64,000 bases of DNA from Kiritimatiellia bacterium (GTDB taxonomy: Bacteria; Verrucomicrobiota; Kiritimatiellia; WLWN01), in assembly GCA_012103575.1 (NCBI GenBank), contig WLWN01000001.1, forward strand, positions 2,484,538 through 2,548,537, written 5' to 3'. The notes under the pieces were generated by a model. It was not told the origin of the DNA, searched no databases, and saw only the letters and a program-made list of their open reading frames with translations. The translations under genes were made by a program, and so were the position numbers. Every line of letters starts with the position of its first letter. Within the stretch, counting starts at the first letter, position 1. Below are positions 1 to 64,000 of this stretch, one piece after another.

Positions 1-184
1 GATCTCTGATCCAAATCTTCGTTTTGAATTGTTCCAAAAAGCAGAGAATATTTTGCTTACAGAATTACCTATTATCCCCATCTATTTTTATACAACCGTT
101 TACCTTACTCAACCTGGCGTAAAGAATTGGCACCCTACCATTTTGGATCATCATCCGTATAAATATGTCTATTTAGAACCATAA
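1..184 (+). CDS. oppA: Peptide ABC transporter substrate-binding protein, C-terminal end (partial)
   Basis: Only the last 60 codons are in the window; the frame is open from base 2 to the TAA at 182-184. The segment reads ...KAENILLTELPIIPIYFY... and ends KYVYLEP, the usual C-terminal pattern of family 5 extracellular solute-binding proteins (OppA/DppA), in which a helix is followed by a strand carrying P-I-I-P. By family knowledge it is the periplasmic receptor that hands oligopeptides to the permease. It lies 3 bases upstream of oppB and heads the opp operon. Peptide specificity cannot be judged from this tail. Confidence 0.8.
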   Translation, partial: ISDPNLRFELFQKAENILLTELPIIPIYFYTTVYLTQPGVKNWHPTILDHHPYKYVYLEP

Positions 185-187
185 ACA

Positions 188-1111
188 ATGACCACGTTTA
201 TTTTAAAACGCATCTTTTTTGAAACGCTGCCCACTTTACTGATTATTGCCACTCTTACGTTCTTTATGGTTCGCTTAGCCCCCGGCGGTCCTTTTAGCCA
301 AGAAAAGAGTGTAACGCCCGAGATTCTTGAAAATTTAAAAGCGCACTATGGGTTAAATGCCCCTCTCCACAAGCAATACTTCGATTACATGAAGAATCTT
401 TTAAGGGGAGACTTAGGGCCGTCGTTTAAATATCCAAATCGAACCGTGAATGAACTGATTGCAAACGCTTTTCCCGTCTCATTTGAACTTGGTTTATATG
501 CCTTGTTGTTTGCCTTGCTCGTTGGAAATGCTGCAGGGCTGATAGCTGCACTATGCCCCAATACCAAATCTGATTATATACCCATGTCTTTAGCGATGCT
601 AGGTATTTGTATTCCAAGCTTCGTTCTCGGTCCATTATTGGTCCTTATTTTTTCTCTCTGGTTAGGATGGTTCAGTGTATCCGGATGGGATTTTCCGAGT
701 GACCGTATCTTACCGGCCATTACTCTCGGGGCTACTTATGCTGCTTATATAGCCAGATTAACAAGAAGTGGTATGCTGGAAATATTAAATCAAGACTTTA
801 TTCGTACGGCTCGGGCGAAAGGACTTCCAGAATATAAAATCATCTTAAAACATGGTTTTAAAGGCGGCGTAATCCCGGTGGTATCTTTTTTAGGACCTGC
901 AGTGGCCGGACTAATCAGTGGTTCGTTTGTTGTTGAAACTATTTTTCAAATTCCAGGACTAGGTCGATTTTTTGTAAATGCTGCTTTTAATCGAGATTAT
1001 ACTATGGTTTTGGGAACGGTCCTCTTCTTTGCTATACTCATTATTTTATTCAATCTCGTTGTAGATATTATCCTTGTTTGGCTCAATCCAAAATTGAGGT
1101 TTAGGGAGTGA
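188..1111 (+). CDS. oppB: Oligopeptide ABC transporter permease OppB
   Basis: A 307-residue inner-membrane permease of the binding-protein-dependent family. It begins with the typical cytoplasmic stub and first helix (MTTFILKRIFFETLPTLL), has the conserved RLAPGGP after helix 1, and carries the EAA loop around residues 206-223 (TARAKGLPEYKIILKHG) that docks on the ATPases. It ends with the usual PKLRFRE tail. It starts 3 bases after oppA, so the two are co-transcribed. With OppC it forms the channel energised by OppD and OppF. The downstream partner oppC has been pushed about 700 bases away by an inserted REP-associated transposase. Confidence 0.93.
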   Translation: MTTFILKRIFFETLPTLLIIATLTFFMVRLAPGGPFSQEKSVTPEILENLKAHYGLNAPLHKQYFDYMKNLLRGDLGPSFKYPNRTVNELIANAFPVSFELGLYALLFALLVGNAAGLIAALCPNTKSDYIPMSLAMLGICIPSFVLGPLLVLIFSLWLGWFSVSGWDFPSDRILPAITLGATYAAYIARLTRSGMLEILNQDFIRTARAKGLPEYKIILKHGFKGGVIPVVSFLGPAVAGLISGSFVVETIFQIPGLGRFFVNAAFNRDYTMVLGTVLFFAILIILFNLVVDIILVWLNPKLRFRE

Positions 1112-1235
1112 AGGAAGAACGCAGCTTGTAGCCTATCGACAGCTACGTGAATTTCCGTTACACGCCCTGCCTCACTTCGCTAATGGAGTAAACACATATA
1201 TAATCACTGCAACCAATTTCAAACACAAACCCGTT

Positions 1236-1760
1236 ATGTGCAGCAATGAGAGACTACAGGCCTTTGAAGAAAAACTGATACAAGAGTTATCAGAACAAGA
1301 TTGGGCCCACATTTTTGCCTGGCGTCTGTTGCCGAATCATTACCATATTCTTGCATCCGTTAACCTGACACTATTTGAACCATGGCTTAGACGTATTCAT
1401 AATGGAACATCTACACGTTGGAACCGCGAAGATAGAACCCCTGGACGAAAGGTGTGGTATCATTTCATAGACCGTATAATCAGAACGGATAGACATTATT
1501 GGGCAACGATCAATTACATTCATGCAAATCCCGTTAAACATGATTATGTATCAAAAGCAACCGAATGGCCTTATAGTAGCCTTCATGGCTATTTAAGATC
1601 TTTTGGTAAAGACAAGGTATCAAGAATATACAAACAATATCCAGTGAAGGATTATGGCAAAGGATGGGATTGGGATCAATGTTTTCACGAAAATCCCGTT
1701 AAGAACGCCGCTTGCGCGGCTACTACGAACGGTTCCTTCATCAATATTCCTGATAAATAA
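1236..1760 (+). CDS. REP-associated tyrosine transposase (RAYT, Y1 family)
   Basis: Contains the HUH motif of Y1 transposases (PNHYHIL, about residues 34-40 from this ATG) and the conserved C-terminal block YIHANPVKHDYV...WPYSSLHGYL. RAYTs nick single-stranded REP palindromes and are thought to disperse them. The same frame stays open upstream to base 1098 and encodes family-like sequence (RQLREFPLHALPHFANGVNTYI) before this ATG, so the real protein probably began near 1130; no ATG, GTG or TTG is available there, so the 5-prime end may be truncated. The last 20 or so residues are encoded by one arm of the REP repeat at 1704-1726. It splits the opp operon in the sense orientation. Confidence 0.75.
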   Translation: MCSNERLQAFEEKLIQELSEQDWAHIFAWRLLPNHYHILASVNLTLFEPWLRRIHNGTSTRWNREDRTPGRKVWYHFIDRIIRTDRHYWATINYIHANPVKHDYVSKATEWPYSSLHGYLRSFGKDKVSRIYKQYPVKDYGKGWDWDQCFHENPVKNAACAATTNGSFINIPDK

Positions 1761-1789
1761 GTGTTTGTAGTAGCCGCGCAAGCGGCGTT
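1704..1789. repeat. REP-like inverted repeat pair flanking the end of the RAYT gene
   Basis: Bases 1704-1726 and 1767-1789 are a perfect 23-bp inverted repeat (AACGCCGCTTGCGCGGC... in the first arm) separated by 40 bases; each arm also holds a short internal palindrome (GCCGC/GCGGC). The left arm encodes the transposase C-terminus (NAACAATT) and the right arm lies between its stop codon and oppC. A weakly similar stretch (AACGCAGCTTGTAGCC) at 1119-1134 may be a decayed third copy on the other side. Paired REPs next to a RAYT are the standard form of a REPtron. Confidence 0.75.
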
Positions 1790-1807
1790 GGCTTCATATT
1801 ACGACTC

Positions 1808-2713
1808 ATGAAAAAGCACGAAAAAAATTTCTCCGCGGAAGAGATAGAACAAGGTACGTCCCTGTGGAAAGATTCATACGAGCGTTTGCGAAAAAACAAA
1901 CTCGCCATGGCTGGCGGAGTTGTTCTTATCATACTATCTATCATCGCTCTTTTAGCCCCTTGGATAGCCCCTTACACGTATGAGTCTCAAAATTTGGAGC
2001 TAGGCGCTACGGGCCCCAGTAAAGCACATTGGCTAGGCACAGATATTCTTGGACGGGATCTTTTGACCCGACTGATATACGGAAGTCGGATTTCTCTTTC
2101 AGTCGGCCTTTGTGCCACGGCTATATCTTTACTGATTGGTGTGTTTTACGGAGCTGTTTCGGGGTATTACGGGAAAAAAACAGACACCATCATGATGCGT
2201 ATTATAGATATTATGTATGCACTCCCGTTTACGGTTTTTGTTATTCTATTAATGGTATTATTCGGTAGAAACTTTATTCTCTTGTTTGTAGCAATCGGTG
2301 CTGTGGAATGGTTGACCATGGCCCGCATTGTACGCGGTCAAGTATTATCCATTAAGAAACAAGAATTTATCGAAGCGGCCATTTCCATAGGCCTGTCCCA
2401 ACCCAAAATCATTCTAAAACACATTATACCTAACGTCTTAGGTCCTATCATCGTGTATATCACCCTAACGATACCGAATGTGATGCTTTTGGAAGCCTTC
2501 CTTAGCTTTCTTGGATTAGGAATTCAACCACCTATGAGCTCATGGGGTATTCTCATAAAAGAAGGGGCCGATGGTATGGAAGAGTACCCTTGGCTTCTGA
2601 TGAGTCCTGGAATAGCTCTTTCTACTACGTTATTCTCATTAAATTTTCTAGGAGATGGGTTAAGGGATGCGCTCGATCCACGCACATACAAAAAACAAAA
2701 ACCTTACATTTAA
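1808..2713 (+). CDS. oppC: Oligopeptide ABC transporter permease OppC
   Basis: A 301-residue permease partner of OppB. It has the OppC N-terminal cytoplasmic extension (LWKDSYERLRKNKLAMAG), a first transmembrane helix, the periplasmic HWLGTDILGRDLLTRLIYG signature of the OppC/DppC family, and the EAA loop (EAAISIGLSQPKIILKHIIPN). It ends DALDPRTYKKQK, as usual. The ATG follows 18 bases after the second REP arm. The stop codon lies inside a strong inverted repeat (2700-2743), and oppD follows 54 bases on. It should form the translocation channel with OppB in the cytoplasmic membrane. Confidence 0.93.
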   Translation: MKKHEKNFSAEEIEQGTSLWKDSYERLRKNKLAMAGGVVLIILSIIALLAPWIAPYTYESQNLELGATGPSKAHWLGTDILGRDLLTRLIYGSRISLSVGLCATAISLLIGVFYGAVSGYYGKKTDTIMMRIIDIMYALPFTVFVILLMVLFGRNFILLFVAIGAVEWLTMARIVRGQVLSIKKQEFIEAAISIGLSQPKIILKHIIPNVLGPIIVYITLTIPNVMLLEAFLSFLGLGIQPPMSSWGILIKEGADGMEEYPWLLMSPGIALSTTLFSLNFLGDGLRDALDPRTYKKQKPYI

Positions 2714-2743
2714 ACCAGTGATCGCTAGTTTAAATGTAAGGTT
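2700..2743 (+). promoter_or_regulatory. 16-bp perfect inverted repeat at the oppC stop codon
   Basis: The arms 2700-2715 (AACCTTACATTTAAAC) and 2728-2743 pair perfectly around a 12-base loop. The left arm contains the last oppC codons and the stop. No run of T follows, so it is not a classical intrinsic terminator. An intercistronic stem that protects the upstream mRNA and lowers expression of the ATPases is the simplest reading; that role is inferred. Confidence 0.6.
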
Positions 2744-2767
2744 AATACCAGAAGATACATCTTCGGA

Positions 2768-3781
2768 ATGCCACTTCTAAACGTCCAGAATCTACACGTT
2801 TCCTTTCATACTCATCAAGGGGTTATAAAAGCTGTGAACAACGTTTCCTTCTCCGTCGAAAAAGGAGAAACCGTGGGTATCGTAGGCGAGTCAGGATGCG
2901 GAAAATCTGTTACATGCTATTCGCTATTAGGATTGATCCCCCAACCTCCCGGTAAGATTGAAAAAGGATCGGCCCTGTTTGACGGAATAGATTTACTCCA
3001 TCTCCCTCCTCACGAACTTAGAAAAATTCGAGGGAAGCGCATTTCGATGATTTTTCAAGATCCTATGAGTTCGCTCAATCCTTATCTAAAAGTATCTACA
3101 CAACTCATTGAACCCCTCCTCGTCCATGAACAAATGGATAAAAAACAGGCATTAAAGCAATCGATTCAAACCTTAGAAAAGGTCGGAATCCCAAACGCAC
3201 CTCACCGTATTCACGATTATCCCCACGAGTTTTCAGGAGGAATGAGACAACGCGTAATGATTGCCATGGCCTTACTGACCAAACCCGAAATCCTCATCGC
3301 TGATGAACCCACAACCTCTTTAGATGTAACGTTCCAATCACAGATTCTCGAGCTTCTTAAACGGTTACAAAAAGAATATGGCATGGCCATAATCTTTATC
3401 ACACACGATCTCGGTGTCATTGCTCATATCAGTAATCAGGTGATGGTGATGTATGCAGGACGCATTGTTGAATCAGCACGTACAAAGGAACTCTTCAAGG
3501 ACCCAAAACATCCATACACGTCTGCATTAATGAAATCCATACCCGCCTATCATAAAAAGGGTGACACGTTGTATACGATTCCAGGATTACCACCCCATCT
3601 TTCTGAAAACTTCAACGGATGTCCTTTTACAAGCCGATGTGAATATGTCGAAAAGTCGTGCGAAACTACTGACATAGCCTTAACAGATGTTGGAATGGGG
3701 CATCTCTCTGCATGTACAAAAATTCAGAACAAAGAAATAAATTTTCGGCCACAACCGATACGAGGCGGAAGCCATGAATAA
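2768..3781 (+). CDS. oppD: Oligopeptide ABC transporter ATP-binding protein OppD
   Basis: A 337-residue ABC ATPase. Walker A is GESGCGKS (residues 40-47), the signature is FSGGMRQRV, Walker B is ILIADEPTTSLD, and the switch histidine is in FITHDLGV. The C-terminal oligopeptide-transporter domain is present, with the cysteine pattern CPFTSRC...CETT; some family members bind a cluster there. It works as a heterodimer with OppF on the cytoplasmic face of OppBC. OppF follows after 6 bases. All catalytic motifs are intact. Confidence 0.94.
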   Translation: MPLLNVQNLHVSFHTHQGVIKAVNNVSFSVEKGETVGIVGESGCGKSVTCYSLLGLIPQPPGKIEKGSALFDGIDLLHLPPHELRKIRGKRISMIFQDPMSSLNPYLKVSTQLIEPLLVHEQMDKKQALKQSIQTLEKVGIPNAPHRIHDYPHEFSGGMRQRVMIAMALLTKPEILIADEPTTSLDVTFQSQILELLKRLQKEYGMAIIFITHDLGVIAHISNQVMVMYAGRIVESARTKELFKDPKHPYTSALMKSIPAYHKKGDTLYTIPGLPPHLSENFNGCPFTSRCEYVEKSCETTDIALTDVGMGHLSACTKIQNKEINFRPQPIRGGSHE

Positions 3782-3787
3782 ACACTA

Positions 3788-4594
3788 ATGTCCACTGTCT
3801 TATTAGAACTAAAAAATGTTAAGACACATTTTACGCTTTCAAAAGGTGTGGTGAAAGCTGTCGATGGAGTCGACCTAAAACTTCGTCAAGGCGAAATTTT
3901 GGGACTGGTTGGAGAATCAGGATGCGGGAAATCAACGTTAGCTAGGACCATCCTTCAGTTGACACCCTCCACCAAGGGTTCTGTTAAGTTCGCAGGGAAA
4001 AGTCTCGGAAATTTGACCTCGAAACAGCTCCGAAAAACACGTACGGATTTCCAAATGATTTTTCAAGATCCCTACGCGTCCCTGAATCCTCGTATGACAA
4101 TCTTCGATACAATAGCAGAACCCGTCCAATGCCATAAAAGAGTATCGAAACAAACGCTAACGAATCGGACCCTTGAATTGATGAATAAGGTGGGACTTGA
4201 TCCGCGAACGATCAAAAAATATCCACACGAGTTTTCAGGAGGACAACGTCAACGTATTGCCATTGCCCGCGCGCTGGCATCAGAACCAAAACTGATTATT
4301 GCAGACGAGCCGGTATCCGCTCTGGATGTCTCTATTCAAGCACAAATCCTGAACCTCTTATCTAAATTATGTAAAGATATGGGATTAACGATGATCTTTA
4401 TCTCTCACGATTTGTCCGTAGTCAAACATATCGCTGACCGAATCGCGGTCATGTATTTAGGGAAAATTGTAGAGATCGGAGAAGCCAGTGAAATTTTTGA
4501 ACAACCACGGCATGCCTACACAAAGATTTTATTGAATGCGATCCTGACACCTCCAGATATAGCCCTTAGCGAATACAGGGTTCCATTCTCCTAA
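3788..4594 (+). CDS. oppF: Oligopeptide ABC transporter ATP-binding protein OppF
   Basis: A 268-residue ABC ATPase, partner of OppD. Walker A is GESGCGKS (about residues 42-49), the signature is FSGGQRQRI, Walker B is LIIADEPVSALD, and the H-loop is FISHDLSV. It stops soon after the A-H-x-Y-T-K element (RHAYTKILLNAIL) and lacks the cysteine-bearing C-terminal domain of typical OppF proteins of about 320 residues. The ATPase core is complete, so it should function. It is the last gene of the operon. Confidence 0.92.
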   Translation: MSTVLLELKNVKTHFTLSKGVVKAVDGVDLKLRQGEILGLVGESGCGKSTLARTILQLTPSTKGSVKFAGKSLGNLTSKQLRKTRTDFQMIFQDPYASLNPRMTIFDTIAEPVQCHKRVSKQTLTNRTLELMNKVGLDPRTIKKYPHEFSGGQRQRIAIARALASEPKLIIADEPVSALDVSIQAQILNLLSKLCKDMGLTMIFISHDLSVVKHIADRIAVMYLGKIVEIGEASEIFEQPRHAYTKILLNAILTPPDIALSEYRVPFS

Positions 4595-4873
4595 ATCGAA
4601 TTACCTTGAATGGGAATTTGCATGGCCGTAGAATGTATGGATACACTATTTCTCTTGGTACTCCAAGAGGCAGGCAGATAAACGGACAGGCCGTAACTTA
4701 TACTTTTTTGTAAAGAATTCACCGATACCTTCGGTTGATCTCCTTGGTCTACGTATCTGGCTGGAATAGTGTGAGTCAGCTCAAAACAACCTTTTGGATT
4801 TTCATATGAATAGACAAAGGCTCGGATTGGAAAACATATGGATTCGACAACATTAACAGCATTAAAGATAACG
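4591..4873 (-). other. Open minus-strand frame without a start; possible gene remnant
   Basis: The gap between oppF and modB (4595-4837) has no plus-strand gene. On the minus strand a frame stays open for about 93 codons (4873 down to the TAG at 4593-4591) and reads protein-like, e.g. [20 protein letters not shown] and YGLSVYLPASWST. It has no usable start codon and its upstream part overlaps modB. I do not recognise it. It could be the 3-prime remnant of a convergent gene whose front was replaced by the modBC segment, or chance. Confidence 0.25.
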
Positions 4874-5503
4874 CTTCATTGCGCTTCGCTAGCTACTTTT
4901 TTGGTCATGATCCCAGGAACATGGATCGCCTATGTATTGGCACGACGTGATTTTCCCGGGAAAAACATCCTATCAGCTATTGTCGGCTTACCCCTGGTCT
5001 TGCCCCCTACCGCTGTGGGCTATCTTCTGTTACAACTTTTGAGCACCGAAGGACTCCTCGGCCAAAATCGACTCGGGTTCGACCTCAACATCCTCTTAAC
5101 GTGGAAAGCGGTCACACTGGCCTGCGCGGTCATGTCCCTCCCCCTCGTTATTCGAACCGCTCGGGTCGCGTTTGAGGGCGTTGATCCTCGTCTCGAATCA
5201 ATGGCACGAACCTTGGGGCATAGCCGAATAAAAACATTTTTTTGCTACACACTCCCATTAGCCTTCCGAGGGATCTTCGCGGCATTGATCCTAGGGTTTA
5301 CACGTGCACTTGGAGAATTTGGAGCCACAGTAACGATCGCAGGCAATATTCCAGGGAAAACACAAACACTCGCTTCCGCTATCTTCACGGCCCAACAGGT
5401 TGGCAACCAAACAGAAGCTTATTTTCTCCTAGGCATAGCATTAATCATCGGATTTGTTGCGATTCTCGTATCGGAGTATTTGTCTCAGCGACAGACACAG
5501 TGA
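4838..5503 (+). CDS. modB: Molybdate ABC transporter permease ModB
   Basis: A 221-residue permease of the CysTW/ModB type. Diagnostic stretches are [16 protein letters not shown] after the second helix, the EAA-like loop [21 protein letters not shown], and [24 protein letters not shown], which is nearly invariant in ModB. About five membrane segments are visible. It should import molybdate (or tungstate) for molybdenum cofactor enzymes together with ModC, which starts 34 bases downstream. The periplasmic binding protein modA is not next to it in this window. Confidence 0.92.
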
Positions 5504-5537
5504 ATCCCATTAAGCTCAAACTCAAAATTTGCTGATC

Positions 5538-6662
5538 ATGAGAAATGAAAACACAACTTTAAAAACCCATATCCGCCTTCAGCTCGATCGTTTTGATCTC
5601 GATGTCAACTTCGAAGCATCTGAACACGTTACGGGTATTTTTGGTGTCTCAGGCTCTGGGAAAACAAGTTTACTGGAAACCATCGCGGGCCTACGACAAA
5701 AAGCCAAAGGAACCCTTCAGCTCGGGAAAACAATTTGGTTTGATTCTGAAAACGGAATTTTTAAAAAACCTGAGCATCGTGATATTGGTTTTGTTCCACA
5801 AGCAGGTCTTCTTTTTCCCCATAAAAACGTTAAGGCGAACCTGCTCGCAGGAGGAATAAGAGCAAAGCGAAAGGGACAAACACTGACTGATATTTTTGAT
5901 CATGTCATATACATTCTCAACCTCGAATCATTGCTTTTACGGAGTATAGACACTTTGTCAGGAGGAGAACGCCAACGTGTAGCCCTTGGGCGAGCGCTTT
6001 GCTCCGGACCACGCCTCTTATTGATGGATGAACCGCTCGCTTCGTTAGATGTCGGCATGCGCCATAAAGTACTCCCCTTTCTAAGGCGTGTCCGAAATGA
6101 ATTTGATGTTAAGATGCTACTCGTATCGCACAGTCCTATTGAAGTACAAACGCTATGCGATGATCTTATTGTATTGCAAGAAGGGAAAATCATCCGTCGA
6201 GGCGAACCGCGAACAGTCCTTACAGATCCGGCGGTTTTCCCATTGGCCCAGCATCAAGGTTTTGAAAATATCCTCTCCTGTCTGCTCGTTGATCGTGGCC
6301 CCCATACCAACATAATCCGACTCGGGAAAGAGGGGCCCCCGATTCATATCACAACGCCTAAAATCAATAGCAAACGAAATGAAACATTCCTGATCAGTAT
6401 CCCTGCGCACGATATTATTATTGCCACTCAAAACCCGGCGGGCTTATCCGCACGCAATATTCTTCAGGCCAAGATACAATCCATACAAACCGTCGGAAAC
6501 ATGCGACTCATAACCGCTCGCTTAGCCAATGATGTACCTGATCTCGTGATAGAAGTAACGGCAGATGCATGCGAGGAATTAAAACTGGAACAAGGAAAGT
6601 CCGTTTATCTGATTATTAAAGCAGTATCTTGTACATTGTATGAAAATGAGAGGGAGGATTGA
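5538..6662 (+). CDS. modC: Molybdate ABC transporter ATP-binding protein ModC
   Basis: An ABC ATPase with Walker A GVSGSGKT, signature LSGGERQRVALGRAL, Walker B LLLMDEPLASLD and H-loop LVSHSPIEV. After about 230 residues comes a linker and a C-terminal molybdenum-binding Mop/TOBE domain (SARNILQAKIQSIQ... to ...SVYLIIKAVS), as in ModC. I start at the ATG at 5538 rather than the in-frame TTG at 5529. It powers ModB and senses molybdate through the Mop domain. Length (374 residues) is normal for the family. Confidence 0.92.
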   Translation: MRNENTTLKTHIRLQLDRFDLDVNFEASEHVTGIFGVSGSGKTSLLETIAGLRQKAKGTLQLGKTIWFDSENGIFKKPEHRDIGFVPQAGLLFPHKNVKANLLAGGIRAKRKGQTLTDIFDHVIYILNLESLLLRSIDTLSGGERQRVALGRALCSGPRLLLMDEPLASLDVGMRHKVLPFLRRVRNEFDVKMLLVSHSPIEVQTLCDDLIVLQEGKIIRRGEPRTVLTDPAVFPLAQHQGFENILSCLLVDRGPHTNIIRLGKEGPPIHITTPKINSKRNETFLISIPAHDIIIATQNPAGLSARNILQAKIQSIQTVGNMRLITARLANDVPDLVIEVTADACEELKLEQGKSVYLIIKAVSCTLYENERED

Positions 6663-6749
6663 AGGGATGCAGTAACGGAATAAGGGGGGAAAAACAACCT
6701 CTTGCATGCATCGCTTCCAGCGGCTCTCACATCGAATACTTCACGAAGC

Positions 6750-7074
6750 CTAACGTTTTTCTTTTTCCGATACGCCCCGTTTTATAACGCTTTGACCATA
6801 CTGATCACGAAGTTTATCGACTGTTTGGTCCAACCGTTTATAGCGTTCCTTCTCTTTACGTTGGTCAAACTCTTCGAAAAGAGAAACCTGCAAGGGTTCA
6901 TCTGAGAAAAGGCAAAACCCTGACACACCAAACCCGACTAAACGTATGGGTCGTTTTATTTTTTGACGTTCGAATAAACGCAAGGCTACTTCTAATAAAT
7001 CATGATCGATATCTGTAGGGGCATCGAATGAGCGCTGACGCGTGATGGTTTTAAAGTCGTCGGTCCGCACTTTA
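6750..7074 (-). pseudogene. dinB: DNA polymerase IV, C-terminal fragment separated from its N-terminal part
   Basis: The minus frame encodes the little-finger end of a Y-family polymerase: KVRTDDFKTITRQRSF followed by ...HDLLEVALRLFERQ and IRLVGFGVSGF. It lies directly against the TA and terminal repeat of the left IS630-type copy at 7075. The N-terminal two thirds lie on the opposite strand at 8162-9047. Joining the two across the TA gives ...ARTAQI-KVRTDDF..., an uninterrupted family sequence, so this is one gene split by IS insertion and then by inversion. Confidence 0.88.
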
Positions 7075-8064
7075 GAGCGCTTCACGATTGAGGTGTCGCG
7101 ATGTAGCACGAAGAAGACCAGCCGATTACCTCGTCGGGAGGAACCTCTTCGAACGCTTGTGTGATCGCTTCAGATAGTTCCTGATGACTGCGGGCTGCAA
7201 GGCTGCCCAACCGATTCTTTATCTTGCCCCACGTTTTTTCAATGGGGTTGGAATCGGGGCTGTAGGGTGGAAGGAATCTTACATGGGCCCCACATGACTC
7301 AATGAGTTCAATGACCCTGGGATTGTGATGGACGCGAAGATTGTCCATGATGACGATGTCTTCAGGTGAAAGAGTCGGGAGAAAAACCCGGCGAATATAT
7401 TCTCCAAAAACAGCCGTGCCTGTCGCCCCCTCCATGGCCGCTGTTGTTCCGTCCAGGCGGACCGAAGAAATCAAGGTAGTGGTACACCAATGTCCATGAG
7501 GCGTTTTGGTAAAAAGCCTGTTCCCGCCCAACGCCCGGCCCCGCAGACGAGTCATATTCGTTTTCACCCCGGATTCATCAATAAAGACAAGGCGACTTGG
7601 ATCAAGTTTGGCCACCTCTTGGATCCACTGCTTTCTCAAGAGATTTACATCCGCCCGGCCTTGCTCGCTGGCGTGAAGCGTTCTTTTTATACCGGGAGCC
7701 CAACCGATTCAACGCCCGCTGTACGGCCATGATCGACCCCTTCACGCCGCTCATGTCCTTGAGTTCTTCAAGCGTTGCATCGGGATGTTTGCCCCCCAGT
7801 TGAGCCAACGCCCTGAGCTGCTTTCCGCTGTAGAGGGCCTGACGATGCCCACGCGGTCGGGGAGCGGTCTGTCCGGTTTCGTTGAAACGAGAGAGCCCAC
7901 GCTGAAACGTTCTAAGATCTACACGATAAGAAGATGCGATATCGGCCTAGGAACCTTTGCCCATTTTGTAGGCATCTATCGCGCGCCGCCGGATTTCTGC
8001 TGTTGCTATACTCGTGTCATGGAGTATAGATCTTCTAGAGAGGCATTTCAATCGTTAAATGCTC
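7075..8064 (-). mobile_element. IS630-family insertion sequence, copy 1 (degenerate)
   Basis: About 990 bp, flanked by TA on both sides (7073-7074 and 8065-8066), the IS630/Tc1 target. The ends are imperfect inverted repeats: GAGCGCTTCACGATTGAGGTG on the 7075 side and GAGCATTTAACGATTGAAATG read inwards from 8064. It is nearly identical to copy 2 (9048-10044) in opposite orientation. It has accumulated disabling changes: the transposase start ATG is ACG (complement of 8013-8015) and a CAG codon is TAG (complement of 7947-7949). It interrupts dinB. Confidence 0.9.
7082..8015 (-). pseudogene. IS630-family transposase in copy 1, inactivated
   Basis: The C-terminal part (7639 down to 7082) keeps the DDE core: [21 protein letters not shown] and [15 protein letters not shown]. 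The N-terminal helix-turn-helix part is homologous to residues 1-137 of copy 2 but has lost its start codon and carries a nonsense codon at the position of Gln in GSQADIA. As in copy 2, the two halves lie in different frames, meeting near a run of A after RY-K. It cannot make a full transposase. Confidence 0.85.
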
Positions 8065-9047
8065 TAATGTATGAGAAGAGAAGAGTCGTCGAACGTCTTC
8101 GTATTCGAAAATTTCAAGGTTAATCTCATTATAAGAATTTTTTAAAAAAGAGATAAACCTCATGTCGATCAATAAAACAGCTGGTCACATTCTTCATGTC
8201 GATATGGATGCTTTTTATGCTGCCATAGAACTGCTTGATCATCCTGAGTTACAAGGAAAACCTGTTATTATTGGTGCCCCTCCTCATCAACGAGGTGTCG
8301 TGTCAACGGCGTCCTATGAAGCGAGGCGGTATGGCGTTCATTCTGCTATGCCCTAACGCGAAGCGTATCAACTGTGTCCACAGGCCGTCTTTTTACCCGT
8401 GCGGATGAGCCACTATAGTGAGGTATCAAAAGAGCTGATGGCCATTATTGAGAGTTTTACGCCTATGATCGAACTACTATCAGTGGATGAAGCCTTCCTC
8501 GATGCAAGGGGCGTAATGCGACAGTGGAAAAGTTCTGTCAAACTCGCGAAGGCCCTTAAAAATAAAATTAAAAACGAGCTTAACCTTACCGCTTCCGTAG
8601 GTATAGCGGCCAATAAGTTTTTAGCCAAGCTTGGAAGTGATTTAAATAAACCGGATGGGTTAACCGTGGTCCCCATGGATCCTGAACGCATCATTGAATT
8701 TTTAGCGCCTATGTCCGTGACCCGTATCTGAGGTATAGGAAAAGGTGCTGCCAAAAATCTCGGAAGCTGTGGGATTAAAACGATTCGGGATGTTCAACGA
8801 CTAGAAATGAAAGCCTTGAAACCGATGCTAGGGCCAACCCTCGCTAAGCATGTATGGGCGCTTGCTCATGGAATCGATCATCGGCCTGTTGTAACTGAGC
8901 ATGAAGAAAAAAGTATTTCAGCCGAACATACGTATGCGGAAGATTGTCATGATCCTGAAATCATCCACCAGACGATAGTCAGGTTAGTAGAGCGTGTGGG
9001 GCAACGCTTAAGGCGTTCGAAGAAAAAGGCGCGGACAGCACAGATTA
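8065..9047. other. Segment inverted between two IS630 copies
   Basis: This 983-bp segment lies between oppositely oriented IS copies and reads backwards relative to its ancestral neighbours. If it is re-inverted and the IS copies removed, bases 8065-8075 (TAATGTATGAG) give ychF its normal ending (FLF-N-V-stop), and the other edge joins dinB as ...AQI-KVRTDDF.... Both genes then lie on the minus strand, with ychF followed by dinB after about 86 bases. This strongly supports homologous recombination between the two IS copies. Confidence 0.88.
8162..9047 (+). pseudogene. dinB: DNA polymerase IV, N-terminal part with two nonsense codons
   Basis: In a single frame it encodes the Y-family palm and fingers: [14 protein letters not shown] (first catalytic Asp), [30 protein letters not shown] (SVDEA with catalytic Asp-Glu), SVGIAANKFLAKLGSDLNKPDG and the helix-hairpin-helix region. 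Two in-frame stops interrupt it: TAA at 8354-8356 (expected Leu or Ser in MP-x-REAYQLCP) and TGA at 8729-8731 (expected Trp in RI-W-GIGK). The end at 9047 is the IS junction. TGA is a normal stop in neighbouring genes, so recoding is unlikely. The ATG at 8162 follows a purine-rich stretch, AAAGAGATAAACCTC. Confidence 0.9.
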
Positions 9048-9097
9048 GAGCATTTAACGATTGAAAATGTCTCTCTAGAAGATCTATACTCCATGAC

Positions 9098-9511
9098 ATG
9101 AGTATAGCAACAGCAGAAATCCGGCGGCGTGCGATAGATGCCTACAAAATGGGCAAAGGTTCCCAGGCCGATATCGCATCTTCTTATCGTGTAGATCTTA
9201 GAACGTTTCAGCGTGGGCTCTCTCGTTTCAACGAAACCGGACAGACCGCTCCCCGACCGCGTGGGCATCGTCAGGCCCTCTACAGCGGAAAGCAGCTCAA
9301 GGCGTTGGCTCAACTGGGGGGCAAACATCCCGATGCAACGCTTGAAGAACTCAAGAACATGAGCGGCGTGAAGGGGTCGATCATGGCCGTACAGCGGGCG
9401 TTGAATCGGTTGGGCTGCCGGTATAAAAGAAACGCTTCACGCCAGCGAGCAAGACCAGGCGGATGTAAATCTCTTGAGAAAGCAGTGGATCCAAGAGGTG
9501 GCCAAACTTGA
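9098..9511 (+). CDS. IS630-family transposase, N-terminal ORF (DNA-binding)
   Basis: A 137-residue ORF with a paired helix-turn-helix region: AIDAYKMGKGSQADIASSYRVDLRTFQRGLSRF and a second winged-helix stretch QLGGKHPDATLEELKNMSGVKGSIMAVQRALNRLG. The family-like sequence ends at RY-K around 9425; the following arginine-rich tail is out-of-frame reading. The catalytic half lies in the +1 frame, so a complete enzyme needs a +1 shift at the TATAAAAGAA stretch near 9421-9430. Terminal repeats suggest it acts on its own IS. Confidence 0.75.
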   Translation: MSIATAEIRRRAIDAYKMGKGSQADIASSYRVDLRTFQRGLSRFNETGQTAPRPRGHRQALYSGKQLKALAQLGGKHPDATLEELKNMSGVKGSIMAVQRALNRLGCRYKRNASRQRARPGGCKSLEKAVDPRGGQT

Positions 9512-10037
9512 TCCAAGTCGCCTTGTCTTTATTGATGAATCCGGGGCGAAAACGAATATGACTTGTCTGCGGGGCCGGGCGTTGGGCGGGAACAGGCTTT
9601 TTGCCAAAACGCCTCATGGACATTGGTGTATCACCACCTTGATTTCTTCGGTCCGCCTGGACGGAACAACAGCGGCCATGGAGAGGGAGGGGGCGACAGA
9701 CACGGCTGTTTTTGGAGAATATATTCGCCGGGTTCTTCTCCCGACTCTTTCACCTGAAGACATCGTCATCATGGACAATCTTCGCGTCCATCACAATCCC
9801 AGGGTCATTGAACTCATTGAGTCATGTGGGGCCCATGTAAGATTCCTTCCACCCTACAGCCCCGATTCCAACCCCATTGAAAAAATGTGGGGCAAGATAA
9901 AGAATCGGTTGGGCAGCCTTGCAGCCCGCAGTCAGCAGGAACTATCTGAAGCGATCACACAAGCGTTCGAAGAGGTTTCTCCCGACGAGGTAATCGGCTG
10001 GTTTTCTTCGTGCTACATCGCAACACCTCAATCGTGA
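9474..10037 (+). CDS. IS630-family transposase, catalytic ORF (DDE domain)
   Basis: It begins at a TTG in the frame that continues upstream to the presumed shift site ([20 protein letters not shown]). The DDE residues are visible: [10 protein letters not shown] (D), [11 protein letters not shown] (D) and [15 protein letters not shown] (E). IS630 enzymes cut at TA dinucleotides. No strong ribosome binding site precedes the TTG, so this half is more likely made as a frameshift fusion with the upstream ORF than independently. Whether that shift occurs is not shown by sequence alone. Confidence 0.75.
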
Positions 10038-11131
10038 AGCGCTCTAAACAAAAAGTGGCAAACATCTCCATTTTGCATCGTATAGGTTTTGCCTTCTAAA
10101 CGGAGTTTCCCGGCCGCCTTAATATCGGCTTCGGTCTCATATTTTTCTAAATCATCTACTTGATAGACTTCGGCTCGAATAAAACCTCTTTCAAAGTCCG
10201 TATGAATGACCCCAGCTGCTTGTGGGGCCGTAGCGCCTACGGGAATGGTCCACGCTTTGATTTCTTTCGGGCCGGCTGTAAAAAAACTTTGCAATCCCAG
10301 TAGTTGATAAGCAGCATGAGCAACGGCATGTAATGCGGGTTCTTTCATCCCTAAGGATTCCAACATTTCCTGTCTATCTAGATCTTCTAACTCATTGAGT
10401 TCAGACTCAATTTTAGCGCATACAGCAACAACCTGTCCCCTATTCTGTTCAGCATAGGATTTGACCTGCTGAACATATGCGCCTTCGCCCTGCACATCAT
10501 CCTCTGTAACATTGGCTATATAGAGAACTTTTTTAGCGGTAAGAATCCCTAAACCATGCAACATTTTTCTTTCATTACTCTGTTGAATGTCGATCATTCT
10601 GACCGGCTTCCCTTCCGACAAAACTATTTTACATTGTTCTAATATAGAGGTACGTAAAAGGGCTTCTTGATCCCCCCCTCGAGCGGCCTTTTGCAGTTTA
10701 GGTAACGCATTTTCGACAAGATCTAAATCCGCTAACATCAACTCGGTTTCAACTGTCTCCATATCACGAAGCGAATCGATATTTCCATCTACATGGGTAA
10801 TATCGCCATCCTCAAAACAGCGCACCACATGAAGAAGGGCATCCACCTCCCTAATGTGTGAAAGGAATTTGTTTCCCAACCCTTCCCCTTGACTCGCCCC
10901 TTGAACCAACCCTGCGATATCAACGAGTTGTAAGACAGCAGGCACGATTTCTTGCGTATCTATCTTTTCAGCGAGGGTCTCTAAACGAGAGTCAGGAACT
11001 TGTACAGCCCCCACATTGGGTTCGATCGTACAAAAAGGATAATTGCTGGCTTCCGCATTAACAGCCGCTGTTAATGCATTAAACAACGTACTTTTTCCTA
11101 CGTTTGGGAGTCCAACGATACCTGCTTTCAT
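10028..11131 (-). CDS. ychF: Redox-regulated ATPase/GTPase YchF (Obg family)
   Basis: An OBG-type P-loop protein. G1 is [14 protein letters not shown] (residues 7-20), followed by [11 protein letters not shown], the G3 [12 protein letters not shown], a coiled-coil insertion, and the C-terminal TGS-like domain ([30 protein letters not shown]). I start at the ATG at 11131 ([10 protein letters not shown]). The C-terminus is abnormal: ...DGDVCHFLF is followed by RALHD and a stop, all encoded by the terminal repeat of the adjacent IS630 copy, replacing the family ending N-V. YchF binds ribosomes and hydrolyses ATP; a few extra residues may be tolerated. Confidence 0.93.
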
Positions 11132-12050
11132 AGATCTAAATCCACACGTTGACATTGAGCTTCATATACTTTGTTGGATGAAGCCTTAAATCGAATTCGA
11201 ACCATCGTTCTTGATTCAGAGCCCAATACATATACTTTAGCCCCAGAATAAAGTGTTCCGACCTGTTTAAACACATTTTTAAGAGAAAAAATCGGTATTG
11301 TTTTTTTAAGCGTAATGACTTGTTCCTCTATCTTGGGTTGGTTCGGGGCGTATGTTTTTAAGGGATTAGACGGACGTATACGCAACTCTTTTTCTGAGGA
11401 AACCCTCTCGATCGCCCATACACCGAGCTTTAAGTTTTCTGCTTCGCGCTGAGCCTGTTCTAATCTTCTCATGAATAGACCTTGGTTAGGCGCTTTTGCC
11501 GGAGGATCCATTCTTTAGCCATAGATCCGAGCCAATCCTTGCCGGATTAAGGCGGGCGCCAAAAATTTATCACCTGCTTTTATCAGATGCATAATATCTT
11601 CCCTTTGCGGATCGCCCCAATGCATCTTCTTTTTTTGTATACACCGTAAAACTACCTTTTAGAAATTGAGCTGTAAAATTTCGTAGCTTGTTTACCGAGT
11701 TTAATCACTTCAACTTCTGGTATCCTACCCCAGTAAACGGCTTGCTGTGTCACACGTTCTTCTATCAGTCTATCTGACTCTGGCGTGTCCACAAAGTAGA
11801 GACGTACTATATACGTGTAGCTTCCGTCTTCTTGTCGAACTTTAAAACTATCACCATCGTTCGCCGAACTCGGCATGAATCGACAGTTCTCCCATATTTC
11901 CCATTTCAATTTCGCAAAAACTTCGTTCTCGATAAAAAATAGGATTCCACCTGTTAACAAAATACGAAACCCAAACTTCGAAATTCGAAAGAAACTCGAA
12001 TAAATGTTCAAAGGTTCGAAGCTTTTTCTATTTCTCCCTGTTTTTGACAT
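11128..12050 (-). pseudogene. Thermonuclease-like (SNase) secreted nuclease, frameshifted
   Basis: Pieces of a staphylococcal-nuclease-fold protein lie in order on the minus strand. The N-terminal piece (12050-11652) contains CRFMPSSANDGDSFKV, YIVRLYFVDTPESD and KLGKQATKF; the middle (KGSFTVYTKKEDALGRSAKGRYYA) is in another frame; and ALIRQGLARIYG-stop-RMDPPAKAPN...MRRLEQAQREAENLKLGVWA follows in a third. So there are at least two frameshifts and one nonsense codon. The C-terminal piece continues to 11128, overlapping the ychF start by 4 bases. The first 25 or so residues look like intergenic sequence read through. The nuclease is very probably inactive. Confidence 0.8.
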
Positions 12051-12071
12051 TTGAATTCGGATGATTAGGAT

Positions 12072-12542
12072 TTGTTTCGTATTTTTTACTACGGAAAATT
12101 TGCGGCTATATTTGATCTATCGAATTTGGTTATTACTTTTCCGAACCAAAAACCTTTATGTTCTCACAACTATGACAGAGAAAGAAATAAAGTTACACCA
12201 GACTATCATAGCCATACACATCTCTGCAAACCCGCTCAATCAGTTGAGTTCAAGTGTACCTATTGTGAATATGAAGAACCTTTCACTGCCCCAGAAATCC
12301 GTTTTCTAGAAAAGAAAAGTGCCCACCAACCGGTTTTCCCACTACAAAGTCCCTGCCATATAGGCTTGATGATTCCCTTCGACTATACTTCTAAAGAAAG
12401 GAAATCATACACCTTTAACAAAATCAAAACCCACATCGAAAATCTTGACCCTAACACCGTCATGCAGCGTATTTTTGATGAACCCAATAACCAACAGGTT
12501 TTTTTAGCCCATACGACTCGCTTTGAAACTCCTATACATTAA
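12072..12542 (+). CDS. Hypothetical protein with a C-x-x-C motif
   Basis: A 156-codon plus-strand frame between the nuclease pseudogene and rbfA. The first third looks like AT-rich intergenic sequence (FRIFYYGKFAAIFDLSN), but from about residue 50 it is protein-like, with HLCKPAQSVEFKCTYCEYEEPF, which could bind zinc through C-x-x-C. I do not recognise a family, and no good ribosome binding site precedes the ATG. The real start may be further in. It is convergent with rbfA, 24 bases apart. Confidence 0.3.
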   Translation: MFRIFYYGKFAAIFDLSNLVITFPNQKPLCSHNYDRERNKVTPDYHSHTHLCKPAQSVEFKCTYCEYEEPFTAPEIRFLEKKSAHQPVFPLQSPCHIGLMIPFDYTSKERKSYTFNKIKTHIENLDPNTVMQRIFDEPNNQQVFLAHTTRFETPIH

Positions 12543-12566
12543 ATGTATAGAAAATGGGCTTTAGGC

Positions 12567-12950
12567 CTATAGTTCTTTGCCAGGAGCGCTGAATCCAGTT
12601 TCTTCGTTTTCAAGGCGAAGAATTATATCTAATACATGATCACCCGCAGCGATGGATTCATCTAATTCGAATGAAAGATGGGGAATATACTTTAAGACAA
12701 TATTTTTTTTTAGATGATTCTGGAAATCTCTCTTGCTTCTATTGAGCAATCCAACCATTCTTTTTTTTGAGGCTTGATCACCTCGCACTGAAACCAAGAC
12801 ACGTGCAGGCCGAAGATCACTATTTGTCATAACTTGGGTGATTGTGATCGCAGAGAAATCGAATTCGCTTTGATGCATAATACGATATAGGCTTTGAGCG
12901 ATTTCACGTTTTATCAGCTCGTTTACTCGGATGAGTCGCTGGGATGGCAT
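12567..12950 (-). CDS. rbfA: 30S ribosome-binding factor RbfA
   Basis: A 127-residue KH-like protein. Typical elements are RVNELIKREIAQSLYRI near the start, ITITQVMTNSDLRPARVLVSV in the middle and YIPHLSFELDESIAAGDHV near the end. RbfA binds immature 30S subunits and helps mature the 16S 5-prime end, especially in the cold. It is the last gene of the nusA-infB-rbfA operon, 61 bases after infB, the classic bacterial order. Confidence 0.93.
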   Translation of the reverse strand: MPSQRLIRVNELIKREIAQSLYRIMHQSEFDFSAITITQVMTNSDLRPARVLVSVRGDQASKKRMVGLLNRSKRDFQNHLKKNIVLKYIPHLSFELDESIAAGDHVLDIILRLENEETGFSAPGKEL

Positions 12951-13011
12951 TGTATCTCCTGTGGGTTTAATTCGACCTGTGACCTGATACTTCCGACCTC
13001 TTTTCCTCTCT

Positions 13012-15123
13012 CTACAATGTTTGGGCTATCTGTTCTGTCTCGTAGAACTCAATGATATCACCCTCATTAAAATCAGAAAAATTATCTAACCGGATCCCAC
13101 ACTCTTGTCCATCTCGGACATCGCTAGCTTCATTTTGATAACGTTTCAAAGTCAAAATCCGCGCTTCGCAAAGAACATCACCCTCTCGCAATACACGTGA
13201 AAAGGCCTTTATTGTCACGCGACCATCTGTAACAAGGCATCCGGCTATTTTCCCTTTTTTGCTTATGTCAAAGACCTGTTTTACTTGTGCATGGCCTGTA
13301 ATATTTTCACGTAACTCAGGTTCTAATAGGCCCTCCATGGCTTGCCGAACATCATCTAAAAGCTCATAAATAACATTATAAAGTCTGATTTCGACGCCTT
13401 CATGCTTAGCCAGTTTGTTGACCTGTCCTTCTTTGCTGACATGAAAACCCAAGATGATCGCATTAGAAGCACTGGCTAAAAGCACATCGTTACCGGTGAT
13501 GTTTCCAACCCCTCCAAGAATAATATTCTGAGTGATCTTATCGCTTTTAATTTGTCGAACGGATTGTTGGATAGCCTCGAGTATACCCTGTACATCTGCT
13601 TTAATAAGAATCGATAGTTCTTTAACACTTGTTGCATCTGTTTGTTTAAGTAAATCGTCGAGAGTTGCTTTTCGGCCTGTATGACTACCGGTTAGGGTTT
13701 GATTCCGCTTTTTTTCGAGCCGTTTTTCGGAAATAGATCTTGCCAATCGATCATTGGGATAGACTTTGAATTCTGAGCCCGCATCAGGCACTTCAGGCAA
13801 CCCTAAACATTTAACCGCCATGGAGGGTCCTGCCTGCTCTATTTTAACGCCTTGATCGTTTATGAGGGCTTTTATGCGACCCCAATAAGGTCCACAAACC
13901 ATGACATCACCGACATGAAGTATTCCCCGTTTGACAAGAAGGCTTGCTGTGGGGCCCATTCCAGTCTCTAAACACGCTTCAACAACATATCCCTGTGCTT
14001 TGCGTTTGGGATTTGACTTTAGTTCGAGTATTTCGGCTTGGAGAAGAATCATTTCTAAAAGATGGTCTATTCCCTCCCCCGTGTGAGCACTAACTGGACA
14101 ACAAATCGTCTCTCCACCCCACTCTTCTGGAGTCAGATTCTCTTCTTGAAGCTGCTGTTTGACTTTATCAACATTAGCTGTTTTTAGGTCAACCTTGTTG
14201 ATCGCAACCATGATGGAAACTCCCGCAGCGCGAATATGTTGAAGCGCTTCGCGGGTTTGTGATTTTATCCCGTCATCAGCAGCAATCACAATAACCGCAA
14301 TATCCGTCAAATTCGCGCCTCGAGCACGCATCGCCGTAAAAGCCTCATGACCCGGGGTATCAATAAAGGTGATTTTCTGTCCTTGATAATCGATCGTGTA
14401 GGCACCGATATACTGCGTGATGCCCCCGTCTTCTCCTTGGGCTACTTTCGCTTCCCTGATTTGGTCCAGCAGAGAGGTTTTACCATGATCAACATGTCCC
14501 AAAAAAGTAATTACGGGTGGACGAGGGACCAAGTCTTCAAGTTTATCTTCTTCAGGTTCTTCGTCCGCAGAAGGGGGCGAGGCCATGGGCTTTCGGTCGG
14601 CTGATTTTTTTTCATATTCCAATCTGATTCCATGTTTCTCGGCAACTTTCTGTGCCACTTTGAGATCAAGTCTTTCATTAATAGAGGCAAAAATGTTCAT
14701 GGACATTAACTCGGCAATCAGCTGATTAGGCCGCATATTTAAATGGGCAGAAAACTCTTTGACAACAATAGGACCTTTAATGATTACGGACCTCGATTCA
14801 CTGGTCTGGGAGGATAGCGGTTTTTGTGAGGAAACCTCAGTGAAGGCCTTGGGCAAAGGGTCAGAAGATGTGTTTTGATCTCCAGAAAAATGGGGTTGAC
14901 CTTTTGTTTTTTCGGCCAAACTGGGTATAAGCTCACTCTCTCTGACCTGAACAGATTCTGGTGGAGCTGCAGCCCCGTCCCCCCGCTTGCTACGGATGGT
15001 ATCAACGTCTTGAAGGCTCAAAGCGCTCATATGACTTTTTGCGTCTACACCCCGTTGCTGAAGGTCTGATAACAGTTCCTTGCTGGATAGGTCCAATTCT
15101 TTTGCTAATTCGTGAACTCTCAT
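13012..15123 (-). CDS. infB: Translation initiation factor IF-2
   Basis: A 703-residue GTPase. The N-terminal IF2-N module is visible (MRVHELAKELDLSSKELLSDL), then a low-complexity linker, a second IF2-N module (VKEFSAHLNMRPNQLIAELM), and the G domain with GHVDHGKTSLLD (G1), GGITQYIGAY (G2), DTPGHEAF (G3) and NKVD (G4). Domains II-IV follow with a normal end. It recruits fMet-tRNA to the 30S subunit. It overlaps nusA by the ATGA at 15120-15123, so the two are translationally coupled. The linker is short compared with enterobacterial IF-2. Confidence 0.95.
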   Translation of the reverse strand: MRVHELAKELDLSSKELLSDLQQRGVDAKSHMSALSLQDVDTIRSKRGDGAAAPPESVQVRESELIPSLAEKTKGQPHFSGDQNTSSDPLPKAFTEVSSQKPLSSQTSESRSVIIKGPIVVKEFSAHLNMRPNQLIAELMSMNIFASINERLDLKVAQKVAEKHGIRLEYEKKSADRKPMASPPSADEEPEEDKLEDLVPRPPVITFLGHVDHGKTSLLDQIREAKVAQGEDGGITQYIGAYTIDYQGQKITFIDTPGHEAFTAMRARGANLTDIAVIVIAADDGIKSQTREALQHIRAAGVSIMVAINKVDLKTANVDKVKQQLQEENLTPEEWGGETICCPVSAHTGEGIDHLLEMILLQAEILELKSNPKRKAQGYVVEACLETGMGPTASLLVKRGILHVGDVMVCGPYWGRIKALINDQGVKIEQAGPSMAVKCLGLPEVPDAGSEFKVYPNDRLARSISEKRLEKKRNQTLTGSHTGRKATLDDLLKQTDATSVKELSILIKADVQGILEAIQQSVRQIKSDKITQNIILGGVGNITGNDVLLASASNAIILGFHVSKEGQVNKLAKHEGVEIRLYNVIYELLDDVRQAMEGLLEPELRENITGHAQVKQVFDISKKGKIAGCLVTDGRVTIKAFSRVLREGDVLCEARILTLKRYQNEASDVRDGQECGIRLDNFSDFNEGDIIEFYETEQIAQTL

Positions 15124-16388
15124 GCTTTGACTTTACCATTCACCTTTTCATAAGCGTTTGCGGCTGCTTCACGTATCGCTTGTGCGATCTGTTCATCAAA
15201 CCCTTCGATGCTTTCTAAATCCCCTTTTTCTGAAGTGACAATTCCTTCTAATGTCAGAAAACCTGCATGGACTAGTTTTTGAGCCTGATCTTTTTCTACA
15301 CCATCAAGTTGGGCCAATGACTCTACAGCCATGGCCACTTTCTCTTCAAATCTAGGTTCACCTTCCTGGTCTTTACGGATATCGATTTTCCACCCCGTAA
15401 GTTTTGCGGTTAATCTTGCATTTTGACCTTTTTTCCCAATCGCCAATGATAATTGGTCGGTCTCAACAACGACATGAACAATATGTTGCTCTTCGTCAAT
15501 ATCAACGTCAATGAGTTTCGCTGGAGCTAATGCATTTGCAATGAATGTTTTTATATCCTCGTGCCATCGAACAATGTCAATTTTTTCACCGGATAGTTCT
15601 CTAACGATGTTTTTCACTCGAATGCCACGCATGCCTACACATGCGCCAACCGGATCTACTTTTTCATCATGCGAAACAACAGCAATTTTACTTCGAAATC
15701 CCGCTTCCCGAGCGATCCCTTTAACCTCGACAGTACCATCAGAAATTTCTGAAACTTCTACCTCAAAAAGACGACGCATAAAATCAGGATGGCTACGGGA
15801 CAATATGATAGAAGCCCCCTGAGCAAGATTTTCAATGCGGACAATATAGGCCCGCATGCGATCCCCAGGTTGGTACTCTTCGGTCGGGACACGTTCCCGA
15901 CTTGGCAGAACCGCTTCTGCCCGTCCAATATCAATGATCACATCACTACGATCAAAACGTCTGACCGTCCCGCTAACAATGTCTCCCGTACGGTCTTTAT
16001 ACTCATCATAAATACGATCTTTTTCTGCCTGTCGTATTTTGTATAGAATGGCTTGTTTCGCCGTTTGGGCCGCAATACGCCCAAAATTTTTAGGCGTTAC
16101 TTCCACCTCAAGAATGTCACCACACACGGCATCGGGTTTTATCTTTTTTGCTTCATGCAAAGAAATCTCATCGTGTGGAGTACGGATCTTATCAACCACT
16201 TCTACTTGTGCCAACGCTCGGATATTGCAGGTTTGAGGGTTTACTTCAACGCGAAGATGCGTGGAGGGTATGGTTCCTTTTTTCGCAGCGCTCTGCAACG
16301 CATTTTCGACCACACTAATTAGCATCGAACGTTCAATACCCCGCTCCCGCTCCATATACTCAAAAACAGCTAAAAGTTCATTGTTCAT
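15120..16388 (-). CDS. nusA: Transcription termination/antitermination factor NusA
   Basis: A 422-residue NusA with the N-terminal polymerase-binding domain (MNNELLAVFEYMERERGIERSML), an S1 domain (DRTGDIVSGTVRRFDRSDVIIDIG), KH domains (DPVGACVGMRGIRVKNIVREL and VVETDQLSLAIGKKGQNARLTAKLTGWKID) and a helix-hairpin-helix tail (LVHAGFLTLEGIV). It modulates pausing and termination by RNA polymerase. An AAGGTGA element precedes the ATG. The usual upstream gene rimP is absent here; smpB lies upstream behind a terminator. Confidence 0.95.
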   Translation of the reverse strand: MNNELLAVFEYMERERGIERSMLISVVENALQSAAKKGTIPSTHLRVEVNPQTCNIRALAQVEVVDKIRTPHDEISLHEAKKIKPDAVCGDILEVEVTPKNFGRIAAQTAKQAILYKIRQAEKDRIYDEYKDRTGDIVSGTVRRFDRSDVIIDIGRAEAVLPSRERVPTEEYQPGDRMRAYIVRIENLAQGASIILSRSHPDFMRRLFEVEVSEISDGTVEVKGIAREAGFRSKIAVVSHDEKVDPVGACVGMRGIRVKNIVRELSGEKIDIVRWHEDIKTFIANALAPAKLIDVDIDEEQHIVHVVVETDQLSLAIGKKGQNARLTAKLTGWKIDIRKDQEGEPRFEEKVAMAVESLAQLDGVEKDQAQKLVHAGFLTLEGIVTSEKGDLESIEGFDEQIAQAIREAAANAYEKVNGKVKA

Positions 16389-16409
16389 TATTCTATCACC
16401 TTATTTACG

Positions 16410-16435
16410 AAAAAGAGTGGGCCATAGACCCACTC
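16410..16435 (-). terminator. Intrinsic terminator after smpB
   Basis: On the minus strand GAGTGGG pairs with CCCACTC around a 7-base loop (arms 16429-16435 and 16415-16421) and is followed by TTTTT at 16414-16410. It lies downstream of smpB and 22 bases before the nusA start codon, so it should insulate the nusA operon or act as an attenuator for it. Confidence 0.75.
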
Positions 16436-16563
16436 CTTCTCAAAAGTCTAAATACGTTTTATGGAGTAAAATGTTGTAGATTATGAAGAGAATAACTGTG
16501 TCGGTCAAGAAACAAATTAGGATCAATTTTAACCCGGATTGCCTTACAAAAAAGGGTCTAGGT

Positions 16564-17010
16564 TTAACGTTTCTGTCGCTCAGAAATGGCTCGTTCGGCT
16601 TCCCGATCGGCTGTCTTTTTCCGCAGCTCTTGACGGCGATCTTGGGCGTGTTTGCCCTTGCATAAACCGAGTTCGATTTTGGCTCGCCCCCGTTTGAAAT
16701 AAATGCGAAGAGGAACGAGCGTCTGCCCTTTTTCAGCGATCTGCCCAATCAACCGTTTAATTTCTTTTCGATGTAACAAGAGACGTCGAGGGCGGCGAGG
16801 ATCATGATTAAATTGGTTTCCGTATTCATACGGATTAATGTGAACGCCGTGAAGAATGACTTCTCCGTCTTCAAGCCGCCCGTAGCCTTCATCAAGGCTA
16901 ATATGACCCGCTCTTATCGATTTAACCTCTGTTCCTTGGAGCTCAATGCCCGCCTCTAATTTTTCTACTACCAGGTAATCCCGCCGCGCTTTACGGTTCG
17001 AGGCTATCAT
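16564..17010 (-). CDS. smpB: SsrA-binding protein SmpB
   Basis: From the ATG at 17010, SmpB begins IASNRKARRDYLVVEKLEAG and has the hallmark LQGTEVKSIRAGHISL, HGVHINPYEYGNQFNHDP and RPRRLLLHRKEIKRL stretches, then the basic C-terminal tail (RQELRKKTADREAERA) that enters the mRNA channel. An AAGGA sits 5 bases before this ATG; the upstream in-frame GTG (17028) has no such site. SmpB brings tmRNA to stalled ribosomes. No ssrA gene is visible nearby. Confidence 0.94.
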   Translation of the reverse strand: MIASNRKARRDYLVVEKLEAGIELQGTEVKSIRAGHISLDEGYGRLEDGEVILHGVHINPYEYGNQFNHDPRRPRRLLLHRKEIKRLIGQIAEKGQTLVPLRIYFKRGRAKIELGLCKGKHAQDRRQELRKKTADREAERAISERQKR

Positions 17011-17072
17011 GTTTTCCTTGGCAAACACGGGGTGAGGTTACAACCACACATTCCGCAATCCAAAATTTGAAA

Positions 17073-17318
17073 TCACAAGGTAATTACGTTGTTGTTCGGG
17101 GCAGCAACGGGCGATGGTGTGAAATTAATTTCTGCGGTCATTTTTCCTTCAGCAACCTCCTTTAAAGCTAAATCCATCGCAGGCATGTTGGGGGCGTCAG
17201 GTTTTACCAAAGGACGGCTCCCTTCGTTCAGTTGCCGAATACGTCGACCGATAATATTTATGAGTAGAAGAACGTTTGGGACTCGCTCTTTGGCCCTATT
17301 TAAATAATTTGTGTACAT
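17073..17318 (-). CDS. rpoZ: DNA-directed RNA polymerase omega subunit
   Basis: An 81-residue omega-like protein: YLNRAKERVPNVLLLINIIG followed by RRIRQLNEGSRPLVKP and MDLALKEVAEGKM, matching the omega core helices that clamp the beta-prime subunit. The C-terminal tail (FTPSPVAAPNNNVITL) is family-variable. A good AAGGAG site lies upstream of the ATG. It sits between the groEL terminator and smpB on the same strand. Confidence 0.85.
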   Translation of the reverse strand: MYTNYLNRAKERVPNVLLLINIIGRRIRQLNEGSRPLVKPDAPNMPAMDLALKEVAEGKMTAEINFTPSPVAAPNNNVITL

Positions 17319-17341
17319 CGTGTTTTCTCCTTCAAATGTGT

Positions 17342-17371
17342 AAAAAAACGGGGCGCACTATGGGCGCCCCG
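17342..17371 (-). terminator. Strong intrinsic terminator after groEL
   Basis: CGGGGCGC (17349-17356) pairs with GCGCCCCG (17364-17371) around a 7-base loop. On the minus strand the stem is followed by seven T (17348-17342). It lies 29 bases after the groEL stop codon and separates it from rpoZ. Confidence 0.9.
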
Positions 17372-17399
17372 CATATAAATGTCAACTAGCTTTTTAGTA

Positions 17400-19067
<1,668 letters not shown>

Positions 19068-19087
19068 TTATTTGATTAACGTGGATT

Positions 19088-19378
19088 TTAGCCAATAATG
19101 GCAAGGATATCGTCTTCACGCATAATTTGATATTCCTTGTCGTCAAATTTAACTTCTGTGCCCCCATATTTAGGCATGAGCACTATACTTCCCTTTTTTA
19201 CATGGAAAGGAATTTTTTTTCCGTCATCATCTAACTTCCCCGTTCCCACTTCAACGACTTTACCCTGTTGGGGCTTTTCTTTAGCGGTATCAGGAATGAT
19301 AATTCCACCTTTGGTAACCTCTTCATCTTCCTGGAGAGGTTCAACCAAAACACGGTCACCTAATGGTTGTATCTTCAT
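19088..19378 (-). CDS. groES: Co-chaperonin GroES
   Basis: A 96-residue co-chaperonin: [27 protein letters not shown] with the mobile loop, then [13 protein letters not shown] and the conserved [35 protein letters not shown]. It caps the GroEL ring. No CIRCE operator (TTAGCACTC repeat) is seen in the 75 bases before it. A hairpin terminator after dnaK lies just upstream, so groESL needs its own promoter in a very short space or relies on read-through. Confidence 0.96.
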
Positions 19379-19410
19379 CTATGTATACTCCTCTTTCTGA
19401 GTTTATCTTA

Positions 19411-19449
19411 CGATGAAAAAGCAGGCCTTTATAAACCTGCTTTTCATCG
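19411..19449 (-). terminator. Hairpin terminator between dnaK and groES
   Basis: CGATGAAAAAGCAGG (19411-19425) pairs with CCTGCTTTTCATCG (19436-19449) with one bulge. On the minus strand the inner GCAGG/CCTGC stem is followed by TTTTT, the form of an intrinsic terminator. It starts 5 bases after the dnaK stop codon. Because the loop and flanks are symmetric it could also act on the other strand. Confidence 0.75.
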
Positions 19450-19453
19450 TTTC

Positions 19454-21418
<1,965 letters not shown>

Positions 21419-21485
21419 TCATCTTCATTTAATTTTTTCTACGGTACTCTGTAAGAAGCAATTGTCATGCCAGGCCTTACTTTAA

Positions 21486-21514
21486 ATAAGAAAATAATTG
21501 TTATTCATTGTCAA
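21486..21514 (-). promoter_or_regulatory. Predicted housekeeping-type promoter of dnaK
   Basis: On the minus strand TTGACA (complement of 21509-21514) is followed after 17 bases by TCTTAT (complement of 21486-21491), a 4 of 6 match to the -10 box. The -35 region lies inside a small inverted repeat (GTTATT...AATAAC, 21500-21519), possibly an operator. The rest of the 382-base gap 21389-21770 contains no gene I can support; it should also hold the promoter for the divergent TolC gene, with another TTGACA at 21608-21613. Confidence 0.5.
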
Positions 21515-21770
21515 ATAACGTTTTACTAAAAAAAATAAATAGGTTTGAAGAATTAGAGAAAAATAGAAGGGACACATTGTCACTCTCAAAGGAACGCGAG
21601 GGGGTTTTTGACACAGTATAACCCATAACGTCTACGGAAATCGCGAAACCTTGGGTTAATAATCAAACGCGTTATTGTTTATCAATTCGTTTGGTAAGAG
21701 GCTCCATAGACTGGATAAAAATCAATTTTTAAACTTCCATTCTTAAGAAAACCGTTTTAGAACCGATGCC

Positions 21771-23300
21771 ATGGTCTGGAAAAAATGGAAACAAATAAGC
21801 TCGCATTATCCCATAGCAACGTGGTGGCCAACCTCCGCAAAGCTACGGCTTCGCATGCTCGTTACCGTTCTGTTTTTTGAGGCTCACCTCCCAACAGCAT
21901 CCATCTCCAATTCTGTACATGCTGCTGAAACCACCACTGCATATACTCTCAGTGATTGTTTACGGATCGGGCTGGAAAATAATCTGCAATTAAAGCAACT
22001 AAAGCAGAACGTGTGGATCGCTAAAGAAAACATCGATCAAGCTTCAGCGGTATATGATCCTGGGCTGGCTTTTTCTGTAAACTATGAAGATTCAGAGCTT
22101 CCCAGTAGACGGACGCCTATTGAAGGTTCATCCAAGTCATGGATTACAGAAGGTCGTCTCACGCGGATTTTTTCTAAAGGAACTATTTTAGAGCTTTCCA
22201 GCGGACTTAATCATTTCAAATTTCCCAATTCTCAAACAGGGATTAATGAGATTGATATTTCGCTCCTATCATTATCTTTAAGCCAGCCCCTATTCAAAAA
22301 TGCAAAAGGCCAGCTGGATCAGGCCCGAATTCGAGAAGCACGGTTAGGCTATGAACAATCAGAACTGGAGTTTTTATATCAGCGTGATTTGTTGACACTC
22401 CGAATTTATGAGGCGTATTGGGATCTGTATGCCGCGCAAAAAGGCTATGAGACAAATCAAGAAGCGCTGGAGCGGTCTAAACGTCTCCTTGAAATTAATA
22501 GAAAGAAATATGAAGACGGACTCTTAGACGAAACCGATATTTTAGCCATCGAAGCATCGTTGGCTACGCGAGAAATTGATGTACTGGATCGACAAAATGC
22601 AGTAGCCACCCAACGCGATCATTTAATGAGAATCATCCATGTTCCCTTTGCGGAGTGGGGCCGAGTTGAAGTGGTCTATGATCTCACCTTGCCGAACCCT
22701 ACAAATCGCATAGATGCATTAAATGGGTATGAAACAGCCTTGTTAAATCGGCAAGACTATGCCGCCCTTCAAAAAGCTGTTGAGCAAGCCGAAACGTTTG
22801 TAACGCTTAAAAAAGAAGAGATGAAATCAACGCTTCTGTTGACAGGCCGTCTAGGGCAGGGAGATACAGATACGACGATCAGTGACAGTTTTGGTTTTGA
22901 TGATACCCAATGGGCCATCGGACTTGAGTGGGAAATGGCGTGGGGACGCAAACGTAAAAAGAGTGCGCTGCGTCAGGCAGAAATCTTACTTGAACAAGCC
23001 AATGAGCGAGTCCAAGAACATAAACTTTTAATCGCCTGGGAAAGTCAGAAAGCCGCACGCGAACTTCGCGTAGCCCAGAAGCGAATAAGCGCCACACAAA
23101 AGTCCCAAAAACTTGAAACACACAAGCTTACATTAGAGAACGAGAAGCTTCATCAAGGCCGTTCGTCTATACACAGGATTCTTGAATACCAAGACGATCT
23201 TGAGTTTGCTGAACTCGCCTCCTTTCAGTCCATCGCAGATTATGAAAAAAAACAAGCCCAACACAAATTAGTACAAGGAACCCTTCCACCCAGATATTGA
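21771..23300 (+). CDS. TolC-family outer-membrane efflux protein
   Basis: A 509-residue outer-membrane channel protein. After a signal region (LRLRMLVTVLFF...SVHAAE) come the two repeats of an outer membrane efflux protein: YTLSDCLRIGLENNLQLKQLKQN, later YEAYWDLYAAQKGYETNQEALERSKRLLEI, KYEDGLLDETDIL and RQDYAALQKAVEQAE. TolC trimers form the exit duct for RND pumps. The true start may be the inner Met about 28 codons downstream, which gives a tidier signal peptide. The RND pump follows after 12 bases; no membrane fusion protein lies between them. Confidence 0.85.
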   Translation: MVWKKWKQISSHYPIATWWPTSAKLRLRMLVTVLFFEAHLPTASISNSVHAAETTTAYTLSDCLRIGLENNLQLKQLKQNVWIAKENIDQASAVYDPGLAFSVNYEDSELPSRRTPIEGSSKSWITEGRLTRIFSKGTILELSSGLNHFKFPNSQTGINEIDISLLSLSLSQPLFKNAKGQLDQARIREARLGYEQSELEFLYQRDLLTLRIYEAYWDLYAAQKGYETNQEALERSKRLLEINRKKYEDGLLDETDILAIEASLATREIDVLDRQNAVATQRDHLMRIIHVPFAEWGRVEVVYDLTLPNPTNRIDALNGYETALLNRQDYAALQKAVEQAETFVTLKKEEMKSTLLLTGRLGQGDTDTTISDSFGFDDTQWAIGLEWEMAWGRKRKKSALRQAEILLEQANERVQEHKLLIAWESQKAARELRVAQKRISATQKSQKLETHKLTLENEKLHQGRSSIHRILEYQDDLEFAELASFQSIADYEKKQAQHKLVQGTLPPRY

Positions 23301-23312
23301 TGGAACACTGCC

Positions 23313-26300
23313 ATGAACCTTCCCGAATTTTCCGTTCGTCATTCCATCTTTGGTAATATGCTAACGATCTTTGTGATCGTCGGTGGCCTTATTATGCTGA
23401 CCTTTCTGCAGCGTGATAGATTTCCCGAAGTCGAATTAGACCGTCTTGTGATTACCGCGGCTTATCCAAATGCCTCTCCCGAAGAAGTGGAAGATCTCAT
23501 TACAAACCCGATCGAAGAAAAATTAAGAGAGATTGAAGATATAGAAAAGTTCTCTTCAAGTTCTGTTGAAGGGTTATCGGTGGTCACCGTCCATATTGAT
23601 CCAGAAGCTAAATATAAAGAGCGAGTGATTAATGACATTCAGCAAAAAGTTGACCAAGCTGAAATCCCTGAAGAAGCCGAGGAGCCGGAAGTCTCTCATG
23701 TCTCGGCGCAAAGCCCTATCATCAAGCTATGCTTAAACGGTTCAGTTCCAGAACGTGAGCTTCGAGCTTATGGAGACTATCTCAAGGATCGGCTCGAAGA
23801 AATCCCAGGCGTGAGCACCGTTACCAAAGATGGATGGCGCGACGAAGAATTTTGGGTAGAAGTCGATTTGAACACGATCAACAAACAAGAACTGTCCTTA
23901 ACAGATATCACCCGGCGTTTAGCATTGCGTAATGTTAATCGGCCCGGCGGCAAGGTTCCATCCGGGGAACAAGAAATACTCCTGAGAACAGTAGGGCAGT
24001 TTTATTCAGCTAAAGAAATAGAAGACGTCATTGTTCGATCCAATACGGATGGAAATCACATACGCGTTCGCGATATTGCAACCGTTCGCCGCGCGTTTGA
24101 AAAAGATACGCTATTTACGAGGGTAAACAATCAGCTGGCTCTCGTTTTGAGTATAAAAAAGAAAAAAAGTGGAGATACAATCATTATCTGTGATGAGGTA
24201 AAACGGATTGTTGAAGAAGAAAAAACATTGGCACCGGGAAACATAAACTTGGTTCTAATTGATGACAAATCCTTTTACATAAAACGCCGGCTTAAGGTGT
24301 TAAGCAGTAATGGAATCATCGGCATGATCATCGTGATCGTGATCCTTTTTTACTTTCTCAATTTCCGCGTTGCCTGTATTACAGGCATCGGCATTCCTTT
24401 CGCATTTTTAGCCGCACTCATGGTGATGTCTTTGCTAGGCATTACTATTAATCTGATTACGATGTTTGGACTCATCATTGTCTTGGGCATGTTAGTCGAT
24501 GATGCGATTATTGTTGGAGAAAATATTTTTAGACATATCGAAGAGGGTGCAGAGACTAGATCGGCAGCTATTCATGGGACAGCGGAAGTCATGTCCCCAG
24601 TTACAGCAACGGTGTTGACCACAATGGCTGCGTTTCTCCCTCTTGTTTTTGCCCCGGGTGTATGGGGCCAGATATTACGATGGATGCCGATCGTTGTTTC
24701 CATTACATTGGTCGCATCGTTATGTGAAGTCTTCCTCGTTATGCCCTGTCATTTCGCAGACTTTATTCCCTCTCTTAAGCGTTCTAAAAAATCCGCCTCT
24801 TCCCCTACAGGTCATGCCATCATGAAAAAGATTCAACAAATCTATATGTTTCAGCTCCATGGCCTCCTTAAATGGCGTTATTTATTTCTGCCCCTTGTTT
24901 TAGGTGTGTTTGTTGGAATGATGGTGATAGCCAAACAACACATGAAAGTGGATATATTTCCGGGGGATCTGATCGATGCTTTTGTTGTGCGGTTAACAAC
25001 GCCACCGGGAACTTCACTAGAAAAAACCGGAGCCTTAACCATGGAAATGGAGAAATATATCCGTGCCCTTCCCGAACATGAATTAGAAAATACGGTAAGT
25101 TATATCGGAGGCCTTTCGAGTCAAAGAGGGGGCTATAAGGGCCGTGGTTCTCATTATGCTTCTTGTGTGGTCTATCTTACACCTCAAAATACGAGAGAAA
25201 GAAAAACAGATGCCATTGTTAACCAGTTACGCAAAGAAATCTCTGCTATTCCGGGGATCGAAAAACTCGAATTTCAACTCCATAAACCAGGTCCTCCTAT
25301 TGGCGACCCCCTTGAAGTAAAAATTAAGGGCCCTGCATTTGACACATTACAAACCATTGCCACGGACATAATGAACTTTCTAAAAAACTATGAAGGGGTT
25401 TATGATGTTCAGCAAGATTTTGAGCCGGGAAAGGACGAGGTTCATATTGCGATTGATTATCAGGAAGCGGCTCGACTTGGCGTTGACACAAAAACCATTG
25501 CCCAGACCATTTACACATGTTTTCAAGGAGCAGAATCCACGACTATCCGAGAAGGGAATGAAGAGATAAAAGTACGTGTGTGGTTGCAAGAACCTTTTCG
25601 TAATGAGGTTACGACACTCAAAAACCTATTTGTGCCGAGTCGTTCCGGGCGGTTGATTCCTCTATCACAAGTGGCTCGTTTTGAAGAATCGCCGGGACGG
25701 CCGGTGGTATTCCACTATAATGGACACCGCGTTATCACCATTAGTGCCTCGTTTTCCGAGAGCCTTTCGTCTACTGAAGTTAACCAAGCGCTTGCAAAGG
25801 AATTTAAAGAATTGCCATTAGAACATCCCGGGTATGATATAATACGCGAGGGTGAATGGAAAAAAACGCAGGAACTCATATCTTTTTTCGTAAAAGCCTT
25901 TAGCATGGTGCTTCTTCTCATCTATATCATCTTGTCCGTTCAATTTAATTCCTTTGCGCAACCTTTTGTTGTTATGGCGTCGATTCCGCTTGGAATGATT
26001 GGTGTTATCATAGCGTTAAACGTGCACGCAAAACCCATTAGCATCATGGCCATAATGGGAATGATCGGTCTTGTAGGGGTTGTCGTGAATGATGCCATTG
26101 TTTTGGTTAAATTTATCAATGATCAGCGTCGAAATCATAATAGGCCTGTGTTTGACGCACTTGTCCTGGCGGGCCAACGACGACTTCGACCTATATTATT
26201 GACGTCTGTAACCACAATTGCCGGACTGATCCCCGTGATTTATGGATGGGGAGGATATGAACCCTTTATCGCCCCTGCAGCGATCTCACTGGCCTATGGG

Positions 26301-26411
26301 TTACTCTTTGCCACGTTTTTAACTTTACTTGTTGTCCCCGCCGTTTATCTTGTGGGATATGATATCAAGTACAAATTATGTAAAATCTTTTTCAATACCC
26401 CCAAACGATAA
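23313..26411 (+). CDS. RND-family efflux transporter permease (AcrB/MMPL-like)
   Basis: A 1032-residue inner-membrane pump with 12 predicted helices and two large periplasmic loops. It starts NLPEFSVRHSIFGNMLTIFV; the first loop carries FPEVELDRLVITAAYPNASPEEVEDLITNPIEEKL. Helix 4 contains GMLVDDAIIVGENIFR with the two aspartates used for proton relay, and a second half-repeat ends with GMIGLVGVVVNDAIVLVKF. The acidic-pair arrangement points to a drug or lipid exporter rather than a metal pump. It should form a tripartite system with the upstream TolC, but the adaptor protein is missing from this operon. Confidence 0.9.
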   Translation: MNLPEFSVRHSIFGNMLTIFVIVGGLIMLTFLQRDRFPEVELDRLVITAAYPNASPEEVEDLITNPIEEKLREIEDIEKFSSSSVEGLSVVTVHIDPEAKYKERVINDIQQKVDQAEIPEEAEEPEVSHVSAQSPIIKLCLNGSVPERELRAYGDYLKDRLEEIPGVSTVTKDGWRDEEFWVEVDLNTINKQELSLTDITRRLALRNVNRPGGKVPSGEQEILLRTVGQFYSAKEIEDVIVRSNTDGNHIRVRDIATVRRAFEKDTLFTRVNNQLALVLSIKKKKSGDTIIICDEVKRIVEEEKTLAPGNINLVLIDDKSFYIKRRLKVLSSNGIIGMIIVIVILFYFLNFRVACITGIGIPFAFLAALMVMSLLGITINLITMFGLIIVLGMLVDDAIIVGENIFRHIEEGAETRSAAIHGTAEVMSPVTATVLTTMAAFLPLVFAPGVWGQILRWMPIVVSITLVASLCEVFLVMPCHFADFIPSLKRSKKSASSPTGHAIMKKIQQIYMFQLHGLLKWRYLFLPLVLGVFVGMMVIAKQHMKVDIFPGDLIDAFVVRLTTPPGTSLEKTGALTMEMEKYIRALPEHELENTVSYIGGLSSQRGGYKGRGSHYASCVVYLTPQNTRERKTDAIVNQLRKEISAIPGIEKLEFQLHKPGPPIGDPLEVKIKGPAFDTLQTIATDIMNFLKNYEGVYDVQQDFEPGKDEVHIAIDYQEAARLGVDTKTIAQTIYTCFQGAESTTIREGNEEIKVRVWLQEPFRNEVTTLKNLFVPSRSGRLIPLSQVARFEESPGRPVVFHYNGHRVITISASFSESLSSTEVNQALAKEFKELPLEHPGYDIIREGEWKKTQELISFFVKAFSMVLLLIYIILSVQFNSFAQPFVVMASIPLGMIGVIIALNVHAKPISIMAIMGMIGLVGVVVNDAIVLVKFINDQRRNHNRPVFDALVLAGQRRLRPILLTSVTTIAGLIPVIYGWGGYEPFIAPAAISLAYGLLFATFLTLLVVPAVYLVGYDIKYKLCKIFFNTPKR

Positions 26412-27631
26412 TGCGTATCAAACCTTTTAAGGCCTTAAAACCTCCTCCCGAATGGGCGGCTCAAGTCGCAAGCCTGCCCTATGATGTCATTAGTTCAGAA
26501 GAAGCCCGCACGTGTGTCCGTAACAATCCGAAAAGCTTTCTTCGCGTCATAAAACCTGAAATTGATTTGTCACCCGAAATCTCCTTGTACCACGAAAGTG
26601 TATATGCCAAAGCCGTTGAAAATTTTGAGCTCTTTCAGCAACAAGGGTTTCTCCAACAAGATAAAGAAGAAGCCATCTATGTGTATCGACAAATCATAGG
26701 TGATCACGTTCAATATGGATTGATGACCGTGTGTCATGTAGAAGACTATGAAAACGGATTGATCAAAAAGCACGAGGATACGATTCAAAAAAAAGAAGAT
26801 GATCGTACACAACATGTCGCTGCACTAAATGCAAATGCCGGCCCTATATTCCTTGCGTATCATGATTCATCCAACATCAACGAACGGGTTGAAGCCATTA
26901 CAACCGATCAACCCCTCTATGACTTTGCGGGAGCGGATGGCGTTCAGCATACTGTTTGGAAAGTGGCAGATAGTGAGGACTGGGTAAAAACATTTAGCGA
27001 GATTCCCTCCGCCTACATTGCCGATGGCCATCATCGATCCGCCAGCGCCGTTCGAGTTGCTCAAGACCAAAGGGCAAGAAACCCTCACCACTTAGGGACC
27101 GAGGAGTATAATTGGTTTCTCGCTGTATTATTCCCCGCCAGCCAACTAAAAATTTTAGGATATCATCGTTGTATTCGTGATCTGGGTGGTTTAGAAGCCG
27201 ATCAGTTTTTAGAGAAAATAAAAGAGCCGTTTGATGTAATAGAAACAGATAAAAAAGAACCTAAAACGGCTGGGCACATCACCATGTATTTGAACGGTCA
27301 ATGGTTTAATCTAACCTGGGCAAGATCAGCTTATAAAGACCCTGTCTCCCGTTTAGATGTGTCGATATTACAAAACAAAGTCTTAAGCCCATTGTTAGAT
27401 ATCCATGATCCCCGACACGATCCGCGCATTGAGTTTGTGGGCGGGATTCGAGGACCGGAAGAGTTAGTACGGCGCGTTGACTCGGGTGATCATGCTGTCG
27501 CCTTCTGTATGTATCCCACGGCCATGGATCAGCTCATAGCCGTAGCCGACGCCGGTCTAATTATGCCCCCCAAAAGCACCTGGTTTGAACCCAAACTAAA
27601 ATCAGGACTCCTTGTCCATACGTTAGATTAA
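26411..27631 (+). CDS. DUF1015 family protein
   Basis: A 406-residue protein of the DUF1015 family: RIKPFKALKPPPEWAAQVASLPYDVIS at the start, LIKKHEDTIQKKEDDRTQHV (K-H-E core), and YIADGHHRSASAVRVA, which are the most conserved blocks. Relatives are often found near serine biosynthesis genes and have been proposed to act as serine kinases, but I cannot confirm that role here. The ATG overlaps the stop of the RND pump by one base (TAATG), so it is translationally coupled to an efflux operon, an unusual neighbour. Confidence 0.85.
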   Translation: MRIKPFKALKPPPEWAAQVASLPYDVISSEEARTCVRNNPKSFLRVIKPEIDLSPEISLYHESVYAKAVENFELFQQQGFLQQDKEEAIYVYRQIIGDHVQYGLMTVCHVEDYENGLIKKHEDTIQKKEDDRTQHVAALNANAGPIFLAYHDSSNINERVEAITTDQPLYDFAGADGVQHTVWKVADSEDWVKTFSEIPSAYIADGHHRSASAVRVAQDQRARNPHHLGTEEYNWFLAVLFPASQLKILGYHRCIRDLGGLEADQFLEKIKEPFDVIETDKKEPKTAGHITMYLNGQWFNLTWARSAYKDPVSRLDVSILQNKVLSPLLDIHDPRHDPRIEFVGGIRGPEELVRRVDSGDHAVAFCMYPTAMDQLIAVADAGLIMPPKSTWFEPKLKSGLLVHTLD

Positions 27632-27703
27632 GCAGAGATTTTATCTTGTAAAGACGCGCGAACTTATTATTCTATCACACCATAGTGAAAATTTTAGGTG
27701 GAT

Positions 27704-27780
27704 GGGGGCGTAGCTCAATTGGTTAGAGTACCAGACTGTCGATCTGGGTGTTGCGGGTTCGAGTCCCGTCGTCCCCGCCA
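27704..27780 (+). tRNA. tRNA-Asp (GTC)
   Basis: A 77-base cloverleaf: the acceptor arm GGGGGCG pairs with CGTCCCC, the D arm is TAGCTCAATTGGTTAGAG, the anticodon loop CTGTCGA carries GTC, and the T arm is GCGGGTTCGAGTCCCGT. The CCA end is encoded. A weak promoter (TTGTAA at 27646, TATTCT at 27668) lies upstream. Confidence 0.96.
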
Positions 27781-27794
27781 TTTCTTGATCGGAT

Positions 27795-28602
27795 CTATTC
27801 AAATCTGTAGCTAAAACCTACTTCAAAAATTTGGTCTGACTGTTGATCAAATGGGAGCTCACCTGAACTATATGCAATAAACAAATTATTTTTAAATCCT
27901 AGTCGATACGTGACAAAATTAAATTCGTCAAGGTTTGCTTGCTTTATTGCCGTTTCAGCATCTATTTCCTTAAAATAACGATAGTTAACTTCAAAGGTAT
28001 CTAGATGTTTGATCCCGATGTTATATATATACAGAAATTCGAAATCAACTCTGTTATAGGTCTCCAAAGTAGACCCTAGAATGGCTTCACGTGCTTCATT
28101 TCCAAAGGGATTCACTTCACTAATATTTAGATGAAGAGCCACTACATCGTTTTCGGTAAAAGCATCTATTTTGGCTGCCGTAGCTGTTAATCCATATACC
28201 AGCTGATTGTTGTCAAAGCGTTGGTCAGATTCCGTTTCTAGCAATCCGCCTACTTTCATGGAAAAACTTGAAGATCGAAAATAATTCGCAGAGATCCTTG
28301 ATTCTAAGAAGTTTTTTGGATTGTCTTTAGCATCTCCTGTTATAGTTCCTGTTAATGAATAACTGATATCAGCACCCCCAAGCTACATCAGGGTTTAAGT
28401 CCTCTCCTTCTTTTGCATCAAATTTCTTATTTAATAATTTTCCATCAATCGCGTACTGAACACCCAGCATATAAGATTCTGAATTATCAGAATGTAGAAT
28501 AGTAGGCTCGAGATCAAAATTGTCGACCATCTTTCCAACTTCGGCATAGTTAATGGTCGAAGTCATTATAAAAGCCACGAATAAAGCTTTCTTTAGCTGC
28601 AT
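27795..28602 (-). pseudogene. Outer-membrane beta-barrel-like protein with one-base frameshift
   Basis: The first part (28602-28369) has a signal peptide (MQLKKALFVAFIMTSTINYA) and ends in DLNPDVAWGC-stop. Removing one G from the GGGGG run (complement of about 28374-28378) continues it as AWGADISYSLTGTITG...FLESRISANYFRSSSFSMKVGG and on to a C-terminus FEVGFSYRFE. Alternating polar and hydrophobic strands and a terminal aromatic residue region suggest an outer-membrane barrel of about 269 residues. I do not recognise a family. The frameshift may be real decay, phase variation in the G run or a sequencing error. Confidence 0.6.
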
Positions 28603-28625
28603 GACAATTCACCTCCATCCTTGAT

Positions 28626-28997
28626 TTATTCGTCTGAAAATCTAATCAGCAAATCTGTCCTTTCTGCTAGATCTTTTACCGTCGCATCTTTCTTACTAAA
28701 TATGAATGCCAACGCAATGATTATCTCCGAAGACGTTATTTGAGTTTTCTCTTTTTTTACGGAATAGCCTTTTATTATAAGCTTTAAGTATTTTCTAGCT
28801 ATCTCAAAAGAGACTAACTCAATAATGTCAGAATTCGTCGTAGTTTTAGGATAAAACCTTAAGCCTCCCATTGATAAACTCTTTGCATCATCAAAGGAAA
28901 CATCTGCTTCTTCAAATTGGTCTAATAACTGATCGCCTTCTAAAACCTTATATGTTGCGATGCAAGCGAGATTTAATTCCCATTTGTAGTTTGACAT
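28626..28997 (-). CDS. Hypothetical protein
   Basis: A 123-residue soluble protein preceded by a good ribosome binding site (GAGGAGAGAACTGT before the ATG). It has no signal peptide or membrane segment; the composition is acidic, with a helical C-terminal half (SSEIIIALAFIFSKKDATVKDLAERTDLLIRF). I do not recognise it. Its stop lies 23 bases before the start of the barrel-like gene, so the two are probably co-transcribed. It may assist the outer-membrane protein, but this is only context. Confidence 0.55.
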   Translation of the reverse strand: MSNYKWELNLACIATYKVLEGDQLLDQFEEADVSFDDAKSLSMGGLRFYPKTTTNSDIIELVSFEIARKYLKLIIKGYSVKKEKTQITSSEIIIALAFIFSKKDATVKDLAERTDLLIRFSDE

Positions 28998-29188
28998 ACA
29001 GTTCTCTCCTCATCGTTTGAGTTGATGGAGTAACAATTTGTATAATAAGGGGTCAGACTGAATTAGTTCGGCTCATTTTTTTGTAGAATTATAATTCAAT
29101 CTATCTCTACCTTTAAAAGAAAGGTACTGCCGATTTTTTTCGGTCTTGTCAAATTTCGTTTCCATTGAGGTAAAATACGGAACTGAGG

Positions 29189-30343
29189 TTAGGCGTACAG
29201 CAAATGGAGTTCGCGGGTTTCCACAAAGCGCGTCAATTCTTCATTCCAGCTCTCAACAATATCTTCCGGTGATCTGTTTTCTTGTAATCCTTTGCGAACC
29301 GTGTCTGTTCCCATCAATTTATCGAAAAAATCTTCTTTTGTATTCGGGAATGTCCACAATGTCTCTGTCCCATACACGGTTTGAAGAATGGAGAGCAGAT
29401 GAATGGCGACGTTAACGGGTCGATAGGATGTCGCGTTCGTAACGTTTATGCGAATACTGTTGAGCATTTCGCCTTCGTAAGGAGGACCTATCGCCTCATA
29501 TTGAAATCGTGAAAACGATATACCGGACAGTTTAGCACGAGCTAAGGCTTCGCAGATATCTTCGCTCTTTAACCAAGGTGTTCCTATAACTTGAAAAGGC
29601 GCGGCTCCTCTTCTCCAGCAATCTATGATGGGTAGCGCTTCAGAAAAAACGGTAATCGGGTAACACATCGCGCTTTCCCATGATCGGATCCCGGGTGAAG
29701 GAGGCGTCCATGGCTTAGGAGAAGGAGGGTTATCGCGATGGTAACCTGTCATTTTTTCAACATGAAGGTCTACATCTAATGCATAATTTTCTTTTAACCA
29801 TAAGGCCATTTCTCCTGGGGTCATGCCATATACGAGCGGAACCGGTGCCGGTCCTACAACGCTTGTGAAGTCAGGGTGCAAGAGAGGACCATCTATAACA
29901 TTTGGTAGAGGAATGGGACGGTCCGTAATGATTAACGCTTTGTTATAATGCGCGCATGCCTCCATCGCGTTCAGGAGTGTTCCAAGATACGTATAACATC
30001 GGATTCCAATGTCTTGCAGGTCGAAGATCAGCGTGTCGACATCTTCGAGCATCTCTTCTGTGGGTTTTCGCGTTTCTCCGTATAAGGAGTATATAGGAAT
30101 GTTCCATTCGGGATGTCGCAGATCCGATATGGTTTCACCGGCGACGCCCTCTCCTAAAAAGCCATGCTCAGGGCCCAACAAGCATGTCAACTGGATGGAA
30201 GAATGGTTCCATAATTTTTGTGAAGCATGAACGCCATCCCTACATACACTAGCCGGATGAGCGATCAATCCTATCTTTTCATGATCGGACCTCCTAGAGG
30301 TGCACAAGAAGTTTTCAATGCCAGAAAGAAAAGTATTTTGCAT
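29189..30343 (-). CDS. Exo-beta-N-acetylmuramidase NamZ-like (DUF1343)
   Basis: A 384-residue DUF1343 protein. The family blocks are GLIAHPASVCRDG, LLGPEHGFLGEGVAGE, PIYSLYGETRKPTEEML, DLQDIGIRCYTYLGTLLNAMEAC and DRPIPLPNVIDGPLL. Characterised members (NamZ, GH171) release MurNAc from the non-reducing end of peptidoglycan fragments. Here no clear signal peptide is present (MQNTFLSGIENFLCT), so it may act in the cytoplasm in wall recycling. ilvC lies upstream 64 bases away on the same strand. Confidence in the family is high; exact substrate is inferred. Confidence 0.85.
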   Translation of the reverse strand: MQNTFLSGIENFLCTSRRSDHEKIGLIAHPASVCRDGVHASQKLWNHSSIQLTCLLGPEHGFLGEGVAGETISDLRHPEWNIPIYSLYGETRKPTEEMLEDVDTLIFDLQDIGIRCYTYLGTLLNAMEACAHYNKALIITDRPIPLPNVIDGPLLHPDFTSVVGPAPVPLVYGMTPGEMALWLKENYALDVDLHVEKMTGYHRDNPPSPKPWTPPSPGIRSWESAMCYPITVFSEALPIIDCWRRGAAPFQVIGTPWLKSEDICEALARAKLSGISFSRFQYEAIGPPYEGEMLNSIRINVTNATSYRPVNVAIHLLSILQTVYGTETLWTFPNTKEDFFDKLMGTDTVRKGLQENRSPEDIVESWNEELTRFVETRELHLLYA

Positions 30344-30407
30344 TCGTCAACGTTGCATCATCTGCGAGACCATCATCAAGTCAAAGAAAAGATTCTAGAC
30401 ACCGAAC

Positions 30408-31493
30408 CTATCCCATTGTGCGTCCTGTGATTCCCTTGGTTTGTTTGGTAATGGTTTTCGCTTTTTCTTTGGGACGCAATGTACGTACAGCTTTACCTGC
30501 TTGCCACATCTCAGAACGGCCTAACTCAGCCAACTCTTTTCCTAGAGATTGGGCATAGTCCTTTTTGCTGCATGTACGAAGAACGCGAGCCGCTTCTTTG
30601 CCCGTCTTTACGCTTTTATACAGATCTTTAAAAACGGGCTGTGTGGCCTTTTTAAATTTAGGTTTCCAATCCAAAGCCCCACGTTGTGCCGTCGTCGAAC
30701 AGTTGGCATACATCCAATCCATCCCGTTTTCATCGACTAAGCGTATCAAGCTTTGCGTGAGTTCTTCGACCGTTTCGTTAAAGGCTTCACTCGGTGAATG
30801 TCCATTAGATCTCAATACATCATATTGGGCTTCCATAATTCCGGCCAGGGCCCCCATAAGAACACCTCTTTCGCCGGTTAAATCACTATGCACCTCTCGT
30901 TCAAAAGTGGTGGGGAATAAATATCCAGACCCAATACCGATGCCTAACGCAATACACCGCTCTTCTGCTTTACCCGTATAATCTTGGTAAACAGCGTAGC
31001 TAGAATTGATGCCAACACCGGATAAAAAATTTCTGCGAACATTTAATCCGGACCCCTTGGGGGCCACCAACATCACATCCACGTCATCGGGCGGAATAAC
31101 TTTTGTTTGATCTTTGTATACAATAGAAAATCCGTGTGAAAAGTATAAGGCATCACCTGGGTGAAGATATTTTTTGACCGTAGGCCAGATGGCTTTTTGG
31201 CCCGCATCTGAAACAAGGAACTGTACAACCGTACCTCGCTCTACGGCTTCTTCGATCGAAAACAAGTTCTTACCTGGTTTCCAACCATCTTTTTGAGGCA
31301 TCTTCCAATTACGAGCTCCGACAATAACATTGAAACCATTATCTAAAAGGTTTAATGCTTGTGCTGGAGCTTGGACACCATAACCGATAATAGCAATGGT
31401 CTCGTTTTTTAATATTTTACGGACTTTGGAAACCGGAAATTCTTTTCGGGTAACCACTTTTTCTTTTACGCCTCCAAAATTAATCGTCGCCAT
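30408..31493 (-). CDS. ilvC: Ketol-acid reductoisomerase
   Basis: A 361-residue NADPH-dependent enzyme of valine and isoleucine synthesis, converting acetolactate to dihydroxyisovalerate. It has the Rossmann motif IAIIGYGVQAPAQALNLLDNG, the metal and catalytic region VMLVAPKGSG, SDLTGERGVLMGALAGIMEAQYDVL (conserved acid pair) and NCSTTAQRGALDW near the end. The length is slightly above class I (about 330). A good AGGAG precedes the ATG. ilvB/ilvN are not adjacent. Confidence 0.93.
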   Translation of the reverse strand: MATINFGGVKEKVVTRKEFPVSKVRKILKNETIAIIGYGVQAPAQALNLLDNGFNVIVGARNWKMPQKDGWKPGKNLFSIEEAVERGTVVQFLVSDAGQKAIWPTVKKYLHPGDALYFSHGFSIVYKDQTKVIPPDDVDVMLVAPKGSGLNVRRNFLSGVGINSSYAVYQDYTGKAEERCIALGIGIGSGYLFPTTFEREVHSDLTGERGVLMGALAGIMEAQYDVLRSNGHSPSEAFNETVEELTQSLIRLVDENGMDWMYANCSTTAQRGALDWKPKFKKATQPVFKDLYKSVKTGKEAARVLRTCSKKDYAQSLGKELAELGRSEMWQAGKAVRTLRPKEKAKTITKQTKGITGRTMG

Positions 31494-31678
31494 TTCTTTA
31501 TCTCCTATTACAAATATTGCTGTTTTAGCCGGATATATATTATTCTTTCAAAAGTTTAGAAATGTCCAAGATAGTCCTAGCATGGCTAAGTCGCAATCAA
31601 AATCCGAACACCAATATCCAAATTTATTGTATCATAGATAGATACGTGACGTAAAATCGACAATCTGAGACCCGAAAG

Positions 31679-31927
31679 ATGCCAGAAGAAAAAAAAGCGC
31701 AAAGACGAATCACCCACATTGTAGGTTTAGGCCTGGATGAGTGCCATGGCCATATCCGAATGATCCAAGGAAAAAACTTTAACGTCCAGATGGGATCTGA
31801 ACGTTCTCATGAACAGATGCAAAAAATTTGCATGAAAATTAATGAAAGATTGGATGCCGTCGATAAAAAATTGGAAGATTTAAGCGAAAATGAATTTATC
31901 GAACTCCTAACAGATATAGATGGTTAG
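31679..31927 (+). CDS. Hypothetical small protein
   Basis: An 82-residue polar protein, divergent from ilvC and 35 bases upstream of the amino-acid permease. It has no membrane segment. The sequence HIVGLGLDECHGHIRMIQGKNFNV followed by a helical KKLEDLSENEFIELL tail looks coding rather than random. I do not recognise a family. Co-transcription with the permease is likely from spacing. Confidence 0.5.
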   Translation: MPEEKKAQRRITHIVGLGLDECHGHIRMIQGKNFNVQMGSERSHEQMQKICMKINERLDAVDKKLEDLSENEFIELLTDIDG

Positions 31928-31962
31928 AAAACGCTTTTTACTTTTGTTCGATACGAAAAAAT

Positions 31963-33267
31963 ATGAAAAAATTAAATCGTGAAATAGGGATTCCCGGGTC
32001 GATTATAATAGGACTGGGATCTATTATAGGTACAGGCATCTTTGTTAGTTTGGGGATGGCCATAGACCTTTCCGGACATGGGGTCATTATCTCTATTTTA
32101 TTAGCGGGTTCTGTTGCCTTATGTAACGCGCTAAACAGTGCGCAGCTAGCCGCGAACCACCCCCAGAGCGGAGGAACCTATGAATATGGCTATATCTATC
32201 TCTCACCAAGGTGGGGTTTTACGGCCGGCTGGATGTTTCTATGGGCGAAAAGTGCTTCGGCAGCTACCGCTGCACTCGGGTTTTCCGGTTATGTGACGGA
32301 ATGGCTCAATCTAGACTCTGAACCCATACGTATTTCAATCGCCATTTTAGCGGCAGGAATCATAACCGTGGTTATCTTGGGGGGCCTACAAAAAAGCCAT
32401 AAAACGAATGTTATTATTGTGTGCGTTTCTTTGTGTGCGCTTTTCGGTTTGATGCTTGCAGGTTTACCCAGCGTGCTTGAAACCAAAAAACACGTTTGGA
32501 TAAATACGATTCAACATACAACAGGATCCTCCGTTTTACACGCTGCAGCACTCATGTTTGTTGCTTTTACGGGGTACGGGCGTATCGCAACGTTGGGAGA
32601 AGAAGTTAAAAACCCAAAATCAACGATCCCCATTTCCATTGTTTTAACTCTTTTATTTATAACGTTGATATATCTAGGTGTCGCTGTAGCAAGTCTTTCG
32701 GCGGGATCTCCAGAACACGTCTCCATAGCAGGTAAAACAAAAGGAGTATACCTTGAACAGGTGGCCCATCTATTTCAGATCCCAGGACTTGTACCTTTAA
32801 TCAATATAGGAGCAATGATGGCCATGCTCGGTGTCTTACTAAACTTAAACCTGGGTCTTTCACGCGTATGGCTCGCCATGGGACGCAGAAAAGATATGCC
32901 TTCATGTGTAGGGTTCGTCAGCAAAGCGGGTACAGCTCCTTATATTGCTATAGCCATGACGGGATTGATCGTCATCTTATTTGTTCTTGTCGGAAACATT
33001 CATGTGACATGGTCTTTTAGCGCATTTGCTGTACTCATTTACTACAGCATCACGAATCTGACCGCCTTAAAAATAACGGATCAAGACCGGCTCTTCCCGA
33101 AGTGGACTGCCTACATAGGTCTAGCTTCTTGTATTTTTTTAGCGTTTTGGGTTGACCCTTTAATTTCGGTACTGGGGTTGGTCCTTATCGGAGCAGGTTG
33201 TGCATGGCAATCTGTTGCAGCAATTCTTGCTAAAAGAAGATTAAAAGAACCTCCCTCAATACAATAG
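31963..33267 (+). CDS. APC-family amino acid permease
   Basis: A 434-residue membrane transporter with about 12 helices. The APC signature IGIPGSIIIGLGSIIGTGIF (helix 1, with the unwound GTGIF) and the conserved SGGTYEYGYIYLSPRWGFTAGW (helices 2-3) are clear, as is FVAFTGYGRIATLGEEVKNPKSTIP (helix 6 and loop). It probably imports an amino acid by proton symport; the substrate cannot be assigned. It is convergent with the toxin-antitoxin pair. Confidence 0.87.
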   Translation: MKKLNREIGIPGSIIIGLGSIIGTGIFVSLGMAIDLSGHGVIISILLAGSVALCNALNSAQLAANHPQSGGTYEYGYIYLSPRWGFTAGWMFLWAKSASAATAALGFSGYVTEWLNLDSEPIRISIAILAAGIITVVILGGLQKSHKTNVIIVCVSLCALFGLMLAGLPSVLETKKHVWINTIQHTTGSSVLHAAALMFVAFTGYGRIATLGEEVKNPKSTIPISIVLTLLFITLIYLGVAVASLSAGSPEHVSIAGKTKGVYLEQVAHLFQIPGLVPLINIGAMMAMLGVLLNLNLGLSRVWLAMGRRKDMPSCVGFVSKAGTAPYIAIAMTGLIVILFVLVGNIHVTWSFSAFAVLIYYSITNLTALKITDQDRLFPKWTAYIGLASCIFLAFWVDPLISVLGLVLIGAGCAWQSVAAILAKRRLKEPPSIQ

Positions 33268-33412
33268 TCTGTGGTTTTCCTTTGAAAGGCTTTCACGTAA
33301 TGAACCTCTGCACACAGATCTGCAACGCAATAACTCGGGAAGCGGGCACCGGTTCGTTTGGCTTCGAAACGAGGTTTTTCTGGGGCAGAATTAAGAACAA
33401 TAGAAAAACTTA

Positions 33413-33808
33413 CTATTTTTTGTCACGTGAATTCATTTGTTCGCGTCCATATTTCAGGTGCTCTTCCTTAACCTTGAGCGTTTTACTCAGGCGCTTGGCC
33501 ATAGCATTGGAATAGTTTCGTCGCCCATGCTCGTAGTCGCTGACCATGTTTTGACGGATGCCAAGTTTTTTTGCGAGCTGGGCCTGAGTGAATCCAGCCT
33601 TCAGGCGGGCACCGGCGAGCAAGTTACCAACGCGGTTTTTCTCCATCTCCTCCCAGTACTCAGTACTCTCGATGGATACGAAATCATTTTCGGGCTCATC
33701 GGCCAAGATGGCAATGTCGTATTTCTTCTTAATCCAGGCGAGCAATTCGTCGGTATGCTCGCCATGAATCGAGATCTCAATATGGGGCTTTTTCACGAGA
33801 GCCAACAT
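33413..33808 (-). CDS. Antitoxin with XRE helix-turn-helix domain
   Basis: From the ATG at 33808 (preceded by AGGTG) it encodes about 131 residues. The N-terminal part (ALVKKPHIEISIHGEHTDELLAWIKKKYD) likely binds the toxin; the C-terminal XRE domain is LLAGARLKAGFTQAQLAKKLGIRQNMVSDYEHGRRNYSNAMAKRL. It overlaps the toxin stop by 32 bases, and the toxin is upstream, the order of HigBA-type modules. It should neutralise the toxin and repress their shared promoter at 34053-34081. Confidence 0.85.
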   Translation of the reverse strand: MLALVKKPHIEISIHGEHTDELLAWIKKKYDIAILADEPENDFVSIESTEYWEEMEKNRVGNLLAGARLKAGFTQAQLAKKLGIRQNMVSDYEHGRRNYSNAMAKRLSKTLKVKEEHLKYGREQMNSRDKK

Positions 33809-34043
33809 AATACACCTCAATTATTATTTCGTTTTTTTTGCATGTCCAGCATGCCACGTATCTGTAATCTAAATGGCAATGGTATCGACCCATCTCAAGA
33901 GGCGAGAAGTTCCGCCAGCTCTTCTGAATTGGACCATCTGCCTGAAGATCCGCGACCAATAAGAAGAGAAGCTTTTGAATATCCGAGGGCAATTTCTTTA
34001 GACCACGGGCCACCTTCTTCTTAACTCGAACTTCATATTTCAT
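33777..34043 (-). CDS. RelE/ParE-fold toxin
   Basis: An 88-residue protein of the RelE/ParE superfamily: YEVRVKKKVARGLKKLPSDIQKLLFLLVADLQADGP, then the strand region MGRYHCHLDYRYVACWTCKKNEIIIEVYYVGSREKAPY, with the usual basic residue pattern and tyrosines near the end. Relatives are ribosome-dependent mRNA interferases or gyrase inhibitors; the family alone does not decide which. The ATG lies only 9 bases after the predicted -10 box, so the mRNA may be nearly leaderless. It is paired with the downstream XRE antitoxin. Confidence 0.82.
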   Translation of the reverse strand: MKYEVRVKKKVARGLKKLPSDIQKLLFLLVADLQADGPIQKSWRNFSPLEMGRYHCHLDYRYVACWTCKKNEIIIEVYYVGSREKAPY

Positions 34044-34052
34044 TGCGGTTAC

Positions 34053-34081
34053 AATATAACCTAAAAAAAGGAGTGGCGCAA
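34053..34081 (-). promoter_or_regulatory. Predicted promoter and operator of the toxin-antitoxin pair
   Basis: On the minus strand TTGCGC (complement of 34076-34081) is followed after 17 bases by TATATT (complement of 34053-34058), a 5 of 6 -10 match. The -10 box lies inside the small palindrome GTTATATTGTAAC (complement of 34049-34061), a plausible antitoxin operator. The toxin ATG is at 34043. Confidence 0.5.
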
Positions 34082-34100
34082 GTTATATCCCCTAGAAGCG

Positions 34101-34164
34101 AACGACCAAGCTCACTGGCGGCAATGGAGCGCATCGGAATTGCCGGCCGGTGCAGCGTCTTGTT
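34101..34164 (-). repeat. attC-like imperfect palindrome
   Basis: The minus-strand arms AACAAGACGCTGCACCGG... and ...CCAGTGAGCTTGGTCGTT pair imperfectly over about 25 bases each, with an inner perfect core CGGCAAT/ATTGCCG and a 13-base centre. The ends AAC and GTT and the uneven arms with unpaired bases resemble integron recombination sites (attC), although the outer boxes do not match the strict consensus. It lies between the ABC-3C operon and the toxin-antitoxin pair, as a site would between two gene cassettes. Confidence 0.4.
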
Positions 34165-34217
34165 ATCCGGATTTTTCTCATCCACTTTCCCATTCAGGAG
34201 GAACGAGTTTCTGCCCC

Positions 34218-36129
34218 TCACGCCATCTTTCTATGATGCAATTTTGAAAACCACTCTTCGTTTATGTTTGCGTGGTCGGTCATGATTATCTGTAGCGAAG
34301 GGTCTAATTGTTCGATGAGCTTCAGCGCTAATTGATACATCCTGCTTACTGCTTGGTGATCTTCCCCCGGAGTGTCGGCGGCCCTTTGCTCCCAATCTCG
34401 ATCTTCTGGGAAATAAACTTGTGATGGTTGGTCAATGAACAGGAATCGCGGAACAGGCCTACCGTAACCCACGAACCATTTGTGAAGCGCAAAATGTGCA
34501 ATCAGATGATAACCGACCCAATTCTCACCGCTTCCCATACGTTCCATGGGTATTGGTCCGTTGTCACCATCCGCAGTAAGCCGTTTTAGATCAAGGCGAA
34601 GCGGATGTTCGGAATGCTCTAGGCAAAGCTCGCGAGCCCATTCGCTCATGTCGTGTGAGAGATTGTAAAGAAAGGACTGGATACGATCCTGAACGACCTC
34701 GTCACTCAATTCTTCTTCGAGTTGTTCTATTTGCTCCTTGAGGGCCACAATAGCACTCTTCAAATCGCTTGTGTCTTCAAGATGCGGAAGGCTTTTCAAG
34801 ATAAAGGCCGATTCGACCAAGAACGTGCGCTCGTCTGGCGGAGCGGTCTCGCAATTTTTGAAGCCTTTGGTTCGACGTTTGTAGAGCCTCCAGCGATTCT
34901 CGGTTCTCTTTAAATTTGCCTTGAGCTTCTGCAAGACGGCTTTCCAACGTGAGGACTACCTGCTGCATCTGCGGCGAGCGCTCTTCGACTGAACGGATTT
35001 GGGTTTCTACTTCTGAAGTCGATTCGCGCAGATCTGATATGGAGGGGGGGGGGATCTGGTCGTCGGGTAATTGTGATTGGCACAATGGGCACGAGCTGTG
35101 ATCCGCACCTTCATTCTCTTCAAATAGCTGAATACTACGCAAACGAGCCAGTTGAGCCTCCCCTTCACGAGAGTAGCCTTGTCGCTCTGATGACAGGGCT
35201 TGCGCGGCCTGCAATTGGTCCTTGATCCGGCGAAGATCTTGTGTGAGTTGTTGGCGGTTCTTCTGGAGTCGTTCGAACTCATCACCTTCTTCGGCAATCT
35301 CATTTTCTTCGTCGGGCAAAGGGCTGGAGCTGATATCCTTTAGAAGCGCCACGCTCTCTTCCCATTCTCCTGTTGTTGTTCCAGCAGGGCGGAGTCCAAG
35401 GTCAACCGCCTCTAAAATCAAACTTTGCGCACGTGAAATACCACTTCCACGCACCGCTTCATGCTCGGCCAGTTTCCTCTCTAGGCCACGAACCTCATGG
35501 CGTAGTCTTCGTAATTCAGCCATTTGCGCAACATGTTCATCATCCACGGCACCCAGGAAGTACGGCATCGTGTCCTTGATGGCTTGCGGTATCCATTGCT
35601 CACTTTGCTTATGAAACAGATGACGATTACTGATGACTTCGCTTTGCTGTTGAAAGCAATAGAACAGGGCGTGTCGAATATTTGCCGTGAGCGGATTCCT
35701 GGTCTGCCCAGGCGGCGGCTCATGGATGTTTTGAGAAATGCCAGCGGGCGTTGTGAGCAGTTTTTCGAGCGCCTTGGGGTTCGTGGTCTGTGTCAAGGAT
35801 GAATAGTCAGGAAGGTCTATCTCTTTCCCCACTACATAAAACACATCGGAAGAGGCTTCCTGTCCGTTAGGTGGCAATCTCCGAGCAACAAAAACATGCC
35901 CCTCGGGGACTTGAAGGCGAACGCCGATCCATTCGACGGTTTGCCGAATGATTCCCTCCGGTATCCCGCATTCCGAGGCACCAAAACAATAATCCATGAT
36001 CTCGATTAGGGCTGTCTTCCCCGTTTTGGAGGAGCCCGTAATAATGTTGAGGCATCCCGGTTTGAGCGAGAGGACACGTTGTTCCTGGTTGAAGCCATAC
36101 AAGACAATATCAAGTACTTGAAAGCTCAT
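34218..36129 (-). pseudogene. ABC-3C system ATPase (DUF3732), one-base frameshift
   Basis: The minus strand encodes an ABC-type ATPase of the DUF3732 family: N-terminal ITGSSKTGKTALIEIMDYCFG (Walker A), long coiled coils, a zinc-hook-like CPLCQSQLPDD, and a C-terminal half with [26 protein letters not shown] (signature-like), [13 protein letters not shown] (Walker B) and IIMTDHANI (H-loop). The two halves are in different frames: LYLEKPSAS-stop becomes [14 protein letters not shown] if one A of the AAAA run near 34797-34800 is removed. The ATG at 36129 overlaps the upstream gene by ATGA. This is the motor of a predicted three-component conflict system; as it stands it is broken. Confidence 0.8.
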
Positions 36130-36542
36130 GGTCGGACTCCCCAAAACGCCATCGCCGTATGCGTTTCACCTGCTTCCTCGAGCCATTTTCCCACGAATCG
36201 GGCGCGCATGACGCACTCGCGTGCTTCATCAGAAAGTGCCCTGATTGTTCGCGTGACTTCCGCGTTGCTTAATGTCGTTTCGAGTAAGCCGCCACTTCTC
36301 GGTACGATCCAATCACGCAGCATTCCAAACTGAATGGCTTCTCTCGTATGCGGCTTCAGGGAGACAAGTCGTTCGTAAAACAGAACTCGCGCCTCTGAAT
36401 TCTCCTGCAGCCATGCTGCCATGGACGTTCGAGTGTTTCGCGGGAGGCTTTCGCAGGTTGGTTTGTGCAGAACAATTGGGAGAAACATGAACGTCAAGGG
36501 GAAGGGTACGCCTTTGTTACTTACGCTTGCATAATTCTGCAT
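36126..36542 (-). CDS. ABC-3C system middle component, N-terminus probably damaged
   Basis: A 138-residue protein with GVPFPLTFMFLPIVLHKPTCESLPRNTRTSMAAWLQEN (split here for reading) and TREAIQFGMLRDWIV, the conserved pattern of small middle components encoded between the effector and the DUF3732 ATPase. It ends ...MAFWGVRP and overlaps the ATPase start. The usual first 15-20 residues seem missing: the ATG at 36542 sits inside the 3-prime end of the effector frame, suggesting a small deletion fused the two ends. Its role in the family is to bridge ATPase and effector. Confidence 0.6.
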   Translation of the reverse strand: MQNYASVSNKGVPFPLTFMFLPIVLHKPTCESLPRNTRTSMAAWLQENSEARVLFYERLVSLKPHTREAIQFGMLRDWIVPRSGGLLETTLSNAEVTRTIRALSDEARECVMRARFVGKWLEEAGETHTAMAFWGVRP

Positions 36543-37543
36543 CGGAAAGCAACTGGTACGTACCGCGTGGGATGGACGGTTCGGTTACACCTGCTCTAAT
36601 TTCTCGGTGTGAACCTGTTTCAACCCACTTGTATAGCGTTTGCTGCTGTTTTCTTTGCGTCTTCGCGCATCCACCGCGACCGCTGCTCGTAGGCTCGGTA
36701 CAAATTCCTGATCGCGTGAAAAATACGAGTATTTACCACCTCAATTATTTTCAGTTGATGAACAAAGAGCCGGTTTTGGTAACCAGACGCATCAACGCTC
36801 GCGCTCATGATGTCGTCGTCTATCGGCAGGCTCTCTTCTTCACGTAAAGACACAGTTTCAGAATCGAGTTCTTCGCTCAGTATCGGATTCGCGTTGTCGT
36901 CGGTCAGATGGCGGATCGCGCGCCTATACCATTACCCTTCGAGTCGCTGCAGAAATGAGTCGAGAAACTTGCTTTGAGCAAACCCGTAGCACACTTCTTT
37001 GAGTTCGGAGTCCAGATCAGCAATATGCGGTGCGCCATCAACCACGAACGCATTCCGCAGAAGCTCCTTTTGCTGGTCTTCATTTAGCCCACGATATGCC
37101 GGAGCGTTTGCTTGCTTAGTTGATGAATTCGCGGTTGAGTTCAAGCGCTCCATCACCGTGTCAGGATTTCGGTTCTCGCCTGGTTTCAAATAGTACGCGG
37201 CGTGCCAGTCGCCCGCTTTTGCTGTCGTTACCAGGAAGTAAAGGGTTCCGGACGGAAAGCTATCTGCCTGAATTCCTTCACACCAAATGCGCAGAGTCTT
37301 CCATAAATCCGTGGAGCCGTCTGTCAGATCTGTCGCGTTATTCACATGATGTTTTGTTTGAAGGAGTTCGGGCGCTTCGCCATCTTCCGCGAAGACGACG
37401 TCGTCGATGGTTTCAATCGCGACGATAAAATCTTGCCCCTTTCGCAAACGTTGAAGCGACTCAAACAGCGCATAACGCACTTGGTATATGTAACCAAGTG
37501 CTGATGGCGCTGCTGAATATTGGCCTCTATCGGTTACATCCAA
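36517..37543 (-). pseudogene. ABC-3C system effector (REase-like nuclease plus C-terminal domain), broken
   Basis: The N-terminal domain (37543-36932) reads QYSAAPSALGYIYQVRYALFESLQ... with IETIDDVVFAEDG and ELLQTKHHVNNATDLTDGSTDLW, resembling a restriction-fold nuclease core with D and Q-x-K residues. A TAA (36934-36932) interrupts LEG-x-WYRRAIRHLTDDNANPIL; the same frame then continues with SASVDASGYQNRLFVHQLKI and YRAYEQRSRWMRED. A second break moves the tail TLYKWVETGSHREIRAGV...RGTYQLLSDAE into another frame. This is the putative effector of the system; it has one nonsense codon and one frameshift or deletion. Confidence 0.7.
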
Positions 37544-37587
37544 ATCTCTACCTCTGTCATTATTTCGCTACTGTTCCACATCCGGAT

Positions 37588-37742
37588 AATGCGGAGCTGA
37601 CCAACTTTCTTTTGCATCGTAACAAGCTTGCTTGTGGAGAGCCAGAGAAAACGTTGGTCCAGTGACTTGTTCTGGCGCAAGGCGCCGGAGCAGGTTACTG
37701 GACGGAATCAGCTCCGCATTCATGGCGACGCAGTCGCCATGA
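37588..37742 (+). ncRNA. Cluster of strong hairpins, candidate structured RNA or cruciform
   Basis: Bases 37588-37600 (AATGCGGAGCTGA) pair perfectly with 37708-37720. Inside are a small palindrome (ACAAGC-TT-GCTTGT, 37622-37635) and a 22-bp hairpin, 37657-37678 with 37682-37703 around the loop AAG. The 22-bp stem has no mismatch if G-U pairs are allowed, and its four wobble pairs work only in the plus-strand RNA. A further perfect 10-bp hairpin (TCATGGCGAC-GCA-GTCGCCATGA, 37720-37742) follows. The region 37544-37980 otherwise contains no gene I can support. No known RNA family is recognised. Confidence 0.45.
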
Positions 37743-37871
37743 ACGACCAAGATCACCGGGCGGGCGGACCGACACGCGTGATGGTTGATTAACCAATAAT
37801 CTTAAACGAAGGAAACGACGTTGAAAAACCGAAAACGTAGCTCGCTCCGGTACATCGCCTTGCTCAAGTAA

Positions 37872-37893
37872 GCCGCTACGCGGCAGTTTTTTT
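37872..37893 (+). terminator. Hairpin with T-run, possible intrinsic terminator
   Basis: GCCGC (37872-37876) pairs with GCGGC (37880-37884) around TAC and is followed by AG and seven T. It lies between the hairpin cluster and the recombinase fragment on the plus strand. The stem is short (5 bp) but GC-only. Confidence 0.4.
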
Positions 37894-37980
37894 CCGCCAA
37901 TTTCATGGCAAGCTCCTCCCGGTTACGTTCGTGCAGGAACGAATTTGCCCTTCAAGGCCAACCCTGAAGGAGCAATACCA

Positions 37981-38305
37981 TGAAAGCCGAAATCGATGAT
38001 CGATATATAGCAGACCTTAAGCTAAGAGGCTATGCAAAAAGAAGCATTCAATCCTATCAACGCGCACTGCGGCAGATGCAAAACTTCTGCTGCAAAGCCC
38101 TGGAGGATATCACCGAGGAGGAACTACGCGAATAGTGGCTATACTGTAAAGAGGAATTGAAATGGGGGGCGGCCAGACAACGCATCTCCTATAGCGGGAT
38201 CAAGCTCTTCTTCTCCCACACCCTGAAACGGGATTGGGAGGTCCTCCAGGTGGTGAAGTTCGAGCGCGATCAGACTTTACCGGTGGTCCTAAGCATCGAT
38301 GAATC
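37981..38305 (+). pseudogene. Tyrosine recombinase N-terminal fragment (IS91-associated type)
   Basis: The ATG at 37981, preceded by GAAGGAGCAATACC, opens a frame reading IADLKLRGYAKRSIQSYQRALRQM and ITEEELRE, then TAG at 38133-38135, then in the same frame WLYCKEELKWGAARQRISYSGIKLFFSHTLKRDWEVL and LPVVLSIDE. This is the SAM-like core-binding domain of the XerC-like integrases often found beside IS91-type elements. The catalytic domain is gone: homology stops at about 38305. It has a nonsense codon and a 3-prime truncation, so it is a relic of a lost element. Confidence 0.75.
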
Positions 38306-38328
38306 GCCAAGAGCTCCTGTGTAAATAG

Positions 38329-38496
38329 ACTTTCTCTATCTCTAAATGGAGAGAAACGTACAAAGAAAAAGACCGGTTAGCCAAAGAGTTAAGAGGCGTA
38401 GCCTCAGAGATCCGAGAACGTTTAGAAAGACGGGAGGCCGAGTCCGAAAAGAAGCCAATAAATAGACCTGGCAATCTGCTTGTCTGTATTTCCTGA
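38329..38496 (+). other. Unassigned charged open frame without start
   Basis: The stretch 38306-38625 has no clear gene. One plus frame (38329-38496) reads like a charged helix: WRETYKEKDRLAKELRGVASEIRERLERREAES. It has no start codon and stops at TGA 38494-38496. It may be a relic joined to the recombinase fragment at about 38305. I do not recognise it. Confidence 0.2.
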
Positions 38497-38625
38497 AAAG
38501 ATTCCAATAGGGAGGATGGTGAAAAGGCAAAAAAATTCGGCAATATTTCCTTTTAAAGATAAACAGGCAGAATTATAATTCTATCTTTTTTATAAACCAA
38601 CGACATCCGAAAGAGAGACAAAGTA

Positions 38626-38967
38626 ATGGCAAGAAACATATTTGGTGAAGAGTTAGAATGCTGCTGCATGAATCCTATAACAGGATTCTATCGAAATGGA
38701 AAATGCGGTACCAACGACCAGGATCATGGTATGCATACGGTTTGTGTACACATGACAGACGAGTTTCTGGAGTTTGCAAAAAGCCAAGGAAACGATCTGA
38801 TGACTCCAATGCCGCAGCATAAATTCCCCGGTTTAAAACCCGGTGATCGGTGGTGTGTTTGTGTCGGCACTGTAATGCAAGCTATCGATGCCAATAAACC
38901 TCCCCAAATTAATCTAAAGGCGACACACTCATCAGTTCTTGAGTTTATTACTCTGGAAACCTTATAG
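38626..38967 (+). CDS. DUF2237 family protein
   Basis: A 113-residue protein matching DUF2237 along its length: NIFGEELECCCMNPITGFYRNGKC, HTVCVHMTDEFLEFAKSQGNDLMTP, FPGLKPGDRWCVCVGTVMQAI and NLKATHSSVLEF. Conserved cysteines (CCC, C27, C41, WCVC) hint at metal binding or redox chemistry, but the family has no established function that I can name. A weak GAGAGA ribosome site precedes the ATG. It stands alone between the island and tRNA-Thr. Confidence 0.85.
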   Translation: MARNIFGEELECCCMNPITGFYRNGKCGTNDQDHGMHTVCVHMTDEFLEFAKSQGNDLMTPMPQHKFPGLKPGDRWCVCVGTVMQAIDANKPPQINLKATHSSVLEFITLETL

Positions 38968-39151
38968 GCCTGTGCCATAGAAGACTAATTCGGAATTCTA
39001 ATATTTCCGCCAATCCCCTTCTTCTCCCTGTTTGCTTCCCTTATACATAACGAAAGTTGAAAAGAAAAATGTTAAGGTTTCTATCTTTTTAATTCGTGCC
39101 TCCCACGCCATAGCCTTGTGAAGGGTGGTGTTTCGTTACCGCTAGATCCAT

Positions 39152-39179
39152 TTGACTATCAATAAAACGGTGGTATTAT
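39152..39179 (+). promoter_or_regulatory. Predicted promoter of tRNA-Thr
   Basis: TTGACT (39152-39157) and TATTAT (39174-39179) are separated by 16 bases, with matches of 5 of 6 to both boxes. The mature tRNA starts 20 bases after the -10 box, a normal distance for a stable RNA promoter. Confidence 0.65.
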
Positions 39180-39198
39180 TGTGGCCATTTAAGCAATA

Positions 39199-39273
39199 GC
39201 CAGCTTAGCTCAATGGTAGAGCAGCTGATTTGTAATCAGCAGGTTGTCGGTTCGAGCCCGACAGCTGGCTCCA
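39199..39273 (+). tRNA. tRNA-Thr (TGT)
   Basis: A 75-base cloverleaf: the acceptor arm GCCAGCT pairs with AGCTGGC, the D arm is TAGCTCAATGGTAGAGC, the anticodon stem CTGAT/ATCAG encloses the loop TTGTA with TGT, and the T arm is TGTCGGTTCGAGCCCGACA. CCA is encoded at 39271-39273. Confidence 0.96.
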
Positions 39274-39372
39274 TGGATTGCGAACTGCAGATTTGGGACT
39301 GTGGACTTTAGAGATTGGGGACAAGTCCTGAATGCTCGATGCTGCAGTCTCTAAAACGAAACCCGCAATCAA

Positions 39373-40944
39373 TCAGCGTGGTGTTAATGATTTATAGGCA
39401 ATGGGTATTTCGTTAATAATATCGCTTGCAATTAACCCTGCTTGAGAACCGCGCCATGCGACCAAGTCTCCTGCTTTTCCATGAAGATAAACAGCGAGTC
39501 GCGCCGCATCATACGGCTCGATCCCGGATCCCAACAATCCAACTACAATCCCCGCCAATACATCCCCGCTCCCCGCTGTTGCCATCCCCGGATTGCCGGT
39601 AAGATTCACTGCAGCGGGTTTGTCATGTGAAGCAATGACGGTTCCACCCCCTTTTAACAGTACGGTTGAATGGATATACTTAGCGGCAGCCAATGTGACG
39701 CCACATCGATCTGCTTGGATATCACTGATCTCTTGACCAAAAAGGCGAGCCAATTCTCCTGGATGAGGGGTTAAAATAGTCGGAGCACGGGCACGTTCCA
39801 TCCAGTGAGGTTGACCTCCAAATACGCTAATCGCATCGGCATCGAGAACCATAGGCACCTCACATCCACGAAAAAATTGGCGTCCGATCAAAAAAGTGTC
39901 ATTATGACGAGTCATACCAGGCCCTAATAAAATGGCACCAAATTCATCAACGCGACTTCGCCATTCTTTCCAAAGATCAACGGCAAGAGAGCCTACTTCG
40001 GTCTCCGGGCAACCCACCACCATAATTTCAGGAGAAGCGCTCGCAACAATGTCGACAATGCTTTCGGGGACAAGCACCGTTACACGCCCTCCGCCCGATC
40101 GCATAGCTGCTTGGGCCGCCATGGCAATCGCACCTGTATATCCACGCGCACCCCCCAGGAGAAGGACATGCCCATAATCACCTTTGTGGGACGATCGAGA
40201 ACGGCGAGGTAACAGGGATTTCAATTCTGATCCAGCAACACATTCGCGCGGATCTTCTGACACTAATTCATTGATATAACTTTTAGGAATACCGATATCT
40301 ATAACGTCAAGGCTCCCTATATAATCTAATGCATTAGACTCCACAAATCCACGTTTAGGACACCCTATGGTTGCGGTTATATCGGCCTTTACGACAGCCC
40401 CATGGGTCTCTCCTGTATCCGCATTAAGACCTGAGGGCACATCAATCGCAACAACAAGCGCTTCTTCGGAAAGGAGGTTGATGTATTGAACCGCCGCTTC
40501 CGTTAAGTCTCTTGTAGGTCCAACACCCCCGGTTCCCAACAACCCATCTATGATAATATCCACATTTTCAGGGTAACCGGATCGGGTCTTCCAATCTTCT
40601 GGTGAAAGGATTTCGCATAAGGGAACGCCTATTTTTAACATGCGATTTAAATGTCGGCGGGCATCCCCTTGAATCAAATCTTTTTCTCCGGCTAATAATA
40701 CATCCACAGAAAATCCTGTTTCTTTTAGGTATCGGGCCGTAACAAATGCATCGCCGCCATTATTTCCTTTTCCAGCTACACATTGAATGTGAGGATGGAT
40801 GAGTCCTGCATGGTTGGATAAAGACTGAACGATTTTTGCCACCCCAACCCCTGCTCGATCCATTAAAACCTCACCCGGAGTCCCACGTTCTTCAATTGTT
40901 CTTCTGTCAAGTTCACGCATCTGCGCGACGGTTACAAGCTGCAT
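39373..40944 (-). CDS. nnr: Bifunctional NAD(P)H-hydrate epimerase / dehydratase
   Basis: A 523-residue fusion. The N-terminal half is the epimerase (VTVAQMRELDRRTIEERGTPGEVLMDRAG, VAGKGNNGGDAFVTARYL, DIIIDGLLGTG, AIDVPSGLNADTG); the C-terminal half is the ADP/ATP-dependent dehydratase (HKGDYGHVLLLGGARGYTGA, ILLGPGMT, PTILTPHPGELARLFG, GNPGMATAGSGDVLAGIV). It repairs hydrated NADH and NADPH. All key loops are intact. pdxJ lies upstream on the same strand, separated by a long inverted repeat. Confidence 0.94.
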   Translation of the reverse strand: MQLVTVAQMRELDRRTIEERGTPGEVLMDRAGVGVAKIVQSLSNHAGLIHPHIQCVAGKGNNGGDAFVTARYLKETGFSVDVLLAGEKDLIQGDARRHLNRMLKIGVPLCEILSPEDWKTRSGYPENVDIIIDGLLGTGGVGPTRDLTEAAVQYINLLSEEALVVAIDVPSGLNADTGETHGAVVKADITATIGCPKRGFVESNALDYIGSLDVIDIGIPKSYINELVSEDPRECVAGSELKSLLPRRSRSSHKGDYGHVLLLGGARGYTGAIAMAAQAAMRSGGGRVTVLVPESIVDIVASASPEIMVVGCPETEVGSLAVDLWKEWRSRVDEFGAILLGPGMTRHNDTFLIGRQFFRGCEVPMVLDADAISVFGGQPHWMERARAPTILTPHPGELARLFGQEISDIQADRCGVTLAAAKYIHSTVLLKGGGTVIASHDKPAAVNLTGNPGMATAGSGDVLAGIVVGLLGSGIEPYDAARLAVYLHGKAGDLVAWRGSQAGLIASDIINEIPIAYKSLTPR

Positions 40945-40995
40945 TCATCTGCTCCTTACAGTTAATTTTGTACGAATATAAGAAAGAATTATTTC

Positions 40996-41045
40996 CAGGA
41001 TTACAGGACGGATAAGATTAAAGACCCATCCATCCTGTAATCCTG
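40996..41045. repeat. 18-bp inverted repeat between pdxJ and nnr
   Basis: CAGGATTACAGGACGGAT (40996-41013) pairs with 41028-41045 with a single G-T wobble around a 14-base loop. No T-run follows on either strand. The wording (CAGGATTACAGGA) suggests a dispersed intergenic repeat rather than a gene-specific signal. It may affect read-through from pdxJ into nnr. Confidence 0.6.
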
Positions 41046-41104
41046 TCTGAAAAATAATCGGTTATAGTAGTGAATGTTGGGCAATATACAAAAGAAAATG
41101 ATGA

Positions 41105-41854
41105 CTACTTTTTTTGTTGGGAATAATCGAGCATAGCCTGTTTTATTTCACGCACAGCCTTTTCAAGACCAACCATGACCGCCCGTGATATAATACTGTG
41201 CCCAATGTTTAATGTGTCGAGGCAAGGAATGGAAAGAATTTCGTCGATATTGTCCAGGTTAATACCGTGACCGGCATTTACGTTCAGGCCTAAATCGTGA
41301 GCCATACATGCACCTTGAATAAGTCGCTGCAGTTCCTTGTCGACGTGAGTGTTATCAGAATCACAATAGGTCCCGGTATGTAGTTCCACATAAGGCACCT
41401 CAAGTTCAGCGGCCGCTTCTAATTGTTTGTCGTTGGGTTCGATAAAGAGACTTATAAGAATGCCCGTCTCTCTTAGTTGGTGAATAACCGGTCGCAAAAC
41501 GGGTTTCAGTCGAAAGACATCAAGCCCCCCTTCTGTTGTTAATTCTTCTCGACGTTCCGGGACCAAACACACTTCATCGGGCTTAACATCTAATGCAATA
41601 CGAACGATATCGGGTGCATGAGCCATTTCCAAATTCAAAGGGACGTCAAGCGCTTCGTGTAAACGGTAGACATCATCATCTTGGATGTGACGCCTATCTT
41701 CGCGCAGATGAATCGTAATGCCCTCTGCCCCTGCCTGCACACATTGTTTAGCCGCCTCTAAAGGGTCTGGATACAATGTTCCTCTTGCTTCTCGAAGCGT
41801 CGCAACATGATCGACATTAACACCTAATCTGAGTGGAGATTTTGCTTCATGCAT
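41105..41854 (-). CDS. pdxJ: Pyridoxine 5-phosphate synthase
   Basis: From the ATG at 41854 it begins HEAKSPLRLGVNVDHVATLREARG, the PdxJ signature, followed by GAEGITIHLREDRRHIQD, LNLEMA, CLVPERREELTTEGGLDV and LNVNAGHGINLDNI, then NIGHSIISRAVMVGLEKAV. It condenses deoxyxylulose phosphate with amino-acetone phosphate to form pyridoxine phosphate. An in-frame TTG at 41893 could extend it by 13 residues, but the ATG fits family length (about 250). All conserved histidines and glutamates are present. Confidence 0.94.
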   Translation of the reverse strand: MHEAKSPLRLGVNVDHVATLREARGTLYPDPLEAAKQCVQAGAEGITIHLREDRRHIQDDDVYRLHEALDVPLNLEMAHAPDIVRIALDVKPDEVCLVPERREELTTEGGLDVFRLKPVLRPVIHQLRETGILISLFIEPNDKQLEAAAELEVPYVELHTGTYCDSDNTHVDKELQRLIQGACMAHDLGLNVNAGHGINLDNIDEILSIPCLDTLNIGHSIISRAVMVGLEKAVREIKQAMLDYSQQKK

Positions 41855-42052
41855 TTTTTCTGAAAAATCCTTAACCCGATAGAGTCTTTGCAAAATAGTT
41901 CATAAGCGCTAGCGTGTTTGCGCTCAATCGTATTCGTTTGCGTTTGGGTTATCTATTATAAATGGATCCATATAAAAGGAGCACACTATGTTCAAACATA
42001 TCGTCATGTGGAAGTTAAAGAAAGAGATTTCTGTCGTAGATGGGGGTGTGAG

Positions 42053-43268
42053 AATTGTAATATCAAATGCCCAAAAGAAGATATTGTAAAACAGGAGTGT
42101 TCCATGCCGAAATCTTCTAGATTTGAAAACTCGACAGAAGACAAAAAAAAGAGAAAGACATGGAACAAATCAAGAGTAGTATTCATCCCCGAAAAGGCAA
42201 GCATTTGACACAGAAAGAACGGATCATGATTGAAACAATGCTCAAAAACCCAGGACGTCCTTTAGAGATAGCCAGCTATCTGAGAAGGCATCGTCGAACC
42301 ATAGAGCGCGAAATCAAACGTGGGGAGGTAGAGCATTTCGATACAGAGCTGCGAAAGAAGAAAGCATACAGCAGTGATCGAGCCCAGGAACTTCATGATC
42401 TAAATGCGACGGCTAAGAGACCTGAGCTTAAGCTTGGAAAGCATCATGAAACGGCTGTGTTTATCAGCGAGCACATTCTTGTTCACAAACGCTCACCCGA
42501 TGTGGTTGCTCCTTTGCTTAAACAAGAGCAGAGACCTGCAGCGGTGAGTACAAAAACGCTGTATACCTATATTGACCAAGGTCTCATCTCGGGGGTGAGC
42601 AACGAGTCCCTATGGGAAAAACGAAAACGGATAAAACGAAAAAGACGTGCTATTAAGCGGGTTAAAAAGCAACATGCCCGAAGGACCAGTATCGAAAAAC
42701 GACCTAAGACCGTAGAAAAACGCGAGGAATTTGGGCACTGGGAATTGGATTTGATCGTCGGCGGAAAAGGAACTTCAAAACCGGTTTTAATGACGTTAGT
42801 AGAAAGAAAGACCCGAATGCTAAGGGTGAGAAAACTTTCGGATAAAACACAGGCATCGGTTCTGCAGGCCCTCAAAGCGATCGAAAGATCGATGGGAGTT
42901 GGCCCATTCAGATCGATGTTCAAGTCGATTACAGCCGATAACGGGAGCGAGTTTCTCGACGTGGAGCAGATGGAACGTTCCGGATTTAGCAAAAAGAGAC
43001 GTGTTAAACTCTATTATGCTCACCCGTATTCTTCCTGGGAACCAGGCTCCAACGAAAATGCCAACCGTATGGTTCGTCGTTTCGTCGCCAAAGGAGACAA
43101 CATCGGAAAATATACCATCGACCGTATTGGTGAGATTGAAAAATGGATTAACAACTATCCTCGCAAGATCCTAGAATACAAACCCGCACAGGAGTGTTTC
43201 GATTTGGAGATCGCCGCATGAACAGAAGCTCTCAGGTCCATTTTTTGCGGCATTTAATTTTACAATCC
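42053..43268 (+). mobile_element. IS30-family insertion sequence nested in the ISKra4 terminal repeat
   Basis: The ends are inverted repeats ATTGTAATATCAAATGCC (from 42054) and ATTGTAAAATTAAATGCC (complement, from 43266), 16 of 18 identical. About 1.2 kb with one intact transposase ORF. It interrupts the left terminal repeat of the ISKra4 element between GGGGTGTGAG and ACCAGAAAG. Exact end bases are uncertain by one or two because a short target duplication is not obvious. Confidence 0.82.
42160..43221 (+). CDS. IS30-family transposase, intact
   Basis: A 353-residue transposase. An N-terminal helix-turn-helix (LTQKERIMIETMLKNPGRPLEIASYLRRHRRTIEREIKRG) recognises the ends. The DDE domain shows HWELDLIVGGKG (D), SITADNGSEFLD (D) and SSWEPGSNENANRMVRRF (E), with the expected spacing. 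It copies its IS into new sites. No frameshift or stop is present, so this copy may be active, in contrast to the IS30-type ORFs at 48861-49818. Confidence 0.92.
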   Translation: MEQIKSSIHPRKGKHLTQKERIMIETMLKNPGRPLEIASYLRRHRRTIEREIKRGEVEHFDTELRKKKAYSSDRAQELHDLNATAKRPELKLGKHHETAVFISEHILVHKRSPDVVAPLLKQEQRPAAVSTKTLYTYIDQGLISGVSNESLWEKRKRIKRKRRAIKRVKKQHARRTSIEKRPKTVEKREEFGHWELDLIVGGKGTSKPVLMTLVERKTRMLRVRKLSDKTQASVLQALKAIERSMGVGPFRSMFKSITADNGSEFLDVEQMERSGFSKKRRVKLYYAHPYSSWEPGSNENANRMVRRFVAKGDNIGKYTIDRIGEIEKWINNYPRKILEYKPAQECFDLEIAA

Positions 43269-43320
43269 ACCAGAAAGTTACAAGATCTCAAAAAGCCCTT
43301 GCCAGCATATATTTTTTGAC

Positions 43321-43354
43321 GTATATGTTGTATTTTGATAAATACAATATATAC
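43321..43354 (+). promoter_or_regulatory. 15-bp inverted repeat before the ISKra4 first ORF
   Basis: GTATATGTTGTATTT (43321-43335) and AAATACAATATATAC (43340-43354) pair with one mismatch around TGAT, immediately before the AAAGGAGG ribosome site. A TTGACG lies just upstream. It could be an operator or an mRNA stem limiting transposase expression. Confidence 0.45.
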
Positions 43355-43368
43355 AAAGGAGGCCTATC

Positions 43369-43731
43369 ATGAGCTTAGACCCAAGAAAACGAAGAAAGAC
43401 TATTCTCAAAGAAATAGAGCAGATTCACTCTATGAGGCGTGGACAATTTAGCCAACAGTACTACGAAAAAACCCTGGCCGATGGAACGGTCAAAAAACAA
43501 GGGCCTTACTATGTCCTTCAGCGGTATGAAGGACAAAAAAAGTGTTCCCAACGCATTCCTCCTCAAGAGGCTCAAAAGGTGCGTGAAGAGCTTGGAGCTT
43601 ATACTCAATTTCGAAGGCTATGTGATGAATTTACTCGGCTTACCGAAGAGATTTCTTCTCAAGGTTCTTCTGAAGAATCTAAAAAAAAGATGAGTTCGAA
43701 ACCAGTCGGTATCAAGAAACCGAAGCGTTGA
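43369..43731 (+). CDS. ISKra4-element accessory ORF (DUF6788-like)
   Basis: A 120-residue basic protein with an excellent AAAGGAGG site. It contains SMRRGQFSQQYYEKTLADGTVKKQGPYYVLQRY and a helical, charged C-terminus, the pattern of the small protein often encoded in front of ISKra4-type transposases. Its last bases overlap the TTG start of the transposase (TTGA), implying coupling. Function unknown; probably assists transposition. Confidence 0.7.
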   Translation: MSLDPRKRRKTILKEIEQIHSMRRGQFSQQYYEKTLADGTVKKQGPYYVLQRYEGQKKCSQRIPPQEAQKVREELGAYTQFRRLCDEFTRLTEEISSQGSSEESKKKMSSKPVGIKKPKR

Positions 43732-44959
43732 TCAAGACCGTTCAAGATCAGTATGCCCAAACAGGCACCTGGAACATGGCCCAACTCGAACAGTCCCTTA
43801 AGGTCGCACTCATCAAAGACGGGTGCAACATCCTGGAATGGTTACTCAATCAAAAAGCCCAACCCGATCAAGATAAAGCCCTTGGGATCAATGAACGATG
43901 CTACACAAAGCGCAAAAAGAAAGTACACAGTGTGCTCGGTTCGTTCGAGGTAGAACGTGATTATTATCACGGGCCACAAGGAACGTGTGTCCCTTTGGAT
44001 GAACGCTTAGGGTTGATTGATGGCTATACGCCCGGATTACAACGGCTCATGTGCCGTTGTGGAGCTATGGATTCATCCTATCAAGAGGCTTCGATGAGCT
44101 TGCAGGTCTATGGGGGCATTCACGTTTCGGGTCGACAAATTCAACGGGTCGTGAGCAAAGTTGGGCCGGATATCGTATCGTTCTCACAGCATCGAGACCC
44201 TCAAAAAACCGGAGCCATACCGGTTATGTATATCTCTTACGATGGGACAGGAGTCCCGATGAAATCAACCGAAACCCAAGGCCGAAAAGGCAAAAGAGAG
44301 GAGCAGGCCAAAACGCGAGAAGTGAAGCTGGGCTGCGTATTCACTCAACACGTAAGGGATGAAGAGGGGTATCCTTTGCGAGATACACAGAGCACAACCT
44401 ATGTGGCGAGCTTTAACCGTGCAGGAGAATTTGGGACCCTGATACGTGACGAGGCTCGCTTGAGGGGACTGGGCCAAGCCGAGCAAGTCGTAGTCCTCGG
44501 TGATGGGGCCGAATGGATTTGGAATGTTGCGCGCGTTAATTTTGCAGGGGCCACTCAAATCTTAGACTTTTATCATGGGTGTGAACACCTCTATGATCTA
44601 AGCTGCATCCTGTTCACGGATGCTGAAACGATAAAAAGCAAGGCGGAAAGATGGAAGAAAGTCATGAAAGAGAATGGGGCCTGGATCCGTCAGTTAAACG
44701 CGGATTTCTGCACGAACCATTTGGGCCAAAAGGAATTACAAAAAAGCCTCGACGCATGCAGTATAAAACGTTCCGTGAGACCGGTTATTTTATAGGTTCG
44801 GGAGTCGTAGAGGCGGGGTGTAAAACGGTGGTGGGCCAACGGGCAAAACAGTCGGGTATGTTTTGGAGTGTTCAAGGAGCTCAATGTGTATTGTCTCTAC
44901 GCTGTTGTATTGCCGGAGATACATTTGATAAGTATTGGGAACAACAAAAAGTAGCTTAA
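43728..44959 (+). pseudogene. ISKra4-family transposase, disrupted by a MITE fragment
   Basis: The frame from TTG 43728 encodes a family-like protein: MCRCGAMDSSYQEASMSLQVYGG, ISYDGTGVPM (D), VVLGDGAEWIWN (D), LDFYHGCEHLY. After KVMKENG (about 44679) it runs into a 77-base fragment of the window's MITE (44680-44756), goes out of frame and stops at 44795. The missing C-terminal part resumes in another frame as MQYKTFRETGYFIGSGVVEAGCKTVVGQRAKQSGMFWSV (catalytic E in VVEAG) to 44959. Some tens of residues were lost, so it is inactive. Confidence 0.82.
44680..44756 (+). repeat. Half copy of the 163-bp MITE inside the ISKra4 transposase
   Basis: These 77 bases match the complement of 62031-62107 at all but about 3 positions, starting with CCTGGATCCGTCAGTTAAA and ending at GCCTCGACGCA. 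This is exactly one arm of the palindromic MITE. It lies where transposase coding sequence is missing, so insertion was accompanied by deletion of the second arm and of host sequence. Confidence 0.85.
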
Positions 44960-45419
44960 TCGCTAACTTTGTAACTTTCTTGTCCTACACCCCGTAGATA
45001 GTATCAAAAAAGCTAATCAGTTAAAGAAAAACCTGGAATCTCTCCAAAACGTTATTCCGGAGATTCAACACATTGAAGTAGGGCTTAACACAAAACCATC
45101 AGACGCCGCTTGTGATGTGGTGTTATATTCTGAGTTTAACACGATCGATGACTTTCAAACCTATCAATCTCATCCTGAACATCAGAACGTTGTAGCCTTT
45201 GTTCGCGAGATCGTATCCGATCGACATGTTGTCGATTATGAGACCTAGTGAAAAACGAACCTCTATCCGTATAGAAGTCCGAAGTCAGGTTGATTTTCCC
45301 CTCACCCGAACCCTCCCCCTGAAGGAGAGAGGATTATGTTTCCCAAGTGTCTCGTTAAACGCAATTTCTCGTTTCAATATTGACAGGATGGGGGGTATTC
45401 CGTTATGCAAAACTAAACT

Positions 45420-46289
45420 ATGAATACCATACGATTTACCGTTACAGCATACTTAGAGCTTATGAAACCGAGGATTGTGGGCATGGTCTTAGTGACCACC
45501 ACGTTTGGCTTTTTCCTAGGGGACCATGGTCTTCATGCGCTATCGGGTTTACTCGTCACCTTGCTCGGCACAGCCATGTCAGCTAGTGGCTCTACGGTTC
45601 TAAATAATTATTTAGAACGTGACTTGGATGCGCGAATGGAACGAACAAAAAAGAGAGTTTTGCCTGCAGGGGTGATTGAACCGAGCAAAGCTTTGTCTTT
45701 AGGCCTTATGTTGGTTCTTTCAGGAGTCGTGTTATTGGTCTGGAAAATTAACCTATTGACCGGGTTTATGGTGCTATTAGCCGCTTTTTTTTATGTGTTA
45801 ATCTATACCCCTTTAAAAAGAATGACGTGGTTAAATACTTCTATCGGGGCTATTCCTGGAGCCATCCCGCCGATGAGTGGATGGGCAGCGGCTTCTGGGG
45901 AGTTAAACATTGAGGCATGGATTCTTTTCTTCATTTTGTTTGCTTGGCAACATCCCCATTTCTATTCGATTGCTTGGATGTATCAAGATGATTACCGACG
46001 AGCTGGATTCAAAATGCTGCCTTTAGAGGATTCCTCCGGAAAGAAACTTTTCCGGCACGTTATATGGTATTCCGTATTCCTTTTAGGGGTATCCATGTTA
46101 CCTGTATGGACCGGAATGATGGGAGTGACCTATGCGGTGGGGACTCTGCTCATCGGTCTTTTCTTGTTACAAGTGGGCTGGCAGTTTTCGCGTTCAAAGA
46201 CGTTTCAAGATGCGCGACGTTTACTTAGAGTGTCTATATTGTATTTGCCTGTTTTATTAGCCCTTATCATGATCGATTTTGTACTTTGA
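45420..46289 (+). CDS. cyoE: Protoheme IX farnesyltransferase
   Basis: A 289-residue UbiA-family prenyltransferase. The first aspartate-rich motif is NNYLERDLDARMERTKKRVLPAG, the second region is SIAWMYQDDYRRAGFKMLPLED, and eight or nine hydrophobic helices are visible (e.g. LVTLLGTAMSASGSTVLN). It adds a farnesyl group to heme B to form heme O for terminal oxidases, acting in the membrane. A DUF420 gene follows after 2 bases. No oxidase subunits are in the window. Confidence 0.94.
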   Translation: MNTIRFTVTAYLELMKPRIVGMVLVTTTFGFFLGDHGLHALSGLLVTLLGTAMSASGSTVLNNYLERDLDARMERTKKRVLPAGVIEPSKALSLGLMLVLSGVVLLVWKINLLTGFMVLLAAFFYVLIYTPLKRMTWLNTSIGAIPGAIPPMSGWAAASGELNIEAWILFFILFAWQHPHFYSIAWMYQDDYRRAGFKMLPLEDSSGKKLFRHVIWYSVFLLGVSMLPVWTGMMGVTYAVGTLLIGLFLLQVGWQFSRSKTFQDARRLLRVSILYLPVLLALIMIDFVL

Positions 46290-46291
46290 CA

Positions 46292-46705
46292 ATGCCGCTT
46301 GAAATCTTGCCTACTTTAAACGCCTCACTAAATGCGCTAGCAACCCTTTGGCTAACGTGTGGTTGGATCGCCATTAAGACCGGAAAACGGAAAGCGCATA
46401 TATATTTTATGCTAATGGCGCTAGTCACTTCTTCGGTGTTTTTAGGTTTCTATCTCTATTATCACGCATACCATGGATCCACGCGATACGAAGGCACAGG
46501 ACTGTTAAGAGTCATTTATTTTTCCATTCTCCTTACCCACATTCCTTTAGCGGGATTGGTCGTTCCGGCAAGTGTGAGCGCTGTTTGGTATGGATATAGG
46601 CAACAATTTGATCGCCATGTTCGTATAACCAAATGGCTATGGCCGGTTTGGATGTATGTCTCCATTACAGGGGTTCTTATCTATCTTATGCTATATCAGT
46701 GGTAG
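46292..46705 (+). CDS. DUF420 membrane protein
   Basis: A 137-residue protein with four hydrophobic helices: LPTLNASLNALATLWLTCGWIAIKTG, ALVTSSVFLGFYLYYH, YFSILLTHIPLAGLVVPASV and WMYVSITGVLIYLML. These match DUF420, small proteins found with cytochrome oxidase assembly genes (a CtaM-like role has been shown in Firmicutes). I start at ATG 46292. The position right after cyoE supports a role in heme-copper oxidase biogenesis. Confidence 0.88.
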   Translation: MPLEILPTLNASLNALATLWLTCGWIAIKTGKRKAHIYFMLMALVTSSVFLGFYLYYHAYHGSTRYEGTGLLRVIYFSILLTHIPLAGLVVPASVSAVWYGYRQQFDRHVRITKWLWPVWMYVSITGVLIYLMLYQW

Positions 46706-46710
46706 ACAAG

Positions 46711-46846
46711 AGAAGAGTCCAAGGTCAAAGGTCTAAAGTCGAAGGTTAGAATACGGGAATTTGTTTGCCAAACCGTAGTTTGCAAAAATACGGCATGGTT
46801 TTTATCTTCGACGTGAGTCTTTTGACTTTCGATCTTGGACTCTTCT
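46711..46846. repeat. Imperfect inverted repeat built on heptamer repeats between convergent genes
   Basis: AGAAGAGTCCAAGGTCAAAG (from 46711) recurs inverted as ...CTTTCGATCTTGGACTCTTCT (ending at 46846). The left arm contains tandem heptamers AAGGTCA-AAGGTCT-AAAGTCG-AAGGTTA. The 148-base gap lies between the convergent DUF420 gene and the sigma-factor operon, so it may serve both as a terminator, but it lacks clean T-runs. Confidence 0.5.
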
Positions 46847-46853
46847 CTCCTCC

Positions 46854-47543
46854 TCACCACTCCAATGGATCTCCGTCAGTTAGTTTTTGTAGCCGACGTT
46901 CAATGATTTCATTTCGTTGGCCTTTTCGTTTCTCCATATTCTTTTTCTGGTGTTGAATGTTTTTTTCCAATGCTTCAAGTTTTTTTGTTCGCTTTGCTTC
47001 GCGCATATCAAATAACTCTTCGAGTGTAGTCTTTAGTTCAGCCTTTATTTCTTCGCGTTTGTCTGTGTCCATGGTCTTTCGATGATCCTTAGACAATTGC
47101 TTTGTTTTCTGGTGCAGTTTTTTAATCTCTGGGTATTGACCATCGCTTTTTTTTAGAGGTCTATCTCTAAATCTATTTTCAAGTCGTTCTTGCATTTCGG
47201 GGGGCAAATCTTTGAAACGCTCCTGAAAGTCAGCGTCGTGATGGCGTGCTGCATCAAAACGCCGTTGATCAAGTCGATGGCGCAATTCTTCGCGAAAGGC
47301 CTGTAGGTCATCTTGTCGCAACTGCTGAACACGCGCATATTCTTCTGGGTTTCTTTCTTTTAATTTCTCCATCCATTTATGAAGTTTGGAAGGGCAGTGG
47401 CGTTTCCCTTTCCAACATTCGCGTTCGCATGATGGTGTTGGTGCTAGAGATTCATTTTCGAAAGAATCATCCGTCGTTTCTTGTCCGATACAATAGAATC
47501 CAGACAGCAAAAAAAACAATCCCGTTATACATATATGTTTCAT
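46854..47543 (-). CDS. Secreted charged coiled-coil protein, CpxP/heavy-metal-resistor-like
   Basis: A 229-residue protein with a signal peptide (MKHICITGLFFLLSGFYCIG), a short Cys-containing stretch (PSCERECWKGKRHCPSKLH) and then nearly continuous amphipathic, charged helices (WMEKLKERNPEEYARVQQLR, ...LPPEMQERLENRFRDRPL...). The LPPEMQERL element and overall form resemble periplasmic stress sensors of the CpxP/ZraP/Spy type. It is the last gene of the sigma operon, overlapping the anti-sigma gene by ATGA, so it may sense envelope stress. Confidence 0.6.
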   Translation of the reverse strand: MKHICITGLFFLLSGFYCIGQETTDDSFENESLAPTPSCERECWKGKRHCPSKLHKWMEKLKERNPEEYARVQQLRQDDLQAFREELRHRLDQRRFDAARHHDADFQERFKDLPPEMQERLENRFRDRPLKKSDGQYPEIKKLHQKTKQLSKDHRKTMDTDKREEIKAELKTTLEELFDMREAKRTKKLEALEKNIQHQKKNMEKRKGQRNEIIERRLQKLTDGDPLEW

Positions 47544-48082
47544 ATTTCTAATCCTTCCAGTTCAAGTAATTCTTGTGCCATTTCGTTTTCGTCTTGATCA
47601 TTGATTTCGGACACATTTTGTTCTTCCCATTCCTCAATGACCATCATAGCGAGGGTGTCGCTCCATTCATTGATTTGTTCATCCAGGGTATCGTCCCACA
47701 CGGTATGCGTCGATGGGATGGCCCCTTCAATATTTTGCGCAATCGGGTGAGGCCCATTATTCTTTTGAATGAGCCCAAAAGAGATGAAAAGAAAACTGAG
47801 CAATGCGGCATAAGCCAAAGCCGGTTTCCATAAGGCCATAACCGACTTTTTTTCTGGTGCTTGTTTTTGCGTGGCAACCAAAATATGGTCTATAGTCTCT
47901 TGTTTTACATCTCGTGATAGTGGCATTTTTTGGAGGATTGAAGTAATACGATCCAGTTCATATCGATACGTTTTTGCCGCCGCAGACGTGGCGAGGTGTT
48001 GTGCTAACTTTCGTTGTTTTCGAGAAGACAATTCCCCTGATTGTTCCAACAATATATATTTTTCGTATTTGTTAAGCTTCAT
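47540..48082 (-). CDS. Anti-sigma factor-like membrane protein
   Basis: A 180-residue protein with one membrane helix (PALAYAALLSFLFISFGLI, about residues 87-105). The N-terminal cytoplasmic part (YILLEQSGELSSRKQRKLAQHLATSAAAKTYRYELDRI) looks like a zinc-less anti-sigma domain; the periplasmic part is acidic (DDTLDEQINEWSDTLAMMV...EEWEEQNVSEINDQDENE). It overlaps the sigma gene by 11 bases. Position and topology indicate it binds the ECF sigma factor; direct similarity to a known family is weak. Confidence 0.65.
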   Translation of the reverse strand: MKLNKYEKYILLEQSGELSSRKQRKLAQHLATSAAAKTYRYELDRITSILQKMPLSRDVKQETIDHILVATQKQAPEKKSVMALWKPALAYAALLSFLFISFGLIQKNNGPHPIAQNIEGAIPSTHTVWDDTLDEQINEWSDTLAMMVIEEWEEQNVSEINDQDENEMAQELLELEGLEI

Positions 48083-48644
48083 GGCTAAGCTCCTCGTATT
48101 CGATTTTCAGGGCATCTCTTAGCTTGGCCAATGCGTATTGCATTCTCGCTAAGGTTGTGTTGATGGACGTCTTTTGTATTTTTGCAATTTCTTTGAACGA
48201 TACGTTTTCTGTGCGCATCAGGAATACCTCGCGTTGTTCTAAGGACAAGAGACCTGTTGCTTCCTTGATTTTCTGACCGAGATGTTCAGCATGGACTTCT
48301 TCGTCCGGTCCACGCTCAAGAGAGGGCATGGTTTCTTCAAAGGCTCTTGCTTCTTTAGGATCTTGTAAGCTCATAACTGGCTTCTTTTTACGTGCATGAT
48401 CAATGATCAGATTATGTGCGATTCTAAATAACCAACTCAAAAAGTTTTTTTGTTTATATGAATCCATTTTTTGGGTCGCTCGGAACCATACTTCCTGAAA
48501 AATTTCGTCGGCATCACCATGCCTCTCTGTCATATTAAGAATGAAACCAGAGAGGGGCCGGCGGAAATGTTCTACCAGTTTCCCCAACGCTTCAACGTGG
48601 CCCTTTCTGTATTGCGCCAGCCATTCAATTTCGGGTTTTTCCAT
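48072..48644 (-). CDS. ECF-type RNA polymerase sigma factor
   Basis: A 190-residue ECF sigma. Region 2: LGKLVEHFRRPLSGFILNMTERHGDADEIFQEVWFRATQKMDSYKQKNFLSWLFRIAHNLIIDHARKKK (D-A-D-E-I-F-Q-E and the W-L-F-R-I-A-H-N-L helix). Region 4: LLSLEQREVFLMRTENVSFKEIAKIQKTSINTTLARMQYALAKLR. It should direct transcription of its own operon and of an envelope-stress regulon, controlled by the downstream anti-sigma protein. The 216-base gap upstream (48645-48860) holds its promoter but no other gene. Confidence 0.9.
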   Translation of the reverse strand: MEKPEIEWLAQYRKGHVEALGKLVEHFRRPLSGFILNMTERHGDADEIFQEVWFRATQKMDSYKQKNFLSWLFRIAHNLIIDHARKKKPVMSLQDPKEARAFEETMPSLERGPDEEVHAEHLGQKIKEATGLLSLEQREVFLMRTENVSFKEIAKIQKTSINTTLARMQYALAKLRDALKIEYEELSHEA

Positions 48645-48860
48645 AAGCTATATCTCATCTTTTACATAAAACGATGTACCCATGCCTTTTATTGCATGAA
48701 AGGTAAAGTCTTTTAGTCTTTGTTGTCCGGGCTTCCCCATTCTAATACATCCTTGCATCTACAGGTCATGGATAATGGGGTAGAGTAACAATACAAGTGC
48801 AAAGGTCCGCAGCATAGTTCATTCTTTGGGTATCTGACCCCCCCCAAAGGAGAACATAGA

Positions 48861-49818
48861 ATGCCACGAACCTACGAACATTTAAACCGTTATGAACGAG
48901 AAGTGATAGCCCAGATGCTAAAAGAAAAATATAGCTTATCTCAAATTGGCCGTCACCTGGGCCGATCCCCCTCGACTATTTGGCGCGAATTTCGCCGTAA
49001 TCGAGTCCGTGGCCGCTATTACCCAAGACCCGCAAATGGCCTGGCTCAAAGCCGATTACAGCTAGCTCGAAAGCCTCAAAAAGTGATGGGAGCTAGCAAA
49101 GAACAAGTGGAGACTCTCCTGGCGAAGTATTGGTCTCCAGAACAGATTGAAGGTCGAAGAAAGCTAGTAAGGTGACCCTCCCATCAGCCGAATGACGATC
49201 TACCGCTACTTGTACAGTCCAAGAGGGGCTGGCTACCGAAAATACCTGCATGGCCCCGGAAAGAAAAAACGAGCGACTCGGAAAAGCCATTCACGTATAC
49301 ACAACCAAACGATGATTGACCAACGCCCCGAAGAGGCTGAAAGCCGCAAGGTGGCAGGCCATTTGGAAGGTGACACTATTCAGGGCCAAACGAGAAAAGA
49401 GGCCTGTGTAGTCACTCTAGCAGATCGAGCGACTCGATATCTCATCGCCGATCTTTTACCTCGATGCAATGCCGAATCGGTCAACCGTTCCGTACCTCAG
49501 TTCGCTGATTCAGGGCTCCCCTGTAAAACGGTGACTGTAGATAATGGCATGGAGTTTGCCAGCCATGCTAAACTACAGAAAAAAATAGCAACCCCCGTTT
49601 TCTTTGCTGAAGGGAGAAACCCTTGGCAAAGAGGGACCAACGAAAATATGAACGGTTTGCTTCGCCAGTTTTTCCCGAAGAAAACCGACTTTGCTGCCCA
49701 CAGCTCCGCTCAGTTGAGCTGGGCTGTGGAGTTACTGAATAATAGACCGAGAAAATGCTTAGAATATAGAACGCCCAAAGAAATGATGGACAGCTTCGGT
49801 TTTGCACCTGTAAGTTGA
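48861..49818 (+). pseudogene. IS30-family transposase, one-base frameshift
   Basis: The N-terminal frame (48861-49175) encodes the helix-turn-helix part (LNRYEREVIAQMLKEKYSLSQIGRHLGRSPSTIWREFRRN) and ends ...WSPEQIEGRRKLVR. The second frame (from about 49165) continues GDPPISRMTIYRYLYS and carries HLEGDTIQG (D), VTVDNGMEFASH (D) and WQRGTNENMNGLLRQFFPK (E) to 49818. Deleting one T near 49166 (GTAAGGTGAC) restores the normal LEGDPPISRMTIYRY. It differs from the intact IS30 at 42053. IS ends were not identified with confidence. Confidence 0.85.
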
Positions 49819-49887
49819 GTCTGCACCTCGGAACCTGGCTGAAAAAGCCATTCCATACCCTTGGAACCTTTTAAGGTCCTATGGGTA

Positions 49888-51069
49888 TTACCGCCGTGCT
49901 AGAAACCGAGCGATGCGAACCATGGCCTCTTTAAGATCGTCTAAAGATGTGGCAAATGAGCAACGGATATAGCCTTCACCCGATGCGCCAAATGCTGACC
50001 CAGGAACGACCGCGACTTTTTCTTTTTCTAACAATTTTAAGGCAAACTCTTGTGAGGAGCATTCGAGGTCTTTGATGTTGGGAAACGCATAAAAGGCGCC
50101 TTGAGGTTCAGCGTACGGAAGATTCATTTTTTGGAAAGAAGCACACATAAAATTTCGATGTTTACGATATGCATCTCGCATGGCGGCAATATCTGTCTCT
50201 GCTTTTTGGAGCGCTTCATAGGCCGCTTCTTGGCTAAGTATCGGTGCGCAGAGCATGGTGTATTGATGAATTTTCATCATAGCCTCGATTATCTCTGGGG
50301 GGGCACACGCATAACCAAGGCGAAATCCTGTCATGGCCCAGGCTTTAGAAAATCCGTGTAAAAAGAGGGTTCTTTCTTTCATCCCCGGGAAGGATGCAAT
50401 GCTTACATGTGGCTCCTCATAGCTTAGTTCGGCATAGATTTCGTCTGTAATAACAATGAGGTTGTGTTTGCAAATAAACGCCGCAATGTCAGCAAGATCT
50501 TTTGATGGGAGGGTGGCTCCTGTTGGATTGGTCGGAAAATTCAGAATCAAAATTTTAGATTTCGAGGTTACTTTTTCTTCGAGCTGATCGCGCGTAAGCC
50601 GAAAATGATCCTCCTTCTGAGTCGGTATGGGTACAGGTTTCCCATAGGCTAGTCTTATAACGGGTGCGTATGACACGTAGCAAGGTTCATGGTAAAGAAC
50701 CTCATCTCCAGGATCAACGAGCGCACGGATGGCTAAATCTAGTGCTTCGCTGACACCGACGGTAATGATAATTTCTTCCTTGGGGCTATAGTCAATCTGA
50801 AAGGTTTTTTTTACATACGCTGAACAGGCCTCTCTTAGTTTTAAAAGGCCTAGATTGGGCGTATAACCGGTCGCTCCTTTTTCGAGCGCAAACACAGATG
50901 CTTCACGAATATGCCAAGGTGTATCAAAACCAGGTTCTCCAACACCGAGACTGATGACGTCGTGCATGGAGCTGACGACATCAAAAAAATCACGGATGCC
51001 TGATCGCGGGAGATCGTGAAGATTCTTGGCGATTATTTTACGGGGACACTTTGAGTCGTTCGTATTCAT
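49888..51069 (-). CDS. Class I/II PLP-dependent aminotransferase
   Basis: From ATG 51069 it is a 393-residue fold-type I aminotransferase: SLGVGEPGFDTPWHIREA, TGYTPNLGLLKLREACSAYV, FPTNPTGATLPSKDLADIA, DEIYAELSYE and the PLP lysine in LHGFSKAWAMTGFRLGYACAP. It resembles aspartate/aromatic-type (and PatA-like) enzymes, but the substrate cannot be fixed by eye. It overlaps the upstream Lrp-family gene by about 31 bases, which suggests the regulator responds to an amino acid substrate or product. Confidence 0.9.
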   Translation of the reverse strand: MNTNDSKCPRKIIAKNLHDLPRSGIRDFFDVVSSMHDVISLGVGEPGFDTPWHIREASVFALEKGATGYTPNLGLLKLREACSAYVKKTFQIDYSPKEEIIITVGVSEALDLAIRALVDPGDEVLYHEPCYVSYAPVIRLAYGKPVPIPTQKEDHFRLTRDQLEEKVTSKSKILILNFPTNPTGATLPSKDLADIAAFICKHNLIVITDEIYAELSYEEPHVSIASFPGMKERTLFLHGFSKAWAMTGFRLGYACAPPEIIEAMMKIHQYTMLCAPILSQEAAYEALQKAETDIAAMRDAYRKHRNFMCASFQKMNLPYAEPQGAFYAFPNIKDLECSSQEFALKLLEKEKVAVVPGSAFGASGEGYIRCSFATSLDDLKEAMVRIARFLARR

Positions 51070-51517
51070 CGTGTGATTCCATAAGAATTCCATGATTTTT
51101 GTAGGGTTTTAACATGAAATGAGTGGCTGTGGATATAACACCGTTGATGGTTGCAAGTTTTTCGCTAACAAAAGAGGCTACGTTTTTAAGGTCTTTATCG
51201 GTTACAAAAAGTAAGAGATCAAAAGCCCCGGACATAAGATAAACGGATTGTACCTCGGAGAATTTACTGATTCGTTTGGCAATGTGATCAAACCCCCCTT
51301 CTCGTTGAGGGGTTATTTTGACCTCAATCACAGCGGTTACATAATGGGTGTCGAGTTGATCCTCGTTGATAACCGCTTGATATCCCCGGATGACCCCGTT
51401 TTTTTCATATTCAGCTATTTTTGCTTTAATTTCTTCTTCTGTTTGATTAAGCATCTTGGCTAAATTTTCTGGGGTTTCCAGGGCATTCGTTTTTAAAATG
51501 TTCAAAAGTTCATCCAT
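51038..51517 (-). CDS. Lrp/AsnC-family transcriptional regulator
   Basis: A 159-residue regulator. The N-terminal winged helix is ILKTNALETPENLAKMLNQTEEEIKAKIAEYEKNGVIRGYQAVIN; the C-terminal RAM domain is YVTAVIEVKITPQREGGFDHIAKRISKFSEVQSVYLMSGAFDLLLFVTDKDLKNVASFV. Such proteins bind small amino acids and form octamers. The gene precedes the aminotransferase with overlap, so it probably controls it. The N-terminus is shorter and more divergent than typical Lrp. Confidence 0.9.
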   Translation of the reverse strand: MDELLNILKTNALETPENLAKMLNQTEEEIKAKIAEYEKNGVIRGYQAVINEDQLDTHYVTAVIEVKITPQREGGFDHIAKRISKFSEVQSVYLMSGAFDLLLFVTDKDLKNVASFVSEKLATINGVISTATHFMLKPYKNHGILMESHDEYERLKVSP

Positions 51518-51650
51518 AATTTTTCTTCCTTAATAACCGTTATAATCCGAGACAATGAGCCGTAGATATAAAACGATTGCGCCATCGCGTCCAGACGATT
51601 TTTGTTTTTGAACATTGAACTTTGCGCCTTTCCTGATAAATCCTGAACCA

Positions 51651-52394
51651 ATGACCTTGAACCGTTTAGACCAAATACGAATCGTCCTGGTGAAGCCTCT
51701 TTATGGTGGCAATGTAGGGGCCGCATGTCGCGCCATGAAAAACATGGGGTTTAAGAGCCTGTATATCGTCAATCCTAATGAAAACTTGGATATGAGTGAA
51801 GCCCGAAAAATGGCGTATAAGGCGGTCGATATTTTACAAAATCGAAAGGAAGTGAAAACACTCGAAGAGGCCGTATCAACATGTGGTGTTGTTGCCGGAA
51901 CAACAGCACGCGCGGGTTTATATCGAAGCCACGCAAAAACATCCAGAGAATGGGCTCCGGAACTCTTAACGGCGGCCCATTTGGCAGCGGGAGCCTTAGT
52001 GTTTGGCCCTGAAGATCGTGGACTCGTAAATGAGGAATTGGCACTGTGTACAAAAATTATCCAAATTCCATCTACGGACGCATATGCCTCCCTCAACCTC
52101 GCCCAAGCGGTTCTCGTCTGTTGTTATGACCTTTATGTGGCCATGGGATGTTTTGAGAGCCAGGAAGAAAAATCACCGGAAGCATCATCGGCTTTGCGCG
52201 AGCAAATGTTTGAGATTTGGAGAACATCTTTATTGGACATTGGGTTTATGAAAGAAGATAAAGCCAACCATATGATGATGGGATTACGCCGCATTTTTTC
52301 TCGAGGCTCGTTGACAGAAGTAGATGTGAAAATTTTAATGGGGACTGCGCGTCAGGCTCAGTGGTGCGCCACTGAACTAAAAAAAAAGGGATAA
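51651..52394 (+). CDS. trmJ: TrmJ/TrmH-family tRNA or rRNA 2-prime-O methyltransferase
   Basis: A SpoU-family methyltransferase of about 247 residues from ATG 51651: IRIVLVKPLYGGNVGAACRAMKNMGFKSLYIVNP (motif 1), LVFGPEDRGLVNEEL (motif 2) and IPSTDAYASLNLAQAVLVCCYDLYVA (motif 3), forming the trefoil-knot SAM site. The C-terminal helical extension (REQMFEIWRTSLLDIGFMKED...) is typical of TrmJ, which modifies position 32 of several tRNAs. The TTG at 51615 is a weaker start. The substrate is inferred from family. Confidence 0.85.
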   Translation: MTLNRLDQIRIVLVKPLYGGNVGAACRAMKNMGFKSLYIVNPNENLDMSEARKMAYKAVDILQNRKEVKTLEEAVSTCGVVAGTTARAGLYRSHAKTSREWAPELLTAAHLAAGALVFGPEDRGLVNEELALCTKIIQIPSTDAYASLNLAQAVLVCCYDLYVAMGCFESQEEKSPEASSALREQMFEIWRTSLLDIGFMKEDKANHMMMGLRRIFSRGSLTEVDVKILMGTARQAQWCATELKKKG

Positions 52395-52471
52395 CCCGCC
52401 ATTCTGATTTTTTAACAAATTAGAATTGCGGGTTGACTCCGTAGCTAGACCTCTGTTACACACGAGGCATT

Positions 52472-52606
52472 ATGGGACAACAATTAAGAATTAGAGTAAA
52501 GCGCAAAGCGCGCAAACGGCGCCAAAAGCGACAAAAGCGACAAAAGCGACAAAAGCGACAAAAACAACAGACCAGCAAAGCTGAATCAAACAAAGTTTCT
52601 ACCTGA
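52472..52606 (+). CDS. Very small, highly basic protein with RQK repeats
   Basis: A 44-codon ORF with a good GAGG site 5 bases before its ATG: it begins GQQLRIRVKRKARKRRQKRQ and ends ...QQTSKAESNKVST. The centre is a 9-base tandem repeat (CAAAAGCGA, about 5 copies) encoding Q-K-R. Over a third of its residues are Lys or Arg, as in small nucleic-acid or ribosome-binding proteins; similar MGQQLR...-starting mini-proteins are, from memory, seen in PVC bacteria. Function unknown. Confidence 0.6.
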   Translation: MGQQLRIRVKRKARKRRQKRQKRQKRQKRQKQQTSKAESNKVST

Positions 52607-52688
52607 TTTTATTCTGTTTTCGTGTGTTCATCGTGTTGTGCAAGAAAGATAGCACGCACGATTGATCTTAACAAAAGAGATACCTGCC

Positions 52689-53045
52689 ATGATTCTTGTA
52701 GTGGATGACGATAAAGTGATGACCGTCCTCTCGAAAAGATTTTTGGGGGAGGCGGGGTATGAAGTGCGTGTTTCTCACAACGGAGAGGAAGCATATAAAG
52801 AGCTTCAAGATCCCAAGTGTAAGAGTATGTTGCTGGACATTCAAATGCCTGGAATTAATGGGGCTGAATTATTAATGCTGATGACGACAGAGGATATCGA
52901 TGTTCCTGTCATTGTGATGACATCTTTTGCTGATTTTGATGCAGAGGAAATGAAACAATTCCCCCATGTAAAAACCTTTTTTCACAAACCCTTGTATCCT
53001 GAAGAGGTTCTAGCCGCTGTTCAAAAATATGCGAAAAAGGCTTAA
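52689..53045 (+). CDS. Single-domain response regulator
   Basis: A 118-residue receiver domain from ATG 52689: acidic cluster DDDK (residues 6-9), phosphoacceptor Asp50 in LLDIQMPG, Thr78 in VIVMTSF and Lys100 in FFHKPLYPEE. There is no output domain, as in CheY or SpoOF-type proteins. No histidine kinase lies next to it, so its partner is unknown. All phosphorylation residues are intact. The next gene starts 35 bases downstream. Confidence 0.92.
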   Translation: MILVVDDDKVMTVLSKRFLGEAGYEVRVSHNGEEAYKELQDPKCKSMLLDIQMPGINGAELLMLMTTEDIDVPVIVMTSFADFDAEEMKQFPHVKTFFHKPLYPEEVLAAVQKYAKKA

Positions 53046-53080
53046 CAATAAACCGTTTTTCAAATAGGACGTTACCGTAT

Positions 53081-53506
53081 ATGAGCAACAAAGGAGTCTT
53101 TGTATTTTCTGCTTTCTTAATGCTTGCAGGCATCCCTTTTGGATGCAGGGATGCGGGGTCCATCTCTTCTCACTCTTCTAACAACAAACGTATTAAATCC
53201 GTCACAACAAAAACGTTTGCCCAAGAAGTTGAAGAGGCAACGATGTTAGTTGCTGTAGATTTTTGGGCGGCATGGTGTGGTTCTTGCAAGATGATTGCTC
53301 CGACTTTAGACGCGCTGGCTCAAGAATATGAAGGCCGCGTTAAATTTGTCAAAGTCGATGTAGATAACAATCAGGACTTAGCCACACGCTTTAACATTCG
53401 AGCCCTTCCAACATTGTACCTCTTTAAAAAGGGAAAATCTCTAGATTTATATGAAGGGGTGGGAAGAAAAAAAGAGTATCAGGATTGGATCAATAAACAT
53501 CTCTAG
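53081..53506 (+). CDS. Thioredoxin-like lipoprotein
   Basis: A 141-residue protein with a lipoprotein-type signal (FVFSAFLMLAGIPFGC, lipobox cysteine at about residue 22), a Ser-rich linker, and a thioredoxin fold: VAVDFWAAWCGSCKMIAPTLDALAQEYEGRVKFVKVDVDNNQDLATRFNIRALPTLYLF. The active site is WCGSC rather than WCGPC and the cis-proline (ALPTL) is present. It is probably membrane-anchored in the periplasm and acts in disulfide reduction or cytochrome maturation. Confidence 0.88.
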   Translation: MSNKGVFVFSAFLMLAGIPFGCRDAGSISSHSSNNKRIKSVTTKTFAQEVEEATMLVAVDFWAAWCGSCKMIAPTLDALAQEYEGRVKFVKVDVDNNQDLATRFNIRALPTLYLFKKGKSLDLYEGVGRKKEYQDWINKHL

Positions 53507-53524
53507 AACGAAAAGCTGTTTACT

Positions 53525-53794
53525 GTGAATGCCATTACCGTGCAAAAACTCGATGAACAAGCATTGAACGATCAACAGGTCTTTTCATGGCCTATGTGGA
53601 CCAAAGAAGTTTCGCGATTTAATTGGCACTATGGCGAGGTGGAAACATGTTGTTTTCTCGAGGGCCATGTGATCGTTGAAACCGATCAAGAGCATGTAAC
53701 GATGGGCAAAGGCGATTTTGTAACCTTTTCAAAAGATCTTTCTTGTGTTTGGGACATAAAAGAAGCGGTAAAAAAATATTATTGCTTTAGCTAA
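53525..53794 (+). CDS. Cupin domain protein (DUF861-type)
   Basis: An 89-residue small cupin beginning at GTG 53525: WPMWTKEVSRFNWHYGEVETCCFLEGHVIVETDQEHVTMGKGDFVTFSKDLSCVWDI matches the Cupin_3/DUF861 pattern (E-T-C-x-x-L-E-G-x-V and G-D-x-V-x-F). The metal-binding histidines are incomplete, as in many members. It lies 15 bases before ruvA; a functional link is not evident. Confidence 0.83.
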   Translation: MNAITVQKLDEQALNDQQVFSWPMWTKEVSRFNWHYGEVETCCFLEGHVIVETDQEHVTMGKGDFVTFSKDLSCVWDIKEAVKKYYCFS

Positions 53795-53809
53795 TCTCTT
53801 TCCATTGTT

Positions 53810-54409
53810 ATGATCACCTTTCTTGAAGGCATACTCGTTGATAAGAAACCAACTCAAATTATTATCAACGTAAACGGTGTGGGTTATCAGGTGCTCATTC
53901 CTCTAAGTAGTTATGATCAGTTGCCCGCTCCCAACGGGTCGCTTCGAATTTTAACCTATCATCATGTCCGGGAAGATGCACAGATGTTGTTTGGTTTTTC
54001 CTCTGAAGACCAACGCAGTATGTTTCAAATCATGTTAAATATTAGTGGGATTGGTCCCAAACTAGCTTTGGGTATTCTAAGCGGCATATCTGTACGCGAC
54101 CTTAAAACGGCAGTTATAGACGGAGACATTAAACGACTTAACGCGATTTCAGGTGTTGGCAAAAAAACGGCTGAACGAATGGTTATTGAACTTCGGGATA
54201 AATTTTCTTCTGGAGAGGCGCTAGAAGCCGTTGCCGGTATTGATGATAACATCACTCCGGATATACGTATACGAGATTCGATCATGGCGTTAACTTCATT
54301 GGGATACAAACAAGTTGATGCCCAAAAAATGGTACAGAAAATATCGGTGAAGATCCCGAAAGCGGGGACCGTAGAAGACATCGTACGCTTAGCATTAACA
54401 GCGTCGTGA
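53810..54409 (+). CDS. ruvA: Holliday junction branch migration protein RuvA
   Basis: A 199-residue protein with the OB domain ([39 protein letters not shown]), [16 protein letters not shown], two helix-hairpin-helix motifs ([16 protein letters not shown] and [19 protein letters not shown]) and the C-terminal RuvB-binding domain ([16 protein letters not shown]). It targets RuvB to Holliday junctions. ruvB follows immediately; ruvC is not adjacent. Confidence 0.95.
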
Positions 54410-54429
54410 CCGTTGGAGTACGGACGTGT

Positions 54430-55446
54430 ATGACAGAACGATTTGTTACAACTACATTAAATCAAGAAACCACCGAATTTGATATCAGCCTGCGCCCCAC
54501 TGGGTTTGATGATTTTATTGGTCAAACCAAAGTTAAAGACCGGCTCACGCTCTTTGTAGAAGCGGCTCGGGGCCGTAATGATGTCTTGGATCACGTTCTT
54601 CTTTCCGGTCCGCCAGGTCTTGGAAAAACGACGTTAGCTTATATTTTGGGCAATGCGATGGGGGCCAACGTCAAATCGACCTCGGGGCCCGTCATTGATA
54701 AGCCCGGAGATTTAGCCGGTCTTCTCACGAATTTAGAACGAGGCGACATTCTTTTTGTCGACGAAATACACCGACTTCCCAAATCCGTGGAGGAATATTT
54801 ATATTCGGCCATGGAAGACTTTGTGATCGATATCGTTATTGATCAAGGACCTAACGCGCGATCCGTTCGGCTTAATATTCAACATTTTACCCTGGTGGGG
54901 GCTACAACGCGGAGCGGGTTACTTTCTTCACCTTTACGCTCCCGATTTGGTCTTACAACACGTATGGATTACTATGAAATACATGACCTAAAAGAGATCA
55001 TTCAGCGGTCTGCGCGGATTTTGAATGTTGATATTGATGAAAGCGGGGCCCTTGAAATTGGGAAACGATCAAGAGGAACGCCACGTATTGCAAACAATCT
55101 TCTTCGGCGCGTTCGTGATTATGCGCAAGTCAAGGCGGACAACAAAATTATTCGAGACATCGCAGATCAAGCGTTAACCATGTTAGACATTGACGAACAA
55201 GGGTTAGACGAAATGGACAAACGAATTTTAGGAACCATTCTCGAAAAATTTTCAGGCGGCCCAGTGGGACTTAGTTCATTAGCCGTTTCCGTTGGAGAAG
55301 AGGCTGGAACCATTGAAGAAGTCTACGAACCTTACCTGATTCAAGAAGGATACCTAAAACGGACCCCCCAAGGCAGAGTGGCTTCGGATGCCTGTTACAA
55401 AAAATTTGGTCTACAACCAAAAGGGCAACAAGGCCGGTTACTTTGA
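54430..55446 (+). CDS. ruvB: Holliday junction branch migration ATPase RuvB
   Basis: An AAA+ motor of 338 residues from ATG 54430. It shows [19 protein letters not shown], Walker [12 protein letters not shown], Walker [11 protein letters not shown], sensor 1 [21 protein letters not shown] and the winged helix at the end ([37 protein letters not shown]). A GTG at 54406 overlaps the ruvA stop (GTGA), but the ATG with GGAG upstream matches the family start (MTERFV...SLRP). It drives branch migration with RuvA. Confidence 0.95.
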
Positions 55447-55571
55447 GGCCGGCTCTCTGAAATTTGAAAAAAATGTTATACCACGGGTTGACTTTGTTCC
55501 CAAAATTCCTTACCTTCTCATCTCTTTATATAGGCAAAAAGCAATCTTTTGTTTTGGGAATGAGGTACATG

Positions 55572-55967
55572 ATGAATTCTTATGCAGTTATTCAAACAGG
55601 TGGTAAACAATACCGCGTAGAAAAAGGGAACGTATTAACCATAGAACGGTTAGACATTGAAGCCGGCCAGGAAATTCGACTGGACCGCATTCTTGCCATA
55701 TCAGATGGTAAGGACTTAATGCTAGGGACCCCTCAAGTAAAAAACGCGAAAATTTTAGCCAAAGTAATAGAACATCTTCGTGGATCTAAAGTAGTCTCTT
55801 TTAAGAAAAAGCGACGTAAAGGGTACAAACGAAAAGTTGGACACCGACAAGAACTTACAAAAATCGAAATTCAAGACCTGGCAATTTCTACTGAAGTTGC
55901 AGATCCAGAATCCCAAGCTCCAACAGAACAAAGGGTAGTCGAGGATTCAACCGAAGTACAGAGCTAG
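55572..55967 (+). CDS. rplU: 50S ribosomal protein L21
   Basis: From ATG 55572 (GAGG 5-6 bases upstream): [34 protein letters not shown], then [52 protein letters not shown], the L21 signature. An acidic C-terminal extension of about 28 residues ([17 protein letters not shown]...) is additional to the E. coli protein. It binds 23S rRNA. rpmA follows 14 bases on, the normal order. Confidence 0.95.
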
Positions 55968-55981
55968 GAAAGGATAACAGT

Positions 55982-56236
55982 ATGGCACATAAAAAAGGCC
56001 AAGGAACCTCTAAAAACGGACGCGATAGTAACAGTCAACGACGGGGTGTAAAAAAATACGGAGGCCAAACCGTTCGTGCAGGTAATATATTGGTTCGTCA
56101 GCTGGGCACACGTTTTACCCCTGGTGTGAATGTAGGTATGGGTCGAGATTACACATTGTTTGCACTAAAAGATGGTGTGGTTGAATTTGACCGACGCGGC
56201 AAGCGGATTAATATCCGTCAAGAAGCTGTTGCGTAA
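55982..56236 (+). CDS. rpmA: 50S ribosomal protein L27
   Basis: An 84-residue L27: [61 protein letters not shown]. The N-terminal tail that reaches the peptidyl transferase centre is present without the cleavable extension seen in Firmicutes. An AGGAAAGGATAA site precedes the ATG. It is co-transcribed with rplU. Confidence 0.96.
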
Positions 56237-56354
56237 CAAAAAGGCCTTCATCTTATTGATACCCTTTATTCTTTCGGGCCAAAATTACCCTTTACATCCG
56301 TATGCTTATGAGTAATCATAACCATTGTGGTGAACGATTAGGAGAGTAGCTTTT

Positions 56355-58316
56355 ATGCTTATACAATTAGTTATAATGGGTGGGGTTGCATGGTACGCAA
56401 AGTCCAGGCTGTCAAAGAGTCCAGCCAAAAAAGAACCGGATGAAAATGCTGAAAAAAAAGCCTTAGGACAAAATATTGTTATTACGGGCTCTGCATTGGC
56501 GTGTTCTGGTTTATCTCTCCTCTACCCTCCCTTAGCATTGTTTACATTACTAGGTGTAGGCTACTGCAGTATTTATATTTTTATAGGCGCTTATATGTCT
56601 ATTATTAAGAAGAAAAAAGTAGATACATACGTTACTGCTTCTCTTTTTGCGGTCATCATGATGTTGACTAGAAGGGCTCTTATTCTGGATCTGGTCTATC
56701 TCGTTTTCTTCTCAGCAGAAAAATTTCTATTAAAGTTAAAGGATGATACCGACAAAAATATGACCGATTTTTTAGCGGAACAGCCTAAGTCGGTTTGGGT
56801 GAAAAGAGATGGACTAGAAGTGTCTGTTTCAATCGAATCACTAAAACCGGGAGATATTGTAGTCGTGGCCTCTGGAGAAATCATCCCTATAGATGGTGTC
56901 ATTATAGAAGGTGTATGCAGTGTTGACCAACACATTTTAACAGGTGAAGCACAACCTGTTGAAAAAGGAGTAGGCGATTCAGTCTTTGCCTTCACCATTA
57001 TCCTGTCCGGTAAAGTATATGTTCGAACGGATGAATCAGGACAAAACACTGTAACGGCTCAAATTAACAACATTTTGACGGACATGAAAAATCAGGTTGA
57101 ACAAAGGGAATTTAAAGCCGACAAAATAAATGATAAATGGTCACTGCCATTGCTCTTGCTTTCAACGCCCTATCTGCTATCCGGAAGAATACCCCAGGGA
57201 TTAAACATTCTTGTTTCAGGGCCTACAATGGGCTTTCGGATGACTAATTCTGTCACACTACTGAACTTTCTAAAAGTATTATCAGGACATCATATTTTTG
57301 TTAAGGATGGACGGGCACTGGAATCACTTACAGAAGTCGATACCATTGTATTTGATAAAACCGGGACACTCACACTGGATACTCCTTCTGTAGGCAACGT
57401 GTATTCATTTGGAAAATGTTCTAAAGATACGATTCTGTCTTGTGCAGCAGCAGCGGAACAAAGACAAAGTCACCCCATTGCACAAGCTATTTTAGAAGAA
57501 GCTCGTAACTGTGAATTAACCCTGCCTGTAATTGATGATTCGCACTACGAATTAGGCTTAGGCATAAAAGCCGTGTTTGACGGGAAAGAGGTATTAGTAG
57601 GAAGCATGAGTTTTATTGTAGGAGCGGGGGTTCCCATTCCAAGGGCATTAAAAACCATTCAGAAAACATCTCATCACCAAGGTTATTCTCTTGTTATTGT
57701 GGCCATAGGCAATCAGCTCGGAGCCATAGAGCTGCATCCAACGATAAGACCTGAGGCTCCCGATGTGATCAGAGAGTTAAACAAAAATTACAGTTTATAT
57801 ATTATGTCTGGAGACCATAAAGAACCCACGCGCAAGATGGCCGAAACACTGAATATCGATCATTATTTCGCGGAGGTGCTGCCTCAGGATAAGGCTCGTT
57901 TAATCAAAAATCTCAAAGAAGAGGGTAGATTGGTTTGTTTTATTGGAGATGGAATAAATGATTCTATTGCGCTTAAAGAAGCCGATGTCTCTATTTCTTT
58001 AGAAGGCGCGTCAACCATCGCAGTCAATACCGCCAATATTATCATGACAAAAGGCACATTAAAAGGGCTGCCCTTGTTATTTGACGTGACGCAAGAATAT
58101 AAAGAAAACAATAACCATGGTCTTCTTATAATGATGATACCGAATTCACTAAATCTAGTAGGAACCATCTTATTGGGGTGGGGGCCATTCATCGGTTTTT
58201 CCATCTACGCTGTTACCTTAGGAGCTACAATGATACACTCACACGTTCCTTTAATTAAAAACAACAAGCGGTTAAAAGAAATGAAAAAAGGTTCTTTGTC
58301 GATTGTTGAAAAATGA
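56355..58316 (+). CDS. Heavy-metal-type P-type ATPase lacking the CPx motif
   Basis: A 653-residue P1B-like pump. It has the actuator TGE (residues 196-198), phosphorylation DKTGTLT (334-340), the SHP motif of heavy-metal pumps (372-374) and GDGIND (531-536). It has no N-terminal metal-binding HMA domain; helices replace it. In the channel helix, where metal pumps have CPC (or SPC, TPC), it reads ILVSGPTMGFRMTN (residues 285-298), so both cysteines are gone, and the later membrane N-Y and M-S-S patterns are not evident. The ATP cycle looks complete but the ion is unclear. It starts 118 bases after rpmA. Confidence 0.8.
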   Translation: MLIQLVIMGGVAWYAKSRLSKSPAKKEPDENAEKKALGQNIVITGSALACSGLSLLYPPLALFTLLGVGYCSIYIFIGAYMSIIKKKKVDTYVTASLFAVIMMLTRRALILDLVYLVFFSAEKFLLKLKDDTDKNMTDFLAEQPKSVWVKRDGLEVSVSIESLKPGDIVVVASGEIIPIDGVIIEGVCSVDQHILTGEAQPVEKGVGDSVFAFTIILSGKVYVRTDESGQNTVTAQINNILTDMKNQVEQREFKADKINDKWSLPLLLLSTPYLLSGRIPQGLNILVSGPTMGFRMTNSVTLLNFLKVLSGHHIFVKDGRALESLTEVDTIVFDKTGTLTLDTPSVGNVYSFGKCSKDTILSCAAAAEQRQSHPIAQAILEEARNCELTLPVIDDSHYELGLGIKAVFDGKEVLVGSMSFIVGAGVPIPRALKTIQKTSHHQGYSLVIVAIGNQLGAIELHPTIRPEAPDVIRELNKNYSLYIMSGDHKEPTRKMAETLNIDHYFAEVLPQDKARLIKNLKEEGRLVCFIGDGINDSIALKEADVSISLEGASTIAVNTANIIMTKGTLKGLPLLFDVTQEYKENNNHGLLIMMIPNSLNLVGTILLGWGPFIGFSIYAVTLGATMIHSHVPLIKNNKRLKEMKKGSLSIVEK

Positions 58317-58623
58317 ACATGGCGTAACTGATGGTGACTGCTGGGGAACAAATTTTTTAAGATAGGGGGTCGACCGGGAAAGTCATCGGTGGTGATCATC
58401 ATCACTCCAGTTCATAGAGTTTGTCAAGCAGTTGGCTAAGGTGTCTGGGTGAATACCCCATTCCCACCGCCTGCATCCTTCTGAGTGCCCCGCTGAAACT
58501 TTTGGCGTTGAGTCAAAATCTGATCGAGAAGTTTACGTCGATTTTAATTCATGATTAAGCAGTGAAGAATGAATATATTTGAGCGGGTGCATATATTTCA
58601 AACAAACAGGTTCTAAGCATTGA
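58317..58623 (-). other. Intergenic stretch with a short unassigned minus-strand tail
   Basis: No clear gene. A minus-strand frame ending at the TGA near 58400 reads MQAVGMGYSPRHLSQLLDKLYELE, like the end of a longer, now missing protein. The other frames are closed. I do not recognise it; it could be the tail of a lost transposase. The only other content is AT-rich sequence before the dehydrogenase stop. Confidence 0.2.
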
Positions 58624-59568
58624 CTACGTTGGGGTTCCGCCTAAAAAAGAGTTGACGTTGTCAGCGGTTACCTTCATGAGTCGACGACGAGCCGCTAGGG
58701 TTCCCCACGCCATATGAGGTGTAATAATACAATTTTTGGCGTTTAGCAAAGGATTATCAGGGCAGATCGGTTCAACGGAAACAACATCAACCGCGGCGTC
58801 GGCTAATTGGGCAGCGTTTAATGCATGGGCAAGATCTTGTTCGTTTATTAACGAGCCCCTCGATGTGTTAATTAAAAAGGCTGAAGGTTTCATATGGCCT
58901 AAGAATTTTGCATTTACAAACTCTATATTGTCTTCAGTCTGAGGACAATGAAGGCTAATCACGTCGGCTTTAGCAAAAACATTGGGGATTTCTTTCCAAG
59001 AGAAGGGTGTATAATCAGGCTCTTTACCATGGACGACATCCGCAGCGATTACGTTCATCTCAAAGGCATGAGCCAATGCTCCTGTTCGTCGTCCAATACG
59101 CCCGAATCCAATAAGGCCCATGGTTAGTCCGGCTAGTTCTACAAGTGGATAATCCCAAAAACAAAAATCTCCGCGTTTTCTCCATTCTCCCTCTTTTACA
59201 ACTTGAGCATGGTGGGCGACATGATGACAAAGGTTTAATAAAAGGGCCAATACGTATTAGCTAACCGTGTCGGTTCCATAAACAGGGACGTTGGATACAA
59301 GAATGTTTCGTACCCGGGCTGTTTTGGTATCTACAATGTTATATCCTGTAGCTAGGACAGAAATAAATTTTAGATCAGGTAACTGAGCTAACGTTTCATC
59401 GGTTAGAGGCGTTTTGTTAGTTAGAATAATGTCTGCTTCTTGTGAACGCTCCAAAATCTGATCATGTGATGTCTGATCATATACGGTGACGTCTCCGCAC
59501 TTTTGGACTTCATCCCACGGATTATCGCCAGGATTTAATGTGTACCCATCCAAAACAACTATTTTCAT
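58624..59568 (-). pseudogene. D-2-hydroxyacid dehydrogenase with one nonsense codon
   Basis: The first part (MKIVVLDGYTLNPGDNPWDEV...LPDLKFISVLATGYNIVD...NVPVYGTDTVS) stops at TAA (59259-59257); the same frame continues YVLALLLNLCHHVAHHAQVV and the NAD domain MGLIGFGRIGRRTGALA, ...DVISLHCPQTEDN, FLINTSRGSLINEQDL and NCIITPHMAWGT. The stop replaces the Gln expected in D-x-V-(A/S)-Q-Y-V. It resembles glycerate/hydroxypyruvate reductases. One base change (TAA from CAA) inactivates it. It follows the ygeW remnant by 12 bases. Confidence 0.88.
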
Positions 59569-59856
59569 CGGTATCCTTACCTATTCAGAGAGTCTTGGGT
59601 GACTGGTTTGTATGAGTGCTTCTAACGTTGAAACAGGATCTTTAATTTTCGCCAAAAAAATCATGGCCGCAATGATATGCGGTTTAAAACTGGCTTCGTG
59701 ATAGGTGTCGGGAATATATCGATCAAATACAGATCTTTCCACTTCACCCCGATCACAGCTTAGGCCGGTAATGTCTGCGGGAAGACAATGCTGATACAGG
59801 GCGTTACCTTCTTTTGTCAGCTTCATTCTTTCTTCGGTGCATTCCCAATCAACTAT

Positions 59857-61514
59857 CCTGAATCCGTCAGCTATCGCTTCGGAAGGTGTTTTGGGGCTCA
59901 AAAGTTGAAAACTTTTTCCTTGAGATGCTCGCTTTTGGGCGGATTGGGACCGGCAAGTATCACCCTGATGAATTTTTTGAGCGTACAGGTCAGATTCACT
60001 CTGATTTGACCATTTTGGGGCGTAAGCCTCCTTGGGCAGTCGCCTTAGAGTATTGTTAAAGGTGCACGGAGGGCTATGCGAAGGAATGGGCAATATCTTG
60101 TATCACTTCAAACCAGCGACAACGCTTGCCAAAGTGAAGTTCAATTCGTCCGGCGTGGCGGACCAATCGAGCCGCGCAATAAACGATATTTTTGAGAACC
60201 GTTTTGATTCGCCAGCGCGGGATGTTGATTTTCTGCGGGGCAAGCCCAGCCCGTTTGATGACCTCTTGGCCAAGACGGCGCAATAGGTTGAAGAGCCACC
60301 ATGGCGCATAACAGAATAATCTTATTGGCACAGAGTCTCCCCGAAGGCAATCGCTCAACATCAAGATCGCTTTTGAGTTCACTGTGGTACTGCTCGCTGG
60401 GGTCATGTCCATGATAGAGATCTAGCACCGTCTTGGCACGACAAGAGAGGTTCGTCCACCAGGTGTTTACCTCAAGTTTAGGAACCAGAAGTTTCTGACC
60501 ATCGATATCGATGGTGCGTTCAATCACTTCAAAGGCCACCGGGACACAAGGGCGGTTTTGGTCACCACCGGGATGGAAATGATCGAAAAAGCCTGTGTAA
60601 ACGTTCTTGCCTTCACGACTGTCTTGTTTGTCTCCAACTCGGCGTGCAAGGGCCAGCATTTGTTCAGGACATTCGCGGCGAAGATTTCGCTTTACGATGA
60701 AATAATGATCCCCAAAAGCGTCGAAGTTATCGGCCGCAGCGTTGCCACTATCAAGCCGAAGCAAACATTTTCCACCCAGGCCCAGGGTTTGGAGCGTTTC
60801 AACGCTGCGGGCAATAAACGCGGTCGTTCCCGACTGACAATGTTGTTTACCGGGTCGAAGTTCGCACTCAAGCATGTGGCCTTGAGTGCCCACATAGGCA
60901 AATATCGGGGCGTAACCATCATGGCCCTTCTAGGTGTAGGAAACGCCTTCTTCCGAAGAGCCTGAGTGCTCCAAAGGCTCACATCGATATCGACGGGAAC
61001 AAGATCAAGCCCTTCGACATCTACGTAGCCAAAGGGGCCCGAGGAAAGAAGTTCGGTGTTGAGTTTGCGTAGCCCCACATGGGTTCTGGCTGGGGGCAGG
61101 TCGTCGAAACGACGTCGGAACACCGGCTCAGAGGCTACCTTTTTAACTCCCCTTTTTAAGTCCAAAGGCATTCATAAAAATCTCATCACCCCGGTACAGG
61201 TCGATATCATTGAAATCGGTTCGACCGTTGCAAAGTAAGCCGATCTGGGTAAGGAGGATCTCCCGATCAGAGATCGCATCGGAGCGGCGTGGTTAAAAAT
61301 TGGAGGGAAGAATCCGTTGAGCATGATCCTCAAGCAGCAGGCCGCAAAGATGATTTCCGCTTGTGCTGTTGAGTTCGCTCTTGCCAGTCTTTATTTTATA
61401 TTGTTTCATATACACACCTGTTGGGGTGGGGTTGTTTGTTTGAATACGGGTATCCTCCCCGCTTTAGCCCAACAGGTAATGAAAAATCGTCAGATTTTAT
61501 CTGACGGATTCAGG
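59857..61514 (-). mobile_element. IS1380-family-like insertion sequence
   Basis: A 1658-bp element with terminal inverted repeats CCTGAATCCGTCAG at both ends (59857-59870 and complement of 61501-61514). The possible target duplication is 5 bp with one mismatch (ACTAT/AATAT). It interrupts the ygeW pseudogene and carries a multiply frameshifted transposase. Near the right end CGTCAGAT-TTT-ATCTGACG (61488-61506) makes a hairpin with the terminal repeat. The same terminus is found on the nearby MITE. Confidence 0.82.
60074..61330 (-). pseudogene. IS1380-family transposase, several frameshifts
   Basis: Homologous blocks lie in order on the minus strand but in changing frames: DREILLTQIGLLCNGRTDFNDIDLYRGDEIFMNAFGLK (near 61290-61165), VASEPVFRRRFDDLPPARTHVGLRKLNTEL and VDVEGLDLVPVDIDVS (61171-60960), GTQGHMLECELRPGKQHCQSGT...CLLRLDSGNAAADNFDAF and DLYHGHDPSEQYHSELKSDLDVERLPSG (60893-60310), and LNLLRRLGQEVIKRAGL to the end at 60074. 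The DSGN and E-x-x-H-S-E-L-K-D blocks identify the DDE core. At least three frameshifts make it inactive. Confidence 0.82.
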
Positions 61515-61911
61515 AATATGCCTTTTATTTTCTTCTAAGCATTCTTTTTCTAAATGCTTGAGGCCTTCATGGTCCTGTGCATGCAAAAGATCTCTTCTTT
61601 GCTCCATGATGTGCAGCTAGCCCAAGCGCATTAACGGCAGAGGCAAAGCTAAAACGGGTCCGTGTAGAATAATCCCGAAAAATAGAAATGGCTAAGCCTG
61701 TATCAAAAATCCTCGTGGAAATGTTTTGCTTATGTAACTCCTTTAAAATTTTAGCCACATATAATGTCGCCTTAAGATCGTCCTCTGATTTTTCCCATGT
61801 TAACAAAAAGTCCTTCGCAAACATGTCAGACTTTAACAGCCCTAATTTTTCAAGGTCGGTTTTTACCCCATTGTTCATTATATGATATATCCTTTATTGA
61901 GATGCTGCATG

Positions 61912-61941
61912 TTGACAGCGTGCTTAATCGGACGTTATGTT
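61912..61941 (+). promoter_or_regulatory. Predicted arcC promoter just upstream of a MITE
   Basis: TTGACA (61912-61917) and TATGTT (61936-61941, 4 of 6) are 18 bases apart. The MITE begins 4 bases later at 61945, so transcripts starting here would carry the whole 163-base palindrome in the arcC leader. Confidence 0.5.
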
Positions 61942-61944
61942 TAT

Positions 61945-62107
61945 CCTGGATCCGTCAGTTAAACGTGGGATTTCTGTGCGAATGCTTTGGAGGCAAAAGG
62001 TTGCAAAAAAACGCAGGCGCACCCGCTGGGTGCGTCGAGGCTTTTTTGTAATTCCTTTTGGCCCAAATAGTTCGTGCAGAAAACCGCATTTAACTGACGG
62101 ATCCAGG
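61945..62107. mobile_element. 163-bp palindromic MITE with IS1380-like termini
   Basis: The left arm starts CCTGGATCCGTCAGTTAAAC and the right arm, read inwards from 62107, starts CCTGGATCCGTCAGTTAAAT; imperfect pairing runs through to a GCACCC-GCT-GGGTGC centre. It is flanked by perfect 5-bp direct repeats TTTAT (61940-61944 and 62108-62112). Its ends match those of the IS1380-like element (CCTGAATCCGTCAG) except for one base. It encodes nothing and lies in the divergent ygeW-arcC region, 38 bases before the arcC ATG. Confidence 0.88.
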
Positions 62108-62145
62108 TTTATTTCAGTAGTAAAGAAAGTCAATCTATATCTTAC

Positions 62146-63090
62146 ATGAACTCTAAATTAGTCGTTATTGCAATAAGCGGGAATTCCCTTATTTCAAACC
62201 CTGCACAGATGTCGGTACTCGACCAATATCGAGCTGCGGGAGAAACAAGCTGTCATATCGCCACCCTTGTTAAAGCGGGGTATCGCGTTGTGATTACGCA
62301 TGGAAACGGCCCGCAAGTAGGGTTTATCCTTTTGCGATCGGAACTCGCTAAAGACACGTTGCATCAAGTTCCTTTAGAAAGTTGCGTGGCCGATACACAG
62401 GGGGCTATTGGGTATCAGATTCAACAAACACTTTCCAACGAACTAAGACGTCAAGATATTTGGAAACAGGTAGCCACCCTTATAACACAGGTGGTCGTCG
62501 ACAAGAAAAATCCTGCCTTTCAAAACCCTTCCAAACCGATTGGCCCCTTTCTAAGTGAGGAGGACGCCCTCTATCAACAAGAAAAAGAAGGGTGGTCGCT
62601 TATAGAAGATGCTGGTCGTGGATGGCGTCGCGTTGTGCCCTCACCCAAACCCTTAGAAATTATTGAACTATCATCCATTCAAAGCTTGCTTGACCAAGAC
62701 ATCATTGTCGTAGCCGGCGGCGGTGGTGGGATTCCCGTTATACGAACAGAAGATGGATCCCTGAAAGGATGTCCAGCCGTCATAGAAAAGATACGGGATC
62801 TTCTGTACTCGCCAAAAGAAATCAATGCAAAGACGTTTATCATTTCTACAACGGTGGATCAGGTCGCTCTGCATTTTGGGAAACCCAACCAAACGTTCAT
62901 TGACCGTATGAGCCTTGCTGAAGCCCGAAAGTATATGGAAGAAGGCTATTTTGCAGCAGGTAGCATGAAGCCTAAAATCGAAGCCTGCATTGATTTCTTA
63001 GAAAACGGCGGAGAAGAAGTCATTATTACTCAAGCCCACCTTTTGGGAAAAGCCATACAGGGTGAAACGGGAACGCATATTAAAGACTAA
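62146..63090 (+). CDS. arcC: Carbamate kinase
   Basis: A 314-residue amino-acid-kinase-fold enzyme: AISGNSLISN (N-terminal phosphate loop), VITHGNGPQVGFILLRSE, SCVADTQGAIGYQIQQTL, RRVVPSPKPLEIIE, VAGGGGGIPVI and AAGSMKPKIEACIDFLENGG. It makes ATP from carbamoyl phosphate. Its natural partner here, the YgeW-like carbamoyltransferase, is a pseudogene on the opposite strand, so the substrate supply may be lost. A G in the family motif (A-L-G-G-N) is replaced by S (AISGNS), the same small loop being kept. Confidence 0.92.
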   Translation: MNSKLVVIAISGNSLISNPAQMSVLDQYRAAGETSCHIATLVKAGYRVVITHGNGPQVGFILLRSELAKDTLHQVPLESCVADTQGAIGYQIQQTLSNELRRQDIWKQVATLITQVVVDKKNPAFQNPSKPIGPFLSEEDALYQQEKEGWSLIEDAGRGWRRVVPSPKPLEIIELSSIQSLLDQDIIVVAGGGGGIPVIRTEDGSLKGCPAVIEKIRDLLYSPKEINAKTFIISTTVDQVALHFGKPNQTFIDRMSLAEARKYMEEGYFAAGSMKPKIEACIDFLENGGEEVIITQAHLLGKAIQGETGTHIKD

Positions 63091-63136
63091 AAAAAATCCG
63101 TCGTCCATTATCTTACACAACAAAAAGGAAATCACA

Positions 63137-64000
63137 ATGACCGGGTCTATATCTCAAAACCCAGAGACAGATAAAATGAGAATCGCCGTTGTGGGGACAG
63201 GCGCAGCAGGGCTTACGGCAGCTTGGCTGTTGCAGCGCAAACATCGCATTGATCTCTACGAAAAAAATCATTACATAGGGGGGCACACAAGAACACGGAT
63301 CCTTCAGGATGGGCCAGATGCAGGAACCCCCATAGATACGGGATTTATTGTAATGAACCATGCAAATTACCCCCTGCTAACAAAAATATTGGATCAGCTA
63401 AAGATTCCTTTAGGCGATAGCGATATGTCGTTTAGCTTTCACTGTGAACAAACGGGATATGCATATGCCGGCACCAACCTTGGATCCTTGTTCGTCCAAC
63501 GCTCAAATCTTTGGAATGGCTCGCATTGGCGTATGCTCATTGATATTCTTCGATTTAATGCTTCGGCCATTCAAAATCTTAGCGAGGGCCACTTGTCAGA
63601 ATGGACGCTGGGAATCTATTTGGCCCAAAAAAGATATAGCCGTGCTTTTAAGGAACAATACCTATTCCCTATGTGTTCGGCTATATGGTCCGCTTCCACA
63701 GAAAAGATAGAATCTTTCCCTGCACAATCTGTTCTTCAGTTTTTTGATAATCACGGCCTACTTTCCATCAATAAACGTCCGCAATGGAAGTATGTGAAAG
63801 ACGGAAGCCACGAATATGTAAAGGCTATGTTAAAGACCATCAAAGGTAAAAAAAACCTAAACACACCGATAGAAAAGATTTTTCGTCACGAAAACCAGGT
63901 CATCTTGCACCTAAAAGATGGCTCTTCACGAACCTATGATGCTGTCGTAGTTGGCACCCATGCGGACGAAGCATTGGAACTATTGGGAGACGCGAGCCCC
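63137..64000 (+). CDS. FAD/NAD(P)-binding oxidoreductase, COG2907-type (partial)
   Basis: The frame opens at ATG 63137 (AAAGGAA 8 bases upstream) and stays open to the end of the window, 288 codons. The dinucleotide fold is RIAVVGTGAAGLTAAWLLQ (G-x-G-x-x-G at residues 20-25), then DLYEKNHYIGGHTRT, TPIDTGFIVMNHANYPLL, FPMCSAIWSAS, YVKDGSHEYV and VVVGTHADEALELLGD. These match predicted amine-oxidase-like proteins that are often encoded with cyclopropane fatty acid synthase genes. The C-terminus lies outside the window. Co-transcription with arcC (46-base gap) is possible. Confidence 0.85.
   Translation, partial: MTGSISQNPETDKMRIAVVGTGAAGLTAAWLLQRKHRIDLYEKNHYIGGHTRTRILQDGPDAGTPIDTGFIVMNHANYPLLTKILDQLKIPLGDSDMSFSFHCEQTGYAYAGTNLGSLFVQRSNLWNGSHWRMLIDILRFNASAIQNLSEGHLSEWTLGIYLAQKRYSRAFKEQYLFPMCSAIWSASTEKIESFPAQSVLQFFDNHGLLSINKRPQWKYVKDGSHEYVKAMLKTIKGKKNLNTPIEKIFRHENQVILHLKDGSSRTYDAVVVGTHADEALELLGDASP

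Follow-up and report, generated by a model that had tools for sequence, protein, structure and literature searches.

The closest known counterparts of the element examined here are MITEPye1 of Paracoccus yeei (PMC11578231), the Correia elements, and QMITE1 and QMITE2 of Coxiella (PMC10969869, PMC5896051). Like our element these are short and non-coding, carry terminal inverted repeats (TIRs) and target site duplications (TSDs), form a long hairpin and lie mostly between genes; MITEPye1 also has ends in common with an insertion sequence (IS), of IS1182 type. A mobile repeat named in PMC10969869 has a terminator-like hairpin too; it comes from another host, the likeness is one of description, and the terminator character of our hairpin is a prediction. 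The relevant IS family is IS1380, whose member IS1247 is 1672 bp long with IR 13/16 and DR 5 (PMC3281130). The element described below differs from the known MITEs in having IS1380-type ends and in that the entire element is one near-perfect palindrome. The type of element is ordinary, an IS1380-type MITE in high copy; no bacterial MITE of IS1380 type was described in the open-access literature that we searched.

The palindromic element upstream of arcC

The MITE lies near the right end of the window (the whole 64,000-nucleotide stretch that was analysed), between the remains of ygeW and an intact arcC-type gene. The features of the region are as follows, in window coordinates.

59581–59856, minus strand: ygeW C-terminal fragment (profile positions ~306–391)
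59857–61514, minus strand: IS1380-family element, 1658 bp, ends CCTGAATCCGTCAG, flanks ACTAT/AATAT; transposase, on the minus strand, disrupted by frameshifts and stop codons
61567–61878, minus strand: ygeW N-terminal fragment (knotted carbamoyltransferase; profile positions ~5–94 of 391)
61912–61941, plus strand: sigma-70-like TTGACA-18-TATGTT before the MITE, at chance level
61940–61944, no strand assigned: left TSD copy, TTTAT, 5 bp
61945–62107, no strand assigned: MITE copy, 163 bp, palindromic, with 2 differences from the family consensus (positions 125 and 144)
61945–61963, plus strand: left TIR of the MITE; first 14 bp CCTGGATCCGTCAG, matching the IS ends at 13/14
62005–62047, no strand assigned: apical hairpin, preceded by an A-tract and followed by a T-tract; terminator-like on both strands (prediction only)
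62089–62107, minus strand: right TIR of the MITE
62108–62112, no strand assigned: right TSD copy, TTTAT, 5 bp
62146–63090, plus strand: carbamate kinase (arcC-type), 314 aa, intact frame

The MITE runs from CCTGGATCCGTCAG to CTGACGGATCCAGG with TTTAT abutting each end, exactly as the initial annotation had it in coordinates, length and duplication; its distance of 38 bases from the MITE to the arcC ATG (62146) was likewise exact. The perfect TIR is 19 bp in this copy and 21 bp in the family consensus. The long palindromic arms that had been proposed are reflected in the folding of the single strand, at -100.9 kcal/mol compared to -45.9 +/- 3.9 for dinucleotide shuffles (z = -14), and the proposed lack of coding capacity also holds, since the MITE contains no gene of its own and only short read-through frames. 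No Rfam family matched at the MITE site.

The ygeW gene (59581–61878) is split by the IS, and about 210 central codons are gone between the two fragments. The IS flanks, ACTAT and AATAT, form no perfect duplication, and together with the codon loss this points to deletion between repeats, not to insertion alone; ygeW was likely lost by deletion between two IS copies. Beside broken ygeW, a D-2-hydroxyacid dehydrogenase-like gene (assigned by eye; 58624–59568) is present as two frames (59257–59568 and 58624–59250) and is an apparent pseudogene.

Copy number, target sites and palindrome upkeep

The host genome is 3.14 Mb in two contigs and contains about 147 copies of the MITE, as counted by matches to the apical 26-mer with no more than 3 mismatches (79 + 68; none with the reversed-pattern control). 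The 14-bp ends give 516 matches with at most one mismatch, and again none with the control. Copy statistics refer to the 582 kb of stretches read around most listed copies. These contain 105 end-to-end copies, 102 of them exactly 163 bp long. Of these copies, 31/105 equal the consensus, and the median copy has one substitution (most have 0–3). Divergence per site is 1.2% among MITE copies and 0.75% among IS copies, and decay of both families consists mainly of G>A and C>T changes; similar divergences of this kind fit broadly contemporary bursts of the two. The family appears confined to this genome among those sampled. There were no MITEs in 56 genomes of the same class, the one further match in a phylum sample of 388 genomes covered 22 bases of the hairpin, in a single genome, and the MITE was not found in plasmid, phage or viral-contig collections.

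Perfect 5-bp TSDs flank 74 of the 105 full copies; when right flanks were shuffled between copies 2000 times, the mean was 1.6 and the highest count 7. At 84% A+T the duplicated 5-mers are richer in these bases than the stretches read (55%), and C is favoured before them and G after. A natural empty site is also present: the MITE at 558981 lies between two copies of GTTTA, and a paralogue near 1829790 is uninterrupted with a single GTTTA, which establishes a real insertion at 558981. The initial annotation had staked its reading on further copies, on target duplications and on ends common with an IS, and all three are found. Furthermore, MITE copies avoid genes, with 13/75 inside called genes compared to 49% of random positions (p = 2e-8), although the gene caller is crude and scored the window MITE as 'inside' solely through a possible upstream start.

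Several copies have unusual structures that bear on how the palindrome is maintained. A 104-bp derivative (183609–183712) is a palindrome with the left arm on both sides. A tandem array starting at 2283958 contains three MITE copies with a 266-bp period and a common spacer; in the copies at 2283958 and 2284224 the right arm has been rewritten to left-arm sequence, and the array hairpin has CCC instead of GGC. Judged by their sequences, such arm-converted copies match the outcome that template switching between the arms would give. Imperfect inverted repeats are known to undergo such homogenisation (PMC7202029, PMC8794818).

The genome is also rich in other IS types, and the window itself contains two near-identical transposase frames in opposite orientation (7082–7639 and 9474–10037), IS630-like by eye.

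Shared ends and broken transposases

The 1658-bp element at 59857–61514 belongs to the IS1380 family. When its stops are written as X, the conceptual transposase scores 282.8 bits against NCBIfam NF033539 (IS1380; cut-off 180), and Pfam PF13701 is above cut-off with matches all over the genome. Its size, its 14-bp ends, its single transposase gene and the 5-bp TSD of other copies fit the family pattern of about 1.7 kb, inverted repeats of roughly 13–16 bp and duplications of about 5 bp, to which IS1247 (PMC3281130) also conforms; it differs in that every copy found here is inactivated, and most of the copies have one common 13-bp insertion. Of the 51 paired IS copies, 12 have a 5-bp TSD. Several copies are of a shorter, 1.55-kb form with an internal deletion, and three of these have a TSD. 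Clostridia, Victivallaceae and a Deltaproteobacterium contain homologues of this IS whose ends are of CCTGAATCCGTGA or CCTGAATCAGTGA type and whose TSDs are likewise 5 bp long. Two further and quite different IS1380-type transposase genes (PF13701) are located at 1444247–1445479 and 2705025–2706299, both interrupted.

MITE and IS ends differ at one position, base 5, which is G in the MITE and A in the IS, just as the initial annotation had reported for the window pair. G is present at both ends of 102/108 MITEs and A at both ends of 46/51 IS copies, with some mixing: a G-type end is found on one side of the remaining 5 of the 51 paired IS copies, and 3 MITEs are A-type at one end or both. A few older, divergent MITE copies have CCTAGATCC ends. 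In the stretches read, such ends occur as a pair only around the MITE, its 104-bp derivative, the IS and the deletion forms of the IS. The IS1380-type character proposed for the MITE ends is thus borne out by the 13/14 match, the mixed end types and a TSD of the same 5 bp. The interiors of MITE and IS are different, and only the ends are common to both; on sequence comparison, descent of the MITE from the 1658-bp IS is not supported beyond these ends.

The proposal that the resident IS mobilised the MITE held up only in part: the ends and the 5-bp TSD are of IS1380 type, but the transposases of the window IS and of all copies found are broken. A 13-bp insertion, consisting of a second TTAAAAAG, is present in 71 of 78 IS copies by junction-pattern matches and throws the reading frame off from about codon 85 onward. 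Each of two TAG codons is common as well (24/30 and 23/30 copies), and in a six-frame protein search with X at the two stop positions the top match is itself a copy with two TAGs. Among the copies found there is no intact IS transposase, as all matches spanning the full 440 residues contain TAG or TGA stops, and no intact IS with these termini, for which the initial annotation had proposed a test, was found in the genome. None of the IS copies found encodes a functional transposase, a finding that concerns autonomy and not family membership. Two possible rescues of the transposase were ruled out. Recoding of TAG is inconsistent with the use of TAG to end 9/47 long frames in the window and to close an IF-2-like gene (13012–15123), and would in any case not overcome the frame break at the 13-bp insertion; slippage by minus one at the A-rich junction fails because the downstream frame needs +1. 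The elements at 1444247 and 2705025 were rejected as the autonomous partner, being interrupted and lacking these ends as a flanking pair.

The insertion is present in 11 of the 12 IS copies with a TSD, which argues that the IS, too, travelled in trans as a defective passenger. With every IS copy found broken, the transposase behind the mobilisation must have been an intact one, now gone or unsampled; an intact enzyme may survive in other strains.

Origin of the family and its effect at arcC

We consider it probable, at about 0.87, that the element is an IS1380-family MITE, that a transposase of IS1380 type mobilised it in trans, and that the copies of both families are now without an intact enzyme. 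Such a transposase would have recognised the 14-bp MITE ends and moved the element into AT-rich, mostly intergenic 5-bp targets that were duplicated on insertion, with the small size of the element and the nature of these targets allowing it to accumulate. Transposase activity common to both would also have dispersed the 1658-bp IS, in copies that for the most part were already dead with the 13-bp insertion. Loss of the last intact transposase would then have left both families stranded, presumably immobile at present, and decaying. The larger share of IS copies without a TSD (39/51, compared to 31/105 MITEs) could reflect easier recombination between copies of the long IS than between MITEs.

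An alternative explanation is that another transposase moved the MITE, such as that of a related element of IS1380 type whose ends are CCTGGATCC or CCTAGATCC, and that the 1658-bp IS is only a cousin with similar ends. The sorting of the two families by base 5, the CCTAGATCC ends of the divergent older MITE copies and the dissimilar interiors are in keeping with this, but the occurrence of both end types within some MITE and IS copies, the restriction of paired ends to MITE and IS forms in the stretches read, and the interrupted state of the sole other IS1380-type genes found, neither of which has such paired ends, lead us to regard it as unlikely, if worth serious thought. That the palindrome arose by chance or in assembly has a negligible likelihood: the folding score, the dispersal of the copies with differing flanks and TSDs, and the empty site refute both.

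The location of the MITE, after a promoter-like site and before the arcC ATG, and a hairpin core predicted to be terminator-like on both strands, raise a different prospect, in which the arcC copy is an attenuator or a mobile bidirectional terminator selected for its effect on arcC or its neighbours. We think this improbable. The promoter match is at chance level (1 found, 1.4 expected in shuffles), and its -10 box ends 3 bases before the MITE and not 4 as first annotated; the neighbour ygeW is already destroyed; and the copies are too young to reveal selection on pairing. Moreover, the copies avoid genes yet are not enriched between convergent genes (7/46 compared to 222/1167, with a crude gene caller). 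Still more doubtful is the broadest version, in which the MITE acts as a mobile two-way terminator that insulates or attenuates neighbours at all ~147 places including arcC, a selfish element left as fixed regulatory hardware. If transcription starts upstream of the MITE, the arcC leader probably contains a long hairpin, to judge from the sequence. The MITE before arcC nonetheless appears to be one tolerated insertion, with no selected role indicated.

For the IS1380 family, the element adds a MITE of a kind that did not emerge from our open-access search, with clean evidence from its ends, its TSDs and an internal empty site. Frameshifted IS copies and MITEs that would both have spread in trans, in a genome with no intact enzyme left, are useful for understanding how IS bursts end, and the arm-converted copies display what would be palindrome homogenisation under way. 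The genome clearly illustrates how a mobile family can persist after its enzyme has gone.
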